Source: Burkholderiaceae bacterium (GTDB taxonomy: Bacteria; Pseudomonadota; Gammaproteobacteria; Burkholderiales; Burkholderiaceae_C). From it: a stretch of DNA of 64,000 bases. The stretch is taken from positions 1-64,000 of the forward strand of contig JAEUOU010000005.1 in assembly GCA_016790575.1 (NCBI GenBank). Direction: 5' to 3'. The notes below the pieces were generated by a model. That model was not told where the DNA came from, searched no databases, and saw only the letters and a program-made list of their open reading frames with translations. Below, piece by piece: positions 1-64,000 of the stretch (positions within the stretch are counted from its first letter, which is position 1; every line of letters begins with the position of its first letter). Made by a program: the position numbers and the translations under genes.

Positions 1-685
1 CGTTGAAGATGCGTGCCGCGTTGCGTTCGCTGGCGCCGATCGCACCGTTGTGGTCCAGCAGCTGGCCCAGCTCTTCTACCGCGTTGCACACGTCGGCGCG
101 CAGCATGTTTTCGCCGTAGAACTGGTGGTACATCTGGCCCACCGGGCTCTTGAGGAACGCTACGCCGCCCGAGTGACCGGGGCAATGCCAGGAATACGAA
201 CCATCTTCTGCGTAATCCAGCAGCGCTTTGAAGAACGGCGGCTGGATGCCTTCAAGGTAGCTCTTGGCCTCGCGGATGATGTGGCGCGCCACGAACTCGG
301 GCGTGTCCTCGAACATGTGGATGAAGCCGTGCAGCTCGCGCAGGATGTCGTTGGGCAGGTGCCGGCTGGTCTTGGTTTCGCCGTAGATGTAGATCGGTAC
401 ATCGGTGTTCTTGCGCCGCACTTCGCCGATGAACTCGCGCAGGCTCAGCACCGCCGGGTCCAGCTCGGGGCCAGGCGTGAACTCCTCATCGTCGATCGAC
501 AGGATGAACGCACTGGCGCGCGATTGCTGCTGGGCGAACTGAGACAGGTCGCCATAGCTGGTGACGCCCAGCACCTCGAAGCCCTCTTTCTCGATCGCCT
601 CGGCCAGCGCGCGGATGCTCAGGCCCGAGGTGTTTTCGGAGCGATAGTCCTCGTCGATGATGACGATGGGGAAACGAAACTTCAT
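1..685 (-). CDS. Orn/Lys/Arg decarboxylase family protein, N-terminal part (cut by window edge)
   Basis: The minus-strand frame opens at the ATG at 685 and runs off the window start, giving about 228 residues. It starts with a wing-like domain (MKFRFPIVIIDEDYRSE) and reaches the start of the PLP fold with a SWHCPGHSGG stretch followed by YGENMLRADV, both typical of the large (about 750 residue) biodegradative arginine/lysine/ornithine decarboxylases. These PLP enzymes turn a basic amino acid into a polyamine or agmatine while consuming a cytoplasmic proton. The catalytic lysine and substrate-specificity residues lie outside the window, so the substrate cannot be assigned. The family call is strong because of the HCPGHSGG context. 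Confidence 0.88.
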   Translation of the reverse strand, partial: MKFRFPIVIIDEDYRSENTSGLSIRALAEAIEKEGFEVLGVTSYGDLSQFAQQQSRASAFILSIDDEEFTPGPELDPAVLSLREFIGEVRRKNTDVPIYIYGETKTSRHLPNDILRELHGFIHMFEDTPEFVARHIIREAKSYLEGIQPPFFKALLDYAEDGSYSWHCPGHSGGVAFLKSPVGQMYHQFYGENMLRADVCNAVEELGQLLDHNGAIGASERNAARIFN

Positions 686-826
686 GGCCAGACTCCGAAA
701 AGCCACCAGGCACCGGCCTGGCGGCAGACAAACAGGCGCGAAGTGTAAGGAATAGCGACGTCGGTTTCATTGCGTTGACGCGCAAACCGGCCAAAATGTG
801 GCAATTCACGGACAAAGGAGGACCCT

Positions 827-1252
827 ATGGCACATGCGACGCTCTGGTGGCTGGTGGCCGGAGGCGTAGTGGCACTGGAACTGGTCACCGGCACCTTCTA
901 CCTGCTGATGCTGGCGTTGGGACTTTGCGCTGGTGCGATCGCCGCCCATGCGGGGGCCTCGCTGAGTGTTCAACTGATTGTCGCTGCCGGGGTCGGGGTC
1001 AGTGCGGTTGTTGCCTGGCACCTTTACAAGCGAAAAGCCGGGGCCGGGATATCAGCCCGGACCTTGCGCAGTGTCAATCTCGACATCGGCGAGGTCGTGC
1101 AGATTGACGCTTGGGCGCCGGACGGCACCGCTACGGTCAAATACCGTGGCGCCAGCTGGACCGCCATCCACCGGCCAGGTGTGTCCCCCAGCCCCGGGCT
1201 GCACCGTGTGGCCGAACTGGTCGGCAACCGCCTGCTGGTGGAGCCCGAATAA
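827..1252 (+). CDS. NfeD-like membrane protein
   Basis: A 141-residue protein with two or three hydrophobic segments in residues 7-70, then a soluble C-terminal part of about 65 residues (GEVVQIDAWAPDGTATVKYRG...) that fits the OB-fold domain of short NfeD proteins. NfeD proteins pair with SPFH/stomatin proteins in the inner membrane, and the next gene encodes one, 62 bp downstream in the same direction. A strong Shine-Dalgarno (AAAGGAGGA) lies 5 bp before the ATG. The protease domain of long NfeD proteins is absent. The biochemical role of the pair is poorly defined; membrane quality control or microdomain organisation is the usual proposal. Confidence 0.85.
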   Translation: MAHATLWWLVAGGVVALELVTGTFYLLMLALGLCAGAIAAHAGASLSVQLIVAAGVGVSAVVAWHLYKRKAGAGISARTLRSVNLDIGEVVQIDAWAPDGTATVKYRGASWTAIHRPGVSPSPGLHRVAELVGNRLLVEPE

Positions 1253-1314
1253 CGCGCGCCCTGCCCCATTGCAAGTCGCGCTGCCACATTCTTCACCGAA
1301 ACCCGGAGACCCCC

Positions 1315-2232
1315 ATGGAAATAGCGATCGTCCTGTTTGTCATTGCCGTCATTTTTGTCACGCGGTCCGTGAAAGTCGTTCCCCAGCAGAACGCCTGGGT
1401 GGTCGAGCGCTTGGGCAAGTACCACACGTCACTCGCACCGGGTCTGAACTTCCTCGTGCCCTTCATCGACAAGGTCGCCTACCGGCACAGCCTCAAGGAA
1501 ATCCCGCTGGACGTGCCCAGCCAGGTCTGCATCACGCGGGACAACACCCAGTTGCAGGTCGACGGCATTCTCTATTTCCAGGTGACGGACCCGATGCGCG
1601 CCAGCTATGGGTCATCCAATTACATTGTGGCCGTCACGCAACTGGCGCAGACTTCACTGCGCAGTGTGATCGGTAAGCTGGAACTGGACAAAACCTTCGA
1701 GGAGCGTGACATCATCAACGCCCAGGTGGTGCAGGCCATTGACGAAGCCGCATTGAACTGGGGGGTCAAGGTACTGCGCTACGAAATCAAGGACCTGACG
1801 CCCCCGAAGGAGATCCTGCATGCCATGCAGGCGCAAATCACCGCAGAGCGGGAAAAGCGCGCCCTGATCGCCGCATCTGAAGGTCGCCGCCAGGAGCAGA
1901 TCAACATCGCCACCGGCGAGCGCGAGGCCTTCATCGCCCGCTCCGAGGGCGAAAAGCAGGCGGTCATCAACAAAGCCCAGGGCGAGGCGGAGTCCATCAA
2001 GGCCGTCGCCGATGCGACGGCCCAGGCCATCGAGCGCGTGGCTGCCGCCATTCGCCTGCCCGGCGGGGAGCAGGCGGTCCAACTCAAAGTGGCCGAAAAG
2101 GCGGTGGAAGCCTATGCCCGGGTTGCCGCCGATGCCACCACCACATTGATCGTGCCCGGCAACATGTCCGAAGTTTCCAGCCTTATCGGCTCTGCAATGA
2201 AAATGGTCCAGTCCACCCGCGTGGGCACCTGA
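1315..2232 (+). CDS. SPFH/band-7 (stomatin/QmcA-like) membrane protein
   Basis: A 305-residue protein with one N-terminal membrane segment (MEIAIVLFVIAVIFVT), then the SPFH domain (VPQQNAWVVERLGKYHTSL, GLNFLVPFIDKVAYR) and a long alpha-helical, Ala/Glu-rich coiled-coil region at residues 180-270 (AEREKRALIAASEGRRQEQ). This is the layout of QmcA/YbbK-type stomatins, which form large oligomeric rings at the inner membrane. I chose the ATG at 1315 because the membrane helix starts there; the open frame continues upstream over NfeD sequence but has no SPFH features. It is probably co-transcribed with the NfeD-like gene upstream. Function beyond membrane scaffolding is not shown by the sequence. 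Confidence 0.9.
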   Translation: MEIAIVLFVIAVIFVTRSVKVVPQQNAWVVERLGKYHTSLAPGLNFLVPFIDKVAYRHSLKEIPLDVPSQVCITRDNTQLQVDGILYFQVTDPMRASYGSSNYIVAVTQLAQTSLRSVIGKLELDKTFEERDIINAQVVQAIDEAALNWGVKVLRYEIKDLTPPKEILHAMQAQITAEREKRALIAASEGRRQEQINIATGEREAFIARSEGEKQAVINKAQGEAESIKAVADATAQAIERVAAAIRLPGGEQAVQLKVAEKAVEAYARVAADATTTLIVPGNMSEVSSLIGSAMKMVQSTRVGT

Positions 2233-2286
2233 CACCGCCCGCCTCGCAGGCACGGCCCAAGTCATCGACCAGCACGTCCAGCCTGC

Positions 2287-2292
2287 TACAAT
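2287..2292 (+). promoter_or_regulatory. -10 element of tRNA-Ser
   Basis: TACAAT lies 10 bp before the mature 5' end of tRNA-Ser. No good -35 match is visible in the GC-rich sequence upstream, so only the -10 is proposed. Confidence 0.45.
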
Positions 2293-2302
2293 GGCAGGCT
2301 CT

Positions 2303-2393
2303 GGAGCGGTGGATGAGTGGTTTAAGTCGCACGCCTGGAAAGCGTGTGTGGGTTAATAGCCCACCGCGGGTTCGAATCCCGCCTGCTCCGCCA
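2303..2393 (+). tRNA. tRNA-Ser(GGA)
   Basis: A 91-nt class II tRNA. The acceptor stem GGAGCGG pairs with CTGCTCC (one G-U), there is a long variable arm (GTGTGGGTTAATAGCCCACC region), a T-loop GGGTTCGAATCCC, and an encoded CCA at 2391-2393. The anticodon loop CTGGAAA gives anticodon GGA, reading UCC/UCU serine codons. Confidence 0.96.
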
Positions 2394-2401
2394 GAATGAA
2401 C

Positions 2402-2431
2402 AAAAAGGGCCCTGAAATCAGGGCCCTTTTT
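2402..2431. terminator. Rho-independent terminator, bidirectional
   Basis: A near-perfect palindrome, AAAAAGGGCCCTGA, a 2-nt centre, then TCAGGGCCCTTTTT, 8 bp after tRNA-Ser. The flanking A and T runs let it end the tRNA-Ser transcript and also transcripts coming from the minus-strand gene that ends at 2504. Confidence 0.9.
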
Positions 2432-2503
2432 GCTGCTTGTCGTTTCGTCCGCCCGAAATCGCCTGCGACTTCGAAGGCGGGCCCCGGCGACTGTCCCGTC
2501 CGC

Positions 2504-3700
2504 CTACTTGCGCGCCTCCTCCGGCCGGCGTGCCTTCACATAGGCATCGGTGGGCAGGTAGTTCTTGCCGTCCGCGTAGCGCCACTGCACCATCGTGCCC
2601 TTGCCGCCGCGCTGGTCCAGCTTGCCGACGTAGGCGCCCATGGTGGACTGCTGGTCGATGGCGCGAAACTCGGCCGGACCGAACGGGGTGCTGAATTTCA
2701 GGCCGCGCATCGCCGTCACGAGCTTTTCGTTGTCCGTGGTCTTCGCCTTCCGAATCGCTTCGAAGATCGCCTGCATGGTGGCATACCCCACCACGGAGCC
2801 CAGTTTGGGGTTCTCATTGAAGCGCTTGTAGTAGTTCGCGGCAAACGACGCATGCTCGCGCGTGTCGATCTGGTCCCAGGGGTAGCCGGTCACGATCCAG
2901 CCCTTGGGGGTTTCGTCCTTGAGTACATCCAGATACTCCGGCTCGCCCGACAACATGGACACCACCGGCACCCGCGGGAACACGCCGCGCTGGTTGCCCT
3001 CCCGAACCAGTTTGGCCAGATCGGCCGCGAACGTGACATTGAAGATCGCATCTGGCCGGTTCGCCATCACGGCCGTGAGGGCACTGCCCGCGTCGATCTT
3101 GCCCAGCGCCGGCCATTGCTCGGCGACGAATTCGACATCCGGCCGTTTGGCTTTGAGCAGTTCCTTGAAACTGGCCACCGCGCTCTGGCCATATTCGTAG
3201 TTCGGCGCAACGGTCGCCCAGCGTTTGGCCGGGAGCTTGGCCGCCTCTTCCACCAGCATGGCCGCCTGCATATAGGTGCTGGCCCGTAGCCGGAAGGTGT
3301 AGCGGTTGCCCTTGTCCCAGACGATGGCGTCGGTCAATGGCTCGCTGGCAACGAACAGCCGACGGTTCTTGGCCGCGTGGTCGGCCAGTGCCAAACCCAC
3401 ATTGGAAAGAAAACCGCCGGCGAGGACGTCGACTTTCTCCTTGGCGGTGAGTTCTACCGCGTGGCGCAAAGCCTCTTCCGGACGACCCGCATCGTCGCGC
3501 GCAATCACTTCAATCTTGCGGCCCAGCAAACCGCCGGCGGCATTGATCTCTTCAACGGCCAATTGCCAGCCCTGGCGGTACGGCTGGGTGAACTGAGGAA
3601 TGGTGGAGTAACTGTTGACCTCGCCGATCCGTATCGGAACACCCTGGGCCGATACGGCCAGGGCGGAAAAGGCCAGCGCACCAAAAACAATCGACTTCAT
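2504..3700 (-). CDS. ABC transporter periplasmic substrate-binding protein (branched-chain amino acid type)
   Basis: A 398-residue protein with a Sec signal peptide (MKSIVFGALAFSALAVSAQG) and then the type I periplasmic-binding fold of the LivK/HAAT family: IRIGEVNSYS, GWQLAVEEINAAGGLLGRKIEVI, DDAGRPEEALRHAVEL. It should bind a small amide, amino acid or aromatic acid in the periplasm for an ABC importer. No permease or ATPase gene is adjacent, so it is an orphan binding protein at this locus and its ligand cannot be assigned. It is divergent from the TauE gene. Confidence 0.88.
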   Translation of the reverse strand: MKSIVFGALAFSALAVSAQGVPIRIGEVNSYSTIPQFTQPYRQGWQLAVEEINAAGGLLGRKIEVIARDDAGRPEEALRHAVELTAKEKVDVLAGGFLSNVGLALADHAAKNRRLFVASEPLTDAIVWDKGNRYTFRLRASTYMQAAMLVEEAAKLPAKRWATVAPNYEYGQSAVASFKELLKAKRPDVEFVAEQWPALGKIDAGSALTAVMANRPDAIFNVTFAADLAKLVREGNQRGVFPRVPVVSMLSGEPEYLDVLKDETPKGWIVTGYPWDQIDTREHASFAANYYKRFNENPKLGSVVGYATMQAIFEAIRKAKTTDNEKLVTAMRGLKFSTPFGPAEFRAIDQQSTMGAYVGKLDQRGGKGTMVQWRYADGKNYLPTDAYVKARRPEEARK

Positions 3701-3882
3701 GGCATCTCCAAAAAACAGCTGCGTACTCTACCAGCCGCCGCAACAACCTTGTCGCACAGGTGACAACGCGGGTGACAGCACAGCGGTTGACCCTCAGGCA
3801 CCGGCCTCTTATTCAGCAAAGTAATATATCAAGAACTAAAAAATCGTTCGCATTGGCATAAAGACGACCTACAGTCGCGGCC

Positions 3883-4674
3883 ATGCATGACTTTGCTTTC
3901 GTTTTCGCCGGCTTTTTTGTCGGGCTTGTCGTCGGTGTCACCGGTGTCGGCGGCGGTTCGCTCATGACACCCATCCTGATTTTTTTCTTCGGCGTCAAAC
4001 CGTATCTGGCCGTGGGCACCGATCTGTTGTTTGCGGCCTTCACCAAGATGGGCGGCACGGTGAACCTGGCGCGCCAGCGCCTGGTTCCGTGGCGTGTGGT
4101 GGCCCACCTGTCGGCGGGCAGCATTCCGGCGGCGCTGCTGACGCTGGCGGTGCTGCATGTTGCCGGGCCCGCCGAGGTGGCGGTCCAGCGGGTCATGACC
4201 ACCACGCTGGGTGTGGCGCTGCTTCTGACGGCCGCCGCCACCCTGTACAAGGCGGTCCGCGGCCGCCAACTGCCGCGCACGCTCCCGGCCGGCCAGGAGG
4301 AACTGGCAACCCGTCCACGCCACTGGAGCTTGCCGCTGCTGTTCGGTGCTGCCATCGGCGTGCTGGTCACCCTGACCTCGGTCGGCGCCGGTGCGATCGG
4401 TGTCTCGGTGTTGCTGTTGCTGTATCCGCTGTTGCCCTTGCCCCGCATCGTGGGTGCCGACATTGCCTATGCCGTGCCGCTGACCCTGGTGGCCGGTCTC
4501 GGCCATGCGTCCCTCGGTTCGGTCGATTGGCCCCTGCTGGCCAAGCTGCTTGCCGGATCGCTCCCAGGCATCTGGCTGGGTTCGCACTTGGTAACGCGCG
4601 TCCCCGAACGGGCAATCCGTTCCGTGTTGTCGCTGCTGCTGGCCTGGGCGGGCATGAAGCTGGTGCTGATCTGA
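3883..4674 (+). CDS. TauE/SafE family anion exporter (probable sulfite exporter)
   Basis: A 263-residue polytopic membrane protein with about eight hydrophobic segments. It shows the TauE/SafE duplicated signature: GLVVGVTGVGGGSLMTPIL near the N-terminus and a second copy, GVLVTLTSVGAGAIGVSVL, near residue 165. The family moves sulfite, sulfoacetate or related anions across the inner membrane. It sits 21 bp before the sulfite reductase gene, so export of excess sulfite during sulfate assimilation is the likely job (inference from context). It heads the sulfur operon, and the 182-bp upstream region shared with the divergent binding-protein gene is AT-rich just before the ATG. Confidence 0.88.
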   Translation: MHDFAFVFAGFFVGLVVGVTGVGGGSLMTPILIFFFGVKPYLAVGTDLLFAAFTKMGGTVNLARQRLVPWRVVAHLSAGSIPAALLTLAVLHVAGPAEVAVQRVMTTTLGVALLLTAAATLYKAVRGRQLPRTLPAGQEELATRPRHWSLPLLFGAAIGVLVTLTSVGAGAIGVSVLLLLYPLLPLPRIVGADIAYAVPLTLVAGLGHASLGSVDWPLLAKLLAGSLPGIWLGSHLVTRVPERAIRSVLSLLLAWAGMKLVLI

Positions 4675-4695
4675 TTCCACTCCTTCGTTTTCCCC

Positions 4696-6507
4696 ATGTA
4701 TTCCTACACCGACTTCGACCGACAGTTCGTGAGGCTGCGCGCAGCCCAATACCGTGATCAGCTGGAACGCTGGCAGTCCGGCCAACTCAGCACTGACGAG
4801 TTCCGCCCGCTGCGCCTGCAAAACGGCTGGTATGTGCAGCGCTATGCACCGATGCTGCGGGTGGCCGTGCCCTACGGCGAGCTCTCCAGCGCCCAGCTGC
4901 GGGTGCTGGCCACGCTGGCCCGCGACTACGACCGCCCCAGCCCCGAGCTGCTGGCCGAGGCCCAGACCACGCAGGACCGCATCGACACCCGCGCGGGCAG
5001 CGCCCCGGCCGCGCGCCTGAAGAGCGGCTACGCCCACTTCACCACGCGCCAGAACGTCCAGTTCAACTGGATCCCGCTGGAGCGCAGCGCCGACGTGATG
5101 GACCTGCTGGCCAGTGTCCACCTGCACGGCATCCAGACCAGCGGCAACTGCATCCGCAACATCACCAGCGACGAGCGCGCCGGCATCGCGGTGGACGAAG
5201 TGGCCGATCCGCGCCCGTTCGCCGAAATCCTGCGCCAGTGGAGCACGCTGCACCCCGAGTTCGCTTTCCTGCCGCGCAAGTTCAAGATCGCCATCACCGG
5301 TGCCGCCGAAGACCGCGCCGCCACCGCCTGGCATGACGTCGGGCTGAACCTGGTGCGCAATGACGCGGGCGAACTGGGCTTTCGGGTGCTGGTGGGCGGT
5401 GGCATGGGCCGCACCCCGATCACCGGCACGGTGGTGCGCGAGTTCCTGCCATGGAACCAGATCATCAACTACCTGGAAGCCGTGGTGCGGGTCTACAACC
5501 GCTGGGGCCGGCGCGACAACCTGTACAAGGCGCGCATCAAGATCCTGGTCAAGGCCGAGGGCCCGCGCTACATCGACGAGGTCGAGGCGGAATACCAGGA
5601 CATCCTGCTGCGTGACGGCGGCCAGCACACCATTCCCGACCGCGAACTGGCCCGGGTTCAGGCCAGCTTTGTGCCGCCGGCGGTGGCCAGCGCCGCCTGT
5701 GCCGACGACAAGGTGGCGCGCATCCTGCGGGCGGCGGCCGAAGACGACGTCGAATTCGGCCGCTGGCTGCAGCAGAACGTGGCCCCCCACCGCAACCCCG
5801 ATCTGCGCGCCGTGACGCTGTCGTTCAAGCGCCTGGGCCAGGCGCCCGGTGACGCCACGGCGGATCAGCTGGACGCCGTGGCCGAGCTGGCCGACCGCTA
5901 CAGCGCCGGCGAGGCCCGTGTCACCCACGACCAGAATCTGCTGCTGCCCTGGGTGCGCTGCGACGCGTTGTCCGACCTGTGGCGCGACGCGCGCCGCCTG
6001 GGCCTGGCCCGCCCGAACATCCGGCTGCTGACCGACATGATCGCCTGCCCCGGCGGGGACTTCTGCGCGCTGGCCAATGCCCGCTCGCTGCCGCTGGCCG
6101 CCGCGATCACCGAGCGCTACCAGGACCTGGACGAGCTGCACGATCTGGGTGAGATCGATCTGCACATCAGCGGCTGCATCAACTCCTGCGGCCACCACCA
6201 CAGCGGCCACATCGGCATCCTGGGCGTGGACAAGGACGGGCGCGAGTGGTACCAGGTGACGCTGGGCGGCTCGGACGGCTCGGCGCTGTCGGGCCCCGCG
6301 GGCGCCGGCAAGGTGGTCGGCCCCTCGTTCTCGGCCGCCGAGGTGCCGGACGTGATCGAGGCGGTGCTCGACACCTACCGGGCCGAGCGGCGCGGGCGCG
6401 AGACCTTCATCGACACGCTGCGCCGCGTGGGGCTGGACCCCTTCAAGGCCGCCGCCAACGCCGCCCGGCACCCGGCCGACGAAGCCGAAGTGGCCGAACC
6501 GGTCTGA
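4696..6507 (+). CDS. cysI: Siroheme/[4Fe-4S] sulfite (nitrite/sulfite) reductase hemoprotein
   Basis: A 603-residue protein with the two-fold ferredoxin-like half repeats of nitrite/sulfite reductases. The cluster and siroheme cysteines are visible as C451 and C457 (CPGGDFC) and C494 and C498 (SGCINSCGHH). Basic siroheme-binding stretches (HFTTRQNVQFNWIP, GNCIRNITSDE) are present. It reduces sulfite to sulfide with six electrons. No cysJ flavoprotein lies nearby, whereas a ferredoxin and an FAD reductase close the same gene run, so ferredoxin is a reasonable donor (inference). The dedicated cys neighbours make sulfite a more likely substrate than nitrite. Confidence 0.9.
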   Translation: MYSYTDFDRQFVRLRAAQYRDQLERWQSGQLSTDEFRPLRLQNGWYVQRYAPMLRVAVPYGELSSAQLRVLATLARDYDRPSPELLAEAQTTQDRIDTRAGSAPAARLKSGYAHFTTRQNVQFNWIPLERSADVMDLLASVHLHGIQTSGNCIRNITSDERAGIAVDEVADPRPFAEILRQWSTLHPEFAFLPRKFKIAITGAAEDRAATAWHDVGLNLVRNDAGELGFRVLVGGGMGRTPITGTVVREFLPWNQIINYLEAVVRVYNRWGRRDNLYKARIKILVKAEGPRYIDEVEAEYQDILLRDGGQHTIPDRELARVQASFVPPAVASAACADDKVARILRAAAEDDVEFGRWLQQNVAPHRNPDLRAVTLSFKRLGQAPGDATADQLDAVAELADRYSAGEARVTHDQNLLLPWVRCDALSDLWRDARRLGLARPNIRLLTDMIACPGGDFCALANARSLPLAAAITERYQDLDELHDLGEIDLHISGCINSCGHHHSGHIGILGVDKDGREWYQVTLGGSDGSALSGPAGAGKVVGPSFSAAEVPDVIEAVLDTYRAERRGRETFIDTLRRVGLDPFKAAANAARHPADEAEVAEPV

Positions 6508-6534
6508 ACCGGGCTGGAAACCGACGAAATTGAT

Positions 6535-6918
6535 ATGAACTTAATAGCTAAAGAAGACCATTCCACGATGGGTAATGGCCAAAAAAGCCTTGAAATCGAC
6601 AACACGGTCGATCCGCGCACCCTGGACCTGCGCGGCATCGACTGCGTGGTGCTGCAATTTCCCAAATTCACGGACGGCCGCGCCTACAGCCAGGCGTTCC
6701 TGCTGCGCCGCCGGCTGGGCTTTGCCGGCGACATCCGCGCCACCGGCGACGTGCTGATCGACCAGCTGGTGCAGATGGCCCGCAGCGGCTTTTCCAGCGC
6801 AGTGTTGCGCGAGGGCGTGGACGCGGCGGCCGCGCAGCGCCAGTTCGAGCGCTTTGCCGCTTTCTACCAGGGCGACGCCGTCACCCCCGCCCCGCTGTTC
6901 GCCGTGGAGGCCGCATGA
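6535..6918 (+). CDS. DUF934 family protein, sulfur assimilation accessory
   Basis: A 127-residue protein. The conserved DUF934 part begins around residue 28 (RTLDLRGIDCVVLQFPKFTDGRAYSQAFLLRRRLGF), and the family is habitually found between cysI and cysH in proteobacteria. Its molecular role is not established; a helper of sulfite or APS reduction is usually assumed. The first 20 or so residues (LIAKEDHSTMGNGQK) are encoded by a copy of the dispersed repeat described here and look non-family. An internal in-frame ATG at 6568, inside the repeat, is an alternative start. The 3' end overlaps cysH by ATGA (6915-6918), suggesting translational coupling. Confidence 0.85.
   Translation: MNLIAKEDHSTMGNGQKSLEIDNTVDPRTLDLRGIDCVVLQFPKFTDGRAYSQAFLLRRRLGFAGDIRATGDVLIDQLVQMARSGFSSAVLREGVDAAAAQRQFERFAAFYQGDAVTPAPLFAVEAA
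6540..6590 (+). repeat. Dispersed 50-bp repeat, copy A (inside DUF934 gene start)
   Basis: Forward copy: TTAATAGC, then GACCATTCCACGATGGGTAA and TGGCCAAAAAA. It is nearly identical to copy B across the core GACCATTCCACG-N-TGGGTAATGGCCAAAAA. It is read as LIAKEDHSTMGNGQK in the DUF934 frame. Confidence 0.8.
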
Positions 6919-7706
6919 GCACAGACGCCCTGAGCGCCCTGCCGGGTGCGCCCGCGCAGGCGTCCGCCATCGGCCTGTACGCCCGCGCCACGGCGGGCTT
7001 TGACGACCGCGTGGCCGAAACCGTCGCGCTGCTGCGCCAGGCCGCCGCCACCGGCGCTGCCACGCAGGCCAGCAGCCTGGGCGCCGAAGACATGGTGATC
7101 ACCCACCTCATCAACACCCATGCGTTGCCGATCGGCGTGTTCGTGCTGGAAACCGGCGCGCTGCACGCCGAAACACTGGCGCTGCTGCAGCGCCTGCAGG
7201 CGCAGCAGGCGGCGCACCCGCACGCGCCGCTGACCGTCTACCGTCCGGTCGGGGAGGCGGTGGTGCAGTTCGTCGCCCGCGAAGGGGCCGACGCGATGTA
7301 CCGCAGCATCGAGCTGCGCAAGGCCTGCTGCGGCATCCGCAAGATGGAGCCGCTGGCGCGCGCCCTGGCCGGCAAGAGCGCCTGGATCACCGGGCTGCGG
7401 CGCGAACAGTCGGGCGCCCGCGCCGAGGTTCCGTTCATCGACGACAGCGACGTGCCCACCAAGGGCCTGCGCAAGTTCAACCCGCTGGCCGCCTGGAGCT
7501 GGGCCGACGTCTGGCACTACATCGCGCAGCACGGGGTGGACTTCAACCCGCTGCACGACCGCTTCATGCCCAGCATCGGCTGCGCGCCCTGCACCCGCGC
7601 CATCGCCGTGGGCGAGGACTTCCGCGCCGGCCGCTGGTGGTGGGAAGACGAAGCCGCCAAGGAATGCGGCCTGCACGTCAAGAAAACCGAAGGCACCCCC
7701 ACATGA
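6915..7706 (+). CDS. cysH: Adenylyl-sulfate (APS-type) reductase CysH
   Basis: A 263-residue protein of the PAPS/APS reductase family. It carries both cysteine pairs that bind the [4Fe-4S] cluster in APS-type enzymes: C138-C139 (KACCGIRK) and C223/C226 (IGCAPCTR). The PP-loop-derived substrate site is seen as SSLGAEDMVITH. Proteins with both pairs generally reduce APS directly to sulfite. The absence of an APS kinase (cysC) in this locus agrees. It overlaps DUF934 and cysD by 4-bp ATGA junctions, so translation of the three is probably coupled. Confidence 0.93.
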   Translation: MSTDALSALPGAPAQASAIGLYARATAGFDDRVAETVALLRQAAATGAATQASSLGAEDMVITHLINTHALPIGVFVLETGALHAETLALLQRLQAQQAAHPHAPLTVYRPVGEAVVQFVAREGADAMYRSIELRKACCGIRKMEPLARALAGKSAWITGLRREQSGARAEVPFIDDSDVPTKGLRKFNPLAAWSWADVWHYIAQHGVDFNPLHDRFMPSIGCAPCTRAIAVGEDFRAGRWWWEDEAAKECGLHVKKTEGTPT

Positions 7707-8659
7707 ACGCCCGTACCGACCACGACCTGCTGAAAAGCGCTGACATGACGAACGAACACCACCTGAGCAACGCCCACCTGGACGCCCTGGAAGAGGAGAC
7801 CATCTTCATCCTGCGCGAGGTGGCCGCGAGTTTCGAGCGCCCCGCCCTGCTGTTCTCGGGCGGCAAGGACTCGCTGGTGATGCTCAAGTGCGCCGAAAAG
7901 GCCTTTGGCGCGGGGCGCCTGCCCTACCCGCTGCTGATGATCGACACCGGCCACAACTTCCCTGAAGTGACCGATTTCCGCGACTCACGCGCCCAGGAAC
8001 TGCAGGCCGAGCTCATCGTGCGCAGTGTCGAAGACTCCATGGCGCGCGGCACGGTGCGCCTGGCGCACCCGGGCGAAAGCCGCAACGTGCACCAGTCGGT
8101 CACGCTGCTGGAAGCCATCGAGGAGTTCCGCTTCGACGCACTGATCGGTGGCGCCCGCCGCGACGAGGAAAAGGCCCGCGCCAAGGAACGCATCTTTTCG
8201 CACCGCGACAGCTTCGGCCAGTGGCAGCCCAAGGCCCAGCGGCCCGAGCTCTGGACCCTGTTCAACACCCGCCTGGCGCCCGGCGAGCACTTCCGTGTGT
8301 TCCCGATCAGCAACTGGACCGAGCTGGACGTCTGGCAGTACATCGAGCGCGAGCAGATCGGCCTGCCGTCGATCTACTACACCCACAAACGCGAAGTGGT
8401 GGACCGCCGCGGCCTGCTGGTGCCGGTGACCGAACTGACCCCGCCCAGGGACGGCGAAACGGTGCAGATCCGCGACGTGCGCTTTCGCACCGTGGGCGAC
8501 ATCACCTGCACCTGCCCGGTCGAGAGCCTGGCCGCCACGCCCGGCGACATCGTGATCGAAACGCTGGCGGCCGACGTCAGCGAACGCGGCGCCACCCGCA
8601 TGGACGACAAGACCAGCGACGCCTCGATGGAAAAGCGCAAGAAAGACGGCTATTTCTGA
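7703..8659 (+). CDS. cysD: Sulfate adenylyltransferase subunit 2 (CysD)
   Basis: A 318-residue ATP sulfurylase small subunit with the PP-loop SGGKDS at residues 52-57, then GHNFPEVTDFRD and the C-terminal RVTE-like KRKKDGYF end. With CysN it makes APS from ATP and sulfate, with GTP hydrolysis driving the reaction. The chosen ATG at 7703 overlaps the cysH stop (ATGA). An internal ATG at 7745 (MTNEHHLSNAHL) would also give a family-typical N-terminus, so the first 14 residues are uncertain. Confidence 0.95.
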   Translation: MNARTDHDLLKSADMTNEHHLSNAHLDALEEETIFILREVAASFERPALLFSGGKDSLVMLKCAEKAFGAGRLPYPLLMIDTGHNFPEVTDFRDSRAQELQAELIVRSVEDSMARGTVRLAHPGESRNVHQSVTLLEAIEEFRFDALIGGARRDEEKARAKERIFSHRDSFGQWQPKAQRPELWTLFNTRLAPGEHFRVFPISNWTELDVWQYIEREQIGLPSIYYTHKREVVDRRGLLVPVTELTPPRDGETVQIRDVRFRTVGDITCTCPVESLAATPGDIVIETLAADVSERGATRMDDKTSDASMEKRKKDGYF

Positions 8660-8712
8660 GCCGCTGCCCGCAGCCCGGCCTTTCTCGTGAACGCACCGAA
8701 CCGAACTTCGCC

Positions 8713-10266
8713 ATGAGCACTACCACACTGATAGCAAACAATGACCATTCCACGCTGGGTAATGGCCAAAAAGACACCAAAATCGCCCTGAAGTTCATCA
8801 CCTGCGGCTCGGTGGACGACGGCAAGAGCACCTTGATCGGCCGCCTGCTGGTGGACAGCAAGGCCGTGCTGCAGGACCACCTGGCGGGCGTGCAGCGCCA
8901 GGGAGAGACCGACCTCGCGCTGCTGACCGACGGCCTCTCCGCCGAGCGCGAACAGGGCATCACCATCGACGTGGCCTACCGTTACTTCGCCACCGAAGAC
9001 CGCAAGTTCATCATCGGTGACGCGCCCGGCCACGAGCAGTACACCCGGAACATGGTCACGGCCGCATCCAGCGCCGACGCCGCCGTGGTGCTGGTGGACG
9101 CCACCAAACTCGACTGGCGCAACCCGGCGCTGGAGCTGCTGGTGCAGACCCGCCGCCACTCGCTGCTGTGCAACCTGCTGCGCGTGCCGTCCATCGTGTT
9201 CACGGTCAACAAGCTCGACGCGGTGGCCGACCCGGCACTGGCCTTTCGCCACATCGAAGCGGCACTGCGTTCGTTTGCCGCGAGTGCCGGCATCGCCGTG
9301 ACCGCCGTGGTGCCGATCTCGGCGCTCAAGGGCTGGAACGTGGTCGATGTCGGCCATGAACACGCCGGCTGGTGCGGTTACACCGGCCCGACGCTGCTGC
9401 AGATCCTGGAAGCGCTGCCCGGCACGCCGTCGGAAAGCGCGGCGCCGCTGGCGTTCCCGGTGCAGTGGGTGGAGAAGTTCTCAGGTTCTGCCGACACCTC
9501 CAAGGGCCGCCGCGTGTTCTGGGGCCGTGTCGCCGCCGGGCGCGTGTCGGTCGGCGATGCCGTCCAGATCTTTCCCAGCGGCCAGCTCGCCACCGTGGCC
9601 GAGGTGCTGGACCACGCCCGGCGCCCGAAAAGCATCCCCGCCGGCCACAGCGCCGGCATCATCCTGGACCGCGAGGTGGATGTCTCCCGCGGCGACTGGG
9701 TATTGCAGGCCCCCACGCTTGTCGCTGCGCGTACTGCGCTGGACGTGCCTTCGCCTGAGGCGACGGCTCTTCGGCCCGTCCATACCTGCGCAGGCAGGCC
9801 TGGAGCCGCGGGCCTCAGCCCCGAGGGGGCCCCGCCTGGCTTGGGGCGGCCCGGCGCGGCGGCGGAGGCCGTGCTGCAAGCCGCAGCCGACGACGACGAC
9901 TTCGACACCCCCGCCCCCGTGTCGCCCTACCCTGGGCAGCGCGAGCTGGCCACCACCATCGCGTGGATGGACGACGAGCCGCTGGTGGCCGGCCGCGTGT
10001 ACTGGGCGCTGCACGGCCATCGCTGGGTCAAGGCCAAGGTGCGCCGCATCGTGCACCGGCTGGACATCCACACCCTGGCCGAAAGCGACGCCAGCCAGCT
10101 CGAACCCAACGCCATCGGCCACGTGGAGCTGCTGCTGCAGGAGGCGCTGCCCGCCGTGTCGTTCGAGCGCTCGCGGGTGCTGGGCGCGCTGATCCTGGTG
10201 GACACCGCCTCGCACAAGACCGCCGGCGCGGTGCTGGTGAACCGACCTGCGGCCAGCCACAAATGA
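8713..10266 (+). CDS. cysN: Sulfate adenylyltransferase subunit 1, GTPase (CysN), with repeat-derived leader and large linker insertion
   Basis: A 517-residue elongation-factor-like GTPase. G motifs are clear: GSVDDGKS at residues 32-39, DAPGH and NKLD. Domain II is recognisable up to DVSRGDWVLQAP (about residue 333) and domain III resumes at TIAWMDDEPLVAGRVYWALHGH (about residue 412). The roughly 75 residues between them are Gly/Pro/Ala-rich and do not resemble CysN, which normally joins these domains directly. The first 24 residues are encoded by repeat copy B (LIANNDHSTLGNGQK). No cysC kinase domain is fused at the C-terminus. It follows cysD by 53 bp. Function should be intact because all G motifs and the family C-terminus are present. 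Confidence 0.94.
   Translation: MSTTTLIANNDHSTLGNGQKDTKIALKFITCGSVDDGKSTLIGRLLVDSKAVLQDHLAGVQRQGETDLALLTDGLSAEREQGITIDVAYRYFATEDRKFIIGDAPGHEQYTRNMVTAASSADAAVVLVDATKLDWRNPALELLVQTRRHSLLCNLLRVPSIVFTVNKLDAVADPALAFRHIEAALRSFAASAGIAVTAVVPISALKGWNVVDVGHEHAGWCGYTGPTLLQILEALPGTPSESAAPLAFPVQWVEKFSGSADTSKGRRVFWGRVAAGRVSVGDAVQIFPSGQLATVAEVLDHARRPKSIPAGHSAGIILDREVDVSRGDWVLQAPTLVAARTALDVPSPEATALRPVHTCAGRPGAAGLSPEGAPPGLGRPGAAAEAVLQAAADDDDFDTPAPVSPYPGQRELATTIAWMDDEPLVAGRVYWALHGHRWVKAKVRRIVHRLDIHTLAESDASQLEPNAIGHVELLLQEALPAVSFERSRVLGALILVDTASHKTAGAVLVNRPAASHK
8728..8780 (+). repeat. Dispersed 50-bp repeat, copy B (inside cysN start)
   Basis: Forward copy with CTGATAGCAAACAATGACC, then ATTCCACGCTGGGTAATGGC and CAAAAAGAC. 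It lies 2.19 kb from copy A in the same direction and operon, and is read in the same frame as copy A. Confidence 0.82.
9745..9935 (+). other. GC-rich insertion in the cysN interdomain linker
   Basis: In-frame segment of about 190 bp with runs such as GAGGGGGCCCCGCC and TTGGGGCGGCCCGG, and near-inverted GGCCTGGAG / CGGAGGCC ends. It encodes Arg/Gly/Pro/Ala-rich sequence followed by an acidic DDDDFDTP patch. Composition and position suggest a mobile or expanding GC-rich repeat that entered cysN without breaking the frame. Boundaries are approximate. Confidence 0.6.
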
Positions 10267-10404
10267 CGCAAATCAATTCTCCACGGGGCCGTGCCGGCTA
10301 ATCTGTCGGCGTGCGCCCCGGAAACCCATAAAATCCGGGATTCCCCGGAGGCCGCGCGCGGGCTTTCCACGTCGCCCCTTTCTCCATCACGTTACCGAGC
10401 CAAC

Positions 10405-10734
10405 ATGACCCACGTCGTCACCGAATCCTGCATCCGCTGCAAGTACACCGATTGCGTCGATGTCTGCCCCGTGGACTGCTTCCGCGAAGGCCCCAACTTC
10501 CTCACCATCGACCCGGACGAGTGCATCGACTGCGCGGTCTGTATTCCGGAGTGCCCGGTCAACGCCATCTACGCCGAAGAAGACCTGCCCAAGGACCAGC
10601 GCCACATGACCGCGCTGAACGCCGAACTGGCCCTGTTGCCCAATTGGAAGAGCATCACCAAACGCAAGGCCGCCCTGCCCGACGCCGACGAGTGGAAAGA
10701 CAAGACCGGCAAGCTCAAGGAGCTGGTCCGCTGA
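10405..10734 (+). CDS. fdxA: Ferredoxin, 3Fe-4S/4Fe-4S (7Fe) type
   Basis: A 109-residue ferredoxin of the FdxA family. The N-terminal cysteine set is C-I-R-C-x5-C-x3-C-P ([17 protein letters not shown]), and the second set is [14 protein letters not shown]. The C-terminal extension of about 45 residues ([20 protein letters not shown]) is typical of the proteobacterial 7Fe type. It transfers electrons at low potential in the cytoplasm. It lies between cysN and a pyridine-nucleotide reductase, 8 bp before the latter, so the pair may supply electrons to the sulfite reductase upstream (inference). Confidence 0.93.
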
Positions 10735-10742
10735 GTCGGCCG

Positions 10743-11831
10743 ATGTCCGGGCCCAGCGCAACCGGCGGCGCACCACACATGGCGGCGCCGCTCGAAACCG
10801 ATGCCGTGGTCATCGGTGCCGGGCCGGTCGGGCTATTCCAGGTGTTCCAGCTGGGCTTGCTGGAAATCCGCACTCACCTGGTAGACGCATTGCCCGCCCC
10901 CGGCGGCCAGCCGGCTGAGCTCTACCCCGACAAACCGATTTACGACGTGCCCGGCGTGCCGGTCTGCACCGGGCGCGAACTGACCGCCTCGCTGCTGCGC
11001 CAGATCGCGCCGTTCCAGGTGCCGATGCACCTCGGGCAGGAAGTCACCACACTGGAGCGCCAGGCCGACGGCCGGCTGCTGCTGACCACCTCACGCGGCA
11101 CGGCCCTGCTCACCCGAACCGTGTTCATCGCGGCCGGTGTGGGTGCCTTTCAGCCCCGCACGCTCAAACTCGACGGCCTGGCCGCTTTTGACGGCACCCA
11201 GCTGTTTCACCACCAGCCGGAGCCCGCCGCCACGGCCGGCGAGGACGTGGTGGTCCTGGGCAGCGAAGCCAGCGCCATCGACTGGGCGCTGGCCTGCGCC
11301 CGGCCTGGCCCGGGCCGCGCCCGCCGCGTCCGCCTGGTGCACCGGCGCGACCACTTCGACGCGGATGCCGGCGCCTTGGCCGCACTGGCGGACGCCCGCG
11401 CCAGCGGCGCCGTCAAGGTGGTGATCGGCCAGCCGGTCGGCATCGAGCAGGCCGACGGGCGCCTGTGCGCGCTGCAACTGGCCACCCCCGACGGCCAGGT
11501 CGTGCCGCTGCAACTCAGCCGCCTGCTGCTGGCGCTCGGCCTGTCGCCCCGGCTGGGTCCGCTGGCGCACTGGGGCCTGGCGATGGAGCGCAAGCAGCTG
11601 CGGGTGAACACCGAAGCGTTTGCCACCGCCGAGCCCGGCATCTATGCCGTGGGCGACATCAACACCTACCCCGGCAAACGCAAGCTGCTGGTGTGCGGCT
11701 TCCATGAATGCACGCTGGCGGCCTACGACGCCGCCGCCCGGCTGCGACCCGATCAGCCCCTGCTGCTGCAATACACCACCACCAGCCCGCGCCTGCACCG
11801 GCTGCTGGGGGTGGCGCCGGTCGCCGGCTGA
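10743..11831 (+). CDS. FAD-dependent pyridine nucleotide-disulfide type oxidoreductase (ferredoxin/flavodoxin-NADP reductase, TrxR-like)
   Basis: A 362-residue flavoprotein. The FAD dinucleotide motif is VVIGAGPVGLFQVFQ near residue 20, the NAD(P) motif is VVVLGSEASAIDWAL near residue 175, and the C-terminal FAD motif GIYAVGDINTYPGKRK is near residue 305. It lacks the CxxC pair of thioredoxin reductase. This matches the thioredoxin-reductase-like ferredoxin-NADP reductases. It starts 8 bp after the ferredoxin gene, supporting a reductase-ferredoxin pair. An alternative start is the ATG at 10779 (MAAPLETDAVVIG). The NAD motif GSEASA is unusual in having serine and glutamate where many members have GxGxxG. 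Confidence 0.85.
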   Translation: MSGPSATGGAPHMAAPLETDAVVIGAGPVGLFQVFQLGLLEIRTHLVDALPAPGGQPAELYPDKPIYDVPGVPVCTGRELTASLLRQIAPFQVPMHLGQEVTTLERQADGRLLLTTSRGTALLTRTVFIAAGVGAFQPRTLKLDGLAAFDGTQLFHHQPEPAATAGEDVVVLGSEASAIDWALACARPGPGRARRVRLVHRRDHFDADAGALAALADARASGAVKVVIGQPVGIEQADGRLCALQLATPDGQVVPLQLSRLLLALGLSPRLGPLAHWGLAMERKQLRVNTEAFATAEPGIYAVGDINTYPGKRKLLVCGFHECTLAAYDAAARLRPDQPLLLQYTTTSPRLHRLLGVAPVAG

Positions 11832-11867
11832 CTCTTTACAATACGCACCGGCGCGGCCCCGGTCGCG

Positions 11868-11960
11868 CCATTCGCTAGGGGTGTTGCGGTTTTGCCGCCG
11901 CGACTGAGAAAGTCCCTTTGAACCTGATTGAGGTAATCCTCGCGCAGGGAAGCAAGCTTC
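11868..11960 (+). promoter_or_regulatory. TPP riboswitch (THI element)
   Basis: The conserved blocks occur in order: CTAGGGGTG, a P3 arm (TTGCGGTTTTGCCGCCGCGA), CTGAGA, CCCTTTGAACCTGAT, GAGGTAATCCTC (P4/P5) and CGCAGGGAAGC. This is the thiamin pyrophosphate aptamer. It ends about 75 nt before the ATG of the TonB-dependent receptor at 12034, so receptor expression should fall when TPP is plentiful. A GC-rich hairpin (GGCGCCC 11966-11972 with GGGCGCC 11983-11989) follows without a T-run, which suggests control of translation initiation rather than classic termination (inference). Confidence 0.9.
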
Positions 11961-12033
11961 AGGACGGCGCCCGCTCTCTCCAGGGCGCCTCAAGTCCCGG
12001 CAAGCCGACCTGCCATTTCGTCGAAAGCACGTC

Positions 12034-14214
12034 ATGGCACATCAACCGCCATTTTTCAAGAAAAAAGCCGCTCTATCCAGCGTGGAATGGTCATTATTTG
12101 CTCTATTTTTTGCAGCAGGCAACGTGTCCGCCCAAACGGCCGGCGCCGATGCCAGCCTCAAGCCCGTCACGGTCAGCGAACGCAGCGCGGCACCGCTGGC
12201 CGACGTCACCGGCTTCGGTGACCAGCCGCTGGAGCGCAGCCCCTTTGCCGCCACCGTCATCGATGCCGCCACCATCGTCGACACCGGCGCGCGCCGCCTG
12301 TCCGACCTGTACCGACTGGACGCCTCCGTCTCCGACGCCTACAACGCCGTCGGCTACTGGGACTACGCCAGCATGCGCGGCTTTGTCATCGACCAGACCA
12401 GCAACTGGCGCCGCGACGGCCTGCCCATCAGCGCCGAGACCAGCCTGCCGCTGGAAAACCGAGAGCGGGTCGAGTTTCTCAAAGGCACCAGCGGCATCCA
12501 GGCCGGTACCAGTGCCCCGGGTGGCCTGGTCAACCTGGTCATCAAACGGCCCACGGAGAAACCACTGCGCACGCTGCGCCTGGAAACCAACCACCGGGGC
12601 GGCCTGCTGGCCCATGCCGACCTCGGCGGCCGCTTCGGCGAGAACCGGCGTTTCGGCTACCGGCTGAACCTGGCGGCCGAGGACGTCCGCAGCCACGCGT
12701 CTGGGGCAGACGGCTCACGCCACCTGCTGGCCCTGGCCATGGACTGGCGCGTCTCGCCCGACACGGTGATCGAGGGTGAATGGGAGACCTCGCGCCGCCG
12801 CCAGCCCAGCGTGCCGGGCCTGAGCCTGACCGGCAGCACGCTGCCGGCGCCCAACCCGTTCATCAACATCAACACCCAGCCCTGGTCCCAGGCCAACGTG
12901 TTCGACAACCTGAGCGGCAGCCTCGGCATTCAGCAGGCCATCAACAGCCAGTGGCGGTGGCAGGCCCAGATCGGTACCCAGCGGCTGAAGAGCCAGGACC
13001 GCCTGGCCTATCCCTACGGCTGCTTTGACGCCGGCACGGGTGCCTACTACGCCGACCGCTACTGCCCGAACGGCGACTTCGACCTCTATGATTTCCGCAG
13101 CACCAACGAGCGCCGCCGCACCCATGCCGCCCAGATCCGGGCCATCGGCCAGCTCGATACCGGCGCGGTGCGACACCACCTGTCATTCGGAGTGCTGGCC
13201 AGCCGCTTCATCGACCGCGGCGAGCCGCAGGCCGACAACAACTCGGCTGTCGGCACCGGCAACCTGTTCACCCTGCCCGTGCTGCCGCCCGATCCGACCT
13301 TCGGCGATCCCTACACCAACCGCACCGAGCGCAGCACCGAGTTCTTCGCCTATGACGCGATCCAGTGGAGCCCGGCCTTCCAGACCTGGCTGGGGCTGCG
13401 CCATACCCGGCTGCATCGCGAAAGCGTTCGCACCGACGGCAGCCGCGCCACGGCGTACACGCGCGCCATCTCCACCCCCTGGCTCGCCGCGACCTGGCAG
13501 CTGACCCCGGCCACGATGTTCTACGCCAGCGTGGGCAAAGGCGTGGAGTCCGAAGTAGCCCCGGGCCGCAGCCGCTACACCAACGCCGGCCAGCCCCTGC
13601 CGGCCTTGCGCAGCCGCCAGACCGAACTGGGCGTCAAGAACCAGACCGACCGCGCCACGTGGAGCGCGACGGTGTTCGACATCACACGCCCCCTGTGGGG
13701 CGACGCCGGCAGCTGCGACGTGGCGGGCAGTTGCACCCGCCAGGTTGACGGCGAGGTGCGCCACCGCGGCCTGGAACTGGCGGGCGGGTGGCAGGCCGGT
13801 CCCTGGCACCTGAATGGCAGCACCACATGGCTGGACGCTGAACGCCGCCATGCCGTCATCAACCCGGGCCTGAATGGCAAACGCCCGACCAACGTCCCAG
13901 GCTGGACCCTGCGTGCGCAAGTTCGCTACCGCCTGGCTGCGGTCCCGGGCCTGAGCGTGGAAGGCGCGCTCTCGCATGAAGGCCGCCGCGCCGTGTTGCC
14001 AGACGAATCGGTCATGTTGCCGTCGTGGACACGCCTGGACACCGCATTGCGGTACGAAACCCGGCTGCTGGGACAACGGGCCACCTGGAGCCTGTCGGTT
14101 GACAACGTGGCCAACCGCCGCGGCTTCGTGGAGTCGCCGTACCAGTACAGCCATATCTATCTATTCCCGGCCGCACCACGGACCGTGCGACTGGGGCTGC
14201 ACGCTGGGTTCTGA
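12034..14214 (+). CDS. TonB-dependent outer-membrane receptor, TPP-riboswitch controlled
   Basis: A 726-residue receptor. The plug domain covers roughly residues 55-165 (PFAATVIDAATIVDTGARRL, MRGFVIDQTSNWRRDG, RVEFLKGTSGIQAG, PGGLVNLVIKRP), the barrel follows, and the chain ends in the aromatic C-terminus LGLHAGF needed for barrel assembly. By sequence alone it looks like a FhuE/siderophore-type receptor. The TPP riboswitch in its leader argues instead for thiamin or a precursor as substrate (inference from regulation). The N-terminal signal peptide (KKKAALSSVEWSLFALFFAA) is encoded by reverse repeat copy C. It needs TonB/ExbBD, not encoded here. tRNA-Asn follows. Confidence 0.9.
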   Translation: MAHQPPFFKKKAALSSVEWSLFALFFAAGNVSAQTAGADASLKPVTVSERSAAPLADVTGFGDQPLERSPFAATVIDAATIVDTGARRLSDLYRLDASVSDAYNAVGYWDYASMRGFVIDQTSNWRRDGLPISAETSLPLENRERVEFLKGTSGIQAGTSAPGGLVNLVIKRPTEKPLRTLRLETNHRGGLLAHADLGGRFGENRRFGYRLNLAAEDVRSHASGADGSRHLLALAMDWRVSPDTVIEGEWETSRRRQPSVPGLSLTGSTLPAPNPFININTQPWSQANVFDNLSGSLGIQQAINSQWRWQAQIGTQRLKSQDRLAYPYGCFDAGTGAYYADRYCPNGDFDLYDFRSTNERRRTHAAQIRAIGQLDTGAVRHHLSFGVLASRFIDRGEPQADNNSAVGTGNLFTLPVLPPDPTFGDPYTNRTERSTEFFAYDAIQWSPAFQTWLGLRHTRLHRESVRTDGSRATAYTRAISTPWLAATWQLTPATMFYASVGKGVESEVAPGRSRYTNAGQPLPALRSRQTELGVKNQTDRATWSATVFDITRPLWGDAGSCDVAGSCTRQVDGEVRHRGLELAGGWQAGPWHLNGSTTWLDAERRHAVINPGLNGKRPTNVPGWTLRAQVRYRLAAVPGLSVEGALSHEGRRAVLPDESVMLPSWTRLDTALRYETRLLGQRATWSLSVDNVANRRGFVESPYQYSHIYLFPAAPRTVRLGLHAGF
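12058..12117 (-). repeat. Dispersed 50-bp repeat, copy C (encodes receptor signal peptide)
   Basis: Reverse-orientation copy. On the minus strand it reads GAGCAAATAATGACC, then ATTCCACGCTGGATAGAGCG and CTTTTTTC. Through the receptor gene it is translated as KAALSSVEWSLFALFF, the lysine-plus-hydrophobic part of the signal peptide. Confidence 0.72.
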
Positions 14215-14262
14215 AACAGGACAACCGACAGACCAGGGCGCCGCGAAGTTTTTGCAGCACCC

Positions 14263-14292
14263 TTGAAAAAGTGCCGAAAATCGCTCTATAAT
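14263..14292 (+). promoter_or_regulatory. Sigma70-type promoter of tRNA-Asn
   Basis: TTGAAA (14263-14268), an 18-bp spacer, then TATAAT (14287-14292). The start point would fall about 5 nt before the mature tRNA 5' end. Confidence 0.75.
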
Positions 14293-14303
14293 CCAAGGCT
14301 TGT

Positions 14304-14379
14304 TCCCCGATAGCTCAGTCGGTAGAGCGCCGGACTGTTAATCCGTAGGTCCCTGGTTCGAGCCCAGGTCGGGGAGCCA
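14304..14379 (+). tRNA. tRNA-Asn(GTT)
   Basis: A 76-nt tRNA with acceptor TCCCCGA / TCGGGGA, D-arm TAGCTCAGTCGGTAGAGC, anticodon loop CTGTTAA (GTT), T-arm CTGGTTCGAGCCCAG and encoded CCA at the end. Confidence 0.97.
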
Positions 14380-14386
14380 AAAAAAC

Positions 14387-14427
14387 AAAAAGGCCCTGCA
14401 AATTTTTGCAGGGCCTTTTTCTTTTTG
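14387..14427. terminator. Rho-independent terminator after tRNA-Asn
   Basis: The stem AAAAAGGCCCTGCAAA pairs with TTTGCAGGGCCTTTTT and is followed by CTTTTT. It is symmetrical, so it can also act for the minus-strand helicase gene ending at 14551. Confidence 0.9.
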
Positions 14428-14550
14428 CTCGCGATGGGGCGGCAGTCGCGAAAGGGGTCAGAAAGCCAAAGCAGCGGCCCTTGCAGGCCGCCTGCCACCG
14501 GCGCCGATGGCAACCAGCGCCCTGCCGGTCCCGCGATGGTTCAAAACCGA

Positions 14551-16311
14551 TCAGCCGCGGGTGATCTTGAGTACCTTGGCGCCGTGGTTGGTCCGTGCCT
14601 GGCCTTCGCTGCGTGGCGTGAAGGGCTTGCCGGTGTGCCCAGCCTTGGCCGGCGCAGGACGACCATGTGCCGGCTTGCGAGTACCCCAATCGCCGCTGCG
14701 CGGGGCGAAGCCATCACTGCGCCCCCCGGCGGCATGCTCACGGCGGCGGTCTGGCTGGCCTTCAAAACCCGAATCGGAGCGAAAGCCGTCGGCGCCTACC
14801 TGACGCGGGCCGCGGGCAAAGCGCTCGCTATCCGGACGCGGGCGCTTGTCGCGTGGTGCGCTGGCACGCTGTCCCCGGCCTTCGAATCCCGACTTGCCAA
14901 AGCGGCCGGCCGGTGCAGAGGCCGGAAAGCGCTGCGTCGGCTCCAAGCCCGGAATGACTTCGGCCTTGAAGTGCTGGTGGGTGAAGGTTTCGATGTCAAA
15001 GACCCGACGCCGGTCGCGAAACTCGGCAAACGAGACTGCCAGGCCGTCGCGACCCGCCCGTCCGGTGCGCCCAATGCGATGGGTGTAATCCTCCGCCTTC
15101 ATCGGCAGGCCGAAGTTGAACACATGGGTGATCGTCGGTACGTCAATCCCGCGCGCCGCAACATCGGTGGCCACCAGGATCTGTACCTGGCCATTACGAA
15201 GCGCCATCAGGCGGCGATTGCGCAGGCCCTGGCTGAGGGCGCCATGCAGGGCTACGGCAGAGAAGCCTTCTTGCTGCAGGTCGCTGGCCAGGCCATCGCA
15301 CTCGATCTGGGTGCTGGCAAACACAATCGCCTGGTCAATCGAGGCATCGCGCAGCCAGTGGTCCAACATCTTGCGTTTGTGCGCTGCGTTGTCGGCCCAG
15401 AACAGCACCTGCTTGATGTTGGCGTGTTTCTCCTGCGGCGAGTCGATCTGCACTTTCTTCACCGCCGAACCGTTGTCGTGCATGACGCGCATGGCCAGTT
15501 GCTGGATGCGCGGCGCGAATGTTGCGCTGAACATCATGGTCTGCTGGCGCTGGCTGGTGAGCTGGTTGATTTCGGCCAGATCGTCCGAAAAGCCCAGGTC
15601 GAGCATGCGGTCGGCCTCGTCCACGACGAGGAATCGAACCTGGTCCAGCTTGATCTGCATCGAGCGCTGCAGGTCCAGCAATCGGCCCGGTGTGGCCACG
15701 ACCAGATTGGCGTTCTGCAGCTTGGCAATCTGCAACTGGTACGGCATGCCGCCGACGATGTTGGCGATGCGCAGGCCACGGCAGTGTTTGACCAGTTCGA
15801 TGGCGTCGTGCGCCACCTGCTGCGCCAGCTCGCGCGTGGGGCACAGCACCAGCGCGCCCGGTGTGGCGGCTTTGAAATGGCGCGGGTTGGTCGGGTCCTT
15901 GCGGCGCGGCCTCTTGGGCGCGGCTTCGCCACGCGCCAAGGCGTCCGCCGTCAGCCGCTCGAATTCGGCGCGCTCGCTGGCTTCCTCTTGGGCCAGCTGG
16001 CAGATCAAGGTGTGCAGCATGGGCAGCAAAAAGGCGGCGGTTTTCCCGCTGCCCGTCTGGCTGGACACCATGAGGTCGTTGTACCCATGGTGCTCGCCGT
16101 CGTCGGACGGCAGGGCCAACGGAATCGTGCGCTCCTGCACAGCGGTCGGTGCGGTATAGCCCAGATCGGCAACGGCCCGAACCAGTTCGGGCGCAAGGCC
16201 CAGGCGCACAAAACCGTTCGGCGCTGCTGGCGCCATGGGCAAGGTGCCAGCGGGAAGGGAAGAAATATCGGCAGGCGCAAAGTCGCCCTGCACGGCAAGC
16301 GTGTCGGTCAT
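14551..16311 (-). CDS. DEAD-box ATP-dependent RNA helicase (RhlE-like)
   Basis: A 586-residue protein. Motifs seen: Q-motif region GYTAPTAVQE, motif I SQTGSGKT (residues 84-91), Ia PTRELAQQV, motif II VVDEADRML, motif III SATF, motif V ATDVAARGIDV and motif VI HRIGRTGRAG. The last 115 residues are Arg/Gly/Pro-rich and disordered (GFEGQPDRRREHAAGGR), as in RhlE-type helicases that act on rRNA or mRNA duplexes. An insertion of about 10 residues (SDDGEHHGYND) separates the Q motif from motif I, and a basic insertion (PKRPRRKDPTNPRH) follows motif Ia's approach. The 220-bp upstream region shows no clear element. Confidence 0.93.
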   Translation of the reverse strand: MTDTLAVQGDFAPADISSLPAGTLPMAPAAPNGFVRLGLAPELVRAVADLGYTAPTAVQERTIPLALPSDDGEHHGYNDLMVSSQTGSGKTAAFLLPMLHTLICQLAQEEASERAEFERLTADALARGEAAPKRPRRKDPTNPRHFKAATPGALVLCPTRELAQQVAHDAIELVKHCRGLRIANIVGGMPYQLQIAKLQNANLVVATPGRLLDLQRSMQIKLDQVRFLVVDEADRMLDLGFSDDLAEINQLTSQRQQTMMFSATFAPRIQQLAMRVMHDNGSAVKKVQIDSPQEKHANIKQVLFWADNAAHKRKMLDHWLRDASIDQAIVFASTQIECDGLASDLQQEGFSAVALHGALSQGLRNRRLMALRNGQVQILVATDVAARGIDVPTITHVFNFGLPMKAEDYTHRIGRTGRAGRDGLAVSFAEFRDRRRVFDIETFTHQHFKAEVIPGLEPTQRFPASAPAGRFGKSGFEGRGQRASAPRDKRPRPDSERFARGPRQVGADGFRSDSGFEGQPDRRREHAAGGRSDGFAPRSGDWGTRKPAHGRPAPAKAGHTGKPFTPRSEGQARTNHGAKVLKITRG

Positions 16312-16532
16312 GGTGTGAAACTCCAGGCACGGGCCCGCATAGTCTGCGGGGACTCCGTCAATGGTTAAAAAACATCAACCATCAAACGGAGCTCGGTGCT
16401 GCTGGCAAGGCCGACGGGCCTGCCCAGTCGAGTGACTCTTATCGGTGAGTCAACAGTGTGAGGGGCGATGTACGAAGCACAGGTTACCCGGTGCAGCCTT
16501 GCATTATCGCACAAAGTGATTTTTCCTGCGGG

Positions 16533-17141
16533 TTAACCCGGACCGTCTTCTGTCGCCGGGCCCGAAACCCGCAGAAACTGCGCCCGGTAATGGACCAGTT
16601 CCTCGATCGATTCCTGCACATCGGCCAACGCGGTGTGCTTCTGATGTTTCTTGAACGCGCTGAACACGTCAGGGCGCCAGCGTCGGGCAAGCTCCTTAAG
16701 AGTGCTGACGTCAACATTTCGGTAATGAAGAAAGGCCTCCAGTTTGGGCATATAGCGCACCAGGAAGCGCCGATCCTGCCCTATGCTGTTGCCGCACAGC
16801 GGTGAGGTGCCCTTGGGCACCAGAGGCTTCAGAAACTCCAGAATCCGGGCCTCCGCTTCGGCCTCGGTCACGGTAGAGGCTCGAACCTTGTCGATCAGTC
16901 CGCTGCGGCCGTGGGTGCCCTTGTTCCATGCGTCCATCGCGTTGAGAATGGACTCGGGCTGGTGTATCACCAGCACCGGGCCTTCCACCCGCGGCTCCAG
17001 GTCAGGACCTGTCACAACGACAGCGATTTCGATGAGACGTTCTTTTTCGGGGTCCAGACCGGTCATTTCACAGTCAATCCAGACCAGATTAAGGTCGGAT
17101 TTGGCCAAGACCGGGGCAACGGAAGTACTTGTTTCGTTCAT
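16533..17141 (-). CDS. orn: Oligoribonuclease
   Basis: A 202-residue DEDDh 3'-5' exonuclease with the first acidic motif [10 protein letters not shown], the middle motif [12 protein letters not shown] and the last motif [14 protein letters not shown]. It degrades 2-5 nt RNA fragments and pGpG to mononucleotides. Length exceeds the usual 180-190 residues by a short C-terminal tail ([11 protein letters not shown]). It is divergent from the M48 protease gene with a 59-bp gap, so promoters must overlap. Confidence 0.96.
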
Positions 17142-17200
17142 GCCGGGAATTGTCGTTTATCCAGGGCTGGTCTCCCGCTTTGAGCCTACACTCGCCACCC

Positions 17201-18478
17201 ATGTCCGAATCCCTGTCTCCTTCCCTGCTGACCACTCTGGTTTTTGTGTTCTTTTTGCTGGCGGGTCTGTTTGCACAACTGTGGCTCAACACCCGCCAGG
17301 TTCGGCATGTCGCGCACCACCGCGCCGCGGTTCCGGCACCCTTTGCCGGGCGCGTGACGCTGCAAGCCCATCAGAAGGCCGCCGACTACACCCTGGCGAA
17401 ACTTCGATTCGGTCTGGTGGAAACCCTCTTGGGTACTGCGGTATTGGTTGCCTGGACACTGCTGGGTGGTCTTGACCTGCTCAATCAATTGCTACAGATG
17501 CTGCTGAGCGGCTGGTCGGGCCTGTCCCGCCAGATCGCCCTGGTGGCCGCTTTCGCCCTGATTTCCGCTCTGATCGGGTTGCCGGCCAGCCTGTATCAGA
17601 CCTTTGTTCTGGAACAGCGGTACGGCTTCAACCGGACTCCGTTCGCCCTGTGGGTCAGCGACCAGCTCAAGGGAGCGTTGCTCGGCGCCGGTTTGGGCCT
17701 GCCCCTTCTCGCCCTGGTACTCTGGTTGATGAACGCAGCCGGCAGCGCCTGGTGGCTATGGACCTGGCTGGTCTGGATGACGTTCAACCTGGTGTTGCTG
17801 GTGGTCTACCCGACCTTCATCGCGCCACTGTTCAACCGCTTCCAGCCCCTCGACGATGAGAGTCTGCGGGCCCGCGTGACCGCGCTGATGGCCCGCTGCG
17901 GCTTCAAGGCCAGTGGCTTCTACGTCATGGATGGAAGCCGCCGTAGCGCCCATGCCAACGCCTATTTCACCGGTTTCGGCGCGGCCCGCCGGGTAGTCTT
18001 CTTTGACACCTTGTTGCAACAGCTGTCACCCGCCGAGGTTGATGCCGTGCTGGCGCACGAGTTGGGCCACTTTCGCAGGCGCCATATCCCGCAGCGCATC
18101 GCCGCCGCGTTTGTCAGCAGTTTGCTGGGTCTGGCCTTGCTGGGGTGGCTTTCGACCCAAGTGTGGTTTTACACGGGGCTGGGTGTCACGCCCAATCTGA
18201 ACGGAACGCCCAATGACGCGCTCGCTTTGCTTCTGTTCCTCATGGCAGCGCCGGTTTTCACGTTCTTTGTCAGTCCGATTTTTTCTGCGCTTTCGCGCCG
18301 CCATGAATTCGAGGCCGACGCTTTCGCCGTCACCCACACCAGCGGAGCCGACTTGGGCAGCGCTTTGCTCAAGCTCTACCAGGACAACGCCTCAACCTTG
18401 ACACCGGATCCGTGGTACGTGCGCTTTTACTATTCGCATCCGCCCGCCGCGGAGCGACTGGCCCGCCTACACGCCTGA
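17201..18478 (+). CDS. M48 family membrane metalloprotease (Ste24/CAAX protease-like)
   Basis: A 425-residue zinc protease with several hydrophobic segments and the HExxH motif in AVLAHELGHFRRRHI (about residue 285). The third zinc ligand region is HEFEADAFAVTH near residue 370. The N-terminal half (EQRYGFNRTPFALWVSDQLKG) is the Ste24-type peptidase_M48_N domain rather than the shorter HtpX. Bacterial members are thought to act on membrane or periplasmic proteins; no substrate can be named. It is followed 10 bp later by phhB. Confidence 0.92.
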   Translation: MSESLSPSLLTTLVFVFFLLAGLFAQLWLNTRQVRHVAHHRAAVPAPFAGRVTLQAHQKAADYTLAKLRFGLVETLLGTAVLVAWTLLGGLDLLNQLLQMLLSGWSGLSRQIALVAAFALISALIGLPASLYQTFVLEQRYGFNRTPFALWVSDQLKGALLGAGLGLPLLALVLWLMNAAGSAWWLWTWLVWMTFNLVLLVVYPTFIAPLFNRFQPLDDESLRARVTALMARCGFKASGFYVMDGSRRSAHANAYFTGFGAARRVVFFDTLLQQLSPAEVDAVLAHELGHFRRRHIPQRIAAAFVSSLLGLALLGWLSTQVWFYTGLGVTPNLNGTPNDALALLLFLMAAPVFTFFVSPIFSALSRRHEFEADAFAVTHTSGADLGSALLKLYQDNASTLTPDPWYVRFYYSHPPAAERLARLHA

Positions 18479-18488
18479 AGGGACGGTT

Positions 18489-18824
18489 GTGACGCGAAAA
18501 GAGCCAATACCCAGTGTGAAAAGGTCACTTGACGCTATAGAAATAGAATCGCTTTTGCCGACTGCGCCTTTGTGGCAGCTCGACCGTTCAATGGAATTTC
18601 CGGCATTGCAGCGGGCGGTGGTTTTTGCCACCGAAGCCCAGGCGGAAGCGTTCCTGCGCGCCCTGGAGACGCTGGCAAACCGTCTCGATCATCATCCGCA
18701 AGCACGTATCGACGGAGCCATCTGCAGCGTGCGCTGGTGGACCCATCAGCCGCCGGGACTCTCGCAGCTGGACTTCGAATGCGCCCGCCAGACCGACCGG
18801 CTTGTGAACGCTAAACCGTCATGA
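18489..18824 (+). CDS. Pterin-4a-carbinolamine dehydratase (PhhB-like) with repeat-derived N-terminus
   Basis: A 111-residue protein starting at GTG (18489). The dehydratase core is recognised from LDHHPQARIDGAICSVRWWTH (the DHHP motif) and the WQLDRSMEF...F segment before it. The family recycles the 4a-hydroxy-tetrahydropterin made by aromatic amino acid hydroxylases. The first 20 or so residues (EPIPSVKRSLDAIEIESL) come from reverse repeat copy D and look non-family. The core itself is short and somewhat divergent. The stop overlaps the rsgA start (ATGA, 18821-18824), coupling it to a functionally unrelated gene. Confidence 0.82.
   Translation: MTRKEPIPSVKRSLDAIEIESLLPTAPLWQLDRSMEFPALQRAVVFATEAQAEAFLRALETLANRLDHHPQARIDGAICSVRWWTHQPPGLSQLDFECARQTDRLVNAKPS
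18496..18551 (-). repeat. Dispersed 50-bp repeat, copy D (inside phhB start)
   Basis: On the minus strand it reads TATAGCGTCAAGTGACC, then TTTTCACACTGGGTATTGGC and TCTTTT. Translated in the phhB frame it gives EPIPSVKRSLDAIEIES, in the same register as copy C in the TonB receptor. Confidence 0.8.
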
Positions 18825-19774
18825 GCCGTGGCGACCGTCAGGCGATGTTCGTGTCACACCCACGGGAGACCGGCCTGGTGGTAGCCGCGTATGGTCGCCA
18901 TTGCCTGGTCGAAACGCCGAGCGGACACCGCGTTGTCTGCCACCCACGGGGGAAAAAGAACCTGGTCGTTGTCGGCGACCGAGTGCTTTGGCAAGCCACA
19001 CACGATGAAGGGACGATCGAGTCCATTGAGCCCAGGCGCAACCTTTTCTACCGGCAAGACGAAGTGCGAACCAAGTCATTCGCAGCAAATCTCGATCAGG
19101 TCATCATTTTGCTGGCCGCACGGCCTGTGTTCTCCGAGATGCAACTGGCCCGGGCACTGGTTGCAGCCGAAGCCCAAAACATCCAGCCCATCATTGTCCT
19201 GAACAAGCGGGACCTGGCGGAGCCGTTCGAGCTGGCCTGGAACCGCCTTGCGCCCTACCGCGAGATCGGGTACGCAGTGATCCCCATGTCCGTGCTGTCC
19301 ACAGACGACGCCGGAATGGCGGAGCTGGCACCCCGCATTGATAGAAAGGTCACTCTTGTGCTGGGCCCTTCCGGTGTCGGCAAGAGCACATTGATCAACC
19401 GCCTTGTGCCCGCTGCGGGGGCCCTGACCGCCGAAATTTCGCACGCGCTCAACTCGGGCAAGCACACCACCACCAGCACGACCTGGTACTGGATCGATTC
19501 CGGGCGGAGCACGGCACTCATCGACTCCCCCGGCTTTCAGGAATTCGGGCTGCAGCATATCGATCCGACGGCGCTCGCGGGTCTGATGCCGGATGTCCGT
19601 GCGCTGGCATCCCAATGCCGCTACTACAACTGCACGCACCTTCATGAACCCGGTTGTGGCGTGCGGGCCGCACTGGATGACCCCGGCCCCGAGGGTAGCA
19701 ATCGTCATCTTGATGCCCGCCGCTACCGGATCTATGCTGAACTGTTTGCTGAGCTGGCCCGCCCACGTTATTGA
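18821..19774 (+). CDS. rsgA: Ribosome small subunit-dependent GTPase A
   Basis: A 317-residue circularly permuted GTPase. An OB-fold domain covers residues 1-90, then G4 (LNKRDL) precedes G1 (GPSGVGKST) and G3 (DSPGFQEF), the order peculiar to this family. The C-terminal zinc knuckle CRYYNCTHLHEPGC is intact. It aids late 30S maturation and checks the decoding centre. The start ATG overlaps the phhB stop. Confidence 0.96.
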   Translation: MSRGDRQAMFVSHPRETGLVVAAYGRHCLVETPSGHRVVCHPRGKKNLVVVGDRVLWQATHDEGTIESIEPRRNLFYRQDEVRTKSFAANLDQVIILLAARPVFSEMQLARALVAAEAQNIQPIIVLNKRDLAEPFELAWNRLAPYREIGYAVIPMSVLSTDDAGMAELAPRIDRKVTLVLGPSGVGKSTLINRLVPAAGALTAEISHALNSGKHTTTSTTWYWIDSGRSTALIDSPGFQEFGLQHIDPTALAGLMPDVRALASQCRYYNCTHLHEPGCGVRAALDDPGPEGSNRHLDARRYRIYAELFAELARPRY

Positions 19775-19793
19775 CAGCGGAGGTCTGATCGCT

Positions 19794-20771
19794 TTATCCG
19801 AGCAGACTTCCCAATGTCAGGATGCCCAGTAGAACCATCCACATCACGACAGTTCGCCAGACCAACCCCACCACCTGAGCCAGGTGCTCCGTTACCGGCA
19901 CACGAAGCGCCCGATCCGGGACCGTCGCCGCCAGGCGGGACATGTCGAAAGGCCCCGTCTCGGTCAATGGCGCCAGCGGCTGGCCAGCCAGAGCGATGCC
20001 CAGCGCCCCCGACGTTGCTGCAATGATCAGGCCGTCGGTGTCCTGTGGCTCTGCAGCGCTATGCGCACGCCAGGCGTCAATGGCGTCTTCGAAACTGCCC
20101 ACCACGGCAAACCCCAGGGCGGTAAATCGGGCCGGAAGCCAGTCAAGAACATGCCAAAACTGTGCTGCCGCCGTGCGCAGACCGTCACTGACAGCCTGGC
20201 CGGCCTGCCGCGCCCGATGCTTCCAATAGCGTGGAGCAAATTCGGCCACACGATATAAAACGGCACCCGCCGGCCCGAACCCCAGCAATGCCAGACAGGC
20301 ATAGCAGGCAAGCACACCGAACACGTGTCGATGGGCGGCGAGCACGGAATACCGAATGACATGGCGAACGATTTCGTTGCGGGGCAACTGCGACACATCC
20401 ACTCGTTGCCACCGAGCGAGCAACTGGCGGGCCAATCCTTCATCCCCGGAAAGCAAGGCGTCCCGAAGGCCAGTGAAATGGTGACTGAAGTGACGAAACC
20501 CCAGCGTGTAGTACAGCAACACGGTGGTCCACAGCATGGCAGCGGGCCACCCGATCGCAGCAAGCAGCAGCCAATGCACGCCCGCTGCCACCGCGGTGGG
20601 ACCTCCGACGGCGAGCGCCATGACAAACCAACCGTGGGAACGACTGCCTGTATCGAAATTGCGCGTCGCGACGGCCACCCAGCGACGAACGACCCCATGG
20701 ATCAGATTGCCCCGTCCAACGGGACGAATCTGCTCGATCAGCAACGCAAACAGAATTGCGAAAAAACTCAT
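19794..20771 (-). CDS. CobD/CbiB-family (AmpE-like) membrane protein
   Basis: A 325-residue protein starting MSFFAILFALLIEQIRPV with several membrane segments (GWFVMALAVGGPTAVAAGV, FGVLACYACLALLGFGPAG, VVMWMVLLGILTLGSL). The layout matches the CobD/CbiB/AmpE membrane family seen next to Nudix genes in betaproteobacteria. CobD itself makes adenosylcobinamide phosphate, but no other cobalamin genes are here and the protein is more AmpE-like, so a cobalamin role is unlikely. The start at 20771 was preferred over a longer frame because the membrane segment begins there. Confidence 0.75.
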   Translation of the reverse strand: MSFFAILFALLIEQIRPVGRGNLIHGVVRRWVAVATRNFDTGSRSHGWFVMALAVGGPTAVAAGVHWLLLAAIGWPAAMLWTTVLLYYTLGFRHFSHHFTGLRDALLSGDEGLARQLLARWQRVDVSQLPRNEIVRHVIRYSVLAAHRHVFGVLACYACLALLGFGPAGAVLYRVAEFAPRYWKHRARQAGQAVSDGLRTAAAQFWHVLDWLPARFTALGFAVVGSFEDAIDAWRAHSAAEPQDTDGLIIAATSGALGIALAGQPLAPLTETGPFDMSRLAATVPDRALRVPVTEHLAQVVGLVWRTVVMWMVLLGILTLGSLLG

Positions 20772-20817
20772 TGGGGAATGATAGCGACCCTGGATTCGAA
20801 GCTTCGGCCGGCGCCCG

Positions 20818-21534
20818 TCATGCCACAAGAAAGCGGTACAGGTTTCGCAGCATCCCGGCGGTCGCACCCCAGACGAACCGCTCCACCCTCTCGCCACCGG
20901 GAAGACGTTGCTCATAGGGAATCGATAGCCATTCGCGCCGATCACCCTGCCATTCGACCACGTGATGGCGATGGTTCGATGGATTCATCAGAAAATCCAA
21001 GGGGATCTCAAACACCGAAGATACTTCATGCGGATTCGGCCTGAGCGCAAATCCCTCCCGCACCAGTGCGACCACCGGGGTGACAAGGTAAGCGGAGCCG
21101 GTTTGGTAGACCGGCAAGGTACCCAGAACGTCGACAAATTCGGCAGCAAGACCAACCTCCTCCCAAGCCTCGCGCAAAGCCGCATCGGCCATGCTGGCGT
21201 CGGTTTCATCGACCTTGCCGCCCGGAAAGGCTATTTGCCCGGAATGGCTGGACAGATGGGTGGTTCTTTCAGTCAACAGCACATTCGGCAGCCCTTTGCC
21301 ATCTCTGGCCAGGACGATTGGGATGAGGACCGCGGCTTCCGCGGGCGCCCGGTCGGAGAAGGGCCGCTCACGCACGAACTCCGGACTCCATGGAGGCGGT
21401 CCTGCAAATCGTTGCCGAAGCGCATCTTCCGTCAAAGCCCAGGCCGGAACGGTCGGCAAATGGCGGTCGACCCCGACAACCGGGACCGCCTTGGGGTCAA
21501 ACGATGGCAAATGACGGACTGCTCTGTGTTCCAT
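20818..21534 (-). CDS. Nudix hydrolase, CoA pyrophosphatase type
   Basis: A 238-residue protein with the Nudix box GGKVDETDASMADAALREAWEEVGL split as GG...REAWEEVG, preceded by the CoA-pyrophosphatase hallmark LLTERTTHLSSHSGQIAFPGG. Such enzymes cleave CoA or oxidised CoA to phosphopantetheine and 3',5'-ADP. Two starts are possible: the ATG at 21534 (MEHRAV, used here) or 21564, which falls in the T-run of the rplS terminator. It lies 46 bp before the CobD/AmpE-like gene in the same direction. Confidence 0.88.
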   Translation of the reverse strand: MEHRAVRHLPSFDPKAVPVVGVDRHLPTVPAWALTEDALRQRFAGPPPWSPEFVRERPFSDRAPAEAAVLIPIVLARDGKGLPNVLLTERTTHLSSHSGQIAFPGGKVDETDASMADAALREAWEEVGLAAEFVDVLGTLPVYQTGSAYLVTPVVALVREGFALRPNPHEVSSVFEIPLDFLMNPSNHRHHVVEWQGDRREWLSIPYEQRLPGGERVERFVWGATAGMLRNLYRFLVA

Positions 21535-21561
21535 GGAGGTTCTGCGGTAGGCCGCATCAGG

Positions 21562-21602
21562 CAAAGAAAAAAGCCGCCAGGCGCATTGCGACTGGCGGCT
21601 TC
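21562..21602 (-). terminator. Rho-independent terminator of the rpsP-rplS operon
   Basis: On the minus strand the stem AAGCCGCCAGT / CTGGCGGCTT is followed by TTTTCTTTG. It sits 22 bp after the rplS stop codon. Confidence 0.88.
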
Positions 21603-21623
21603 AACCCGATGCTGGGCAAGGAA

Positions 21624-22001
21624 TCAGGCCTGTGCGGGCTTGCTTCGCTGGGGGAGCTTTTCCTTGATACGGGCCGACTTGCCACTACGATCGCGCAGGT
21701 AGTAGAGCTTGGCGCGGCGGACATCGCCGCGCCGCTTGACTTCAATGCTGGCAATCAGGGGGCTGTACGTCTGAAACGTACGTTCCACACCTTCGCCGTT
21801 GGAGATTTTCCGAACGGTAAAGCCGCTGTTGAGGCCGCGATTGCGCTTGGCAATCACCACGCCTTCGTAGGCCTGCACCCGCTTGCGGTTGCCTTCAACG
21901 ACATTGACGCTCACGACGACGGTGTCACCGGGCGAGAATTCAGGAATGCTCTTGCCAAGGCGGGCAATCTCTTCCTGTTCAAGGGTCTGGATCAGATTCA
22001 T
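21624..22001 (-). CDS. rplS: 50S ribosomal protein L19
   Basis: A 125-residue protein starting [15 protein letters not shown] with the family core [34 protein letters not shown] and [24 protein letters not shown]19 sits at the 30S-50S interface. It is the last gene of rpsP-rimM-trmD-rplS. A 135-bp gap to trmD holds a small hairpin and a TATAAT, so rplS may also have its own promoter. Confidence 0.98.
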
Positions 22002-22107
22002 GGGGTCCTCAATCGATCATGCACGCGCTACGCTAGGGGCGGCGAAGCAGCCATTCATGGCTGTTCCTGGAATTGCCGCGGCCGGCAGAGGATCGCAAAG
22101 CCTTGCA

Positions 22108-22130
22108 TTATAACAAGCCCCGAAAGGGCT
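22108..22130 (-). promoter_or_regulatory. Small hairpin plus -10 element between trmD and rplS
   Basis: On the minus strand AGCCC-TTTC-GGGGCT (22130-22116) is directly followed by TTGTTATAAT, whose TATAAT occupies 22113-22108. The hairpin could weaken readthrough from trmD, and the -10 could start a separate rplS transcript. No clear -35 is seen. Confidence 0.4.
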
Positions 22131-22136
22131 GGATGG

Positions 22137-22883
22137 CTACCCAAGGCCTTGGAGATAGCGCTCATCCCCTGCGCTGAGCCGCCCCGCCGCTCGCGCGGCC
22201 TCAATCAGTTCAGGTCTTCGCGAATGCGTCAGCAACAGTCGTTGCTGTCGGCGCCATACCGCGATCTGCTCGTGGTGACCCGACAGCAAAACCGCCGGCA
22301 CACATGCCTCGCGCCAACGCTCTGGCCGTGTGAAATGGGGGCAATCGAGCAAGCCGTCGACCGCAGGGTTGAAACTGTCTTGCGCGTGACTGTTCTCGTC
22401 ACCGAGCACGCCCGGCTGCAAACGTGCGACCGCATCAATGAGCGCCATCGCAGCCAACTCTCCTCCCGAAAGAACGAAGTCGCCCAGGCTGACCTGCACG
22501 TCGACAAAGCGATCAATGAACCGTTGGTCTATTCCCTCGTACCGTCCGCACAGCAAAATGGCCCCACGGCTGTGCGCCCAACGCGCCACCTCGGCATGAC
22601 GGAGCACGTCACCGGCCGGAGAAAAAAGCACCACCGGGGCAGAATCTGTCCGATCGGCACGGACGCGCTCCAGGCACAAGTACAGCGGCTCAGCCAACAT
22701 GACCATTCCCGGCCCGCCGCCAAACGGGCGGTCATCAATGCGCCGATAAGGTCCTTCAGCGAAGTCCCTCGGATTCCACAGCCGCACGTCGACCGAACGG
22801 GACTCGTACGCCCGGCGGGTTACGCCGCAGCGTAGAAATGGTTCCCACATTTCGGGAAACAAGGTCAGGACGTCAAAACGCAT
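22137..22883 (-). CDS. trmD: tRNA (guanine-37-N1)-methyltransferase
   Basis: A 248-residue SPOUT methyltransferase starting MRFDVLTLFPEMWEPFL. The knot motifs GGGPGMVMLAEPL, LLCGRYEGIDQRFID and SLGDFVLSGGELAAMALIDAV are all present. It methylates G37 of tRNAs to prevent frameshifting. It lies 48 bp after rimM in the conserved operon. Confidence 0.98.
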   Translation of the reverse strand: MRFDVLTLFPEMWEPFLRCGVTRRAYESRSVDVRLWNPRDFAEGPYRRIDDRPFGGGPGMVMLAEPLYLCLERVRADRTDSAPVVLFSPAGDVLRHAEVARWAHSRGAILLCGRYEGIDQRFIDRFVDVQVSLGDFVLSGGELAAMALIDAVARLQPGVLGDENSHAQDSFNPAVDGLLDCPHFTRPERWREACVPAVLLSGHHEQIAVWRRQQRLLLTHSRRPELIEAARAAGRLSAGDERYLQGLG

Positions 22884-22931
22884 CGAGGACTCTGCGGAAC
22901 TGGGTCGGGAAGGCGCTCTGCCCGGGCACGT

Positions 22932-23504
22932 TCAGAAATCGGGTTGCCAATCCACGACGATCCGACGCCCCGTCAGATCCACCGAATCGACATAGGCCGA
23001 AACAAAGGGAATCAAGCGCTCCATCATTTGACCGTTTTCCGCCGCATGGAGGACCAGCACGGTTTGGGGGCCCGTGGCGAGCAAATCCTTGACTTCGCCC
23101 AGGCAAACGCCTTCGCGGTTGACGACCGAAAGTCCTATCAGGTCAACCCAATAGAACTCATCCGGACCTGGCTTGGGAAACGCTGAACGGGAGATGAAGA
23201 TTCGGCATCCTCGCAAAGCCTCGGCGGCTCCTCGTTCGGCAATTGCCTCTGAACTGGCCACCAGATTGCCACCGTGCTCACGCACCTGCGCAATCACCAT
23301 TTCGCGGGCACCCGCAAACGCCGGCGACCCACGCTCTGAAGCCCGCAAGAACCAGCGGCGGGACGAAAAAAGCGCCTCTGCAGAGGCGCTGTGGGCTTGA
23401 ACCTTGAACCAGCCTTTGACGCCCCAAGCGTCCAGAATTCGCCCCACCTCCACCGCATCCGCCGGCATTTCGGCGGGGCGGTGAAAATCGACCGGCACAG
23501 CCAA
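22932..23504 (-). CDS. rimM: 16S rRNA processing protein RimM
   Basis: A 190-residue protein with the RimM beta-barrel start VEVGRILDAWGVKGWFKVQ and the PRC-barrel part EFYWVDLIGLSVVNREG...LGEVKDLLATGPQTVLVL, ending RIVVDWQPDF. It binds S19 and helps 30S head assembly. The start used is a TTG at 23504; an ATG at 23468 (MPADAVEV) is equally plausible and closer to the family length. Confidence 0.95.
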   Translation of the reverse strand: MAVPVDFHRPAEMPADAVEVGRILDAWGVKGWFKVQAHSASAEALFSSRRWFLRASERGSPAFAGAREMVIAQVREHGGNLVASSEAIAERGAAEALRGCRIFISRSAFPKPGPDEFYWVDLIGLSVVNREGVCLGEVKDLLATGPQTVLVLHAAENGQMMERLIPFVSAYVDSVDLTGRRIVVDWQPDF

Positions 23505-23509
23505 GCGGA

Positions 23510-23761
23510 TCAGGCTGCCTTGGCAGCGGCTTGCTTGATGAGACGCTCTACCGTGGGAGAAGGCTGGGCGCCGACACCGCGCCAGTACGTCAGCCGATCC
23601 TGTGCAATGCGAAGGCCTTCTTCCCCTTCGACTGCCGTCGGATTGTAGAAACCGATACGCTCAATGAACCGCCCGTCGCGACGGACTCGTTTGTCGGCCA
23701 CGACAATATTGAAGAAGGGACGGCCTTTGGCGCCGCCACGGGCGAGACGAATGACAACCAT
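23510..23761 (-). CDS. rpsP: 30S ribosomal protein S16
   Basis: An 83-residue protein, [21 protein letters not shown], with [19 protein letters not shown]. It is the first gene of the rpsP-rimM-trmD-rplS operon, 5 bp from the rimM frame. The -10 element TATAAT lies on the minus strand about 90 bp upstream (23855-23850). Confidence 0.98.
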
Positions 23762-23849
23762 GATTTATCCTGTGGGTGGAAGTGAGTTTTTCTCAGCGTT
23801 TGAGACACGCGACATGGCCACCCGGCCAGCGACACACTGAAAACCGAGC

Positions 23850-23855
23850 ATTATA
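23850..23855 (-). promoter_or_regulatory. -10 element of rpsP operon
   Basis: TATAAT on the minus strand within GGGTTATAATGC, about 90 bp before the rpsP ATG. The divergent GNAT gene starts 13 bp away, so the -35 region overlaps that gene's start. Confidence 0.5.
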
Positions 23856-23867
23856 ACCCCCCAATCT

Positions 23868-24392
23868 ATGCTGATGATTCGACCCAGCGGTGACGGCGAT
23901 GTGCCGGCGATCACCGAAATCTACGCCCACCATGTCTGCCACGGTACCGGGACCTTCGAAATTGATCCACCCTCGCTCATCGACATGCGGACCCGCCGCG
24001 AAGATGTACTTTCCAAAGGACTGCCATGGCTGGTCGCGGAAGACGCAGGACAGGTCGTTGGCTATGCCTACTGCAACTGGTTCAAGCCGCGACCGGCCTA
24101 TCGGTATTCCGCAGAAGATTCCATCTATCTTGCCCCGAACGTCAACGGGAAAGGTCTGGGTCGCCTGCTACTGGCTGAGTTGTGCGCTCAGGCTCAACGC
24201 GCAGGCATTCGCAAACTCATTGCTGTGATCGGAGATTCGTCAAATGCCGGCTCGATCGGAGTTCACCGAACGGTTGGCTTCCGTGACGTCGGTGTCCTGC
24301 GCGCCTGCGGCTGGAAATTCGATCGCTGGCTTGATGTGGTGCTGATGGAGAAGGCACTTGGCCCGGGCGACTCCACACCTCCGGGGGCTTGA
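23868..24392 (+). CDS. GNAT family N-acetyltransferase (phosphinothricin acetyltransferase-like)
   Basis: A 174-residue protein with the Pat/MnaT layout: DVPAITEIYAHHV, GTGTFEIDPPSL, YAYCNWFKPRPAYRYSAEDSIYL, then the acetyl-CoA loop GKGLGRLLLAEL and RTVGFRDVGVLRACGWKFDRWLDVVLME. Such proteins acetylate small amines such as methionine sulfoximine or sulfone derivatives. The exact substrate is unknown. It is divergent from the rpsP operon and followed closely by a TM2-like gene. Confidence 0.9.
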   Translation: MLMIRPSGDGDVPAITEIYAHHVCHGTGTFEIDPPSLIDMRTRREDVLSKGLPWLVAEDAGQVVGYAYCNWFKPRPAYRYSAEDSIYLAPNVNGKGLGRLLLAELCAQAQRAGIRKLIAVIGDSSNAGSIGVHRTVGFRDVGVLRACGWKFDRWLDVVLMEKALGPGDSTPPGA

Positions 24393-24397
24393 ACATC

Positions 24398-24844
24398 ATG
24401 AAAAGCAAGACCATTGCAGCCTGGTTGACCTTTTTCGGCGGTCCGCTCGGCCTACATCGTTTCTATCTGTTCGGACTGTCCGACCTCATTGGCTGGCTAC
24501 TTCCGATTCCTACCGCGCTTGGCCTTTATGGCGTCACCCGTGTGCAGCAGTTCGGCCTGGACGATCAGCTCAGCTGGATACTGATTCCCCTGCTCGGCTT
24601 TGTGATCGCGGGTTGCGCGCTGAATGCAATCATCTACGGTCTCATGACAAGCGAAGGTTGGAACCGCCGTTTCAACCCGACAGCGGCTGCGGATGCACCG
24701 GTGGGAAACACCAGCTGGCTCACCGTGGGTGCGATCGTCGCATCGCTTCTTATCGGGACCACCATCCTGATGGGCAGCATCGTCTACGGGTTCCAACGGT
24801 ACTTCGAATACCAGATTGAGGAAGCCCGCAGGATTTCACAGTAG
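24398..24844 (+). CDS. TM2-domain-like membrane protein
   Basis: A 148-residue protein. Residues 1-45 (KSKTIAAWLTFFGGPLG, HRFYLFG) resemble the TM2 motif (GxxGxHRFY), followed by further hydrophobic segments near residues 65-85 and 110-130. TM2 proteins are small membrane proteins of unknown role. I used the ATG at 24398; a TTG at 24389 overlaps the GNAT stop. It ends convergently with folK. Confidence 0.7.
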   Translation: MKSKTIAAWLTFFGGPLGLHRFYLFGLSDLIGWLLPIPTALGLYGVTRVQQFGLDDQLSWILIPLLGFVIAGCALNAIIYGLMTSEGWNRRFNPTAAADAPVGNTSWLTVGAIVASLLIGTTILMGSIVYGFQRYFEYQIEEARRISQ

Positions 24845-24951
24845 CGGGCGTGTCGGAGGAAACCGACGCCCAGAGAATGTCTGAGCCGCGCCGGAACCGC
24901 CAGGCGTCGCGTTGGCAGACCCCGGCGCCGGCAAAACCTGTACTGGTTCGC

Positions 24952-25437
24952 TCAGAGGAGACGCTGGATGGTCTGCGCCTCGACTGCAAGGAGGGCATCC
25001 GGCGCGACCCGATCTGGCGCAATTTCAGCCATCGGCACCAACACAAAAGCGCGAGCATTCATGCGAGGATGGGGAACGGTGAGTGACGGACTCTGAATAG
25101 TCGCCGATCCGTAGACCAGCAAATCCAGATCCAGAGTGCGCGGCGCGTTCGGGTAAGGCCGCACGCGCCCCGCCTTTTGCTCAACGGACTGAAGATGCCG
25201 CAGAAGGTCAGGGGCAGCAAGACCGGTTTCCAGCAGCGCAACGGCATTCACAAAATCAGGGCCGCCGGCGTCAACTGGCGCCGTACGATAGAACCCCGAA
25301 TGCCTCACCAGCCGTGACAACGGCAGTCGGCGCAGTTCATCCAGTGCGGCGCGCAATTGGCCTATCGAATCGCCCAGATTGGAACCCAGCCCGACGTACG
25401 CGTCGACAGGATTCGCGCACCCGGGACGACCGATCAG
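24952..25437 (-). CDS. folK: 6-hydroxymethyl-7,8-dihydropterin pyrophosphokinase, non-standard start codon
   Basis: The HPPK core is clear: AYVGLGSNLGDSIGQLRAAL, SGFYRTAPVDAGGPDFVNAVALLET, GRVRPYPNAPRTLDLDLLVYG and PHPRMNARAFVLVPMAEIAP. It transfers pyrophosphate from ATP to the pterin in folate synthesis. The conserved AYVGLGSNLGD start lies upstream of the first standard start (TTG at 25356). Between it and the upstream in-frame TAA there is no ATG, GTG or TTG. The best fit is CTG at 25437, forming CTGA with the pcnB stop and preceded by GGAGGG, or ATC at 25434. Length would be 161 residues, normal for FolK. A sequencing error is the alternative. Confidence 0.88.
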   Translation of the reverse strand: MIGRPGCANPVDAYVGLGSNLGDSIGQLRAALDELRRLPLSRLVRHSGFYRTAPVDAGGPDFVNAVALLETGLAAPDLLRHLQSVEQKAGRVRPYPNAPRTLDLDLLVYGSATIQSPSLTVPHPRMNARAFVLVPMAEIAPDRVAPDALLAVEAQTIQRLL

Positions 25438-27017
25438 GATCCCTCCGGCGGTACGGAAGGATCGCCTCCCGTACGACGGCGCCTGCGCCGACGTTTACGG
25501 ACGGGCGTTGCGCCTTCTGGTTCGGATCCTGTTTCAGAAGACATGGGCAAGCGCGAAGGCATTTCGTCGGCAAGTGGCGAAGAACCCGCCTCGCGGGCCT
25601 TCGTTTCGCCGGAGCCGCCTCGCGTATCGCGAACCCGGCGGGGCTTGCGTCCGTTCGAATCCCGAATCTGCTGGATCAAGTCTTCGCGCACTGAGTCATC
25701 GCCGACGCTGAATTCCTGCCACCAGTCGGCCAGGGCAACATCAACCTCACCGACGTCCGCGCGCAAACGCAGAAAGTCGAAGCCAGCCCGAAAACGTGGC
25801 TGCTCGACCAAGCTGTACGGCGTTGTGCCGATTCGCCGGTCAAAGCGCAACTGCATCATCCAGATTTCCCGCATGTCGGCACCGAGTCTGCCGCGTCCAC
25901 TGACATCGCCGATACGTTCGTCAAAGACGACATCAATCGCCGATTGCATGGCCGGGTGGGTGTGTTCGCCCGCAGAAATCCGTTGCTGCCAGCCCGTCTG
26001 AACGTCCGGCCACAGCACACACGCGAGCAGAAAACTCGGGGCAACGGGTTTGCTCTCGCCGACCCGCCGGTCGGTGTCGGACAGCGCTGCCGCGATAAAC
26101 GGATGCGCTGAGCGCTCCACAATCAGATCGAGCAAAGGGTACACGCCCTGCCCCAGTCCGAGTGCCTGCAACTGCGCCACACTGCCGACACCATGGCCGG
26201 TTTGAAGGAGCTTGAGCATTTCGTCAAACAAGCGGCTTTGCGGCACGTCGGACAGGAGGCCGCGCATGGAGACCAGCGGCTTGGCCGATCGCGGCTCCAG
26301 TCGGAAGCCGAGCGGCGCCAGCTTCGCAGCGAACCGGACTGCCCGCAAGATGCGCACCGGATCCTCCCGGTACCGGGCGACCGGGTCACCGATCAGACGC
26401 AAAAGCCTGCCCGCCGAATCATCGATACCCCGGTGGTAATCTACCAGGATCTGCGACTCTGGCTCGTAGTAGAGCGCGTTGACGGTGAAGTCCCGTCGTG
26501 TCGCATCTTCATCCTGAGGGCCCCAGACATTGTCACGAAGCACCCGCCCGGAGGTGTCGACGGCATGCTGCATGCCGGCCAGTGCTTGTTTGCCCGTTTT
26601 CTCGTTTCCAGTCACTGCTTCGGCGGCGGCCGCGTCCATATAGGCCCGGAAGGTGGAAACTTCAATCACCTCATGGTCGCGCCCGCGGCCGAAAACGACA
26701 TGAACAATCCGAAAGCGCCTCCCGATGATGAACGCTCGCCTAAACAAAGACTTGACCTGCTCCGGTGTTGCGTTGGTTGCGACATCGAAGTCTTTCGGGC
26801 GAAGTCCGAGCAACAGGTCCCGAACGGCCCCACCGACGACATAGGCCTCATACCCTGCCTGGCGCAATGTACGAGTGACCGTAACCGCACGTTCGTCAAC
26901 CAGTTCGGGATTGATCCGGTGAACGCTCGGCGGTATTTCGACACGGCGCCCGAAATCAGGCTTACGAGACCGCCCTGAGGGCTTGCCGAGCAGCTTGTCG
27001 ATGAGTTTTTTGATCAT
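25434..27017 (-). CDS. pcnB: Poly(A) polymerase I
   Basis: A 527-residue class II nucleotidyltransferase. The catalytic part shows AYVVGGAVRDLLLGLRPKDFDVAT (GG...DxD), FRIVHVVFGRGRDHEVIEVSTFR, RRDFTVNALYY and EDPVRILRAVRFAAKL. The C-terminal 60 residues are basic and low-complexity (PVRKRRRRRRRTGG), as in PcnB rather than CCA-adding enzymes. It polyadenylates RNA 3' ends and promotes decay. The start ATG at 27017 (MIKKLIDKLLGKPSGR) was preferred to a longer frame. Its TGA stop overlaps the proposed folK start. Confidence 0.95.
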   Translation of the reverse strand: MIKKLIDKLLGKPSGRSRKPDFGRRVEIPPSVHRINPELVDERAVTVTRTLRQAGYEAYVVGGAVRDLLLGLRPKDFDVATNATPEQVKSLFRRAFIIGRRFRIVHVVFGRGRDHEVIEVSTFRAYMDAAAAEAVTGNEKTGKQALAGMQHAVDTSGRVLRDNVWGPQDEDATRRDFTVNALYYEPESQILVDYHRGIDDSAGRLLRLIGDPVARYREDPVRILRAVRFAAKLAPLGFRLEPRSAKPLVSMRGLLSDVPQSRLFDEMLKLLQTGHGVGSVAQLQALGLGQGVYPLLDLIVERSAHPFIAAALSDTDRRVGESKPVAPSFLLACVLWPDVQTGWQQRISAGEHTHPAMQSAIDVVFDERIGDVSGRGRLGADMREIWMMQLRFDRRIGTTPYSLVEQPRFRAGFDFLRLRADVGEVDVALADWWQEFSVGDDSVREDLIQQIRDSNGRKPRRVRDTRGGSGETKAREAGSSPLADEMPSRLPMSSETGSEPEGATPVRKRRRRRRRTGGDPSVPPEGS

Positions 27018-27084
27018 GTGTTCTTTCGATACCGCCCATTCTCGCAGCGCGTTGGCGGCAGAGGCCGCGTCGGAGAACGCTGCT

Positions 27085-27753
27085 TCAATTGCCAAATAGA
27101 TCCAGGACCCGCCATCCCCGAGCCTGAGCTATTTCGCGCAGCGCGGGCGCCGGATTGGTGGCCACCGCGGTGTCAACCTTCTCAAGCAAAGGCAGATCAT
27201 TGGTGGAGTCGGAGTAAAAAGTGCTGGAAACGTCTGACCAGACGAGCCCACGTTGAGCCAGCCACTGCCCAACCCGGTCGACTTTGCCACCCCGAAACGA
27301 TGCAATGCCCTGGATCTCCCCGGTGAACCAGCCGCTTGGGTCCCGCTCCAGTTCCACCGCAATCAGATGATCGACGCCGAAAGCATCCGCAATCGGCCGC
27401 GTAATGAACTCGTTGGTCGCCGTCACGATCACCAGTTCATCGCCCGCGTTGCGATGAGACTGCACCAGTTCGAGTGCCTGCGGCTTGATGGCCGGAAAAA
27501 TGACCTCCCGCATGAACGCCTCATGAGCCCGTGCAGCGGCCTGAGCGCCCCGACTCCGGATCGGTCCGGTAGCGAACCGTATGTACTCATGAACATCCAG
27601 CACCCCGGCCTGGTACTGCGCGAAGAATTCGTCGTTCATGCGGCGAAACTCGACCGGGTCAGTCCAGCCGATTCGGGTTGTGAATTCTCCCCATGAGTGG
27701 TCTGAATCAATCGGGAGCAAGGTGTAATCCAGGTCAAACAAAACCAGATTCAT
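27085..27753 (-). CDS. HAD superfamily (SerB-like, IB) phosphatase
   Basis: A 222-residue protein with HAD motif I LVLFDLDYTLLPIDSD, motif II ELVIVTATNEF and motif IV TFYSDSTNDLPLLEKVD. The helical cap between motifs I and II (WGEFTTRIGWTDPVEFRR) is of the SerB/IB type. Likely substrate is a small phosphate ester such as phosphoserine or a histidinol- or glycerol-type phosphate; not resolvable here. The gene overlaps hda by 4 bp (27750-27753). Confidence 0.88.
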   Translation of the reverse strand: MNLVLFDLDYTLLPIDSDHSWGEFTTRIGWTDPVEFRRMNDEFFAQYQAGVLDVHEYIRFATGPIRSRGAQAAARAHEAFMREVIFPAIKPQALELVQSHRNAGDELVIVTATNEFITRPIADAFGVDHLIAVELERDPSGWFTGEIQGIASFRGGKVDRVGQWLAQRGLVWSDVSSTFYSDSTNDLPLLEKVDTAVATNPAPALREIAQARGWRVLDLFGN

Positions 27754-28436
27754 TCACTCTCCAGCATCGCCCTGAGCAAGGGCAGGGTCACGTTACGCTT
27801 GTTTTGCAGTGCGAAGCGATCGAGCCGATCCAGCAGCGCCATCAAACTGCCGAGATCCCGGGGAAACCGACCCAGTATGTAGTCGATAACCTCGTCCGCA
27901 AGAAAGATCCCGCGGGCATCGGCGGCTTTTCGCAATACCGCCCGACGCTCCGACTCCGAAGGGGGATGCAACTGGAAAACATGGCCCCAGCCCAGCCGGG
28001 AACGAAGATCGTCGCGCAAGGCCAGATCGGCCGGTGGCATCGCGCCACAGGCCAACACCCAACGGGCTTCTCCCGAAGACGGCGACAACGCATTGACAAA
28101 CCAGTTGAATGCCACCTGCTGCCCGGTGGAATCCAGACGATCGACATCGTCCATCAGGACAGCACCCCACGAATCATCGAACTCTCCGGCGTCCGACGCG
28201 GTCGCATCCAACCAGCCTACCCGCACTCCGCGGTCGGTCAATGCGTGACGAACGGCTTTCAGCAGGTGCGTTTTTCCGCTGCCCGATCCACCCCACAGGT
28301 AGGTTGGAACAGGTGATCGGGTCGGACTGCCGACCCATAAACGCAAGTGGGCAAGAACGGCTTCATTTTCGCCCGGTGCGAAGCTGTTCAGGGTCGACTC
28401 CACGCCCAGGCCGATGTCCAGTATGAGCTGCTTCAT
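27750..28436 (-). CDS. hda: DnaA regulatory inactivator Hda
   Basis: A 228-residue AAA+ protein like DnaA domain III but with no DNA-binding domain. Walker A is LWGGSGSGKTHLL, Walker B is AVLMDDVDRLD, and sensor motifs follow (RDDLRSRLGWGHVFQL). It starts MKQLILDIGLG, which fits the Hda clamp-binding N-terminus QLxLx. With the sliding clamp it stimulates ATP hydrolysis on DnaA. It lies between the PerM-like gene and the HAD gene in one direction. Confidence 0.92.
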   Translation of the reverse strand: MKQLILDIGLGVESTLNSFAPGENEAVLAHLRLWVGSPTRSPVPTYLWGGSGSGKTHLLKAVRHALTDRGVRVGWLDATASDAGEFDDSWGAVLMDDVDRLDSTGQQVAFNWFVNALSPSSGEARWVLACGAMPPADLALRDDLRSRLGWGHVFQLHPPSESERRAVLRKAADARGIFLADEVIDYILGRFPRDLGSLMALLDRLDRFALQNKRNVTLPLLRAMLESE

Positions 28437-28447
28437 GGAATGTCCAC

Positions 28448-29530
28448 TCATCCGCTGCTGCGGCCCCGGTAAAGTGGGCTGGCGCGATAGGTCGACTCCA
28501 GCCGGCGCAAGGCAACCAGCAATACGGCGCTGACCGGCAATGCGATGAGGACACCGACGAAACCGAACAGCTGACCGAAAGCGAGGAGCATGAAAATCAC
28601 CGCCAGCGGGTGCAGTCCGATACGGTCACCCAGAAGGCGCGGGGTCAGGTACAGACTTTCCATGACTTGCCCCAGACCATAGACAACGGCCACCATCAGC
28701 ACCGCCTTGACTGCGGCGAACTGCAACAGACCCGACAAAAAGGCAAGGACCAGTCCAATACCGAAGCCCACATAAGGTACGAATATCGCCAGACCGGTAA
28801 ACACACCGATCGGCAAGGACAGATCCAAACCGAACAGCGCGAGAAAGAGGCTGTAGTAGACCGCAAGCACCAGCATCACGAGCAGTTGGCCGCGCAAGTA
28901 CTGCCCGAGCACAGCGTCAGCCTCGTCCATGAAGCTGTCGTAGGCAGGCCGAACTGCAGGGGGCACCAGTTCCACGATTCGTCGGACGAAGGCGTCCCAA
29001 TCAAGCAAAAGGTAAAACAGGACCACCGGAATCAGCACCGCATTGCCAACAATGGCAAGCGCCACGCTGCCGCCGAGTTTCAGCGAAGTAAGAACCGAGC
29101 CAAGGGCATCCTCGACATTGGCGTTGAGGTACTTCAGAACAAACGCCTTGAGGCTGTCCACGTCCAGGGCGAAGCCGATACCCATTTGGGCCAGCGCCGG
29201 CTGTAGCGCTGCATTCATCCGATCCAGAAGGAGCGGCACCTGTTCGCGCATCAGCGGTATCTCTTTGGCCAGTATAGGCACCAGCATCAGAAGCAAGCCT
29301 GTCAGCGCCAGCAGAAACAGGGTCTCGACCAGCAGCACCCCGACAACCCGCGGCATTCTGCCCCCCAATACCCCATCGATCCAGTTGACCACGGGGTTGA
29401 GTGCATAGGCCAGTACGGCAGCCACCACAAAAGGCGTCAGCACCGGCCCCAGCCACCAAAGCAGCAGGCCGCACAGGGCGGCAATTGCAAGCCAGGCAAA
29501 GGCCCGCTTCTGGGTGGCGGTGAACTGCAT
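28448..29530 (-). CDS. AI-2E family transporter (PerM-like permease)
   Basis: A 360-residue membrane protein with about eight hydrophobic segments; the family core includes FVVAAVLAYALNPVVNWID, PIGVFTGLAIFVPYVGFGIGL and LTPRLLGDRIGLHPLAVIFML. Members are proposed exporters of signals or ions and their substrate is mostly unknown. It is 11 bp before hda and divergent from purM, the usual order in Burkholderiales. Confidence 0.9.
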   Translation of the reverse strand: MQFTATQKRAFAWLAIAALCGLLLWWLGPVLTPFVVAAVLAYALNPVVNWIDGVLGGRMPRVVGVLLVETLFLLALTGLLLMLVPILAKEIPLMREQVPLLLDRMNAALQPALAQMGIGFALDVDSLKAFVLKYLNANVEDALGSVLTSLKLGGSVALAIVGNAVLIPVVLFYLLLDWDAFVRRIVELVPPAVRPAYDSFMDEADAVLGQYLRGQLLVMLVLAVYYSLFLALFGLDLSLPIGVFTGLAIFVPYVGFGIGLVLAFLSGLLQFAAVKAVLMVAVVYGLGQVMESLYLTPRLLGDRIGLHPLAVIFMLLAFGQLFGFVGVLIALPVSAVLLVALRRLESTYRASPLYRGRSSG

Positions 29531-29641
29531 GCGACTGATGTGGGGGCGAGGGCAAACCCTTAGAATGAGGCACGAATTCTAGACGCCCGGCCCTTCGCCG
29601 GACCGAAAACACACGCCACCCCGCACGCTTGCGGCTACACG

Positions 29642-30697
29642 ATGACCCTGAATCCCCTCTCCTACAAAGACGCCGGTGTCGATATTGACGCCGGTGACGC
29701 CCTGGTGGAACGCATCAAACCGCTGGCCCGGCGGACCATGCGCGAAGGCGTTCTGGCCGGCATCGGTGGCTTTGGGGCGCTCTTTGAGGTACCCAAACGC
29801 TACCGCGAACCGGTTCTTGTGAGTGGAACTGACGGTGTTGGCACGAAACTCAAGCTTGCATTCGACTGGGGCCTGCACGACACCGTGGGTATCGATCTCG
29901 TGGCAATGAGTGTCAACGATGTGCTGGTTCAGGGTGCCGAGCCGCTGTTCTTTCTGGACTACTTCGCCTGTGGAAAGCTCGACGTTGACACCGCTGCCTC
30001 CGTCGTGGGGGGTATCGCACGTGGCTGCGAGCTATCGGGATGTGCCCTGATCGGCGGGGAAACGGCCGAAATGCCGGGCATGTACCCGCCGGGCGAATAC
30101 GACCTCGCCGGATTCGCCGTGGGCGCGGTGGAGAAATCCGAAATCCTTACGGGTGCCGGCGTCCGCCCGGGTGATGTCGTGCTGGGCTTGTCATCCAGTG
30201 GCGTCCACTCGAACGGGTTCTCTCTCGTGCGTCGCTGTATCGAACGTGCCGGCGACAAATGCCCCATGGAGCTCGACGGCAAGCCGTTCCGACAGGCGAT
30301 CATGGAGCCGACCCGCTTGTACGTCCGCTCCATTCTGCGGGCGTTGGAACGCCACAACCGCGTCAGCGGCACGCCCCCCGCGATCAAGGCGCTGGCGCAC
30401 ATCACCGGCGGCGGGTTGCTGGAAAACATCCCACGAGTCCTGCCCGAAGGCCTGTCCGCTCACCTTCGCCACGGAAGCTGGCCGCGCAGCGAACTGTTTG
30501 CCTGGCTGCAACGCACGGCCGCCATTGATGACCGGGAGATGAACCGTACATTCAACAACGGTATCGGGATGATCCTTGTTGTGGACCCGGACGCGGCTCA
30601 GGACTGCGCAGCCACCCTGCGCGCCGAAGGGGAGTCGGTCCATGTGATCGGCAGCATTCAACCGCGCGCCGGCCGAGACGCCGTGATCATCGATTGA
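29642..30697 (+). CDS. purM: Phosphoribosylformylglycinamidine cyclo-ligase (AIR synthetase)
   Basis: A 351-residue protein with [63 protein letters not shown] and [21 protein letters not shown]. It closes the imidazole ring in purine synthesis using ATP. Length and motifs are complete. Repeat copy E lies 38 bp after the stop. Confidence 0.98.
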
Positions 30698-30734
30698 CCC
30701 GCCCAAAACGTCGGTGGACCGGCATTCCGATACT

Positions 30735-30797
30735 ATTATTTTAATAGCGTACAACGACCTTTTGACGCTGGGTATCGGCAGAAAACGACCTAAAAGA
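30735..30797 (+). repeat. Dispersed 50-bp repeat, copy E (intergenic purM/murJ)
   Basis: Forward copy with ATTTTAATAGCGTACAACGACC, then TTTTGACGCTGGGTATCGGC and AGAAAACGACC. It lies between two convergent genes and could form a hairpin between AGCGT and ACGCT. Confidence 0.8.
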
Positions 30798-30862
30798 ACG
30801 AAAACAACCCCTGGGGCGGCATTGCGCCAGTCGCAACAGCCGCGGTGGCGGGTGCGATACCC

Positions 30863-32428
30863 TCAGCGGCGCAGGAACTGCCGCAGCCGCAAGCCTGCAG
30901 CCAACAGCGCACCCGCATAGAGGGCCATCGCGGCGACGACGACTGCCGCCATCAGGCCGATCCGCTGCCATGGCTGCCCGCGCAGTCCAACCCAGTCCCA
31001 TTTGCCCGCGGTCCACAGCAAAAACACCGTCAACAACGCGCAGGCGGCAAAAACCTGTGCGGAGAAAACCAGCCAGCCGGGCCGTGGCTGGTAGCTGCCA
31101 CGACGGTAAAGGCCCACGCCCAGCCAGGCGGCGTTGATCAATGCCCCCAGGCCAATCGATAGCGTCAGCGCGGCATGTTGCAGATGAGGCACCAGCAGCC
31201 AGTTGAAAACCTGCGTCAGCACCAGCACAACCAGCGCAATTTTCACAGGGGTGCGCGTATCCATCTGGGCAAAATATCCCGGCGCCAGAACCTTGATGGC
31301 AATCAGGCCGAGCAGCCCGGCACCCCACCCTTTGAGCGCCAGAGCGGTCTGGGTAACGTCCCGAGCCGTAAATGCTCCGTAGTGAAACAGTGTAGAAACC
31401 AAGGGCGTTGCAAACGTCAGCAAAGCCACCGCACAGGGCGCCGCCAGCAATACGACAAGACGCAACCCCCAGTCCAGCAGGTCAGAGTATTGGACGGCAT
31501 CTGCCGCGGCCCGTGCAGCCGCCAACTGGGGCATCAGGACTACCCCAAGGGCAACCCCCAGCATTGCAGTGGGGAACTCCATCAGCCGGTCGGCATAGGT
31601 AATCCAGCTCACACTACCCGCCGCCAGGTGCGAAGCGATCTGGGTATTGACGATCAGCGATAGCTGGGCAACACCGACCCCCAGCAAAGCCGGCGCCATG
31701 AGCGACAGCACACGCCGTGTGCCCGAGTCAGCAACCGCGCGCCGCAGCCCGCCGATAGCCAGCGTCGGTCGCGGCAATACGCCCAGTTTCAACAAAGCCG
31801 GAATCTGGAGCCCCAACTGCAGTACCCCGCCCAGCATGACGCCAGCCGCGAGCGCGTAGATGGGCTCGATTCCCCAGCGGAGAAACAGCGGTGCGCCCAG
31901 CCATGCCGCACCAATCATGGCCAGATTCAGCAGGACTGGTGTCGCCGCCGGCACGGCAAATCGACGCCAGGTGTTCAGAATTCCGGCAGACAGCGCCACC
32001 AAGGACATGAACGCGATGTAGGGAAACATCCAACGCGTCATGAACACCGCCGCCTCGAAGCCACGCGGGTCGGTTTTGAGTCCACTGGCCATCAGCCACA
32101 CGAGTACCGGGGCACCCGCCACACCGATCACACACAAACACAGCAAAGCCGCCGACAGGATCGACGCTACGTGATTGACCAATTGCCGTGTTGCCTCGTC
32201 ACCGCGCTCGGCCCGGGTTGCCGCCAGAGCCGGCACAAACGCCTGGCTGAACGCGCCTTCGGCAAAAAACCGCCGAAACAGATTGGGTATCCGAAACGCG
32301 ACGTTGAACGCGTCCGTCATGGCACTGGCCCCGAATGCGGAGGCAATCAGGAGTTCCCGCGCAAGCCCGGTCACACGCGAAGCGAGCGTCCAGAGCGAAA
32401 CGGTCGAGGCGGATTTGAGCAGTGACAC
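30863..32428 (-). CDS. murJ: Lipid II flippase MurJ
   Basis: A 521-residue MVF-family protein with 13-14 membrane segments, starting MSLLKSASTVSLWTLASRVTGLARELLIA and with AFNVAFRIPNLFRRFFAEGAFSQAFVP. It flips lipid II across the inner membrane. The start is a GTG at 32428. It is divergent from rpsT, a conserved neighbour in betaproteobacteria. Confidence 0.96.
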   Translation of the reverse strand: MSLLKSASTVSLWTLASRVTGLARELLIASAFGASAMTDAFNVAFRIPNLFRRFFAEGAFSQAFVPALAATRAERGDEATRQLVNHVASILSAALLCLCVIGVAGAPVLVWLMASGLKTDPRGFEAAVFMTRWMFPYIAFMSLVALSAGILNTWRRFAVPAATPVLLNLAMIGAAWLGAPLFLRWGIEPIYALAAGVMLGGVLQLGLQIPALLKLGVLPRPTLAIGGLRRAVADSGTRRVLSLMAPALLGVGVAQLSLIVNTQIASHLAAGSVSWITYADRLMEFPTAMLGVALGVVLMPQLAAARAAADAVQYSDLLDWGLRLVVLLAAPCAVALLTFATPLVSTLFHYGAFTARDVTQTALALKGWGAGLLGLIAIKVLAPGYFAQMDTRTPVKIALVVLVLTQVFNWLLVPHLQHAALTLSIGLGALINAAWLGVGLYRRGSYQPRPGWLVFSAQVFAACALLTVFLLWTAGKWDWVGLRGQPWQRIGLMAAVVVAAMALYAGALLAAGLRLRQFLRR

Positions 32429-32492
32429 CGTCCAAGTGTAGCCCGCTACTTGAGCCTGCCCGGCGCTCAGGTTCGTCCCGGATCAGAAAAGC

Positions 32493-32498
32493 TATAAT
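32493..32498 (+). promoter_or_regulatory. -10 element of rpsT
   Basis: TATAAT within AAGCTATAATGTTCGG, 45 bp before the rpsT ATG. The -35 region (GGTTCG/TTCGTC) is poor. Confidence 0.6.
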
Positions 32499-32543
32499 GT
32501 TCGGCTTTGCTGACAACATCCACAGACACTAGGAATCTGAATA

Positions 32544-32840
32544 ATGGCATCTGGAAAACCGAAGAAAAAGAACCCGCGCCTCGCGTCGGGCCGCAAACGC
32601 GTCCGCCAGGACGTCAAGATCAATGCAGCAAACAGTTCGCTGCGCTCACGTTACCGCACCGCGGTCAAGAACGTGGAAAAAGCCGTGCTGGCAGGTGACA
32701 AAGCCAAAGCCACCGAGCTTTTCGGGAAAATGCAGGCGGTCGTCGACACGGTCGCCGACAAGGGCATCTTCCACAAGAACAAAGCCGCTCGCGACAAGAG
32801 CCGCCTCTCCGCCAAGGTCAAAGCCTTGGCCGTAGCCTGA
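32544..32840 (+). CDS. rpsT: 30S ribosomal protein S20
   Basis: A 98-residue basic helical protein: [44 protein letters not shown]. It starts [19 protein letters not shown]20 binds 16S rRNA early in 30S assembly. It stands alone with its own promoter and a terminator 74 bp downstream. Confidence 0.98.
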
Positions 32841-32913
32841 TCACCCCAGGCTTCAATCGCCCGTGGCCGAACCGGCCACGCCGTTTGTACCGGGTGCGCT
32901 GTCAGCAAAAAAG

Positions 32914-32939
32914 AAAAACCGCCTTCTCGGCGGTTTTTT
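32914..32939. terminator. Rho-independent terminator between rpsT and the DUF3579 gene
   Basis: AAAAACCGCC, a 5-nt loop, then GGCGGTTTTTT. A and T runs on both sides make it usable by both converging genes. Confidence 0.9.
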
Positions 32940-32963
32940 CTTTGGTTGGGCGACAAGCCCGCT

Positions 32964-33290
32964 TCAAACCGAGGCCGGCGGCGAACTTTCGGGCACCAGA
33001 CACGCCTCGACCGTCTGAAGCTGGTTGTCTCTGGCAAAGTTCATGACGAAATCCCAAGCCATTGGCTCATGCGCCTGCAGATCGCTGTGCACCACCACGC
33101 ATTTGACGCTACCCAGTGTCGTCGGCACACACCATGGCGAGTAACCCAAATGACTTCCGGGGCGTGCCCCGCCGGGACGAAACTGACTCATGACACCCGC
33201 CAGCCGCTCAGCCCAATCGCTAGGCCGAAACGTACGCCCGTCCAGCGTGATCCCCTGGATAAAGACCTGTCTGGCGGTGAGAGAGCCCAT
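32964..33290 (-). CDS. DUF3579 family protein
   Basis: A 108-residue protein with QGITLDGRTFRPSDWAERLAGVMS, GSHLGYSPWCVPTTLGSVKCVVV and EPMAWDFVMNFARDNQLQ. This is the betaproteobacterial DUF3579 family, usually found between rpsT and argD as here. No function is known. The gene is converged on by rpsT and divergent from argD. I used the ATG at 33290; a TTG just before it is also open. Confidence 0.85.
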   Translation of the reverse strand: MGSLTARQVFIQGITLDGRTFRPSDWAERLAGVMSQFRPGGARPGSHLGYSPWCVPTTLGSVKCVVVHSDLQAHEPMAWDFVMNFARDNQLQTVEACLVPESSPPASV

Positions 33291-33359
33291 CAAATGTCTG
33301 GTCGGTTGGATGGAATGCGCAGAACCTGAAACGACATGTTGCGCCGCACAATCATTCTA

Positions 33360-33371
33360 TCTTATATAAGA
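33360..33371. promoter_or_regulatory. Palindrome TCTTATATAAGA between DUF3579 and argD
   Basis: A perfect 12-bp palindrome in the 205-bp divergent region. The same TCTT-N4-AAGA pattern occurs twice upstream of aceA (57487-57528). It could be an operator for either gene or simply an AT-rich promoter element. Confidence 0.4.
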
Positions 33372-33495
33372 CTTGCGGCACGCCGGAAGCATCAGTGTCA
33401 TGCACCATATTCACGAAACCGGCACGCTCAAAGGCCTAAAATCGCCCTTGGCTGGCCCGAAAACCGGGCCGCTTGCCTTTTGACTGGAGCCCCGA

Positions 33496-34707
33496 ATGAC
33501 TACCGTGATCGAAGCCGCCTCTCCGCACACCATGAACACCTATGGCCGTCTGCCTATCGCTCTCAGCCATGGGCAGGGGTGCCGGGTGTGGGACGTCAAC
33601 GGCAAGTCGTACCTTGACGCATTGGCCGGGATAGCGGTCAACACGCTGGGGCACAACCACCCGAAACTGGTCCCCGCGCTTCAGGATCAGGTGGCGAAGC
33701 TGATTCATAGCTGCAACTATTACCACGTTCCTCACGCCGAGACTCTGGCCGCGAAACTCGTCGAGTTGTCGTCCATGACCAACGTGTTTTTTTGCTCTAC
33801 CGGCCTGGAAGCCAACGAAGCCGCATTGAAGCTGGCGCGCAAGTTCGGCCATGACAAGGGCATCGAACGCCCTGAAATTGTGGTCTACGAAAAGGCCTTC
33901 CACGGCCGCTCGATCGCCACACTGAGCGCCACCGGAAACGAAAAAGTCCAAAAAGGCTTCGGACCCCTGGTGGAGGGGTTTATCCGGGTGCCTCTGAATG
34001 ACATCGCGGCGCTGAAGAAGGCAACTGAAGGAAATCCGAATGTGGTTGCGGTTTTCTTCGAAACCATACAGGGTGAAGGGGGTGTCAACCCCATGCGGGC
34101 CGAGTACCTGCGGCAGATCCGGCAATTGTGTGACGAACGCGACTGGTTGCTCATGATCGACGAGGTCCAATGTGGCATGGGAAGGACCGGGAAATGGTTC
34201 GCCCACCAGTGGGCGGGTATTGTTCCGGACGTCATGCCGCTGGCGAAAGGGCTGGGGTCGGGCGTGCCGGTGGGTGCCGTAGTGGCGGGGCCCCGGGCGG
34301 CCCATATTTTCCAGCCGGGCAATCACGGCACGACTTTTGGCGGCAACCCCCTTGCGATGCGCGCTGGCGTTGAGACCATTCGCATCATGGAGGAAGACGG
34401 CTTGATCGCCAACGCGGCGGCCGTGGGCGCGCAGCTGCGCGCCTTGCTCGACGCCCGTTTGGGCAAAGTTTCCGGCGTTCGCGAAATCCGGGGCCAGGGT
34501 CTGATGCTGGGAATCGAACTGGACCGGCCCTGTGCCGCCCTGACCCTGCGGGCGGCGCAGGCTGGCCTGCTGATCAGCGTCACGGCCGACTCGGTCATCC
34601 GGCTGGTTCCACCGCTGATCATGACCAGCACCGAAGCCCAGGAAGTCGTCGACATTCTGGCGCCCCTGGTCTGCGAGTTTCTTGCCGAAGGTAACCCTGC
34701 GCCATGA
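33496..34707 (+). CDS. argD: Acetylornithine aminotransferase
   Basis: A 403-residue class III PLP aminotransferase. It has MNTYGRLPIALSHGQGCRVWD, FFCSTGLEANEAALKLARKFG, the acidic strand LLMIDEVQCGMGRTG and the PLP lysine in PLAKGLGSGVPVGAVV. It transfers the amino group to N-acetylglutamate semialdehyde in arginine synthesis (or succinylornithine in catabolism). argF overlaps its stop by 4 bp, favouring the biosynthetic role. Confidence 0.95.
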   Translation: MTTVIEAASPHTMNTYGRLPIALSHGQGCRVWDVNGKSYLDALAGIAVNTLGHNHPKLVPALQDQVAKLIHSCNYYHVPHAETLAAKLVELSSMTNVFFCSTGLEANEAALKLARKFGHDKGIERPEIVVYEKAFHGRSIATLSATGNEKVQKGFGPLVEGFIRVPLNDIAALKKATEGNPNVVAVFFETIQGEGGVNPMRAEYLRQIRQLCDERDWLLMIDEVQCGMGRTGKWFAHQWAGIVPDVMPLAKGLGSGVPVGAVVAGPRAAHIFQPGNHGTTFGGNPLAMRAGVETIRIMEEDGLIANAAAVGAQLRALLDARLGKVSGVREIRGQGLMLGIELDRPCAALTLRAAQAGLLISVTADSVIRLVPPLIMTSTEAQEVVDILAPLVCEFLAEGNPAP

Positions 34708-35645
34708 GCATTCGTCACTATCTGAAGTTCAACGACCTGTCGGTGCGGGAATACGGTTACCTGCTCGAACGCTCCGCTCTCATCAAACGGAAATTCAAAC
34801 AATACGAAAAGCACCACCCTCTGGTTGACCGCACCCTGGCGATGATCTTCGAGAAGGCCAGCACGCGCACCCGCGTGAGCTTCGAGGCGGGCATGTACCA
34901 GATGGGTGGCTCTGTGGTGCACCTGACCACCGGTGACAGCCAGCTCGGCCGTGCCGAACCCATCGAAGACAGCGCGCGGGTCATCAGCCGCATGGTCGAT
35001 ATCGTGATGATTCGCACCTTTGGTCAGGACAAGATCGAGAAATTTGCCCAGTTCTCTCGCGTACCGGTCATCAATGGCCTGACCAACGAATTCCACCCCT
35101 GCCAGATCCTCGCTGACCTGTTCACTCTGACTGAATACCGCCCGGCTCCTGGCGGCAATCCGCTGGACGCCATCAAAGGCAAAGTGGTCGCTTGGGTCGG
35201 CGACGGCAACAACATGGCCAACACCTGGCTGCAAGCGGCCGAACTGCTGGACTTCACCGTCCATGTGAGCACGCCCAGCGGCTACGAAGTCGATGCCCAA
35301 CTCGCCGGGATATCCAACCCTGGCTGCTACCGGGTCTTCAGTGACCCCAAGGCAGCTTGCCAGGGCGCCGACCTGGTGACGACGGACGTGTGGACAAGCA
35401 TGGGCTACGAAGCCGAGAACGAGGTGCGCCGCGCCGCCTTCAGGCAATGGTGTGTGGACACCGACATGATGGCCGTGGCCAAGCCCGACGCGCTGTTCAT
35501 GCATTGCCTTCCGGCCCACCGCGGCGAGGAGGTGACAGCAGAAGTCATCGATGGCCCGCAGAGCGTGGTGTGGGACGAAGCCGAAAACCGGATGCATGTC
35601 CAGAAAGCCCTAATGGAGTACCTGCTGCTGGGCCAGGTGGCCTGA
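34704..35645 (+). CDS. argF: Ornithine carbamoyltransferase
   Basis: A 313-residue protein with the carbamoyl phosphate motif KASTRTRVSFEAGMYQ, the HPCQILADLFT loop, the ornithine loop and the C-terminal HCLPAHRGEEV. It makes citrulline from ornithine and carbamoyl phosphate. It starts inside the argD stop (ATGA) and is followed 8 bp later by the first YkgJ-type gene. Confidence 0.98.
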   Translation: MSIRHYLKFNDLSVREYGYLLERSALIKRKFKQYEKHHPLVDRTLAMIFEKASTRTRVSFEAGMYQMGGSVVHLTTGDSQLGRAEPIEDSARVISRMVDIVMIRTFGQDKIEKFAQFSRVPVINGLTNEFHPCQILADLFTLTEYRPAPGGNPLDAIKGKVVAWVGDGNNMANTWLQAAELLDFTVHVSTPSGYEVDAQLAGISNPGCYRVFSDPKAACQGADLVTTDVWTSMGYEAENEVRRAAFRQWCVDTDMMAVAKPDALFMHCLPAHRGEEVTAEVIDGPQSVVWDEAENRMHVQKALMEYLLLGQVA

Positions 35646-35653
35646 TTGACTCC

Positions 35654-35956
35654 GTGAACGTCTGCATCACCTGCGGCGCCTGCTGCGCGAGCTTCCGCGT
35701 GGACTTCTCGGTGTTCGAGACCGAGTCGGAAGGTGGCAGCGTACCTGACGGCCTTTGGGTTTCGATCTCTGAGGGCATTGCCCGCCTTCGCGGCACTGAC
35801 TACGGTCGACCACGCTGCGCCGCATTGTGCGGCTCCGTCGGTGTGAGGGCGACCTGTGGCATCTACGAGTGGCGCCCCAGCCCCTGTCGCGAGTTTCCGG
35901 AAGGTGGGGAAGCCTGCGCGCAGGCCCGCCGCCGCCACGGACTGGCCGCACTCTGA
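35654..35956 (+). CDS. YkgJ-family cysteine cluster protein, tandem copy 1
   Basis: A 100-residue protein starting at GTG: VNVCITCGACCASFRVDFS, with the CxxCxxCC-type cluster and later cysteines in RCAALCG, TCGIYEWRPSPCREF and EACAQARRRHGL. The family (UPF0153/YkgJ) is predicted to bind zinc or iron; function is unknown. The next gene encodes a close paralogue, so this is a tandem duplication. The GTG lies 8 bp after the argF stop, and no strong Shine-Dalgarno is seen. Confidence 0.82.
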   Translation: MNVCITCGACCASFRVDFSVFETESEGGSVPDGLWVSISEGIARLRGTDYGRPRCAALCGSVGVRATCGIYEWRPSPCREFPEGGEACAQARRRHGLAAL

Positions 35957-35961
35957 CCATC

Positions 35962-36282
35962 ATGTCCGCCTGCATGACCTGCGGAGCCTGCTGCGCGGCC
36001 TACCGCGTGGAGTTCTCGGTGTACCAACTCGACGATGCCGGTGGCAGTGTCCCCGCCGTCTTCACCGAAACCGTGAACGGCAGTACCTGCCGCATGCGCG
36101 GAACCGGCGAAGTACCCATCCGCTGTGTCGCCCTCACAGGCACCGTCGGCGATTCGGTCGCATGCACGATCTACCACCGTCGCCCTGCGCCATGTCACGA
36201 GTTGCAGGTAGGCAGCTATGCGTGCGAGAAGGCCCGTACCCGCCACGGACTCCCCGATGTCGGTCCCGAAACCAACCGTTGA
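35962..36282 (+). CDS. YkgJ-family cysteine cluster protein, tandem copy 2
   Basis: A 106-residue paralogue of the previous gene: MSACMTCGACCAAYRVEFS, IRCVALTG, ACTIYHRRPAPCHELQVG and YACEKARTRHGL align with copy 1 along the whole length and the cysteine spacing is kept. It starts 5 bp after copy 1 ends and is followed 11 bp later by the methyltransferase gene. A metal-binding or Fe-S role is expected from the cysteines, not shown. Confidence 0.85.
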   Translation: MSACMTCGACCAAYRVEFSVYQLDDAGGSVPAVFTETVNGSTCRMRGTGEVPIRCVALTGTVGDSVACTIYHRRPAPCHELQVGSYACEKARTRHGLPDVGPETNR

Positions 36283-36293
36283 ATCGGCCTCGT

Positions 36294-37211
36294 ATGCACG
36301 CCCTGCTTGCCGCTATCGCCAACGCCACCATGCCGCCGGAGGCACGAAGAGTGTTCCACGGACGTGGCGGCCTGTTTCCTGGCAGCGAAGCCTGGACCCT
36401 GGATGCCTTTCCACCGGTCTGGGTGGTTACCAGATTCGGGCCTGTGACGGCCGAAGAACAGGCCGCGCTGACCGATGCCCTGCGCAGGCGCCACGACCAA
36501 ACGACTCCGGGCGAGCCGCTGAACGCGGTATTGCAGACCCGATTTGCAGGGCGCAGCGAGACGACAGTGCTTGCCGGTGGCGTACCCGAGTCACACGTCG
36601 TGACCGAGGACAACACCTTCTACCGTATCAGCCTGCTGCGTGGCCAGAACCACGGCCTTTTCCTGGACATGGCGGAAGGCCGGCGCTGGGTGCGAGCCCA
36701 TAGCCGGAACGCCAAGGTGCTCAACCTCTTTTCCTACACCTGCGCATTTTCGGTAGCCGCGATGCAAGGCGGCGCCCGGGAAGTGGTCAATGTCGACATG
36801 GCCCGTGCCGCCTTGGTCACTGGCCAGCAGAACCACCGGATCAACGGCTTCGACAGCGGCGCGAGGTTTCTGGCGCACGATTTGTTCAATTCCTGGGGCA
36901 AGGTCGCGCGCATCGGGCCTTACGACCTTGTCATTGCCGACCCGCCAAGCTACCAGAAAGGCAGCTTCGTGGCGAACAAGGATTGGCCGCGCCTGGTGCG
37001 CCGGCTTCCGGACCTGATGCGCCCCGGCGCTCACGCCCTGCTTTGCATGAACGCACCCGAAATTCCCGAGCAGTTCCTGCGCGATCTGGTGGCTAAGGAG
37101 GCACCGGGGTTGGAGGTTCTGCAGCGTCTGGACAATCCGGCCGCGTTCGCCGACGTGTCACCAGACCGGGCACTCAAGGTGTTGGTAGCCCGCCTGCCGA
37201 ACTTGGGCTGA
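36294..37211 (+). CDS. Class I SAM-dependent methyltransferase (RlmI/RlmK-like)
   Basis: A 305-residue protein. SAM motif I is VLNLFSYTCAFSVAAMQGGA with the acidic VVNVDMARAAL strand; motif IV is VIADPPSYQKG. The LRGQNHGLFLDMAEGRRWV segment before motif I is typical of the 23S rRNA m5C/m2G methyltransferases of the RlmI type. It lacks the N-terminal PUA domain of E. coli RlmI. The target (rRNA base) is inferred from the family. Confidence 0.85.
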   Translation: MHALLAAIANATMPPEARRVFHGRGGLFPGSEAWTLDAFPPVWVVTRFGPVTAEEQAALTDALRRRHDQTTPGEPLNAVLQTRFAGRSETTVLAGGVPESHVVTEDNTFYRISLLRGQNHGLFLDMAEGRRWVRAHSRNAKVLNLFSYTCAFSVAAMQGGAREVVNVDMARAALVTGQQNHRINGFDSGARFLAHDLFNSWGKVARIGPYDLVIADPPSYQKGSFVANKDWPRLVRRLPDLMRPGAHALLCMNAPEIPEQFLRDLVAKEAPGLEVLQRLDNPAAFADVSPDRALKVLVARLPNLG

Positions 37212-37302
37212 GCTGGAGTTGCTTGACGCCTGAAGTATTTTTTCGCGGCGTTGGAAATTACCGACACCACGGCATTTTCGGCGGTGCTAACTTTGCCCGA
37301 CC

Positions 37303-37929
37303 ATGAAAAAGCTCTGGGACATATCCCCGCCCATCCATGCCCAGTCGCCGGTGTTCCCGGGCGACACCGCCTATTCTCAGCACTGGGTCGCCACGATCGG
37401 GCCGGGCTGCCCGGTCAACGTCAGTGCCATCACGCTCAGCCCCCACGTGGGCGCCCATGCTGACGGACCGCTGCATTACGACCCGGACGGCGCAGCCATC
37501 GGCACGGTAGACCTTCAGTCATTCATCGGACCCTGCCGTGTCATTCACGCCATCGCCTGCGGGCCACTGATAAGGCCGCAACACCTGGTCCATGCGATGA
37601 CCGGGCTGCCCCCGCGCGTACTGGTGCGCGCCTACGACCGTATGCCACAGGACCGATTCGACACCGCCCTGCCCGCTTTTGCGCCCGAGACCATCACCAT
37701 GCTGGCCGACCGTGGCGTCGTGCTGATTGGTTTCGACAGCGCAAGTGTCGACCCTGCCGATAGCAAGACTCTGGACAGCCACCAGGTGCTGCGCCGGCGT
37801 GGCCTGCGCGTGCTGGAGAACTTGTTGCTCGACAAGGTGCCCGAGGGCGACTACGAGCTGATCGCCCTGCCCCTGAAACTGACGACTGCCGATGCCAGTC
37901 CGGTACGCGCCGTGCTGCGTGAACTCTGA
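37303..37929 (+). CDS. kynB: Kynurenine formamidase
   Basis: A 208-residue cyclase-family metal hydrolase: MKKLWDISPPIHAQSPVFPGDT, SAITLSPHVGAHADGPLHYD (the HxGTHxD-type metal motif as HVGAHAD) and GFDSASVDPADSKTLDSHQVL. It hydrolyses N-formylkynurenine to kynurenine and formate. kynU follows 19 bp later and kynA after that. Length is normal. Confidence 0.95.
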   Translation: MKKLWDISPPIHAQSPVFPGDTAYSQHWVATIGPGCPVNVSAITLSPHVGAHADGPLHYDPDGAAIGTVDLQSFIGPCRVIHAIACGPLIRPQHLVHAMTGLPPRVLVRAYDRMPQDRFDTALPAFAPETITMLADRGVVLIGFDSASVDPADSKTLDSHQVLRRRGLRVLENLLLDKVPEGDYELIALPLKLTTADASPVRAVLREL

Positions 37930-37948
37930 ACCCGAGGAGACAAATCCC

Positions 37949-39223
37949 ATGACAACACTGGCTGACTGCCTGCACAGGGACGCCATTGACCCCCTGCGCG
38001 GGTTGCGCAACAAGTTCGACCTTCCGGAAAACCTCATTTACCTTGACGGCAACTCTTTGGGCGTGATGCCGCGTAGCGCCCCCGGACGCATCGCCCAGGT
38101 CGTCACACAAGAGTGGGGCTCCGACCTCATTCAAAGCTGGAACAAGCACGGCTGGTTCCAGATGCCGGGCAAGGTGGGCGACAAGATTGCGCGCCTGATC
38201 GGCGCCGGCCCTGGCGAGGTGGTCGCGACCGACAGCACCTCGGTCAACCTGTTCAAGGTGCTCAACGCAGCCATGAACATCGCCGCCACCGATGCGCCGC
38301 AGCGCAAACGCATCGTGAGCGAGCGCAGCAATTTCCCGACCGACCTCTACATCGCCGAGGCGCTGTGCAAGCAGCACGGCCTGGAACTGGTGCTGGTCGA
38401 GCCCGAGGCGATCGCCGCGTCGCTGACCGCCGAGGTTGCGATCCTGATGCTGACCCATGTGAACTACCGCACCGGCGCCATGCACGACATGGCGGCCGTA
38501 ACCGCCGCCGCCCATGCGGAAGGCATTCTGACCGTGTGGGATCTCGCGCACAGTGCTGGCGCAGTGCCAGTGAACCTGACAGCCACCAAGGCGGACTTCG
38601 CCGTCGGCTGTGGCTACAAATATCTCAACGGTGGCCCGGGTGCGCCTGCCTTCGTTTGGGTCAATCCGCATCACGCAGACCGCTTCTGGCAGCCACTGGC
38701 CGGCTGGTGGGGCCATGTTGCGCCTTTCGCCTTCACGCCCGATTACCAGCCCGCGCCGGGCATCGCACGCTACCAGTGTGGCACGCAGCCCGTCATCAGC
38801 CTGGCCGCACTGGAATGTGGAGTCGACACCGTGCTCGATGCCGCGCCGCTGGGTGGCATGGAGGCACTGCGGGCCAAGTCGCTCGCACTGACTGACCTGT
38901 TCATTCAACTGGTGGAAGAGCGCTGCGAAGGACATGATCTGGGACTGGCGACACCGCGCGTGCACACATTGCGCGGTTCGCAGGTCAGCCTCACCCGCAA
39001 CCAGGGCGCCTATGCGATCGTGCAGGCGCTCATCGCGCGTGGCGTGATCGGCGATTACCGGGCGGGTGACGGCGAATGTCACAAAGACATCCTGCGCTTC
39101 GGCTTCACGCCCCTGTACATCGGCTTTGCCGATGTGTGGAACGCTGTCGAACAGCTGAAGCAGGTGCTCGAATCGGGCGAGTGGCGCCGCCCCGAGTTCA
39201 ACCAGAAACATGCCGTGACCTGA
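37949..39223 (+). CDS. kynU: Kynureninase
   Basis: A 424-residue PLP hydrolase: ENLIYLDGNSLGVMPRSAP, LMLTHVNYRTGAMHDM, WDLAHSAGAVPVNLTA and the PLP lysine in GCGYKYLNGGPGAPAF. It converts kynurenine to anthranilate and alanine. A GGAG Shine-Dalgarno (CCGAGGAGACAAATCCC) precedes the ATG. It lies in the middle of kynBUA. Confidence 0.97.
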   Translation: MTTLADCLHRDAIDPLRGLRNKFDLPENLIYLDGNSLGVMPRSAPGRIAQVVTQEWGSDLIQSWNKHGWFQMPGKVGDKIARLIGAGPGEVVATDSTSVNLFKVLNAAMNIAATDAPQRKRIVSERSNFPTDLYIAEALCKQHGLELVLVEPEAIAASLTAEVAILMLTHVNYRTGAMHDMAAVTAAAHAEGILTVWDLAHSAGAVPVNLTATKADFAVGCGYKYLNGGPGAPAFVWVNPHHADRFWQPLAGWWGHVAPFAFTPDYQPAPGIARYQCGTQPVISLAALECGVDTVLDAAPLGGMEALRAKSLALTDLFIQLVEERCEGHDLGLATPRVHTLRGSQVSLTRNQGAYAIVQALIARGVIGDYRAGDGECHKDILRFGFTPLYIGFADVWNAVEQLKQVLESGEWRRPEFNQKHAVT

Positions 39224-39232
39224 GGAGCGTCC

Positions 39233-40102
39233 ATGACCTGCCCCTATACCGCCCCGGCGTCCCGTTCGGACACCGAAACCATCGTGCGCGACGAAAAGGC
39301 CCGCCTCGATTTCAGCCGCGACATGAGTTACGGCGACTACCTGCAGCTGGACTCCATCCTGAACGCGCAGAAGCCGCTGTCGCCCGCGCACGACGAGATG
39401 CTGTTCATCGTCCAGCATCAGACCAGCGAGTTGTGGATGAAACTGATGCTGCATGAACTGCAGGCAGCGATCGGCAACATCGCGGCAGACCGACTCAACC
39501 CCGCATTCAAACAGATGGCCCGCGTCTCCAAGATCATGGAACAGCTGGTCCACGCTTGGGACGTGCTGGCCACCATGACACCGCCGGAATACAGCGCCAT
39601 CCGGCCCTATCTGGGCCATTCCAGCGGATTCCAGAGCTTCCAGTACCGCTGCATCGAATTCGCCATGGGCAACAAGAACGCCGCCATGCTGCTGCCCCAC
39701 GCCCACAACCCCGAACGGGCAGCAATGGTCCAGGCCGCCTATGAAGCACCGTCCCTGTATGACGAATGCCTGCGCCTGCTGGCCCGGCGGGGCATCGCGG
39801 TGCCGGCCTCGCATCTGGAACGAGACTGGACCCTGCCGTACCAGTCCGATGACGGCGTAGAGCAAGCCTGGCTGACGGTGTACCGAGATCCGGACCGCCA
39901 TTGGGCGCTCTACCAGCTCGGAGAAGAATTGACGGACCTGGAGGATGCTTTCCGCCTGTGGCGCTTCCGACACCTGACGACGGTGGAGCGGGTGATCGGG
40001 GTCAAACGCGGAACGGGCGGCACTGGTGGCGTCAGCTACTTGCGCAAAATGCTGGATGTGGTGCTTTTCCCCGAGATCTGGCGTCTGCGAACCAATTTAT
40101 AG
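39233..40102 (+). CDS. kynA: Tryptophan 2,3-dioxygenase
   Basis: A 289-residue heme dioxygenase with [38 protein letters not shown] (heme/substrate region), [18 protein letters not shown] and [19 protein letters not shown]. It opens the indole ring of tryptophan to N-formylkynurenine, the first step for KynB and KynU. It starts 9 bp after kynU. Repeat copy F begins at its stop codon. Confidence 0.97.
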
Positions 40103-40156
40103 GCAAAACAGGTCAGTACCCAGCGTAAATTAGTCGCTTTTGCTATCATTAATATA
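40103..40156 (-). repeat. Dispersed 50-bp repeat, copy F (between kynA and the FAD monooxygenase)
   Basis: On the minus strand it reads ATGATAGCAAAAGCGACTAA, then TTTACGCTGGGTACTGACC and TGTTTTGCC. It is the most diverged copy accepted. It fills the gap between the convergent genes. Confidence 0.65.
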
Positions 40157-40163
40157 GCGATGA

Positions 40164-41348
40164 CTACGAGGCGGTATAACCGCGGTAAAGCCAAGGGACG
40201 TCGAGAACCCAACGACCGAACGCAGCAATTGTCCAGTCGCGGCCCCACTTCATCGGACCGCGGGCGTGAAAAATTCGCCCGTTTCGGGCCGAGCGGGCCT
40301 GTACGCGAGCACATCGCTGCCAGCGCCGCTTGGCGTAGGCTTCCAATGCAGAGGGAACGTCGCCCGGGGCCGCCTCCAGAGATTGCGCCAGAACCGCCGC
40401 ATCTTCGATGGCCATGCCGGCCCCTTGAGCAAGATACGGCCGCATGGGATGCGCCGCATCACCCAACAGGGCCACCCGACCCAAGGCCATTTCTTGCGCA
40501 GAGCCGACTGGGGGACGATCGCACAAAGCCCAAAGGCGCCACGCCGGAACGGCGGCGATCAACTGCCTCAGGGGAGCGCAGGCCGAAAACAGTGCCGCCT
40601 GCAGGTCTGCCGCATTGGCCCCGTGGTCCCAATGGTCCAGGTCCTGGTCAATGCGCCCATGCACAACCGCCACGACGTTCAGCATGCGCCCTGCCTTCAC
40701 CGGGTACTGCACCACATGGAAACGGGGACCGAGCCAAGAAGTGACATGCTGGCTGCGCAGTGAAGCGGGTAGGTCAGACTGCGCCACCAGCGCCCGATAA
40801 GCCAGATGCCCGGAGAAGCGTGGCGTACCGTCCCCCAGCATCACCTCACGGACTCGGCTCCACAGCCCGTCGGCACCGATCAGCGCATCTGCGCTGTACT
40901 GCATCCCCGTGATGGTGGACCCCACAACCCGATCTCCGGCCAATTCAAAACTGCTGATCCAGTTCGACAGATGAATCCTCGTGGATGTTGTGTCCTGCAA
41001 AGCCTGCAACAAAAGCGAGTGCATGTCGGCGCGGTGAATCGTGGCGTATCGCGCTCCGTATCTCCGAACCACCGACTCATCCAGATCCAGTCGGCCAAGC
41101 TCGCGGCCATTGAGGGCATCCCGGATCGCCAGATGAGGAGGAAAGGCCGCAAAACGCTCCAAGGCACCGGTCAAGCCCCACCCCTCCAACACGCGCACCA
41201 CATTGGGGCCAAGCTGAATTCCCGCGCCGACCTCACCAAAAGCATCGGACCTTTCATGAAGATCGACCACCCAGCCCACCCGCGCGCAGGCCAACGCCGC
41301 AGCCATTCCGCCAATACCGCCACCCGCAATCAGTAGTTCCCTGCTCAT
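40164..41348 (-). CDS. FAD-dependent aromatic monooxygenase (salicylate / 3-hydroxybenzoate 6-hydroxylase type)
   Basis: A 394-residue class A flavoprotein hydroxylase. The FAD motif is LLIAGGGIGGMAAALACA at the N-terminus, the DG motif is LIGADGLWSRVREV, and the GD motif is VALLGDAAHPMRPYLAQGAGMAIEDA. Such NAD(P)H-dependent enzymes hydroxylate aromatic acids. The gene converges on kynA, which yields anthranilate, so an anthranilate- or benzoate-type substrate is possible but unproven. I chose the ATG at 41348, where the FAD motif starts, over a longer frame. Confidence 0.88.
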   Translation of the reverse strand: MSRELLIAGGGIGGMAAALACARVGWVVDLHERSDAFGEVGAGIQLGPNVVRVLEGWGLTGALERFAAFPPHLAIRDALNGRELGRLDLDESVVRRYGARYATIHRADMHSLLLQALQDTTSTRIHLSNWISSFELAGDRVVGSTITGMQYSADALIGADGLWSRVREVMLGDGTPRFSGHLAYRALVAQSDLPASLRSQHVTSWLGPRFHVVQYPVKAGRMLNVVAVVHGRIDQDLDHWDHGANAADLQAALFSACAPLRQLIAAVPAWRLWALCDRPPVGSAQEMALGRVALLGDAAHPMRPYLAQGAGMAIEDAAVLAQSLEAAPGDVPSALEAYAKRRWQRCARVQARSARNGRIFHARGPMKWGRDWTIAAFGRWVLDVPWLYRGYTAS

Positions 41349-41436
41349 AGGCGCGATTGTGCGAGTGCTGAGGCCCTTTGCGAACACAGCATGTTTGATT
41401 CGGCGCAAGGGTTGCGCACAATGATCAAATCGGGCC

Positions 41437-41470
41437 AAAAAAAAGCCCTTCGATCAACGAAGGGCCTTCA
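41437..41470 (-). terminator. Rho-independent terminator after tRNA-His
   Basis: On the minus strand AAGGCCCTTCG, loop TTGAT, CGAAGGGCTT is followed by seven T residues, 5 bp after the tRNA CCA end. Confidence 0.9.
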
Positions 41471-41474
41471 GATT

Positions 41475-41551
41475 TGGGGTGGCTGATGGGACTCGAACCC
41501 ACGACGACCAGAATCACAATCTGGGACTCTACCAACTGAGCTACAGCCACC
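41475..41551 (-). tRNA. tRNA-His(GTG)
   Basis: A 77-nt tRNA on the minus strand. The extra 5' G (G-1, position 41551) faces a C discriminator, unique to tRNA-His. Acceptor GTGGCTG/CAGCCAC, anticodon loop TTGTGAT (GTG), T-loop GGGTTCGAGTCCC and encoded CCA at 41477-41475. Confidence 0.97.
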
Positions 41552-41561
41552 GAAGCCTGAA

Positions 41562-41567
41562 ATTATA
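41562..41567 (-). promoter_or_regulatory. -10 element of tRNA-His
   Basis: TATAAT on the minus strand 10 bp upstream of the tRNA 5' end; the -35 would lie in the 3' end of ppiD and is not obvious. Confidence 0.55.
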
Positions 41568-41579
41568 CCCTCAGTACAT

Positions 41580-43523
41580 TCACTTCGCGGTCTTGGAACC
41601 AGCTTCTTCAACCGTTCGGACGGCTGGCTTGGCCGCCAGAATCTGGACTTTGTATCGTTCCTTGAGCAAGTTGTAATAGGCCTTTCCCTCCAGCCCAGCC
41701 CACAACTGTGCATACTGCCGGGTTTCCTGACGAAGTGCCTCGGCGTCCGGTGTCGGCCGGGGAATCACCTTGTTGACACGGACAACCGCGTAGCCCTTTT
41801 CGCCCAGATCGATTCCCAGCCATCCTGGCAGTCTGGCCGGGTCCGCTTTGAGCGCCGCCTCCAACACCTCCGGTGGCAGATTCCCGGTCTGATCCCGAGA
41901 AACGACCACCGCGGCCGGGAGTCCGCCGGTTTCTTCATCCTTTGCACGCCACTTCGCGAGTTGGGCCTCGCCCTCCTGGCGCGCAAGCTCGGCACCCTTT
42001 TCAATCAGGAAAGCAGCCCGAACCTGGTCCTTGACCTCGGCAAACGGACGAGTCTTCGCTGGTTGGTACTTCAGAATCCGGCCAGAAACAAGCTGATTGG
42101 ACGCGGTCTCGACGGCCTCGGTATTGCGCTTTTTATCCACAGACTCGGCTGAAAACAGCGCCGCGAGGAATTTCTGATTTGTCAAAGGGCCCGCCGCTCC
42201 CGCGACGCCCGCCCTCGTTACGCCGTTTGCCGTACGAATCTCCAGCTTCAGGCGTTCAGCAACCGGCTTGAGACTGTCGGACTGCTCATAGACACCGTTG
42301 CTGAACGCCTCGGCGGACTCCTGGAACTTGCGTTGGGCTTGTTGCTTGCGGACCTGCTCCTCCAACTCCGCCTTCATTTCATTGAAGCCTCTGGTCTGAG
42401 GCGCTTTGATATCGGTAAGTCGGATGATGTGATAGCCGTACTCGGTCTCAACCACAGAGCTGAATTCGCCCTTTTTCAGCGCAAAAGCCGCATCTTCAAA
42501 AGGCTTGACCATGGCGCCTCGTACGAAAAAGTCAAGATCACCGCCTTTGCCGGCAGAACCGGGGTCCTGGGAGTTTTTCCGTGCCAGTTCTGCAAAAGTG
42601 TCGGGTGCCTTTCGGGCCTGGGCGAGCAATTCCTCTGCTTTTGCCTTGGCCTTTTGCCGCTCGCTCTCCGCAGACGTGCGGGGGGCGGAAATCAGGATAT
42701 GACTGGCACGCCTTTCCTCTTGGCCGGAAAGCCGCTCCGAATTCTGTTCGTAGTAAGCCTTCAGATCCGCTTCGCTGACAGCAATCGATTTTTTGATTGT
42801 GTCGACGTCAAGAACAAGATACTCAATATCAGCCTGTTCAGGAGCCTGATAGCGGGCTTCGTTGCGTCGGTAACTCGCCTCAAGATCAGCGTCGGTGATG
42901 GTCACCCGCCCGGCAAAATCCGACGGATTCCAGCGCACCACATGGACCTCCCGCCGCTCGAGCAGCGCGTCAAGGGCGACACGCGCTTGGGTCGCCGAAC
43001 TGATCGTCGAGCCTGTCAAGCCCTGCAGTACCTGCCGTGTTGAGAGGTCGGCCCGAACCTGGGCTTCAAACATTTCCGGCGTCATGCCCTGACTCGCAAC
43101 AAGACGGCGGTACCGTTCCATATCGAGTCGACCTTCCGAGTCGCGCAACGACGCAATGGTCGGGTTCTCCTGGAGTTCGCGCGCCAGACGCGTGTCACTG
43201 GTGGTCAGTTTCAGGTCGGTAGCGGCGGCGGCCAGCACACTTTCTCGAATCAACCGCTCCAAAGTGGCGTAGCGGGCTTCCGGGGAGTCCAGCAGCTTGG
43301 GATCAAGCGACGGCATCGACTGACGAATTCGTTCTGCCTCACTGCGGTGCGCGGCATCCCATTCCGATTGCGTGATGTCGCGCCCGGCAACCTTCGCAAC
43401 CACCGGACCTTTTTCGTTGAAACGACTGTACCCGTCGATGCCGAAGAGGACAAAAGACGGCACGATCAGCAAGAACAACAGAAATTGCATGATTCTGGTG
43501 TGCTTGCGAACGAAATCAAACAT
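41580..43523 (-). CDS. ppiD: Periplasmic folding chaperone / peptidyl-prolyl isomerase PpiD
   Basis: A 647-residue membrane-anchored SurA/PpiD-type protein. One N-terminal transmembrane helix (residues 12-30, [19 protein letters not shown]), a SurA_N-like helical domain ([18 protein letters not shown]), a parvulin domain at roughly residues 265-370 ([46 protein letters not shown]) and a C-terminal helical region. It assists folding of exported proteins near the Sec channel. It is followed by tRNA-His and preceded by tRNA-Val. Confidence 0.93.
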
Positions 43524-43584
43524 GCTGCAACTACTTTCTACGACAAAACGAAAAAGGCGAACCGAGTGTTCGCCTTATGGTCAG

Positions 43585-43660
43585 TGGTGGGTGCTGACGG
43601 TCTCGAACCGCCGACCTACGCCTTGTAAGGGCGCCGCTCTACCAACTGAGCTAAGCACCC
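43585..43660 (-). tRNA. tRNA-Val(TAC)
   Basis: A 76-nt tRNA on the minus strand: acceptor GGGTGCT/AGCACCC, anticodon loop CTTACAA (TAC), T-arm CGGTTCGAGACCG and encoded CCA. It is 14 bp after the HU gene on the same strand, so the two may share a transcript. Confidence 0.97.
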
Positions 43661-43674
43661 ACTGAAACCGATGC

Positions 43675-43947
43675 TCAGTTGATCGCGTCCTTGAGACCTT
43701 TGCCCGGACGGAACTTCGGAACCTTGGCAGCCTTGATTTTAATCGCGGTGCCGGTGCGCGGGTTGCGTCCAGTGCGAGCCGCACGCTTTGTCACCGCAAA
43801 TGTACCAAAACCAACCAGCGATACCGAACCGCCCTTCTTGAGTGTCTTCTTGACGCCGTCGATCATGGACTCCAAAGCACGCGATGCGGCTGCCTTGGAG
43901 ATGTCGGCGCTGACGGCAATATGTTCGATCAGTTCGGTCTTGTTCAT
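43675..43947 (-). CDS. hup: HU family DNA-binding protein
   Basis: A 90-residue histone-like protein: [47 protein letters not shown] and [12 protein letters not shown]. It forms a dimer that bends DNA. tRNA-Val follows directly. Whether it is the alpha or beta type cannot be told. Confidence 0.96.
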
Positions 43948-44234
43948 GGCATGTCTCTGGTCTATTGGATATGTACGATAGATTATTCTGCGGAAGCTCG
44001 GACCCGCTGACAGCTCACGCTCCGCGCCGATAACCCCGGGGAGCATTCCTGCTCCACTTGCCCGATTCTAGTCGGATTTGTGGACTGTCAGGCAACCCGG
44101 CAAAAGGGTCCGATCTCATCGAAGTCTCAGGTTTGAGTCATGTCCTTGGCTTTCGGAACTGCCACCGCCCAGATGTTCCGCACCAGCATTGCCTGTCTCG
44201 AACAATGCCTCGAATCGACGGGATCGACGAAAAC

Positions 44235-45143
44235 TCACGAAGCCTGTGTCCCCCGGGGTCGAACGACCAAGCCAACACCCACTGCCGTCACGACGGTGCC
44301 GAGTATCGTCAATACAGTCACCGGCTCGTCGAAAACCACCCATGCAATCGCTGCCGTCGTTGGGGGAACAAGATACATGAGGCTGGCAACCGATGCGGCG
44401 GCCCCGCGCTGTATGAGCAGGTACAGCAAAGAGCTTCCGCCCAGCGTCAGACCGATGACCGACCAGGCCATCGCCCCGACCAGCGATTGATTCCACTTGA
44501 TCTTTTCAGCTTCGAACAAAGCAAACGGCAAGCTGATCACCAATGCGAAGGCCAACTGAATCAGATTTGCCGAACGCACATCACAGGGTTTGACGAAGTG
44601 CTTCTGATACAGGGTACCCGCTGTGATTGAAAACAGTGCGCACAGCGCACAGGTCACATTGAAAAATGTCACGTTGTCGCCCGGTGAAGGGGCCACAAAC
44701 TTCCTCGACATGACCATGACCACTCCGGAAAACCCCAACAGCAGACCGCACCATTGCCGAGCACTGACTTTATGGTTGCTCCCAACCAGTGCGAGCCAGA
44801 TCGCAGTGAGAACCGGTTGAACACCCACGATCAATGACGACAGACCTGCACCCATGCCAGACTTGACGGCAAGCCATACGCCGCCCAGATAGCCAGCGTG
44901 CATGAGCACACCAGTGACTCCCAGATGCAGGACCTGCCGCCCGCTCGCCGGCCAGGCTACTCGGGTGATCGATAACCACGCGATGAAGCACAGAATCGAA
45001 AGGGCATACCGGATAACAAGGAAACCAAACGGTGGCGCGTATGGCATTGCGTAGCGAGCAACGATGAACCCGGTGCTCCAGATAAGCACAAACACCACTG
45101 GCATCGTCCAAAGCCACGAAAACTTCGGGCCGACCGCGTTCAT
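44235..45143 (-). CDS. EamA/DMT family transporter
   Basis: A 302-residue protein with ten hydrophobic segments and two EamA repeats: WTMPVVFVLIWSTGFIVARYA at the start and SVIGLTLGGSSLLYLLIQRGAA in the second half, ending EPVTVLTILGTVVTAVGVGLVV. The family exports small metabolites. Its start overlaps the pgsA stop by 4 bp. The 287-bp gap to HU shows no gene; it probably carries the HU promoter. Confidence 0.9.
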   Translation of the reverse strand: MNAVGPKFSWLWTMPVVFVLIWSTGFIVARYAMPYAPPFGFLVIRYALSILCFIAWLSITRVAWPASGRQVLHLGVTGVLMHAGYLGGVWLAVKSGMGAGLSSLIVGVQPVLTAIWLALVGSNHKVSARQWCGLLLGFSGVVMVMSRKFVAPSPGDNVTFFNVTCALCALFSITAGTLYQKHFVKPCDVRSANLIQLAFALVISLPFALFEAEKIKWNQSLVGAMAWSVIGLTLGGSSLLYLLIQRGAAASVASLMYLVPPTTAAIAWVVFDEPVTVLTILGTVVTAVGVGLVVRPRGTQAS

Positions 45144-45706
45144 TTCACGCGCGCTCGGATTTCTGGCAAGGCCTTTTGCAGGTAATAGACCATCGACCAC
45201 ACTGTCAAGAATGCGGCGACCCATATCAGGATTGCGCCCCAGAAACGGGTATTGATCACACCGAACAATGTCCCGTCAAAAAGAAGGAACGGTATCGCGA
45301 TCATCTGGACCGTTGTCTTCACCTTCCCGAGCATGTGAACAGCGACACTCCGGCTCGCACCGATTTGCGCCATCCACTCGCGCAAAGCGGAAATGGCGAT
45401 CTCTCTTCCGATGATGATGAGTGCAACAAATACATCCGTGCGGTTCAGATGCACGAGAACAAGTACGCACGCGCAGACGAGAAACTTGTCAGCAACCGGA
45501 TCAAGGAAAGCACCGAAAGCGGAGGTCTGATTGAGTCGCCGCGCCAAATACCCATCCAGCCAGTCTGTCCACGCAAAGACCACAAAGAGCACAGTCGCGA
45601 TGAGATTCCGCGACTCCTGGGCCAGCGGCAGGTAGAAAACGCCAACGATCAACGGGATCGCGACGATTCGCGTCCACGTCATGATCGTCGGTATGGTCAG
45701 GAACAT
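45140..45706 (-). CDS. pgsA: CDP-diacylglycerol-glycerol-3-phosphate 3-phosphatidyltransferase
   Basis: A 188-residue membrane enzyme. The CDP-alcohol phosphotransferase motif DG-x2-AR-x8-G-x3-D-x3-D is seen in WLDGYLARRLNQTSAFGAFL and DPVADK. It makes phosphatidylglycerophosphate. It follows uvrC by 39 bp, the classical uvrC-pgsA order. Confidence 0.96.
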   Translation of the reverse strand: MFLTIPTIMTWTRIVAIPLIVGVFYLPLAQESRNLIATVLFVVFAWTDWLDGYLARRLNQTSAFGAFLDPVADKFLVCACVLVLVHLNRTDVFVALIIIGREIAISALREWMAQIGASRSVAVHMLGKVKTTVQMIAIPFLLFDGTLFGVINTRFWGAILIWVAAFLTVWSMVYYLQKALPEIRARVK

Positions 45707-45745
45707 GGGGCGATTGTGGCACGGCGCACACGCAAGAACCGATAC

Positions 45746-47731
45746 TCAGCGCAAGTGATGAAATATCTGCTCGGCAAGGGTTCGCGATACACCCTGCACT
45801 TGCGTCAAATCATCAACGCTGGCACTGGCAACACCGCGAATACCACCAAAACGCTGCAACAGACGAGCCCTTTTCGCCGGGCCGACGCCGGGGATGTCTT
45901 CCAGTTTGCTGCTCCCCGTCCTGGCTTTCGCCCGGCGGGCACGCATACCAGTGATCGCGAATCGATGGGCTTCATCCCGTATCTGCGCTACCAACAGCAG
46001 CGCAGCCGAGTCTTTGGGTAACGCCAGCTTCTCACGGCCATCGGAAAAAACCAATTCCTCCAAGCCGACTCGTCTGCCCTCACCCTTCTCGACCCCCACG
46101 ATGACCGTCGTATCCAGGCCAAGGGCCGCAATAGCCTCTCGCGCCGAAGAGACTTGCCCGCGGCCACCATCAATCAAAATCAGGTTTGGGAACACGCGCG
46201 CAGCATCTGCCGATCGCCCTTCGGCCTTACGACGCGGCTCGTCGAACCCGGCACTCGGGTCCTTGTCGCACTGCATCATCTCCATGAACAGCGAGTATCG
46301 ACGGGTGAGTGCCTGCTTCATGGCCGCAAAATCATCCCCTGGGGTAATGCCCTCGATGGTGTAGCGTCGGTACTCTTTGTGCTGCAGTTGGTGATGGTGG
46401 AAAACGACACAGCTGGCTTGGGTTGCCTCTCCCGATGAATGAGAGACATCGAAACATTCGATCCGAAACGACTCCGGATCATCCACCACCCAGTTCAATG
46501 CACTCAACAGCGATTTAGTCCGCTGCTCCTGAGCACCCTCGGATGCCAAAAGACGCACCAGCTGCAACCTCGCGTTCTGCAAGGCCATTTCAAGCCAGAT
46601 TTTTCGATGCTCGCGTGGCTGAGTCACCAGATGGATTCGCGAATGCTGATGGCTGCCAAGCGCCTCCAGGAGGTGAGGTGCAACTGGCGCACTGGTGATC
46701 AACACCGGCGGAGCCAAGTTGTCGACATAGTGCTGTACCAAGAAGGCCTCGAGAATTTGGCTCTCCACCGTCAAGAGACAGGAATCATCAGCTTCACGCT
46801 CGTTTCCGTCGTCAGTCAGTCCTTCAAGGTGAACGGGAAAGTAGGGTCTATCGCCCAAATGTCGGCCACCACGGACAACCGCCAGGTTGACGCACGCGCG
46901 ACCGCCTTCCACGGCAACTGCCAGCACATCACAGTCCGAGACATCCCCGGTTTCAACACACTGCTGGTGAAGGACGCGCGAAATGGCCTGCATCCGGTTT
47001 CTCAGTACCGCGGCCTTTTCAAAGTCCAATTTCGCTGCGAACGCTTTCATTTGCGCTTCGATGTCCGAGTGCACAGCATCGGCTTCTCCCTCCAGAAAAC
47101 GGATCGCCATGTCGACGTCGCGCGCGTAGTCCGCCGCAGATATCCAACCAACGCACGGTGCGGTGCAACGTTGGATCTGAGCCAAAAGGCAAGGTCTTGT
47201 GCGATTGGAAAAGACAGCGTCCTCACAGGTTCGCAGTTGAAATACCTTTTGAAGCAGTTGGATCGTCTCCTTTACCGCCCAAGCCGAAGGGTAAGGTCCG
47301 AAATAGCGCGATCCTTTTCGCTGCGGCCCTCGATAGTAGGCAACCCGAGGGAACCGAGAGGCCTCGGCGAGAGGCTTGCTCGCCTGACCCAAGCTTTGGG
47401 AGTCAATGTCCGAAATCTTCAGATAAGGGTAGCTCTTGTCGTCCCGGAACAGAATATTGAATTTGGGACCGAGCGCCTTGATAAGGTTGTTTTCAAGCAA
47501 TAGGGCCTCGGCCTCGGAACGAACTACGGTCGTTTCGAGGCTTTGAATGCGCCCAACCATTTGGCCCACACGTGTTCCGCCGTGGTCCTTTTGAAAGTAA
47601 CTCGCGACTCGTCGACGGAGGTTGATCGCCTTGCCGACGTAGAGTAGCTCACCTTCTCCATCAAAGAATCGATAGACCCCAGGCAACAGCGGCAACGTCT
47701 CAATCTGGTTGATCAACTGTTCGCGACCCAT
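45746..47731 (-). CDS. uvrC: Excinuclease ABC subunit C
   Basis: A 661-residue protein. GIY-YIG nuclease domain ([27 protein letters not shown]), the UvrB-binding UVR helices (ALEAQMKAF-like segment near residue 215), the RNase H-like nuclease half ([18 protein letters not shown]) and the C-terminal helix-hairpin-helix ([20 protein letters not shown]). It makes both incisions in nucleotide excision repair. The length is slightly above E. coli UvrC. Confidence 0.97.
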
Positions 47732-47792
47732 CGAAACTCCTCGAACCTACTCCGATCGATTGAAAACTGCCCCCACGACACCCAGAAACGGA

Positions 47793-47826
47793 AACGGGTT
47801 GCAGCCATTTACAGCTGCAACCCGTT
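47793..47826 (-). terminator. Inverted repeat after tRNA-Pro (possible terminator)
   Basis: A 13-bp perfect stem AACGGGTTGCAGC / GCTGCAACCCGTT with an 8-nt loop, 6 bp after the tRNA CCA end on the minus strand. No proper T-run follows (TCCGTTTCTGGG), so termination efficiency is doubtful. Confidence 0.6.
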
Positions 47827-47832
47827 ACGGAA

Positions 47833-47909
47833 TGGTCGGCGTGGCGGGATTCGAACTCGCGACCCCTTGCACCCCATGCAAGTGCGCTACCAGGCTGCGC
47901 TACACGCCG
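47833..47909 (-). tRNA. tRNA-Pro(GGG)
   Basis: A 77-nt tRNA on the minus strand: acceptor CGGCGTG/CACGCCG, anticodon stem CTTGC/GCAAG with loop ATGGGGT (GGG), T-arm GAGTTCGAATCCC and encoded CCA. It follows merR, as in other proteobacterial ihfA-merR-tRNA-Pro blocks. Confidence 0.96.
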
Positions 47910-47920
47910 ACAAGCCCTAA

Positions 47921-47926
47921 ATTATA
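47921..47926 (-). promoter_or_regulatory. -10 element of tRNA-Pro
   Basis: TATAAT on the minus strand (GGTTATAATTTAGG), 12 bp before the tRNA; a TTGATG lies 15 bp further up inside the merR 3' end as a weak -35. Confidence 0.5.
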
Positions 47927-47930
47927 ACCG

Positions 47931-48383
47931 TTAAGGAATCGCATCAACTGTGAGGATGTGCTTCAACGCAAATAATTCCGCTCGCATCGTCCCCAGGCCA
48001 ACCTTGGGGGGGGCATAAACTTCGACCGCTTTGCCGGTTTGAAATTGAGGCATTTGTTCACTTTGCGTAGCCTCAACCTCAACGTCCTCGACAGCGCTGG
48101 GCAAAGAACCTTCTAAGAAGTTGGCTGAAACCGTCTCCTGTAAACGGTTGCGCGCACCGCTGATTGTGAAGCCCTGGTCATAAAGGAGCTCGCGGATACG
48201 ACGAATCATGAGTACCTCATGATGCTGGTAGTAGCGTCGATTGCCACGTCGCTTGACGGGCCGGAGCTGGGTGAACTCCTGCTCCCAATAACGAAGCACA
48301 TGAGGCTTGACACCGCACAAGTCACCGACTTCACCAATGGTGAAGTACCGCTTGGCAGGAATGGCGGGAAGCGATTTCTCCAT
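47931..48383 (-). CDS. MerR family transcriptional regulator
   Basis: A 150-residue regulator: the winged helix-turn-helix is KRYFTIGEVGDLCGVKPHVLRYWEQEF, then QLRPVKRRGNRRYYQHHEVLMIRRIRELLYDQGFTISGARNRL. The C-terminal part after residue 90 is short and lacks metal-binding cysteines, as in the MerR gene that habitually follows ihfA in proteobacteria; its targets are unknown. Start at the ATG at 48383; an in-frame TTG precedes it by three codons. Confidence 0.92.
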   Translation of the reverse strand: MEKSLPAIPAKRYFTIGEVGDLCGVKPHVLRYWEQEFTQLRPVKRRGNRRYYQHHEVLMIRRIRELLYDQGFTISGARNRLQETVSANFLEGSLPSAVEDVEVEATQSEQMPQFQTGKAVEVYAPPKVGLGTMRAELFALKHILTVDAIP

Positions 48384-48405
48384 TGAAAACAACTAATTGC
48401 ACAAT

Positions 48406-48420
48406 TAACTTGCGAGGTTA
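48406..48420. promoter_or_regulatory. Candidate MerR-type dyad upstream of merR
   Basis: TAACTTGCGAGGTTA, an imperfect palindrome (TAAC...GTTA) located 23 bp before the merR start, flanked by TTGCA/TGCAA. MerR proteins often bind such dyads between -35 and -10 of their own promoter. Proposed from pattern only. Confidence 0.35.
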
Positions 48421-48505
48421 CTGCAACTAGCGGCGGATGCCAAGGGGTACTTTAATAATTACGTACTCATTCTGCTTTTCGGTACGAGCGTTGTACTCAG
48501 GGGGA

Positions 48506-48829
48506 TCAGGTAGGCGACGTCGCCTGCAGTTGCTCCTTAAGCTTCTGGCTCGCATGAAACGTCGCGACTCGACGCGCTTCGATGGGTATCAATTGGCCCG
48601 TCCGGGGGTTCCTGCCAGGACGAGGCGCCTTGATGCGTATCTGAAAATTGCCAAATCCGGAGATCTTGACATCCTCACCGGCGATCAGCCGATCACTGAT
48701 CAGGGTGAAAAAGGCGTCAATCATGTCTTTTGATTCGCGCTTGTTCAATCCGATCTGATCGAACAACAGTTCCGCCAGCTGTGCTTTCGTCAGAGCGGGA
48801 GCCTCCAGGCTTTCAACGGCAAGTTCCAT
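48506..48829 (-). CDS. ihfA: Integration host factor subunit alpha
   Basis: A 107-residue HU/IHF-fold protein: ALTKAQLAELLFDQIGLNKRES, VKISGFGNFQIRIKAPRPGRNPRTG and PIEARRVATFHASQKLKEQL. It forms a heterodimer with IhfB and bends DNA sharply. It follows pheT by 40 bp. Slight N- and C-terminal extensions compared with E. coli (99 residues). Confidence 0.96.
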   Translation of the reverse strand: MELAVESLEAPALTKAQLAELLFDQIGLNKRESKDMIDAFFTLISDRLIAGEDVKISGFGNFQIRIKAPRPGRNPRTGQLIPIEARRVATFHASQKLKEQLQATSPT

Positions 48830-48869
48830 TTACGCTATCTCCTGAGTTCCGTTCTCGTGGCGGATTCGA

Positions 48870-51299
48870 TCAACGAAGCCGAGCGCCATGTCGTACGCAC
48901 AATGACAACACAACCGATTGGATCGCAGAGTCTATCTCCTCGTCAGTCAAGGTCGACGTATCGCGTCCCAAGGTCAGACGAATGGCCAGGCTTTTTTCGT
49001 TCGGCGCAATTGCCCCACCCACACCGAGGCCAGCCGTCGATTTCGCAGGACGATAGATGTCGAACAACACTGCACCGCGCAAGATTCCGATATCCGAACC
49101 TTGTATCGTTCCCATAACGTCTTGATGTGAAACGGATTCTTCGACAACCATGGCAATATCGCGCTCGGCCACCTGGAAACGGCTGACAGGGTGAAAAACT
49201 GGTACGGCACGCTGTAGCACGGCATCCAGCGCCAGTTCGAACATGACTGGTGCATGGACAAGGTCGTACCCTTGGCGCCATTTGGGATGCAGCTCGCCGA
49301 CATGCCCGATACAACGCTCGCCCAGCCAGACGCTGGCGCACCGGCCAGGGTGCATGGCGGGGTGCTGTGCGGCGCAGAATGTGGCTTGGAGGGGTTCCAG
49401 CAGCGCCTGAACATCCCCTTTTACGTCAAAGAAGTCTGCGCTTCGCTCCGAGCTCCCCCACTGGAGACGATCCACTCCACCATGGGCCAAACCGGCAACT
49501 CGCATCGGCTGGTCAAACCCCTTCACAGTGGTGTCGCTGTCCTTTACCGAAGCGTCCTTGCGGAACACACGACCCAGTTCAAAGAGGCGTACGCGGTCGG
49601 CCTTGCGATCAAGGTTGAATTTGAGTACCGCCAGCAAACTTCCTAGCAAGGACGAGCGCATCACGCTCATCTGACTTGAAATCGGGTTCAGGAGCTTGAT
49701 CGGTTCGGAGTTTCCGGCGAGATCGCGCTCCCAGCGTTCTTCGACGAAACTGAAATTAATGGTTTCCTGATAGCCCAGTTGAGCCAAGTGGCGGCGCACA
49801 GCAAACGGTCCTCGCTGGGACTCCGTGCGCAGCTTGGCAGTGATGGGCGCCAACGGTGGATTCGTAGGCAGGAGATCGTAGCCGACGACCCGCGCGACCT
49901 CCTCGATCAAGTCTTCTTCTATCTGCAGGTCAAAGCGGAACGCCGGCGGCGCCACAGTCACAGTGCCATCACCTTCTTTGACGTCGAGACCCAGGCGGCG
50001 CAGCGCGCCCGCACATTGCTCTTGGGTGACGGGCATGCCGATCACTTTGCAGGCGCGTGCCACACGCAGCATGACCGGCTTACCCTCGGGCAGCGAGAGA
50101 ACGTGGTCATCCAGGGGACCAGCCTGGCCGCCGCAGATCTCAAGCACGAGTTGAGTGATTCGTTCGACATGCTCAACGGTGGTCGTCGGATCCACACCCC
50201 GCTCAAACCGATGGCCTGCATCGGTGCTGAAGTTGTATCGGCGCGAACGGCCAGCAATTGCCTTGGGCCACCAAAAGGCGGCTTCTATGAAAATGTTCTT
50301 CGTATGCTCGGACACTGCCGTAGCATCTCCGCCCATGATGCCGGCCAATGACTCGACCTGCTCGTTATCGGCAATGACCCCGACCTCAGCATCTACTGAA
50401 ACAGTATTGCCGTTGAGGAGTTTGAGCTGTTCTCCAGCACGACCCCATCGCACCTCAAGATCTCCATGAATCTTGTCGAGATCGAAAATGTGCGATGGGC
50501 GTCCCAGCTCGAACATCACATAGTTCGAGATGTCCACCAGCGGCGAGATGCTGCGTTGCCCACAGCCAGCTAGACGCTCGACCATCCATGCGGGGGTCTT
50601 GACATTGGTGTTTACACCGCGCACCACGCGCCCGCTGAAACGACCGCACAGGTCGGGCGCCCGCACGTGCACGGGCAATCGATCTTTAACCTGGACGATT
50701 GTCTTCGGAAAAGAGGGTTGAACCAACGGCGTATTGGTCAGAGCCGAAACTTCACGCGCAATGCCGTAGACACTCAAGCAGTGCGCCAGATTGGGCGTAA
50801 GCTTGAGCGTGAACAGCATGTCATCCAAGCCGAGCTGTTCACGGATGTTGCGGCCGACTACCGCGTCCTCACCCAGTTCCAGCAGGCCAGTGCTCTCATC
50901 GGATATCTGCAATTCCTTGGCAGAGCACAACATTCCCTGACTCTCGACACCGCGCAGTTGTCCTTGCGTGATCGCTATCGGCTTGCCGTCTTCAGCCGGA
51001 GGAAGCAGGGCACCCACGGTAGCACAGGGCACCTTGATGCCCACTCGCGCATTGGGAGCTCCGCAGACGATGGTCAGAACATCGCCATGCCCTATTTCCA
51101 CCCGGCACACACGCAGGCGGTCGGCATTGGGGTGCTGTCCGACGCTCAGGATCCGACCAACCACCACACCACGGAAAGGAGGCGCGAAGGGGCGCAGTTC
51201 TTCCACTTCCAGGCCTGCCATCGTCAGCGTGTCGGCCAATTGCTGGCTGCTCAAGGGAGGGTTGCAGAACAGTCGCAACCAAGATTCAGGAAATTGCAT
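48870..51299 (-). CDS. pheT: Phenylalanine-tRNA ligase beta subunit
   Basis: An 809-residue protein, full length for PheT. It starts MQFPESWLRLFCNPPLSSQQ, has the EMAP/tRNA-binding domain (VVVGRILSVGQHPNADRLRVC), the B5 part (DLQIEEDLIEEVARVVGYDLLP) and ends with the anticodon-binding ferredoxin fold (FQVAERDIAMVVEESVSHQDV). It starts 9 bp after pheS in the thrS-ihfA block. Confidence 0.97.
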   Translation of the reverse strand: MQFPESWLRLFCNPPLSSQQLADTLTMAGLEVEELRPFAPPFRGVVVGRILSVGQHPNADRLRVCRVEIGHGDVLTIVCGAPNARVGIKVPCATVGALLPPAEDGKPIAITQGQLRGVESQGMLCSAKELQISDESTGLLELGEDAVVGRNIREQLGLDDMLFTLKLTPNLAHCLSVYGIAREVSALTNTPLVQPSFPKTIVQVKDRLPVHVRAPDLCGRFSGRVVRGVNTNVKTPAWMVERLAGCGQRSISPLVDISNYVMFELGRPSHIFDLDKIHGDLEVRWGRAGEQLKLLNGNTVSVDAEVGVIADNEQVESLAGIMGGDATAVSEHTKNIFIEAAFWWPKAIAGRSRRYNFSTDAGHRFERGVDPTTTVEHVERITQLVLEICGGQAGPLDDHVLSLPEGKPVMLRVARACKVIGMPVTQEQCAGALRRLGLDVKEGDGTVTVAPPAFRFDLQIEEDLIEEVARVVGYDLLPTNPPLAPITAKLRTESQRGPFAVRRHLAQLGYQETINFSFVEERWERDLAGNSEPIKLLNPISSQMSVMRSSLLGSLLAVLKFNLDRKADRVRLFELGRVFRKDASVKDSDTTVKGFDQPMRVAGLAHGGVDRLQWGSSERSADFFDVKGDVQALLEPLQATFCAAQHPAMHPGRCASVWLGERCIGHVGELHPKWRQGYDLVHAPVMFELALDAVLQRAVPVFHPVSRFQVAERDIAMVVEESVSHQDVMGTIQGSDIGILRGAVLFDIYRPAKSTAGLGVGGAIAPNEKSLAIRLTLGRDTSTLTDEEIDSAIQSVVLSLCVRHGARLR

Positions 51300-51308
51300 G
51301 GTATTTGC

Positions 51309-52361
51309 TTATCGAAACTGGCTGAGGAAACGCACGTCGCCGTCGAAGAAAAGTCGCAGGTCATTCACGCCGTAACGCAACATGGTCAATCGATCGGGAC
51401 CCATACCGAAAGCAAAACCTATATAGCGCTCAGGGTCCAGACCCATGTTGCGAACCACGTTCGGATGGACCTGACCGGAACCAGCAACCTCCAGCCACCG
51501 GCCAGCCATTGGACCTCGCTGAAACTGGATATCAATCTCGGCACTGGGTTCGGTAAAAGGGAAAAAGCTGGGGCGAAAACGCAGCACCAAATCCTCACTC
51601 TCAAAAAAAGTGCGGCAGAAATCGGTAAACACGACTTTCAGATCCTTGAAACTCACGTTCTCGCCAATCCAAAGGCCTTCGCACTGGTGAAACATCGGCG
51701 AATGCGTCGCATCGCTATCGACGCGGTAGGTGCGTCCCGGCGCGATTACGCGAATCTCGGGCATCGACAAGCCCGCGTCGAGCGCGGCACGGTAGCATTT
51801 GACATGTTGCACTGCGTGGCGGATTTGCATCGGGCTGGTGTGAGTGCGCAGCAGGTTCGGGGCCTTCTCGCTGCCTCCTTCCACGTAAAACGTGTCGTGC
51901 ATTGAGCGCGCTGGATGATCCTCAGGCGTATTCAATGCCGTGAAATTGAACCAGTCGGACTCGATTTCGGGGCCTTCCGCTACCTCGAAGCCTTGCGAAC
52001 AAAAAATCGCTTCGATTCGCTCCAATGTCAGGCTTACCGGGTGGAGCCCTCCTTGACCACGCTGACGGCCCGGCAGGGTTACGTCAAGCGCCTCCGCTTT
52101 GAGTTGGGTTTCGAGTTCGGCATCTGCCAGTGCCTGGCGGCGGTTGCCGAGCGCATCCTCAATAGCCTGCTTGGCCAAGTTGATGGCGGCGCCATGAGTC
52201 TTTTTTTCCGCGACGGACAAGGCCGCCAAACCCTTCATCAGTTCGGTAATTCGGCCCGTCTTGCCAAGATACCGGGCTTTGGCGTTCTCCAGATCGGCCG
52301 GAGTGGCCGCTAGAGCGAAACTCTCCCGGGCGCCGGCAACCAGTGCGTCCAACTCGTTCAT
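51309..52361 (-). CDS. pheS: Phenylalanine-tRNA ligase alpha subunit
   Basis: A 350-residue class II aminoacyl-tRNA synthetase subunit. An N-terminal coiled-coil ([20 protein letters not shown]), motif 1 region [19 protein letters not shown], motif 2 [19 protein letters not shown], and motif 3 [18 protein letters not shown]. It charges tRNA-Phe with PheT. A stem-loop lies between rplT and this gene. Confidence 0.98.
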
Positions 52362-52390
52362 GTGTGTTCAGGATTGGTAAAAACGAAAAA

Positions 52391-52432
52391 AGGGTTGAGA
52401 GCAACGAGGGAACCCCTCAAGCCTCAACCCCT
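52391..52432 (-). terminator. Terminator-like hairpin between rplT and pheS
   Basis: On the minus strand GGGGTTGAGG...CTCTCAACCCTTTTTTCG: arms GGGTTGAG and CTCAACCC followed by six T residues, about 25 bp before pheS. It may partially end the rpmI-rplT transcript or work as an attenuator for pheST. No Phe-rich leader peptide was found in the 120-bp gap. Confidence 0.65.
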
Positions 52433-52481
52433 CTGAGCGACGTTTCTATCGCCAGCCGAAACCAGCGACAGCAGTCTTGGA

Positions 52482-52841
52482 TCAAGCCGCCAGCTTGGCC
52501 TTGACTTGCTCCACGATGCTGTTGAAGGCAGCTACGTCATTTACTGCGAGATCAGCCAGAACCTTGCGATCGATTTCAATTTCTGCCTTTTTCAGGCCGT
52601 TGGCGAACTGGCTGTACGTCATGCCGCATGCGCGTGCGCCGGCATTGATACGCGCAATCCAAAGCTGCCGGAAGACGCGCTTCTTGGTGCGGCGGTCACG
52701 GTAGGCGTATTGACCGGCCTTCATCACCGCCTGCTTGGCAATGCGGAAGACATTACCGCGACGGCCGCGGAAACCCTTGGCAAGGGCGAGAACTTTTTTG
52801 TGACGGGCGCGTGCCGTTACACCACGTTTGACGCGAGGCAT
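52482..52841 (-). CDS. rplT: 50S ribosomal protein L20
   Basis: A 119-residue basic protein: [62 protein letters not shown] and [18 protein letters not shown]. It nucleates 50S assembly and in E. coli represses rpmI-rplT translation. Confidence 0.99.
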
Positions 52842-52865
52842 GTGTTGCTCCTAGTTCGTCGTTGA

Positions 52866-53069
52866 TCAAATGCCCATGCCGGGCAGCATCTGCGCCATGT
52901 GACCCATGTTGGTCTCATGAACAGCCACCGCACCACGCAAATGGCGCTTGTTCTTGGTGGTCTTCTTGGTCAGGATGTGACGCTTGAAGGCTTGACCGCG
53001 CTTGACGGTGCCACCGGGACGAACGCGAAACCGCTTCTTCGCGCTGCTTTTGGTCTTCATTTTGGGCAT
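52866..53069 (-). CDS. rpmI: 50S ribosomal protein L35
   Basis: A 67-residue protein, [20 protein letters not shown], then [19 protein letters not shown]. It lies 24 bp before rplT. A good Shine-Dalgarno (AAAAGGAGC) precedes the ATG on the minus strand. Confidence 0.98.
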
Positions 53070-53144
53070 ATGAATGCTCCTTTTAATTGTGCTCGTGAGG
53101 CGTCCGCAAACAACTTGCAGCCTTGATGGCCCCGAGCCACTTTT

Positions 53145-53196
53145 TCAGGCCTGTTCCCACAAGCCCGAAGGCCAACCGCTTACGCTGAAGGCCTGA
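53145..53196 (-). promoter_or_regulatory. Inverted repeat in the rpmI-rplT leader (candidate L20 control site)
   Basis: TCAGGCCT (53145-53152) and AGGCCTGA (53189-53196) form 8-bp arms around a 36-nt segment that contains a further GGCC-TTC-GGGC turn. It sits in the 192-bp gap between infC and rpmI. L20-controlled leaders in other bacteria use long-range stems here; the match is only structural. Confidence 0.4.
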
Positions 53197-53261
53197 TCGC
53201 TGAAACAATCAACGACAGTGCTGCCGCCAGTGGCAAAGCAGCAAATTCGATCCCAACTTGC

Positions 53262-53855
53262 TCAGGAAGCAGAGGCCTGGCCAGCAGACTCAGCCCCGAC
53301 CTTACCCGCCTTCTTTCGGGCAGGAGCGATCATCATGATCATCTGCCGCCCTTCAAGTTTCGGAAATTGTTCGATCAGAATGGTATCGGCTAGATCGTCC
53401 CGAATCCGGTTCAACAAAGCCATTCCCAAGTCCTGATGAGTAATCTCTCGCCCGCGAAACCGCAGGGTTACCTTGCACTTGTCACCGTCCGCCAGAAACC
53501 GGCGGATGTTACGCAATTTGATGTTGTAGTCACCATCATCCGTGCCCGGGCGAAATTTCACCTCTTTGATCTCGATGACGGTCTGCTTGGCTTTCGCCTC
53601 CGCCGCTCTCTTTTGCTCCTGGTACTTGAACTTGCCATAGTCCATCAACCGGCAAACAGGTGGCGATGCAGTTGCCGCGATCTCAACCAGATCAACATCC
53701 AGTTCACCTGCCATTCGAAGAGCATCGGCCAAGCCGACAATCCCGAGAGGCTCATTCTCAGGGCCTGAAAGCCGGACTTCGGGAGCCATGATCTCCCGGT
53801 TAAGACGATGCTTGCGCTCTTCACGCTGGCGACGGTCACGAAATTCGGTAGCGAT
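53262..53855 (-). CDS. infC: Translation initiation factor IF-3, ATC start
   Basis: A 197-residue protein. The N-domain begins [22 protein letters not shown] before [18 protein letters not shown], and the C-domain has [22 protein letters not shown] and [17 protein letters not shown]. The first ATG (53789) would cut off the conserved 22-residue N-terminus. The family start fits ATC at 53855, preceded by GAAGGAAC. A rare AUU/AUC start is the known basis of IF-3 autoregulation. It follows thrS by 72 bp. Confidence 0.95.
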
Positions 53856-53927
53856 GACGAAGTTCCTTCAAAAAAATCAAAGCAAAAACACGGATCCGCC
53901 AATGGCGGAAGCTCAACCAACCCGGAG

Positions 53928-55835
53928 TTATGTCTTCAGTAGCAAATCCGACGCCGCCTTTTGACCAAAGGCATAAAGGGACATCAGACCAAGATCAATG
54001 TTGCCGCGGGCACGCACCGCCACGGACCCCGATTCCATCTCTTTCGCTCCAACGACAAGGATATAGGGCACCTTCCGTAACGAGTGCTCCCGTATTTTAT
54101 ACGTGATTTTCTCGTTCCGGAGGTCGCACGCCACCCTAAGCCCTTGATTCTGCAACGTTTTCACCACGTTTTGAACATATTCACCCTGCGCATCGGTAAT
54201 GTTCAACACAACAACCTGTACCGGAGCAAGCCACAAAGGCAACGCCCCGGCATGCTGCTCGATAAGAATTCCAATGAATCGCTCAAGGCTACCGACAATC
54301 GCGCGGTGCAGCAAAATGGGTCGATGACGCGCTCCGTCTTCACCGACAAACTCAGCATCCAGACGCTCGGGCAAGTTGGGGTCGACCTGGATCGTGCCGC
54401 ACTGCCAAGGGCGACCGAGCGCATCCTTCAGTGTGTATTCGATCTTGGGTCCATAGAAGGCCCCCTCTCCCGGCAGATACTCGAATTCGCACCCTGAAGC
54501 TTTCAACCCATTGGCCAACGCTGCTTCCGCCCGGTCCCAGCTTTCGTCGCTGCCAATGCGTTTTTCCGGCCGGGTGGAAAGCTTGTAGATGATGTCGGTG
54601 AAGCCGAAATCCTTGTAGACCTTTTGCAAGAGCGTAGTGAAAGCCACCACCTCGGACTGAATCTGGTCCTCAGTGCAAAAAATGTGGCCGTCGTCCTGCG
54701 TAAATGCCCGCACGCGCATGATGCCATGCAAACCACCTGAAGGTTCATTGCGGTGGCACTGCCCAAATTCGCCAAACCGCAACGGCAGGTCCCGGTAACT
54801 CTTGATACCCTGTTTGAAAATGATGATGTGACCCGGACAGTTCATCGGCTTGAGCGCGTAGTCGCGCTTCTCGGATTCGGTCACAAACATGTTCTCCCGG
54901 TACTTGTCCCAGTGGCCGGTCTTCTCCCAGAGCCCCTGGTCGAGGATCTGCGGGCCTTTGACCTCCTGGTAGCCGTTCTCGCGATAGACACGGCGCATGT
55001 ACTGTTCGACCTCTTGCCAGACCGTCCAGCCTTTAGGATGCCAGAACACCGTGCCAGGCGAGTGCTCGTCGATGTGGAACAGATCCAGTTCCCGGCCTAA
55101 TCGCCGGTGATCGCGCTTCTCAGCCTCTTCCAGCATGGTCAGGTACTGCTGTAGCTCATCCTTGCTGGCCCAGGCGGTGCCGTAGATGCGTTGCAGCATC
55201 TCGTTGCGGTGGTCGCCACGCCAGTAGGCACCAGCCACCTTCATTAGCTTGAAGTGCTTGAGCTTGCCCGTGCTGGGAACATGGGGGCCGCGGCACAGGT
55301 CTTCAAACTTGCCTTCGCGGTAGAGCGACACATCCTCGTTGTTCGGGATGCTGGCGATGATCTCGGCCTTGTAGTGTTCCCCGAGACCCTTGAAGTAAGC
55401 CACTGCCTCGTCGCGCGGAAGAACGCGGCGCAAAACCGGCTCATCCTTGTTCGCCAGTTCGGTCATCTTCTTCTCGATGGATGTCAGGTCTTCGGGCGTG
55501 AAAGGTCGCTTGTAAGAGAAATCGTAGTAGAACCCGTTCTCGATTACCGGTCCGATGGTGACCTGCGCTTCGGGAAAAAGCTCCTTGACCGCATAAGCGA
55601 GCAGGTGAGCGGTGGAATGCCGAATGACGTCAAGGCCGTCTGCGTCCCTCGCAGTAATGATGGACAGTGGACTGTCAACCGCAATCACGAAGCTGGTATC
55701 CACCACTTTACCGTTGATCTTGCCAGCCAACGCCGCCTTGGCGAGCCCCGAGCCTATGGAGGCCGCGACTTCGGCAACGGTCACCGGGCCCGGATACTGT
55801 CTCAGGGAACCGTCGGGAAGCGTAATGTTGAGCAT
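53928..55835 (-). CDS. thrS: Threonine-tRNA ligase
   Basis: A 635-residue class II synthetase. TGS domain ([20 protein letters not shown]), editing domain with [17 protein letters not shown] and the C-x2-HxxH-type [20 protein letters not shown] part, catalytic core ([34 protein letters not shown]) and C-terminal anticodon-binding domain. The start at 55835 matches the TGS domain; a longer upstream frame exists but crosses a terminator hairpin. First gene of the thrS-to-tRNA-Pro block. Confidence 0.98.
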
Positions 55836-55851
55836 GGAAACCCCAGGAAAC

Positions 55852-55875
55852 AAAAAAAACGCGGCTGTGGCCGCG
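55852..55875 (-). terminator. Terminator hairpin in the thrS leader (candidate attenuator)
   Basis: On the minus strand CGCGGC-CACA-GCCGCG is directly followed by eight T residues, and the thrS ATG lies 17 bp beyond. Placed between the upstream promoter region and the gene, it could abort thrS transcription unless an alternative structure forms. No leader peptide or T-box motif was recognised. Confidence 0.65.
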
Positions 55876-56011
55876 CTGGAGGGAAGAAAAATGAGGCAGG
55901 CGCGATCTGCTGACCTCACAAGGCCGAGGAGATGTTCTCCGTAGTTCGCGGTGTCATAACCAAGGTGCCTTTCTCGCTCTTTTTCTCTTCACAGTCGATC
56001 GATTTTCCCAC

Positions 56012-56039
56012 AAAAAAGCCCGGGCAAAGCCCGGGCTTG
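56012..56039 (-). terminator. Rho-independent terminator of aceA
   Basis: On the minus strand AAGCCCGGGC, loop, GCCCGGGCTT is followed by TTTTG, about 40 bp after the aceA stop. Confidence 0.9.
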
Positions 56040-56078
56040 TCGTCTCTGCGGCCACCTGGGCCACGGAGGAGGGTCAGA

Positions 56079-57407
56079 TCAGTGGAACTGCTCTTCTTCG
56101 GTGGAACCCGTCAGGGCCTTCACAGAGGACGAGCCGCCCTGAATCACGGTGGTCACATCGTCAAAGTAGCCTGCGCCGACTTCCTGCTGGTGCGACACGA
56201 AGGTGTAGCCCTTTTCACGTGCGGCAAACTCAGGCTCTTGCACCATTTCGGTGTAGTGCTTCATGCCTTCGCCGCGTGCGTAGGCGTGGGCAAACTGGAA
56301 GGTGTTGAACCAGTTGATGTGGATACCGGCCAAGGTGATGAACTGGTACTTGTAGCCGAGTGCCGACAGATCTTCCTGGAAAGCGGCGATCTGGCTGTCG
56401 TTGAGGTTCTTCTTCCAGTTGAACGACGGCGAGCAGTTGTAAGACAGCAGTTTTCCGGGGCATGCTGCATGCACCGCCTGCGCGAACTCCCGAGCGAACC
56501 CGATGTCGGGCACACCCGTTTCGCACCATACGAGGTCGGCATAGGGCGCGTAAGCGACGCCACGGCTGATGGCCTGCTCCAGGCCGTTCTTGACACGGTA
56601 GAAACCTTCCTGGGTGCGCTCGCCTGTGAGGAAAGGCTTGTCGTTGGCATCATGGTCCGACGTGATCAGATTGGCGGCTTCGGCATCGGTGCGCGCCAAC
56701 ACGATGGTTGGCACGCCCATCACGTCAGCGGCAAAACGGGCGGCGATCAGTTTCTCGCAGGCCTCTTGCGTCGGAACCAGCACTTTGCCACCCATGTGCC
56801 CGCACTTCTTGACAGCCGCGAGCTGGTCTTCGAAATGCACACCGGCCGCACCGGCGGCGATCATGTTCTTCATCAGCTCGAAGGCGTTCAGCACGCCACC
56901 GAAGCCGGCTTCAGCGTCGGCCACGATGGGCAGGAAGTAGTCGATGAAGTCCTTGCTGCCCGGTTCGATACCGCGGCTCCACTGGATTTCGTCTGCACGC
57001 TTGAACGTGTTGTTGATGCGACGAACCATCGTCGGCACCGAGTCGTAGGCGTACAGCGACTGGTCCGGATACATGGTCTCGCTGGTGTTGCCGTCCGCCG
57101 CTACCTGCCACCCGGACAGGTAGACCGCCTCCAGGCCTGCTTTGGCCTGTTGCATGGCCTGCCCGGCGGTAATCGCACCAAACGCGTTCACGTAGCCTTT
57201 CTTGGCGCCGCCGTTGACCTTTTCCCACAACTTCTCGGCACCACGCTGGGCAAGCGTGTACTCGGGCTGCAGGCTGCCGCGCAGGCGAACCACGTCGGCA
57301 GCGGAATAGCCGCGCTTGACCAGCTTCCAACGGGGATTGGTCGCCCAATCTTTTTCCAGCGCGGCGATTTGTTCGGCGCGGCTCAAAGGGGTGGATTTTT
57401 GCGTCAT
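56079..57407 (-). CDS. aceA: Isocitrate lyase
   Basis: A 442-residue enzyme starting [21 protein letters not shown]. The active-site signature is [14 protein letters not shown], with [29 protein letters not shown] and [15 protein letters not shown]. It splits isocitrate to glyoxylate and succinate for growth on acetate or fatty acids. A strong Shine-Dalgarno (CTTGGAGG) lies 7 bp before the ATG. No malate synthase is adjacent. The 270-bp AT-rich upstream region has several inverted and direct repeats, suggesting regulated transcription. Confidence 0.97.
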
Positions 57408-57486
57408 GAAAACCTCCAAGGGTTGAGTTGAAACTGTTTCGGCCTGCCTACTCTTGCAAGCCCGATACCAACCCCTTTACTTTAAC

Positions 57487-57528
57487 TCTTCTATAAGACT
57501 TATGACAACTCTTATGTCTTATAGAAGA
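57487..57528. promoter_or_regulatory. 13-bp inverted repeat upstream of aceA
   Basis: TCTTCTATAAGAC (57487-57499) and GTCTTATAGAAGA (57516-57528) are perfect reverse complements separated by 16 bp that contain two CTTATG direct repeats. Each arm itself holds TCTT-N4-AAGA. It lies about 80 bp before the aceA ATG, where an operator would be expected. Confidence 0.6.
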
Positions 57529-57568
57529 CTTTTTCTAAGGTTATATAAATCAATAACTTACGCGATCT

Positions 57569-57648
57569 TTTCCGCATTGTAAAACCTCGATTTCCGTATT
57601 GAGAAAAATTGCCGCATCGCAACAAGCGCCCGTTCCACAATGCAAAAA
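57569..57648. promoter_or_regulatory. Direct repeats with IclR-like half sites upstream of aceA
   Basis: TTTCCGCATTGTAAAA (from 57569) and TTTCCGTATTGAGAAAA (from 57591) are direct repeats 22 bp apart, i.e. two helical turns. A third related box in reverse, TTTTTGCATTGTGGAACGG, lies at about 57631-57648. TTCC-N7-RAA spacing resembles binding boxes of IclR-type regulators (inference). Confidence 0.45.
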
Positions 57649-57678
57649 TACAACCATCAATCCAAAAAAACGGACGGT

Positions 57679-58089
57679 CTATATTGAATGGCGCTCCGCG
57701 ACCCAGTCCCCCCCCGCCAGTACCGGCCTGCCCTGGACATAGGTTGGGTTGATCTCGTACACGATGCACAACAAGGAGGAGCCGTGCACCACAACCGGGA
57801 TCAATCGCTTGCGGTATTCATCGCGCTGCTGAGGATAGAGCTCTTCAATTTCGTCCAGTTTTGCTTCCAGCTCTGCGGTGATGGCATACACCTCGCCATG
57901 CACCTGCCCGCCCCCATCCAGCAAAAGCCCCGGGTAGGCGCCGAGATGAAAAAGCGTCCCGCGCACTTGGGCGGGGCCGACAAACAACGGCGCCGGAGCC
58001 AGTCGGGTGATGTCGTTGTCATCACCGCAGCGCAGGGTTCCATAGACGAACACGTGGCGGCAGTCGGGCGCGGCGGTTTCCTGGTGCAT
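57679..58089 (-). CDS. Gamma-glutamylcyclotransferase-like (AIG2/GGCT) protein
   Basis: A 136-residue protein with the GGCT signature FVYGTLRCGD near the N-terminus, GTLFHLGAYPGLLLDGGGQVHGEVYAI, the catalytic-type glutamate in LDEIEELYPQ and a C-terminal VYEINPTYV. The family cyclises gamma-glutamyl amino acids or opens similar amides. Start at the ATG at 58089; a TTG three codons upstream is possible. It is divergent from the DMT gene with only 25 bp between starts. Confidence 0.85.
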   Translation of the reverse strand: MHQETAAPDCRHVFVYGTLRCGDDNDITRLAPAPLFVGPAQVRGTLFHLGAYPGLLLDGGGQVHGEVYAITAELEAKLDEIEELYPQQRDEYRKRLIPVVVHGSSLLCIVYEINPTYVQGRPVLAGGDWVAERHSI

Positions 58090-58114
58090 GATCGGCAATC
58101 CATCAGAATGGGCA

Positions 58115-59065
58115 ATGTCCTTGAGTCTAGTAAATCGAACCGTTCCCAGCAGGCCCGTAGCCTACCTGTGCCTGGGATTGAGCATGTCACTTGTAGGGAG
58201 TTACGTGGCCCTGTCGAAGCCGCTGGCGGCGGCCCTGCCCGTCTTTCTGCTGGCGTGGCTTCGCTTTGGCATCGGCGCAGTGGCCATGCTGCACTGGTTG
58301 AAGAAACCCGCCGACGAGCTGCCTATGGACGGTCAGACCCGGTTCCTGCTTTTCCTCGAATCACTGCTGGGCAACTTCCTTTTCACCCTCCTGATGATCC
58401 ATGGGGTCGCGTTGACCAACGCCGTTACGGCCGGAGTCATCATGGCCGCTATTCCGGCGATCGTTGCCTTGCTCAGCTGGGTTTTCCTGCGCGAGCAGGT
58501 CAGTTTGCGGGGATGGCTTGCGGTGGCCTTTGCGATCGCGGGTATCGCACTCATGAGCCTGACCGGAAAAACCCACGCCGCCACCGATTCGTCATCCGGC
58601 GCATCAGCGGTCTGGCTGGGGTACCTCATGTTGCTGGGGGCCGCTTTCTGCGAGGCGGCCTACTCGGTCATCGGCAAACGGCTGACCGGCCGGCTGGGCC
58701 CCCGTCGGATAACCTCGGTGATCAATCTGTGGGGTTTCGCGCTCGCCACGCCCCTGGGGCTCTATACCGCCTGGGGCTTCGACTTCGCCAGCCTCTCCAA
58801 TACCACCTGGGCCCTGCTCCTCTTCTACTCGCTGGCGGCCTGCATGTGGACTGTCTGGTTATGGATGACCGGCCTCCGCTCGGTCCCGGCCGCGCAGGCC
58901 GGCATTTTTACCGTGTTCCTGCCTATCAGCGCTGCGCTGACCGGGGTGGTTTTCCTGGGCGAAAGCCTCCAGGGCGTTCAATGGGCCGCTTTCGCCCTCG
59001 CACTGACCGGCGTGTTGCTGGCCACGGCGCCAGTACGCGCGGCAAACACCTCACAGCAACGATGA
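58115..59065 (+). CDS. EamA/DMT family transporter
   Basis: A 316-residue ten-helix drug/metabolite transporter: RPVAYLCLGLSMSLVGSYVAL, PVFLLAWLRFGIGAVAML, AVTAGVIMAAIPAIVALLSW, and a second EamA half ending FTVFLPISAALTGVVFLGES. Substrate unknown. The start at 58115 avoids overlap with the divergent GGCT gene; an upstream ATG at 58088 is also open. Its last 15 bp overlap the 3' end of the rraA gene on the other strand. Confidence 0.9.
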   Translation: MSLSLVNRTVPSRPVAYLCLGLSMSLVGSYVALSKPLAAALPVFLLAWLRFGIGAVAMLHWLKKPADELPMDGQTRFLLFLESLLGNFLFTLLMIHGVALTNAVTAGVIMAAIPAIVALLSWVFLREQVSLRGWLAVAFAIAGIALMSLTGKTHAATDSSSGASAVWLGYLMLLGAAFCEAAYSVIGKRLTGRLGPRRITSVINLWGFALATPLGLYTAWGFDFASLSNTTWALLLFYSLAACMWTVWLWMTGLRSVPAAQAGIFTVFLPISAALTGVVFLGESLQGVQWAAFALALTGVLLATAPVRAANTSQQR

Positions 59066-59548
59066 GGCACTGACCACCATGCCATCGGCGTCCGCATACA
59101 GCCAGTCGCCCGGTCGCAGCCAGACACCCTGCACCTGAATCGGCACATCCCGCTGACCCTCCTGACGCTTCTCTGTCGGAAGAGGCATCGACGCCAACGC
59201 CCGGATGCCGACAGGCTGCCCCGCCAGTTCGGCAACATCGCGAACGCACCCATCAATCACCACACCAGCCCAACCGTTGCGGGCGGCAGCCTGCCCCAGA
59301 TTCCCGCCCAGGAGGGCGCGCCGCAGCGACCCCCCACCATCGACAACCAGAACGCGTCCCTCGCCGGGTGAATCCACGGCGGCCTTCACCCAACTGTTGT
59401 CCTCGAAACACTTCACGGTCACCACGGGCCCGCAGAACTGGTGCACCCCACCGAAATCCCGGAAAACCGGTGGCAGAACCCGGAATGCCCCACTCGCATC
59501 GTTCTTGTAGGCATCACAGAAATCACAGGTCGAAAACTTCAAAGCCAT
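59051..59548 (-). CDS. rraA: RraA family protein (RNase E inhibitor / HMG aldolase fold)
   Basis: A 165-residue protein: MALKFSTCDFCDAYKNDAS, RVLVVDGGGSLRRALLGGNLGQ, GWAGVVIDGCVRDVAELAG and PGDWLYADADGMVV. The RraA fold occurs both in regulators of RNase E and in 4-hydroxy-4-methyl-2-oxoglutarate aldolases. The GGN-LG and RD residues of the aldolase subgroup are present. Exact role is not decided by sequence. Confidence 0.9.
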   Translation of the reverse strand: MALKFSTCDFCDAYKNDASGAFRVLPPVFRDFGGVHQFCGPVVTVKCFEDNSWVKAAVDSPGEGRVLVVDGGGSLRRALLGGNLGQAAARNGWAGVVIDGCVRDVAELAGQPVGIRALASMPLPTEKRQEGQRDVPIQVQGVWLRPGDWLYADADGMVVSASSLL

Positions 59549-59719
59549 CGTCAACTCCAATCGATCCAAACCAAAACGGGCCGCCATATCACGCGACATG
59601 GTGCAATTGTCCACCGCACAAAGCCCCGCTGCGAGCGGTGATGGGCCCAAGGCAATGGTCGCCCTGCAGAAAGATGAGCAAAAGAGCAACGAAAAGCGCC
59701 GAAAAAGCGCTCAGCGCCC

Positions 59720-59748
59720 TTGGAAACCACTGTGAAAGTCGGTAGCAT
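59720..59748 (+). promoter_or_regulatory. Candidate promoter of the H1-like/SWIB gene
   Basis: TTGGAA (59720-59725), 17-bp spacer, TAGCAT (59743-59748), 72 bp before the ATG at 59821. The rest of the 272-bp gap between this gene and rraA shows no other element. Confidence 0.45.
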
Positions 59749-59820
59749 GACCGCACCCTGTAACGCGCTTCTGTTGCAGGCACCCATTTGATCCACTCCG
59801 ACTCAAGAGGACTGACAGAC

Positions 59821-60336
59821 ATGGCAACTGCAAAGAAAGCTCCGGCCAAGGCGGCCGCACCGGCCAAGAAGGCTGCCGCACCGGCGAAGGCTGCCGCACC
59901 GGCGAAGAAGGCTGCACCGGCCAAGAAGGCTGCGGCGCCCGCGAAGAAGGCGGCTGCACCGGCCAAGAAAGCTGCTGCTCCCGCCAAGAAGGCTGCAGCT
60001 CCCGCCAAGAAGGCTGCAGCTCCTGCCAAGAAAGCTGCAGCCCCCGCGAAGAAAGCAGCCGCTCCTGCCAAGAAGGCCGCAGCCAAACGCTCCCCCAACG
60101 CTGCCTTCATGAAGGCCATGACCCCCAGCGACGCGCTGGCCGCGATCATCGGCAAAGGACCGTATCCGCGCACCGAAGTGACCAAGCGGGTGTGGGAATA
60201 CATCAAGAAGAACAAACTTCAGGATGAAGTCAACAAGCGCATGATCAACGCCGACGCCAAGCTGAAGGAAATTTTCAAGAAGGCGCAGGCGTCGATGTTC
60301 GAAATGACAAAGATGATCAACGCCCACCTCAAGTGA
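59821..60336 (+). CDS. Histone H1-like AAKK-repeat protein fused to a SWIB/MDM2 domain
   Basis: A 171-residue protein. Residues 1-90 are almost only Ala, Lys and Pro in tandem units of AAAPAKK, like eukaryotic H1 tails and bacterial H1-like proteins. Residues 92-171 form a SWIB domain (NAAFMKAMTPSDALAAIIG, RTEVTKRVWEYIKKNKLQDE, MFEMTKMINAHLK). SWIB domains are otherwise known from chlamydiae and eukaryotic chromatin remodellers. A DNA-compacting role is likely from the basic tail. Shine-Dalgarno AAGAGGA precedes the ATG. The repeat tract probably varies in length between strains. Confidence 0.9.
   Translation: MATAKKAPAKAAAPAKKAAAPAKAAAPAKKAAPAKKAAAPAKKAAAPAKKAAAPAKKAAAPAKKAAAPAKKAAAPAKKAAAPAKKAAAKRSPNAAFMKAMTPSDALAAIIGKGPYPRTEVTKRVWEYIKKNKLQDEVNKRMINADAKLKEIFKKAQASMFEMTKMINAHLK
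59880..60075 (+). repeat. Tandem codon repeat tract in the H1-like gene
   Basis: About nine imperfect units of 18-21 bp, such as GCTCCTGCCAAGAAGGCTGC, encoding AAAPAKK. Codon choice drifts between units (GCG/GCC/GCT), so it is an old tract rather than a recent perfect amplification. It is coding, not a CRISPR or satellite. Confidence 0.9.
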
Positions 60337-60372
60337 GCCTGTCTCGCCCGGGGCATCAACGCCCGGGTCGTC

Positions 60373-60398
60373 AAAAAGCCGGTTTCGACCGGCTTTTT
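60373..60398. terminator. Rho-independent terminator after the H1-like/SWIB gene
   Basis: AAAAAGCCGGT, loop TTCG, ACCGGCTTTTT. Another stem (CCCGGGGCATCAACGCCCGGG) lies just before it. Symmetry allows use by both converging genes. Confidence 0.92.
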
Positions 60399-60409
60399 CG
60401 ATTTTTCAG

Positions 60410-60470
60410 GCCCAAAAGGCCAATACCCAGCGAAAAAACGTCACTTCAAGCTATCATTTTTGAAGTGACG
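60410..60470 (-). repeat. Dispersed 50-bp repeat, copy G (overlaps end of IlvB-like gene)
   Basis: On the minus strand it reads ATGATAGCTTGAAGTGACG, then TTTTTTCGCTGGGTATTGGC and CTTTTGGG. A perfect 10-bp inverted repeat, CGTCACTTCA (60439-60448) and TGAAGTGACG (60461-60470), covers its outer part and includes the last codons and stop of the IlvB-like gene. Confidence 0.72.
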
Positions 60471-62142
60471 CCTGGCGAATCGCCGACAGGGTTCCCCGCG
60501 TGGTGATCACCTCCGGATCGAGCGCGACTTCGATCAGAGTCCCGTACGGCCGCGCCAGTGCGGCGATCAGTTCGGGCTCGAACTGTTGCGTGCGGGTGAT
60601 CCGGACACCGGCGTAACCGAACGCCTGCGCCAGCGCGGCAAAGTCGGGGTTACGCAACGTGGACCCACTCACATGCAACGGGTACTCGCGCTCCTGGTGC
60701 ATGCGGATCGTGCCGTACATGCCATTGTTGAGCAGCAGGATGATGCTCCTGGCGCCATGCTGCATCGCGGTGGCCAGCTCTTGCCCGTTCATCAGAAAAT
60801 CACCGTCGCCCGCGATCGTGAAAGCCAGCCGCCCGGTCAACAAGTTGGCGGCGATCCCGGCGGGAACGCCGTAGCCCATGGCCCCGTTGGTGGGTGCCAG
60901 CTGCGTCTTGTGCCCCTTGGCGAGGCCAGCGTACCGATAGAACCGGTGCAGCCAGCTGGCGAAATTGCCTGCGCCATTGGTCAGAACGGCGTCTGCGGGC
61001 AGGTGCCGCTGCAGTGTCGCAATCAGGGCCGGCATGTCGACATCCCCCGGCAAGGACTGCGGCTGGAGGTTTCCCTCATAGTCCGCGTGGGCCTGCGCCG
61101 TCCAGTCGGCCCACGCAACGGTGGCGGGCGCGGTCAACACCTCCAGGCTGCGGGCGGCGGCGTTCATGGTCGCGCACAGGGCCAGATCGGCCTGGTAGAC
61201 GCGGCCCAGTTCTTCGGCACTGCCATGGATGTGGACCAGCTTCTGGCGCGGCCGCGGTGCCTCCAGCAGCGTATAGCCCCCGGTGGTCATCTCACCCAGG
61301 CGGGCACCCAGGGCGATCACCAGGTCGCTGTCGCGAATACGCTGCGCCAGACGGGGGTTGATGCCAATACCCACGTCGCCCGAATACTGCGGGTGGTGGT
61401 TGTCAAACAGGTCCTGGAAACGAAAGGCGTTGCCCACCGGTAGTTGCCAGTTCTCGACGAATCGCTGCAAGGCCTGAGCCGCCTGCGGCGTCCAGCCACC
61501 TCCACCGACGATCACGAAGGGGCGTTGCGCCTGCATCAGCATTTCGCGCAGCTGGCGCAGCCCCCCCGGGTCGCTCCACGCCTGCACCGGCTCCACCCGT
61601 GCCAGCGGGCTGGCTGCGACCGTCTGGGTCAACATATCCTCCGGCAGCACCAAAACCACCGGCCCGGGGCGGCCGTTCATGGCGGTGGCAAATGCGCGGG
61701 CCACATATTCAGGCAGGCGCCGTGCGTCGTCGATGCGCTCGACCCGTTTGGCGAACGCCTTGGTGCTCGGCCCGAAAAAACTCAGGAAATCAACCTCCTG
61801 AAACGCCTCCCGATCGCGCTGGTCGGACGCCACATCGCCGACAAAAAGCACCATCGGCGTGGAATCCTGAAACGCGGTGTGCACACCAATGGACGCATTG
61901 GTGGCGCCCGGTCCACGCGTCACAAAACACACCCCCGGCCGCCCGGTCAGCTTGCCCTGCGCTTCGGCCATGAACGCCGCACCGCCCTCCTGGCGGCAGG
62001 TAATGAATCGGATGCGGTCCGCATGGGCATGAAAGCCATCCAGAACCGCCAGATAGCTTTCGCCGGGGACTCCGAAAGCATGGCTGACGCCCTGGGCAAT
62101 GAGACATTCGACCAACAGGTGGCCCGCCAGTGTTTGGTTCAT
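60454..62142 (-). CDS. ThDP-dependent enzyme, acetolactate synthase large-subunit-like
   Basis: A 562-residue three-domain thiamin-diphosphate enzyme. The catalytic glutamate lies in FITCRQEGGAAFMAEA, and the ThDP-binding GDG...NN motif is IAGDGDFLMNGQELATAMQHGA followed by IILLLNNGMYGT. N- and C-terminal domains match IlvB. No regulatory small subunit (ilvN/ilvH) is adjacent, and the gene stands alone, so it may be a catabolic or benzoylformate/oxalyl-type relative. The last four codons and the stop lie in repeat copy G. Upstream region is shared with a divergent lipoprotein gene. Confidence 0.88.
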   Translation of the reverse strand: MNQTLAGHLLVECLIAQGVSHAFGVPGESYLAVLDGFHAHADRIRFITCRQEGGAAFMAEAQGKLTGRPGVCFVTRGPGATNASIGVHTAFQDSTPMVLFVGDVASDQRDREAFQEVDFLSFFGPSTKAFAKRVERIDDARRLPEYVARAFATAMNGRPGPVVLVLPEDMLTQTVAASPLARVEPVQAWSDPGGLRQLREMLMQAQRPFVIVGGGGWTPQAAQALQRFVENWQLPVGNAFRFQDLFDNHHPQYSGDVGIGINPRLAQRIRDSDLVIALGARLGEMTTGGYTLLEAPRPRQKLVHIHGSAEELGRVYQADLALCATMNAAARSLEVLTAPATVAWADWTAQAHADYEGNLQPQSLPGDVDMPALIATLQRHLPADAVLTNGAGNFASWLHRFYRYAGLAKGHKTQLAPTNGAMGYGVPAGIAANLLTGRLAFTIAGDGDFLMNGQELATAMQHGARSIILLLNNGMYGTIRMHQEREYPLHVSGSTLRNPDFAALAQAFGYAGVRITRTQQFEPELIAALARPYGTLIEVALDPEVITTRGTLSAIRQASLQK

Positions 62143-62248
62143 GTCAGGATTGTGCCGCGAGGTGAAACCGTCGGTCGACTTACAGCTGGTTACACCTCGC
62201 GGTCAGCCCGTCGCCCTCGGGCGGCGTTGTGAGATCAGGAGAATTCCC

Positions 62249-63286
62249 ATGCCCCCTGTCCGATCGAGGTATTTCACCGCCACAACCGCCTGCTGCGCCC
62301 TGGTTGCGCTGCTCAGCGGCTGTGCCGTCACCGAACCGGACATGAGCTCGCTGCCGCCGCGCGTCATCTATGGCACCGGGGCGGTGAGTACCTACCCGAC
62401 CTATCCGCCGGGCACCGTGATTTCGCCCGGCTACCCCGCAACAACCTATCCCGTTCCCGGTATCGTGGTTCCGGCGCCCGTCGATGGACCCGCGCCAGTC
62501 TGGGTGCCGGGCCCGCCGCCTGGGCCTTTGGGAGAGGTCGTCGCGCCAATGCCAGGCGCCGGCTGGATCTGGGTCGGCGGTTACTGGAACTGGGACTCCC
62601 GCTGGGTCTGGGTTCCCGGGCGCTGGACGGGCCCGTTCGCGCAGGCCCCGGTCTGGATTGCGCCACGTGTCGATTTCTACGGCGGCCGCCATCGCTTCCA
62701 TCCGGGCTATTGGTCACGCCCCGGCAACCCGCCGGTGATTGCGCCACCCACTCATCCTCTGCGCCCCATCCATCCGGCGCCGCCGGTTGACCGCCGTCCG
62801 CCGCCGTATCTGGCTCCCGCTCCGGCGCCGGCACCCCAGCATCCGCCTCCGGCAGTACGGCCGCGACCACACCCCCCCGCTCCACCGGGGCTCGTCCCGC
62901 CGCCTGCAATCGTGGTGCCGCCAGCGCGGCCTGTGGGGCCGCCACAACCAGCCGTACCGCACCCGCCACCGCAGGTGCAAGAGGGAACGGACATCACCCC
63001 CGCCCCGGCACTGCCTCACCGCGCACCACGCGAGCGCCCCCCGCGCGTGGGTGTCCCCCACCCGCCATCACCCGCCGGGAGCCCGGCGTCCGGCGGTGCA
63101 AGCCCGGCCGTCCTCCCCCGCGCCCGGGCATCGGAGCCGCACGGCAGTCCGGTCACAGACCGGCGCCCGCCCCACCGGCCACCCGGGCCGGACTCCGCCA
63201 CCGAGCCCCGTCCGGGTGACCCCCGTTCCGGCGCGCGTCCCCGAGAGGATGGTCCGCACGACGGCAACGATGCGCGCCGCTATTGA
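62249..63286 (+). CDS. Proline-rich lipoprotein with YXWGXW-type motif
   Basis: A 345-residue protein. Lipobox LLSGC (cleavage before the Cys at about residue 27). Residues 100-160 carry the aromatic motif WIWVGGYWNWDSRWVWVPGRW, like YXWGXW-repeat envelope proteins. The last 170 residues are extremely Pro/Ala/Arg-rich and presumably disordered. A Shine-Dalgarno AGGAGAATT precedes the ATG. It is likely an outer-membrane or periplasmic surface protein of unknown role. Its 3' end overlaps the end of the MFS gene by 7 bp. Confidence 0.78.
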   Translation: MPPVRSRYFTATTACCALVALLSGCAVTEPDMSSLPPRVIYGTGAVSTYPTYPPGTVISPGYPATTYPVPGIVVPAPVDGPAPVWVPGPPPGPLGEVVAPMPGAGWIWVGGYWNWDSRWVWVPGRWTGPFAQAPVWIAPRVDFYGGRHRFHPGYWSRPGNPPVIAPPTHPLRPIHPAPPVDRRPPPYLAPAPAPAPQHPPPAVRPRPHPPAPPGLVPPPAIVVPPARPVGPPQPAVPHPPPQVQEGTDITPAPALPHRAPRERPPRVGVPHPPSPAGSPASGGASPAVLPRARASEPHGSPVTDRRPPHRPPGPDSATEPRPGDPRSGARPREDGPHDGNDARRY

Positions 63287-64000
63287 CTCGCCCTCGCACC
63301 AGGCGTGCGCCGTCCTACCCCGAGAGCCGCGCCGACACTAAGCAACAGCACCAGTGCCGCGCCGGCCAGTGTGGCGGCGTACCAGCCCCGGTCCATGAAC
63401 AGGCCAAAAACCAGCGGCGAAACCGCAAAGCCCACATCCAGCCCCGAATAGACCAGGCCGTACACCCGTCCGGTCGCGCCTTTCGGGGTCGCCTTCTTGA
63501 TCATCATGTCGCGGCTCGGGCCGCCGATACCCACCGCAAAACCGGTTGCGGCCAGCACCGCCATGGTTCCCTGGCCACCGAGCAGACCCGTGGCGCACAA
63601 GGCCAGCAATGCGGCCGCGGCCGTCATGCACAAGGCCACGACCCGATCGCTGCGGTTTGGCATCCGCGCTGCGACATACCCACCGACCAGCATGCCCAAC
63701 GCACCGCAGAGCATGTAGGCTGTCAGCGTCAGCGTCGCCGCCTCGAAGCTCACACCGTGCAGCGCCTTGAGGATGGCCACGGAAAAGCTCTGCACCACCG
63801 CCAGCGTCATGGTTGACAGCAAAAAGAAGCCGAAACACCACCACACCACCGGCAGTTTCATGAATGCCAGGTCACTGCCAGGCGCCGCGTCCGGCGCGCG
63901 CGTCACCACCTCGGTACGCAGACGTTCGCGGTGCACCCACATCACCACCAAAACCACCGCGTACAGGCCCGCCGCAGCCCCATAGGCCATCCGCCAGCCC
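63280..64000 (-). CDS. Major facilitator superfamily transporter (partial, runs off the window)
   Basis: The C-terminal 236 or more residues of a 12-helix MFS protein: LPVVWWCFGFFLLSTMTLAVV, LTAYMLCGALGMLVGGYVAARM, ATGFAVGIGGPSRDMMIKKATPKGATGRVYG and the final helices. The frame stays open to the window edge, so the start is outside. Substrate unknown. Confidence 0.88.
   Translation of the reverse strand, partial: GWRMAYGAAAGLYAVVLVVMWVHRERLRTEVVTRAPDAAPGSDLAFMKLPVVWWCFGFFLLSTMTLAVVQSFSVAILKALHGVSFEAATLTLTAYMLCGALGMLVGGYVAARMPNRSDRVVALCMTAAAALLALCATGLLGGQGTMAVLAATGFAVGIGGPSRDMMIKKATPKGATGRVYGLVYSGLDVGFAVSPLVFGLFMDRGWYAATLAGAALVLLLSVGAALGVGRRTPGARASQ

Follow-up and report, generated by a model that had tools for sequence, protein, structure and literature searches.

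The locus raises the question of how two unrelated genes came to begin with the same dispersed repeat, read in the same frame, in the window (the whole 64-kb stretch of DNA analysed here). The first gene (12034..14214, + strand) encodes a TonB-dependent receptor (TIGR01783; plug at residues 66-164, beta-barrel at 238-692) downstream of a TPP riboswitch (11867..11967, + strand; Rfam RF00059, 61.3 bits). The second (18489..18824, + strand, GTG start, with another possible GTG start at 18513) encodes the pterin-4a-carbinolamine dehydratase PhhB (Pfam PF01329, residues 14-105). Copy C of the repeat (12053..12119, - strand, 67 bp) supplies, in its antisense reading, residues ~7-29 of the receptor, the n- and h-region of its putative signal peptide, and its + strand reading within ORF 12034-14214 is FKKKAALSSVEWSLFALFFAAG. 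The antisense reading of copy D (18487..18553, - strand, 67 bp) forms residues ~1-22 of PhhB and gives VTRKEPIPSVKRSLDAIEIESL within ORF 18489-18824; both copies are read in one phase of the element. An earlier note on this DNA had the coordinates, translations and shared frame of both copies right, and its observation that a dispersed repeat encodes the core of the putative receptor signal peptide and the PhhB N-terminus in one frame holds. Read by eye, the receptor N-terminus comprises FFKKK, WSLFALFFAAG and VSA-QT (hydropathy 1.74), candidates for the positive n-region, the hydrophobic core and the A-x-A-type cleavage site of a Sec signal peptide that would be cleaved after VSA (residue 33).

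Across the 26 bases that the core pattern fixes, copy D has one mismatch and copy C six. A 67-bp weight matrix built from 82 copies of the genome under study (G000, 3.45 Mb), with D among the 82 and C outside them, gave 72.1 for D and 42.7 for C. The five-dialect scan, trained with the window copies excluded, gave 58.8 and 38.3, respectively, both above the scores of reversed real windows (at most 16.0 in 400 trials). Both copies pass the matrix and five-dialect scans and are therefore real members of the motif. Further copies in the window are read in sense at the N-termini of CysN (8716..8782, + strand; LIANNDHSTLGNGQKDTKI; matrix 71.4, five-dialect 58.8) and of a DUF934 protein (6529..6595, + strand; MNLIAKEDHSTMGNGQKSLEI; matrix 69.6, five-dialect 49.9). 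An intergenic copy is present at 30729..30795 (+ strand; core 30744-30779, 1 mismatch) and another copy at 60403..60469 (- strand; core 60419-60454, 2 mismatches).

The motif (~64-67 bp) consists of a GCTAY-N7-RTAGC inverted repeat, a middle of ~29 nt that varies between lineages (the "dialect") and a GGC / T-rich / CTTGAAA-like end; the palindromic part makes up 17 of the ~64 bp. We detected 242 matches at no more than 3 mismatches in the genome under study and 0 with the reversed pattern. The 17-bp palindrome pattern matched 708 times in G035, 575 in G009, 501 in G019, 465 in G039, 431 in G031, 424 in G063 and 420 in G020, against 22-66 control matches in these genomes, and at most 5 palindromes were found in many genera of the same family. 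Mean GC is 0.34-0.48 across five dialects. Most of the sampled G000 copies were called intergenic, and codon-phase conservation in copies called intergenic gave no consistent pattern that would support a coding origin of the motif. Even spacing of the sites was also rejected, the palindrome spacing on one contig (CV 0.81) being barely more even than random. None of the publications among the matches listed, in which subscription journals are thinly covered, describes the motif in its title or abstract.

Using the five-dialect scan on 24 DUF934, 20 PhhB and 11 receptor loci, we found the element at the N-terminus of 10/11 scored receptors, 17/24 DUF934 proteins and 9/20 PhhB proteins, and at that of 16/23 CysN proteins (counted of 23, as the G213 row is a match in another gene and only a C-terminal CysN fragment was covered there). 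Eight further receptors, scored with the G000 matrix only, all gave -49 or lower; the remaining PhhB loci were also scored with this matrix only, and ten more distant receptor matches (L118-L127) lie outside the scored set. The gene caller used in the frame and location statistics below starts the receptor at 12124 and PhhB at 18591, downstream of C and D, and N-terminal copies are therefore undercounted there. The comparison of orthologues, of the kind that the earlier note had proposed for the receptor and PhhB, shows that C and D are not two separate recent events, since the element occupies the same place in orthologous receptors and PhhB proteins. Nor is a drift of C to a hydrophobic signal needed: its best 12-residue hydropathy is 1.74, and six relatives, with elements of either this dialect or a different one, give 1.61-2.05.

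Some of these N-terminal residues are also found where the element is absent, as plain conservation of the proteins, or chance, would give even if no special DNA element existed. Four PhhB proteins without the element (five-dialect scores of -16.4 in G042, -5.6 in G003, -20.5 in G002 and -17.2 in G018) keep R-R-A-L-x-x-x-E-[IVL]-V, a stretch overlapping the Pterin_4a domain (beginning at residue 14), and the SV..SL.A residues of copy D partly overlap this domain. Orthologues that keep the residues without the element, which the earlier note had named as evidence against its own reading, thus exist in part, among the PhhB proteins. Similarly, M[KQ][FY]I starts DUF934 in 19/28 genomes of palindrome-poor genera, close to the element-spelled MK[LI]I, while the rest of the N-terminus is unrelated and longer. 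The first DUF934 residues are therefore no proof of repeat origin, and the proposal that the MK[LI][LI]A of DUF934 proteins lacking the element represents fossil repeat residues was dropped on the same count. The motif may thus have been superimposed on residues that were already there, besides creating new ones. Conservation of proteins does not account for hundreds of motif copies, of which the sampled ones are mostly called intergenic, or for scores above the maximum of 400 reversed windows. Chance or plain protein conservation is refuted as an explanation of the DNA motif, and we give a reading with no special DNA element hardly any credence.

A rival reading, closest to that of the earlier note, is a selfish mobile repeat, MITE/REP- or RPE-like, that was inserted in genes and kept where the frame was open. 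The copies are short, dispersed, mostly intergenic and in some cases in-frame within genes, and Rickettsia palindromic elements offer a known precedent, as far as the available text of PMC10969869 goes. However, near-identical copies are lacking: maximum pairwise identity is 83% over 64 nt among the 82 G000 copies and 75-91% in four other genomes, with 91% for two copies in G063 and in G035. Relatives also carry the element at the same gene end and in the same orientation at 19/24 gene ends (13 elements), against 2/20 in a far-end control, with 0 in the same orientation (p 4e-6, assuming independent ends). The decay of copies is position-specific rather than uniform. The G000 profile is partly circular, as the 22 positions that are at least 95% conserved are all among the 26 fixed by the search pattern, and therefore only palindrome-selected sets count; where the palindrome alone served to select copies, in four genomes other than G000, conservation outside it had an SD of 0.183-0.210, versus 0.070-0.098 under uniform decay. 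Finally, orthologous sites carry their own dialect. The motif is not recently mobile, active mobility is disfavoured by the identity and position data, and we regard a mobile repeat as improbable. In a tree of 51 taxa based on one locus cluster, several palindrome-poor genera are nested among element-bearing genera, with several deep nodes weakly supported (0.26-0.66), and Fitch reconstruction gave 8 changes for the DUF934 site; G014 was left out (182 usable residues) despite carrying the element.

Genomes G000, G031, G063, G009 and G035 each have a separate consensus with common spacing. Where a dialect model existed, the dialect of the own genome was the best at 12/14 orthologous N-terminal sites. 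Both misses are in G063, in which the DUF934 site is best fitted by the G009 dialect and CysN lacks the element.

The shared frame of C and D carries less weight than it first appears. Their antisense frame is open in 78/82 G000 copies (at most 3 mismatches), as is a second antisense frame (78/82), while the third is open in 28/82. Two agreeing copies therefore prove little, and the argument from C and D alone, whose agreement is close to a coin flip, was discarded. The claim in the earlier note that this frame had been kept open does not follow from the two copies, because the frame is open in mostly intergenic copies too; the frame preference itself is real when many copies are tested. When counting each copy once and only those flanked on either side by strongly coding sequence, in-gene antisense copies use the frame of C and D (antisense frame 1) in 17/18 cases pooled over five genomes, with a combined p of ~6e-6 against the openness-weighted expectation. 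The antisense frame preference goes beyond what openness explains. Sense copies use one frame in 16/20 cases, which is not significant (p 0.18). Either our own gene caller or a codon score underlies the frame and location statistics, and the stretches and loci were selected for holding copies.

The location of copies relative to genes is biased, with 34 copies in convergent gaps and 5 in divergent (promoter) gaps, and with the antisense orientation commoner than sense between tandem genes (48 versus 21). Such positions would suit an RNA element at gene 3' ends, either a terminator, an attenuator or a small RNA, and the G009 consensus resembles a GGGC..GCCC hairpin followed by T's. Yet folding z lies between -0.3 and -1.6 whichever strand is folded, a weak signal, covariation at the palindrome Y/R pair is not significant (p 0.09), and by eye G000 has only a weak hairpin ahead of its T run. 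At gathering score, Rfam detected tRNAs and one TPP riboswitch in the window and matched none of the motif copies there. The AT period of 10.25-11 bp in 4/5 dialects likewise points to DNA and not RNA. An RNA element is accordingly quite improbable.

We hold with high confidence to the descriptive part of these results, namely the number of copies, the build of the motif, its dialects, the conservation of its positions and orientation, and the preference for one antisense frame. The motif behaves like a fixed recognition site and not a jumping repeat; recognition most likely takes place at the DNA level, and the site may be uptake-sequence-like. For C and D, we lean towards the view that they are old members of a genome-wide, fixed DNA motif that is recognised as double-stranded DNA and secondarily translated. 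Its recognition in this form would depend on a trans-acting factor, different from lineage to lineage, and the sites of each genome, in-gene ones included, would shift to its current dialect. Sites that overlap a gene start are translated, and only alanine-rich or otherwise tolerable readings would be kept (sense frame 0 and antisense frame 1); in the receptor, the motif reading would double as the secretion signal. The best analogy would be a DNA uptake sequence, driven by biased uptake and recombination, and the factor could alternatively be a chromosome-organising or regulatory protein. DNA uptake as the specific function is proposed tentatively and by analogy. It is similarly possible, though doubtful, that Comamonadaceae carry an undescribed uptake-type motif of ~64 bp, with ~1000 copies in motif-rich genomes, whose drive rewrites N-termini in place and only in harmless frames. 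Signal peptides, CysN, PhhB and DUF934 proteins would then begin as the current dialect spells, within the tolerance of the protein.

Alternatively, the motif may be bound by a nucleoid protein, a chromosome organiser or a global regulator, with position and dialect co-evolving with this protein and uptake playing no role. The inverted repeat is accompanied by AT tracts that appear to be spaced at roughly a helical turn (the strongest AT period is 10.25-11 bp in 4/5 dialects and 7.75 in G035), positions and orientation are fixed, and divergent gaps hold far fewer copies than convergent ones. The information content of 45-65 bits over positions 0-51 (52 positions, matrix-selected copies) is nevertheless much higher than a single protein usually needs, a promoter-type regulator leaves the convergent-gap preference unexplained, and several genera of the family have few or no palindromes. 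We consider a binding protein of this kind rather unlikely. Certain observations also count against the favoured reading: the information content far exceeds the need of ~1000 sites, such a length is not known from uptake sequences, neither site of G063 passes the dialect test, two copies reach 91% identity in G063 and in G035, and G035 has the deviating AT period.

If a fixed, recognised motif is indeed translated at these sites, a shared DNA-level constraint would act on hundreds of sites in each genome, across many genera of a family that is common in the environment, and dialect turnover would override part of the coding sequence in ordinary metabolic genes. Some N-termini, including a secretion signal, would be by-products of a genome-wide DNA motif. 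A new bacterial family would then offer a test of how motif and recogniser co-evolve. Annotators would need caution with start codons and N-terminal "homology" in this family.

Several known systems resemble the motif in part. REP elements have an associated RAYT (REP-associated transposase). They are GTAG/CGTC-tagged palindromes, short and mostly extragenic, in the available part of PMC3733652. The motif is likewise short, mostly extragenic and partly palindromic, but its palindrome covers only 17 of ~64 bp and its positions are conserved across genera. RPEs are inserted elements of ~150 bp. As a short repeat, an RPE can be read in-frame in unrelated genes (PMC10969869, available text). The motif is also found in-frame within host genes (17/18 antisense, 16/20 sense), but it differs from RPE and MITE in having no near-identical copies (maximum 83% in G000, 75-91% in four others) and positions common to genera (19/24 gene ends, control 2/20), and from RPE in that its orthologous sites carry differing dialects. 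The Betaproteobacterial repeat element (BRE) is dispersed in Bordetella and Comamonadaceae, sometimes within coding sequences, and the available text of PMC3110155 gives 69% GC in Bordetella, 75-91 bp, sometimes tandem arrangement and at most 29 copies. Base composition and copy number, at 34-48% GC and hundreds of copies for the motif, led us to reject identity with BRE.

The uptake sequences of Neisseriaceae (DUS) and Pasteurellaceae (USS) are ~10-12 bp long, a short core compared with the ~64-67 bp and 45-65 bits over 52 positions of the motif. In these systems the sequence promotes the uptake or transformation of its carrier DNA, through a receptor such as ComP; for the motif, a comparable role is putative. 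Inverted pairs are common among DUS. PMC3630211 describes one DUS pair in S. muelleri as having no obvious preference for a single frame, in contrast to the motif. USS are biased to gene termini, and one orientation is commoner within reading frames (PMC2346458, available text). DUS occur in hundreds of copies per genome with lineage dialects, both intergenic and in-gene, in permissive locations (PMC3630211, available text). Like DUS and USS, the motif is over-represented (242 versus 0 in G000, 420-708 versus 22-66 in seven genomes) and has lineage dialects, with five consensuses and 12/14 sites best fitted by their own.

The two minus-strand copies pointed out in the earlier note are genuine, with positions and strand confirmed in the window. 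Copy C (12053-12119) is read on the plus strand inside the ORF of a TonB-dependent receptor (12034-14214, plus strand; Plug 66-164, barrel 238-692, TIGR01783) and copy D (18487-18553) inside that of PhhB (18489-18824, plus strand; Pterin_4a at residues 14-105), and the two are translated in identical phase, as FKKKAALSSVEWSLFALFFAAG and VTRKEPIPSVKRSLDAIEIESL. CysN and the DUF934 protein in the window each begin with a further copy, read in sense, and in all four proteins the part that the element encodes falls outside the recognised domain or touches only its margin. Core-pattern matches place further copies at 30729 and 60403. Directly 5' of the receptor lies a TPP riboswitch (Rfam RF00059, 11867-11967); a receptor in this position is probably thiamine-type and would serve thiamine uptake. 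By eye, another copy at about 40090-40160 has a perfect GCTAT-N7-ATAGC palindrome and a 6-nt rather than 7-nt spacer before the core; ungapped search patterns overlook copies with spacers altered in this way.

Two other repeats were seen in the window. The GC-rich insert of CysN (9703-9876, approximately residues 331-388) is a member of a different dispersed repeat: similar protein stretches recur at many places in two relatives (G213 and G042), and DNA pieces with 79-91% identity are found in loci L207, L266, L194, L031, L267 and L065. An Ala/Lys-rich tandem coding repeat at 59844-60092, spaced mostly by 21 nt, looks histone H1-like by eye.

The element consensus, built from 82 copies, reaches well past the core described earlier: the GCTAY-N7-RTAGC inverted repeat at one end is followed by GACCNTTNNACGCTGGGTATTGGC and by T-rich and GAAA ends. 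In the source genome, G000, a TCCTG-like sequence often takes the place of the left palindrome arm (positions -12 to -6), perhaps a dialect change at the palindrome itself. When oriented copies of four relatives (G031, G063, G009 and G035) were aligned, the spacing was constant and the middle differed per genome. All dialects are AT-rich (34-48% GC), and the raw maximum of their AT periodicity falls at 10.25-11 bp in four of five and at 7.75 in G035.

With up to three mismatches, the core matched 242 times in the 3.45 Mb of G000, and the reversed pattern not once in the same search. The G000 form was found in seven of 399 family genomes searched, G000 included (242 matches, followed by G213 with 50, G050 with 24, G170 with 22, G199 with 9, G025 with 2 and G042 with 1). 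An exact scan of named genomes gave at least 77 loci, and those listed all bear Burkholderiales names except one record labelled Candidatus Azambacteria; carriers among the matches listed include Hydrogenophaga sp. S04.Bin021, Burkholderiales S06.Bin154, Burkholderiaceae PR3 and SSC6, a Rhodoferax bin and Tibeticola sediminis, and the names suggest Comamonadaceae. The 17-bp inverted repeat alone, searched in 110 genomes, was found 708 times in G035, 575 in G009, 501 in G019, 465 in G039, 431 in G031, 424 in G063 and 420 in G020, where controls gave 22-66, and at most five times in many other genera of the family. Element density is nearly equal across G009, G031, G035 and G063 despite their differing dialects (2.50-2.65 per 10 kb, leaning high as the stretches were picked for containing palindromes), and the reversed stretches held zero elements.

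The element is fixed and not recently mobile. Maximum pairwise identity over 64 nt is 83% among the 82 G000 copies and 75-91% in four other genomes. At least 95% of the G000 copies agree at 22 of 52 positions, a circular profile because 22 positions of this kind belong to the 26 that the search pattern itself fixed. Copies selected by palindrome alone still vary in conservation from position to position beyond the palindrome (SD 0.183-0.210 versus 0.070-0.098 under uniform decay, the former somewhat inflated because copies were oriented by fit). Of 151 genes flanking G000 copies, 25 had an orthologue-like match in 79 loci of relatives, and in 19 of 24 evaluable cases (13 elements) the relative has an element at the same gene end, always in the same orientation. 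The loci were pooled because they contain copies, a bias addressed by the far end of the gene, with an element in 2 of 20 cases and none in the same orientation (Fisher p 4e-6, if cases are independent). Membership of the RPE/MITE repeats fails on mobility (identity, shared positions and position-specific decay).

Orthologous N-termini bear the dialect of their own genome. Using five dialect matrices, with window copies excluded from that of G000 and a site defined by a score of at least 20, sites were found in 17 of the 24 loci scored for DUF934, 16 of 23 for CysN, 9 of 20 for PhhB and 10 of 11 for the receptor; the top score among 400 reversed real windows was 16.0. On the G000 matrix, the receptors of another eight genomes, all poor in palindromes, reached -49 at most. 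At 14 sites a matrix of the genome itself was available, and for 12 of them it gave the best fit to the middle. Both misses are in G063, where DUF934 is best fitted by G009 and CysN is without the element.

The motif may have been laid over pre-existing MKxI residues, since the first residues are common to genera with a long form of DUF934. Among 28 DUF934 proteins from palindrome-poor family genera, the N-terminal region is longer and unrelated in 20 (with an M[KQ][FY]I start in 19), those of G044, G016, G061, G051, G022 and G029 have the short N-terminus starting [ML]K[LI][LI], and those of G001 and G026 are of neither type; none of the 28 carries a detectable element (best score -10.4). A CysI, DUF934 and CysH tree of 51 genomes places G051 with G042, G016 and G022 with G023, G061 with G063 and G044 with G000 (support 0.52 to 0.98), consistent with nested lineages having lost an old element. 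Orthologues keeping the residues with no repeat nearby, which the earlier note held to count against its reading, occur in part: the residues around R-R-A-L-x-x-x-E-I persist in PhhB lacking the element.

That C and D share a frame kept open is weak evidence in itself, because 78 of the 82 G000 copies have that frame open anyway (next antisense frame 78, third 28; sense frames 74, 1 and 34), but the preference is real. In a strict set of 38 in-gene copies from five genomes (flanked on each side by 180 nt of coding sequence, stop-free throughout, none counted twice), the C/D frame is used by 17 of 18 antisense copies and sense frame 0 by 16 of the 20 in sense; a looser gene-caller count gave 34 of 38 and 32 of 39. 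Against openness-weighted expectation, the antisense preference has a combined p of 6e-6, driven mainly by G063 (6 of 6 use the frame, although 30% of its copies have it open; p 0.04-0.17 in each remaining genome), and the sense preference is not significant (p 0.18). Judged from the phases, third codon positions of both preferred frames fall on the same nucleotides, and these frames mostly encode alanine-rich or neutral peptides. Selection against other readings is the likely cause.

Drift of the repeat to a hydrophobic secretion signal, as proposed for copy C, is unneeded, since copies close to the consensus, for example the one in G213, provide a workable core as they are. Over the best 12 residues, hydropathy reaches 1.74 in C and 0.72 in D, against 1.61-2.05 in six relatives; of the 82 copies, 57 are readable over 66 nt without a stop (median 0.84, maximum 2.21). 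Among other dialects, the hydrophobic core is encoded by the inverted repeat itself, for example GCTATATTTTTAATAGC in G035.

Of 173 copies in four genomes, convergent gaps contain 34 and divergent gaps 5; in gaps between tandem genes, antisense copies number 48 and sense copies 21. N-terminal copies are undercounted here and some filed as intergenic, because our in-house gene caller puts the starts of both the receptor and PhhB downstream of the two copies, C and D. Taken as a whole, the original observation stands and its reading was partly right, if much too narrow: rather than being newly converted to protein sequence, the element is a fixed, dialect-bearing motif common to many genera. The evidence favours recognition at the DNA level, by a putative factor that changes between lineages, and support for an RNA function is weak. 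No description of the element was found among the literature matches listed, and BRE, which is GC-rich, is by base composition and copy number a different repeat. The closest analogy is with uptake sequences, for which two papers describe dialects, permissive intergenic and in-gene sites, a gene-terminus bias and one orientation favoured in frame (PMC3630211, PMC2346458). The element differs in being far longer, with an information content of 45-65 bits, and, any uptake function being hypothetical, we regard it as analogous to uptake sequences rather than as a member of them.
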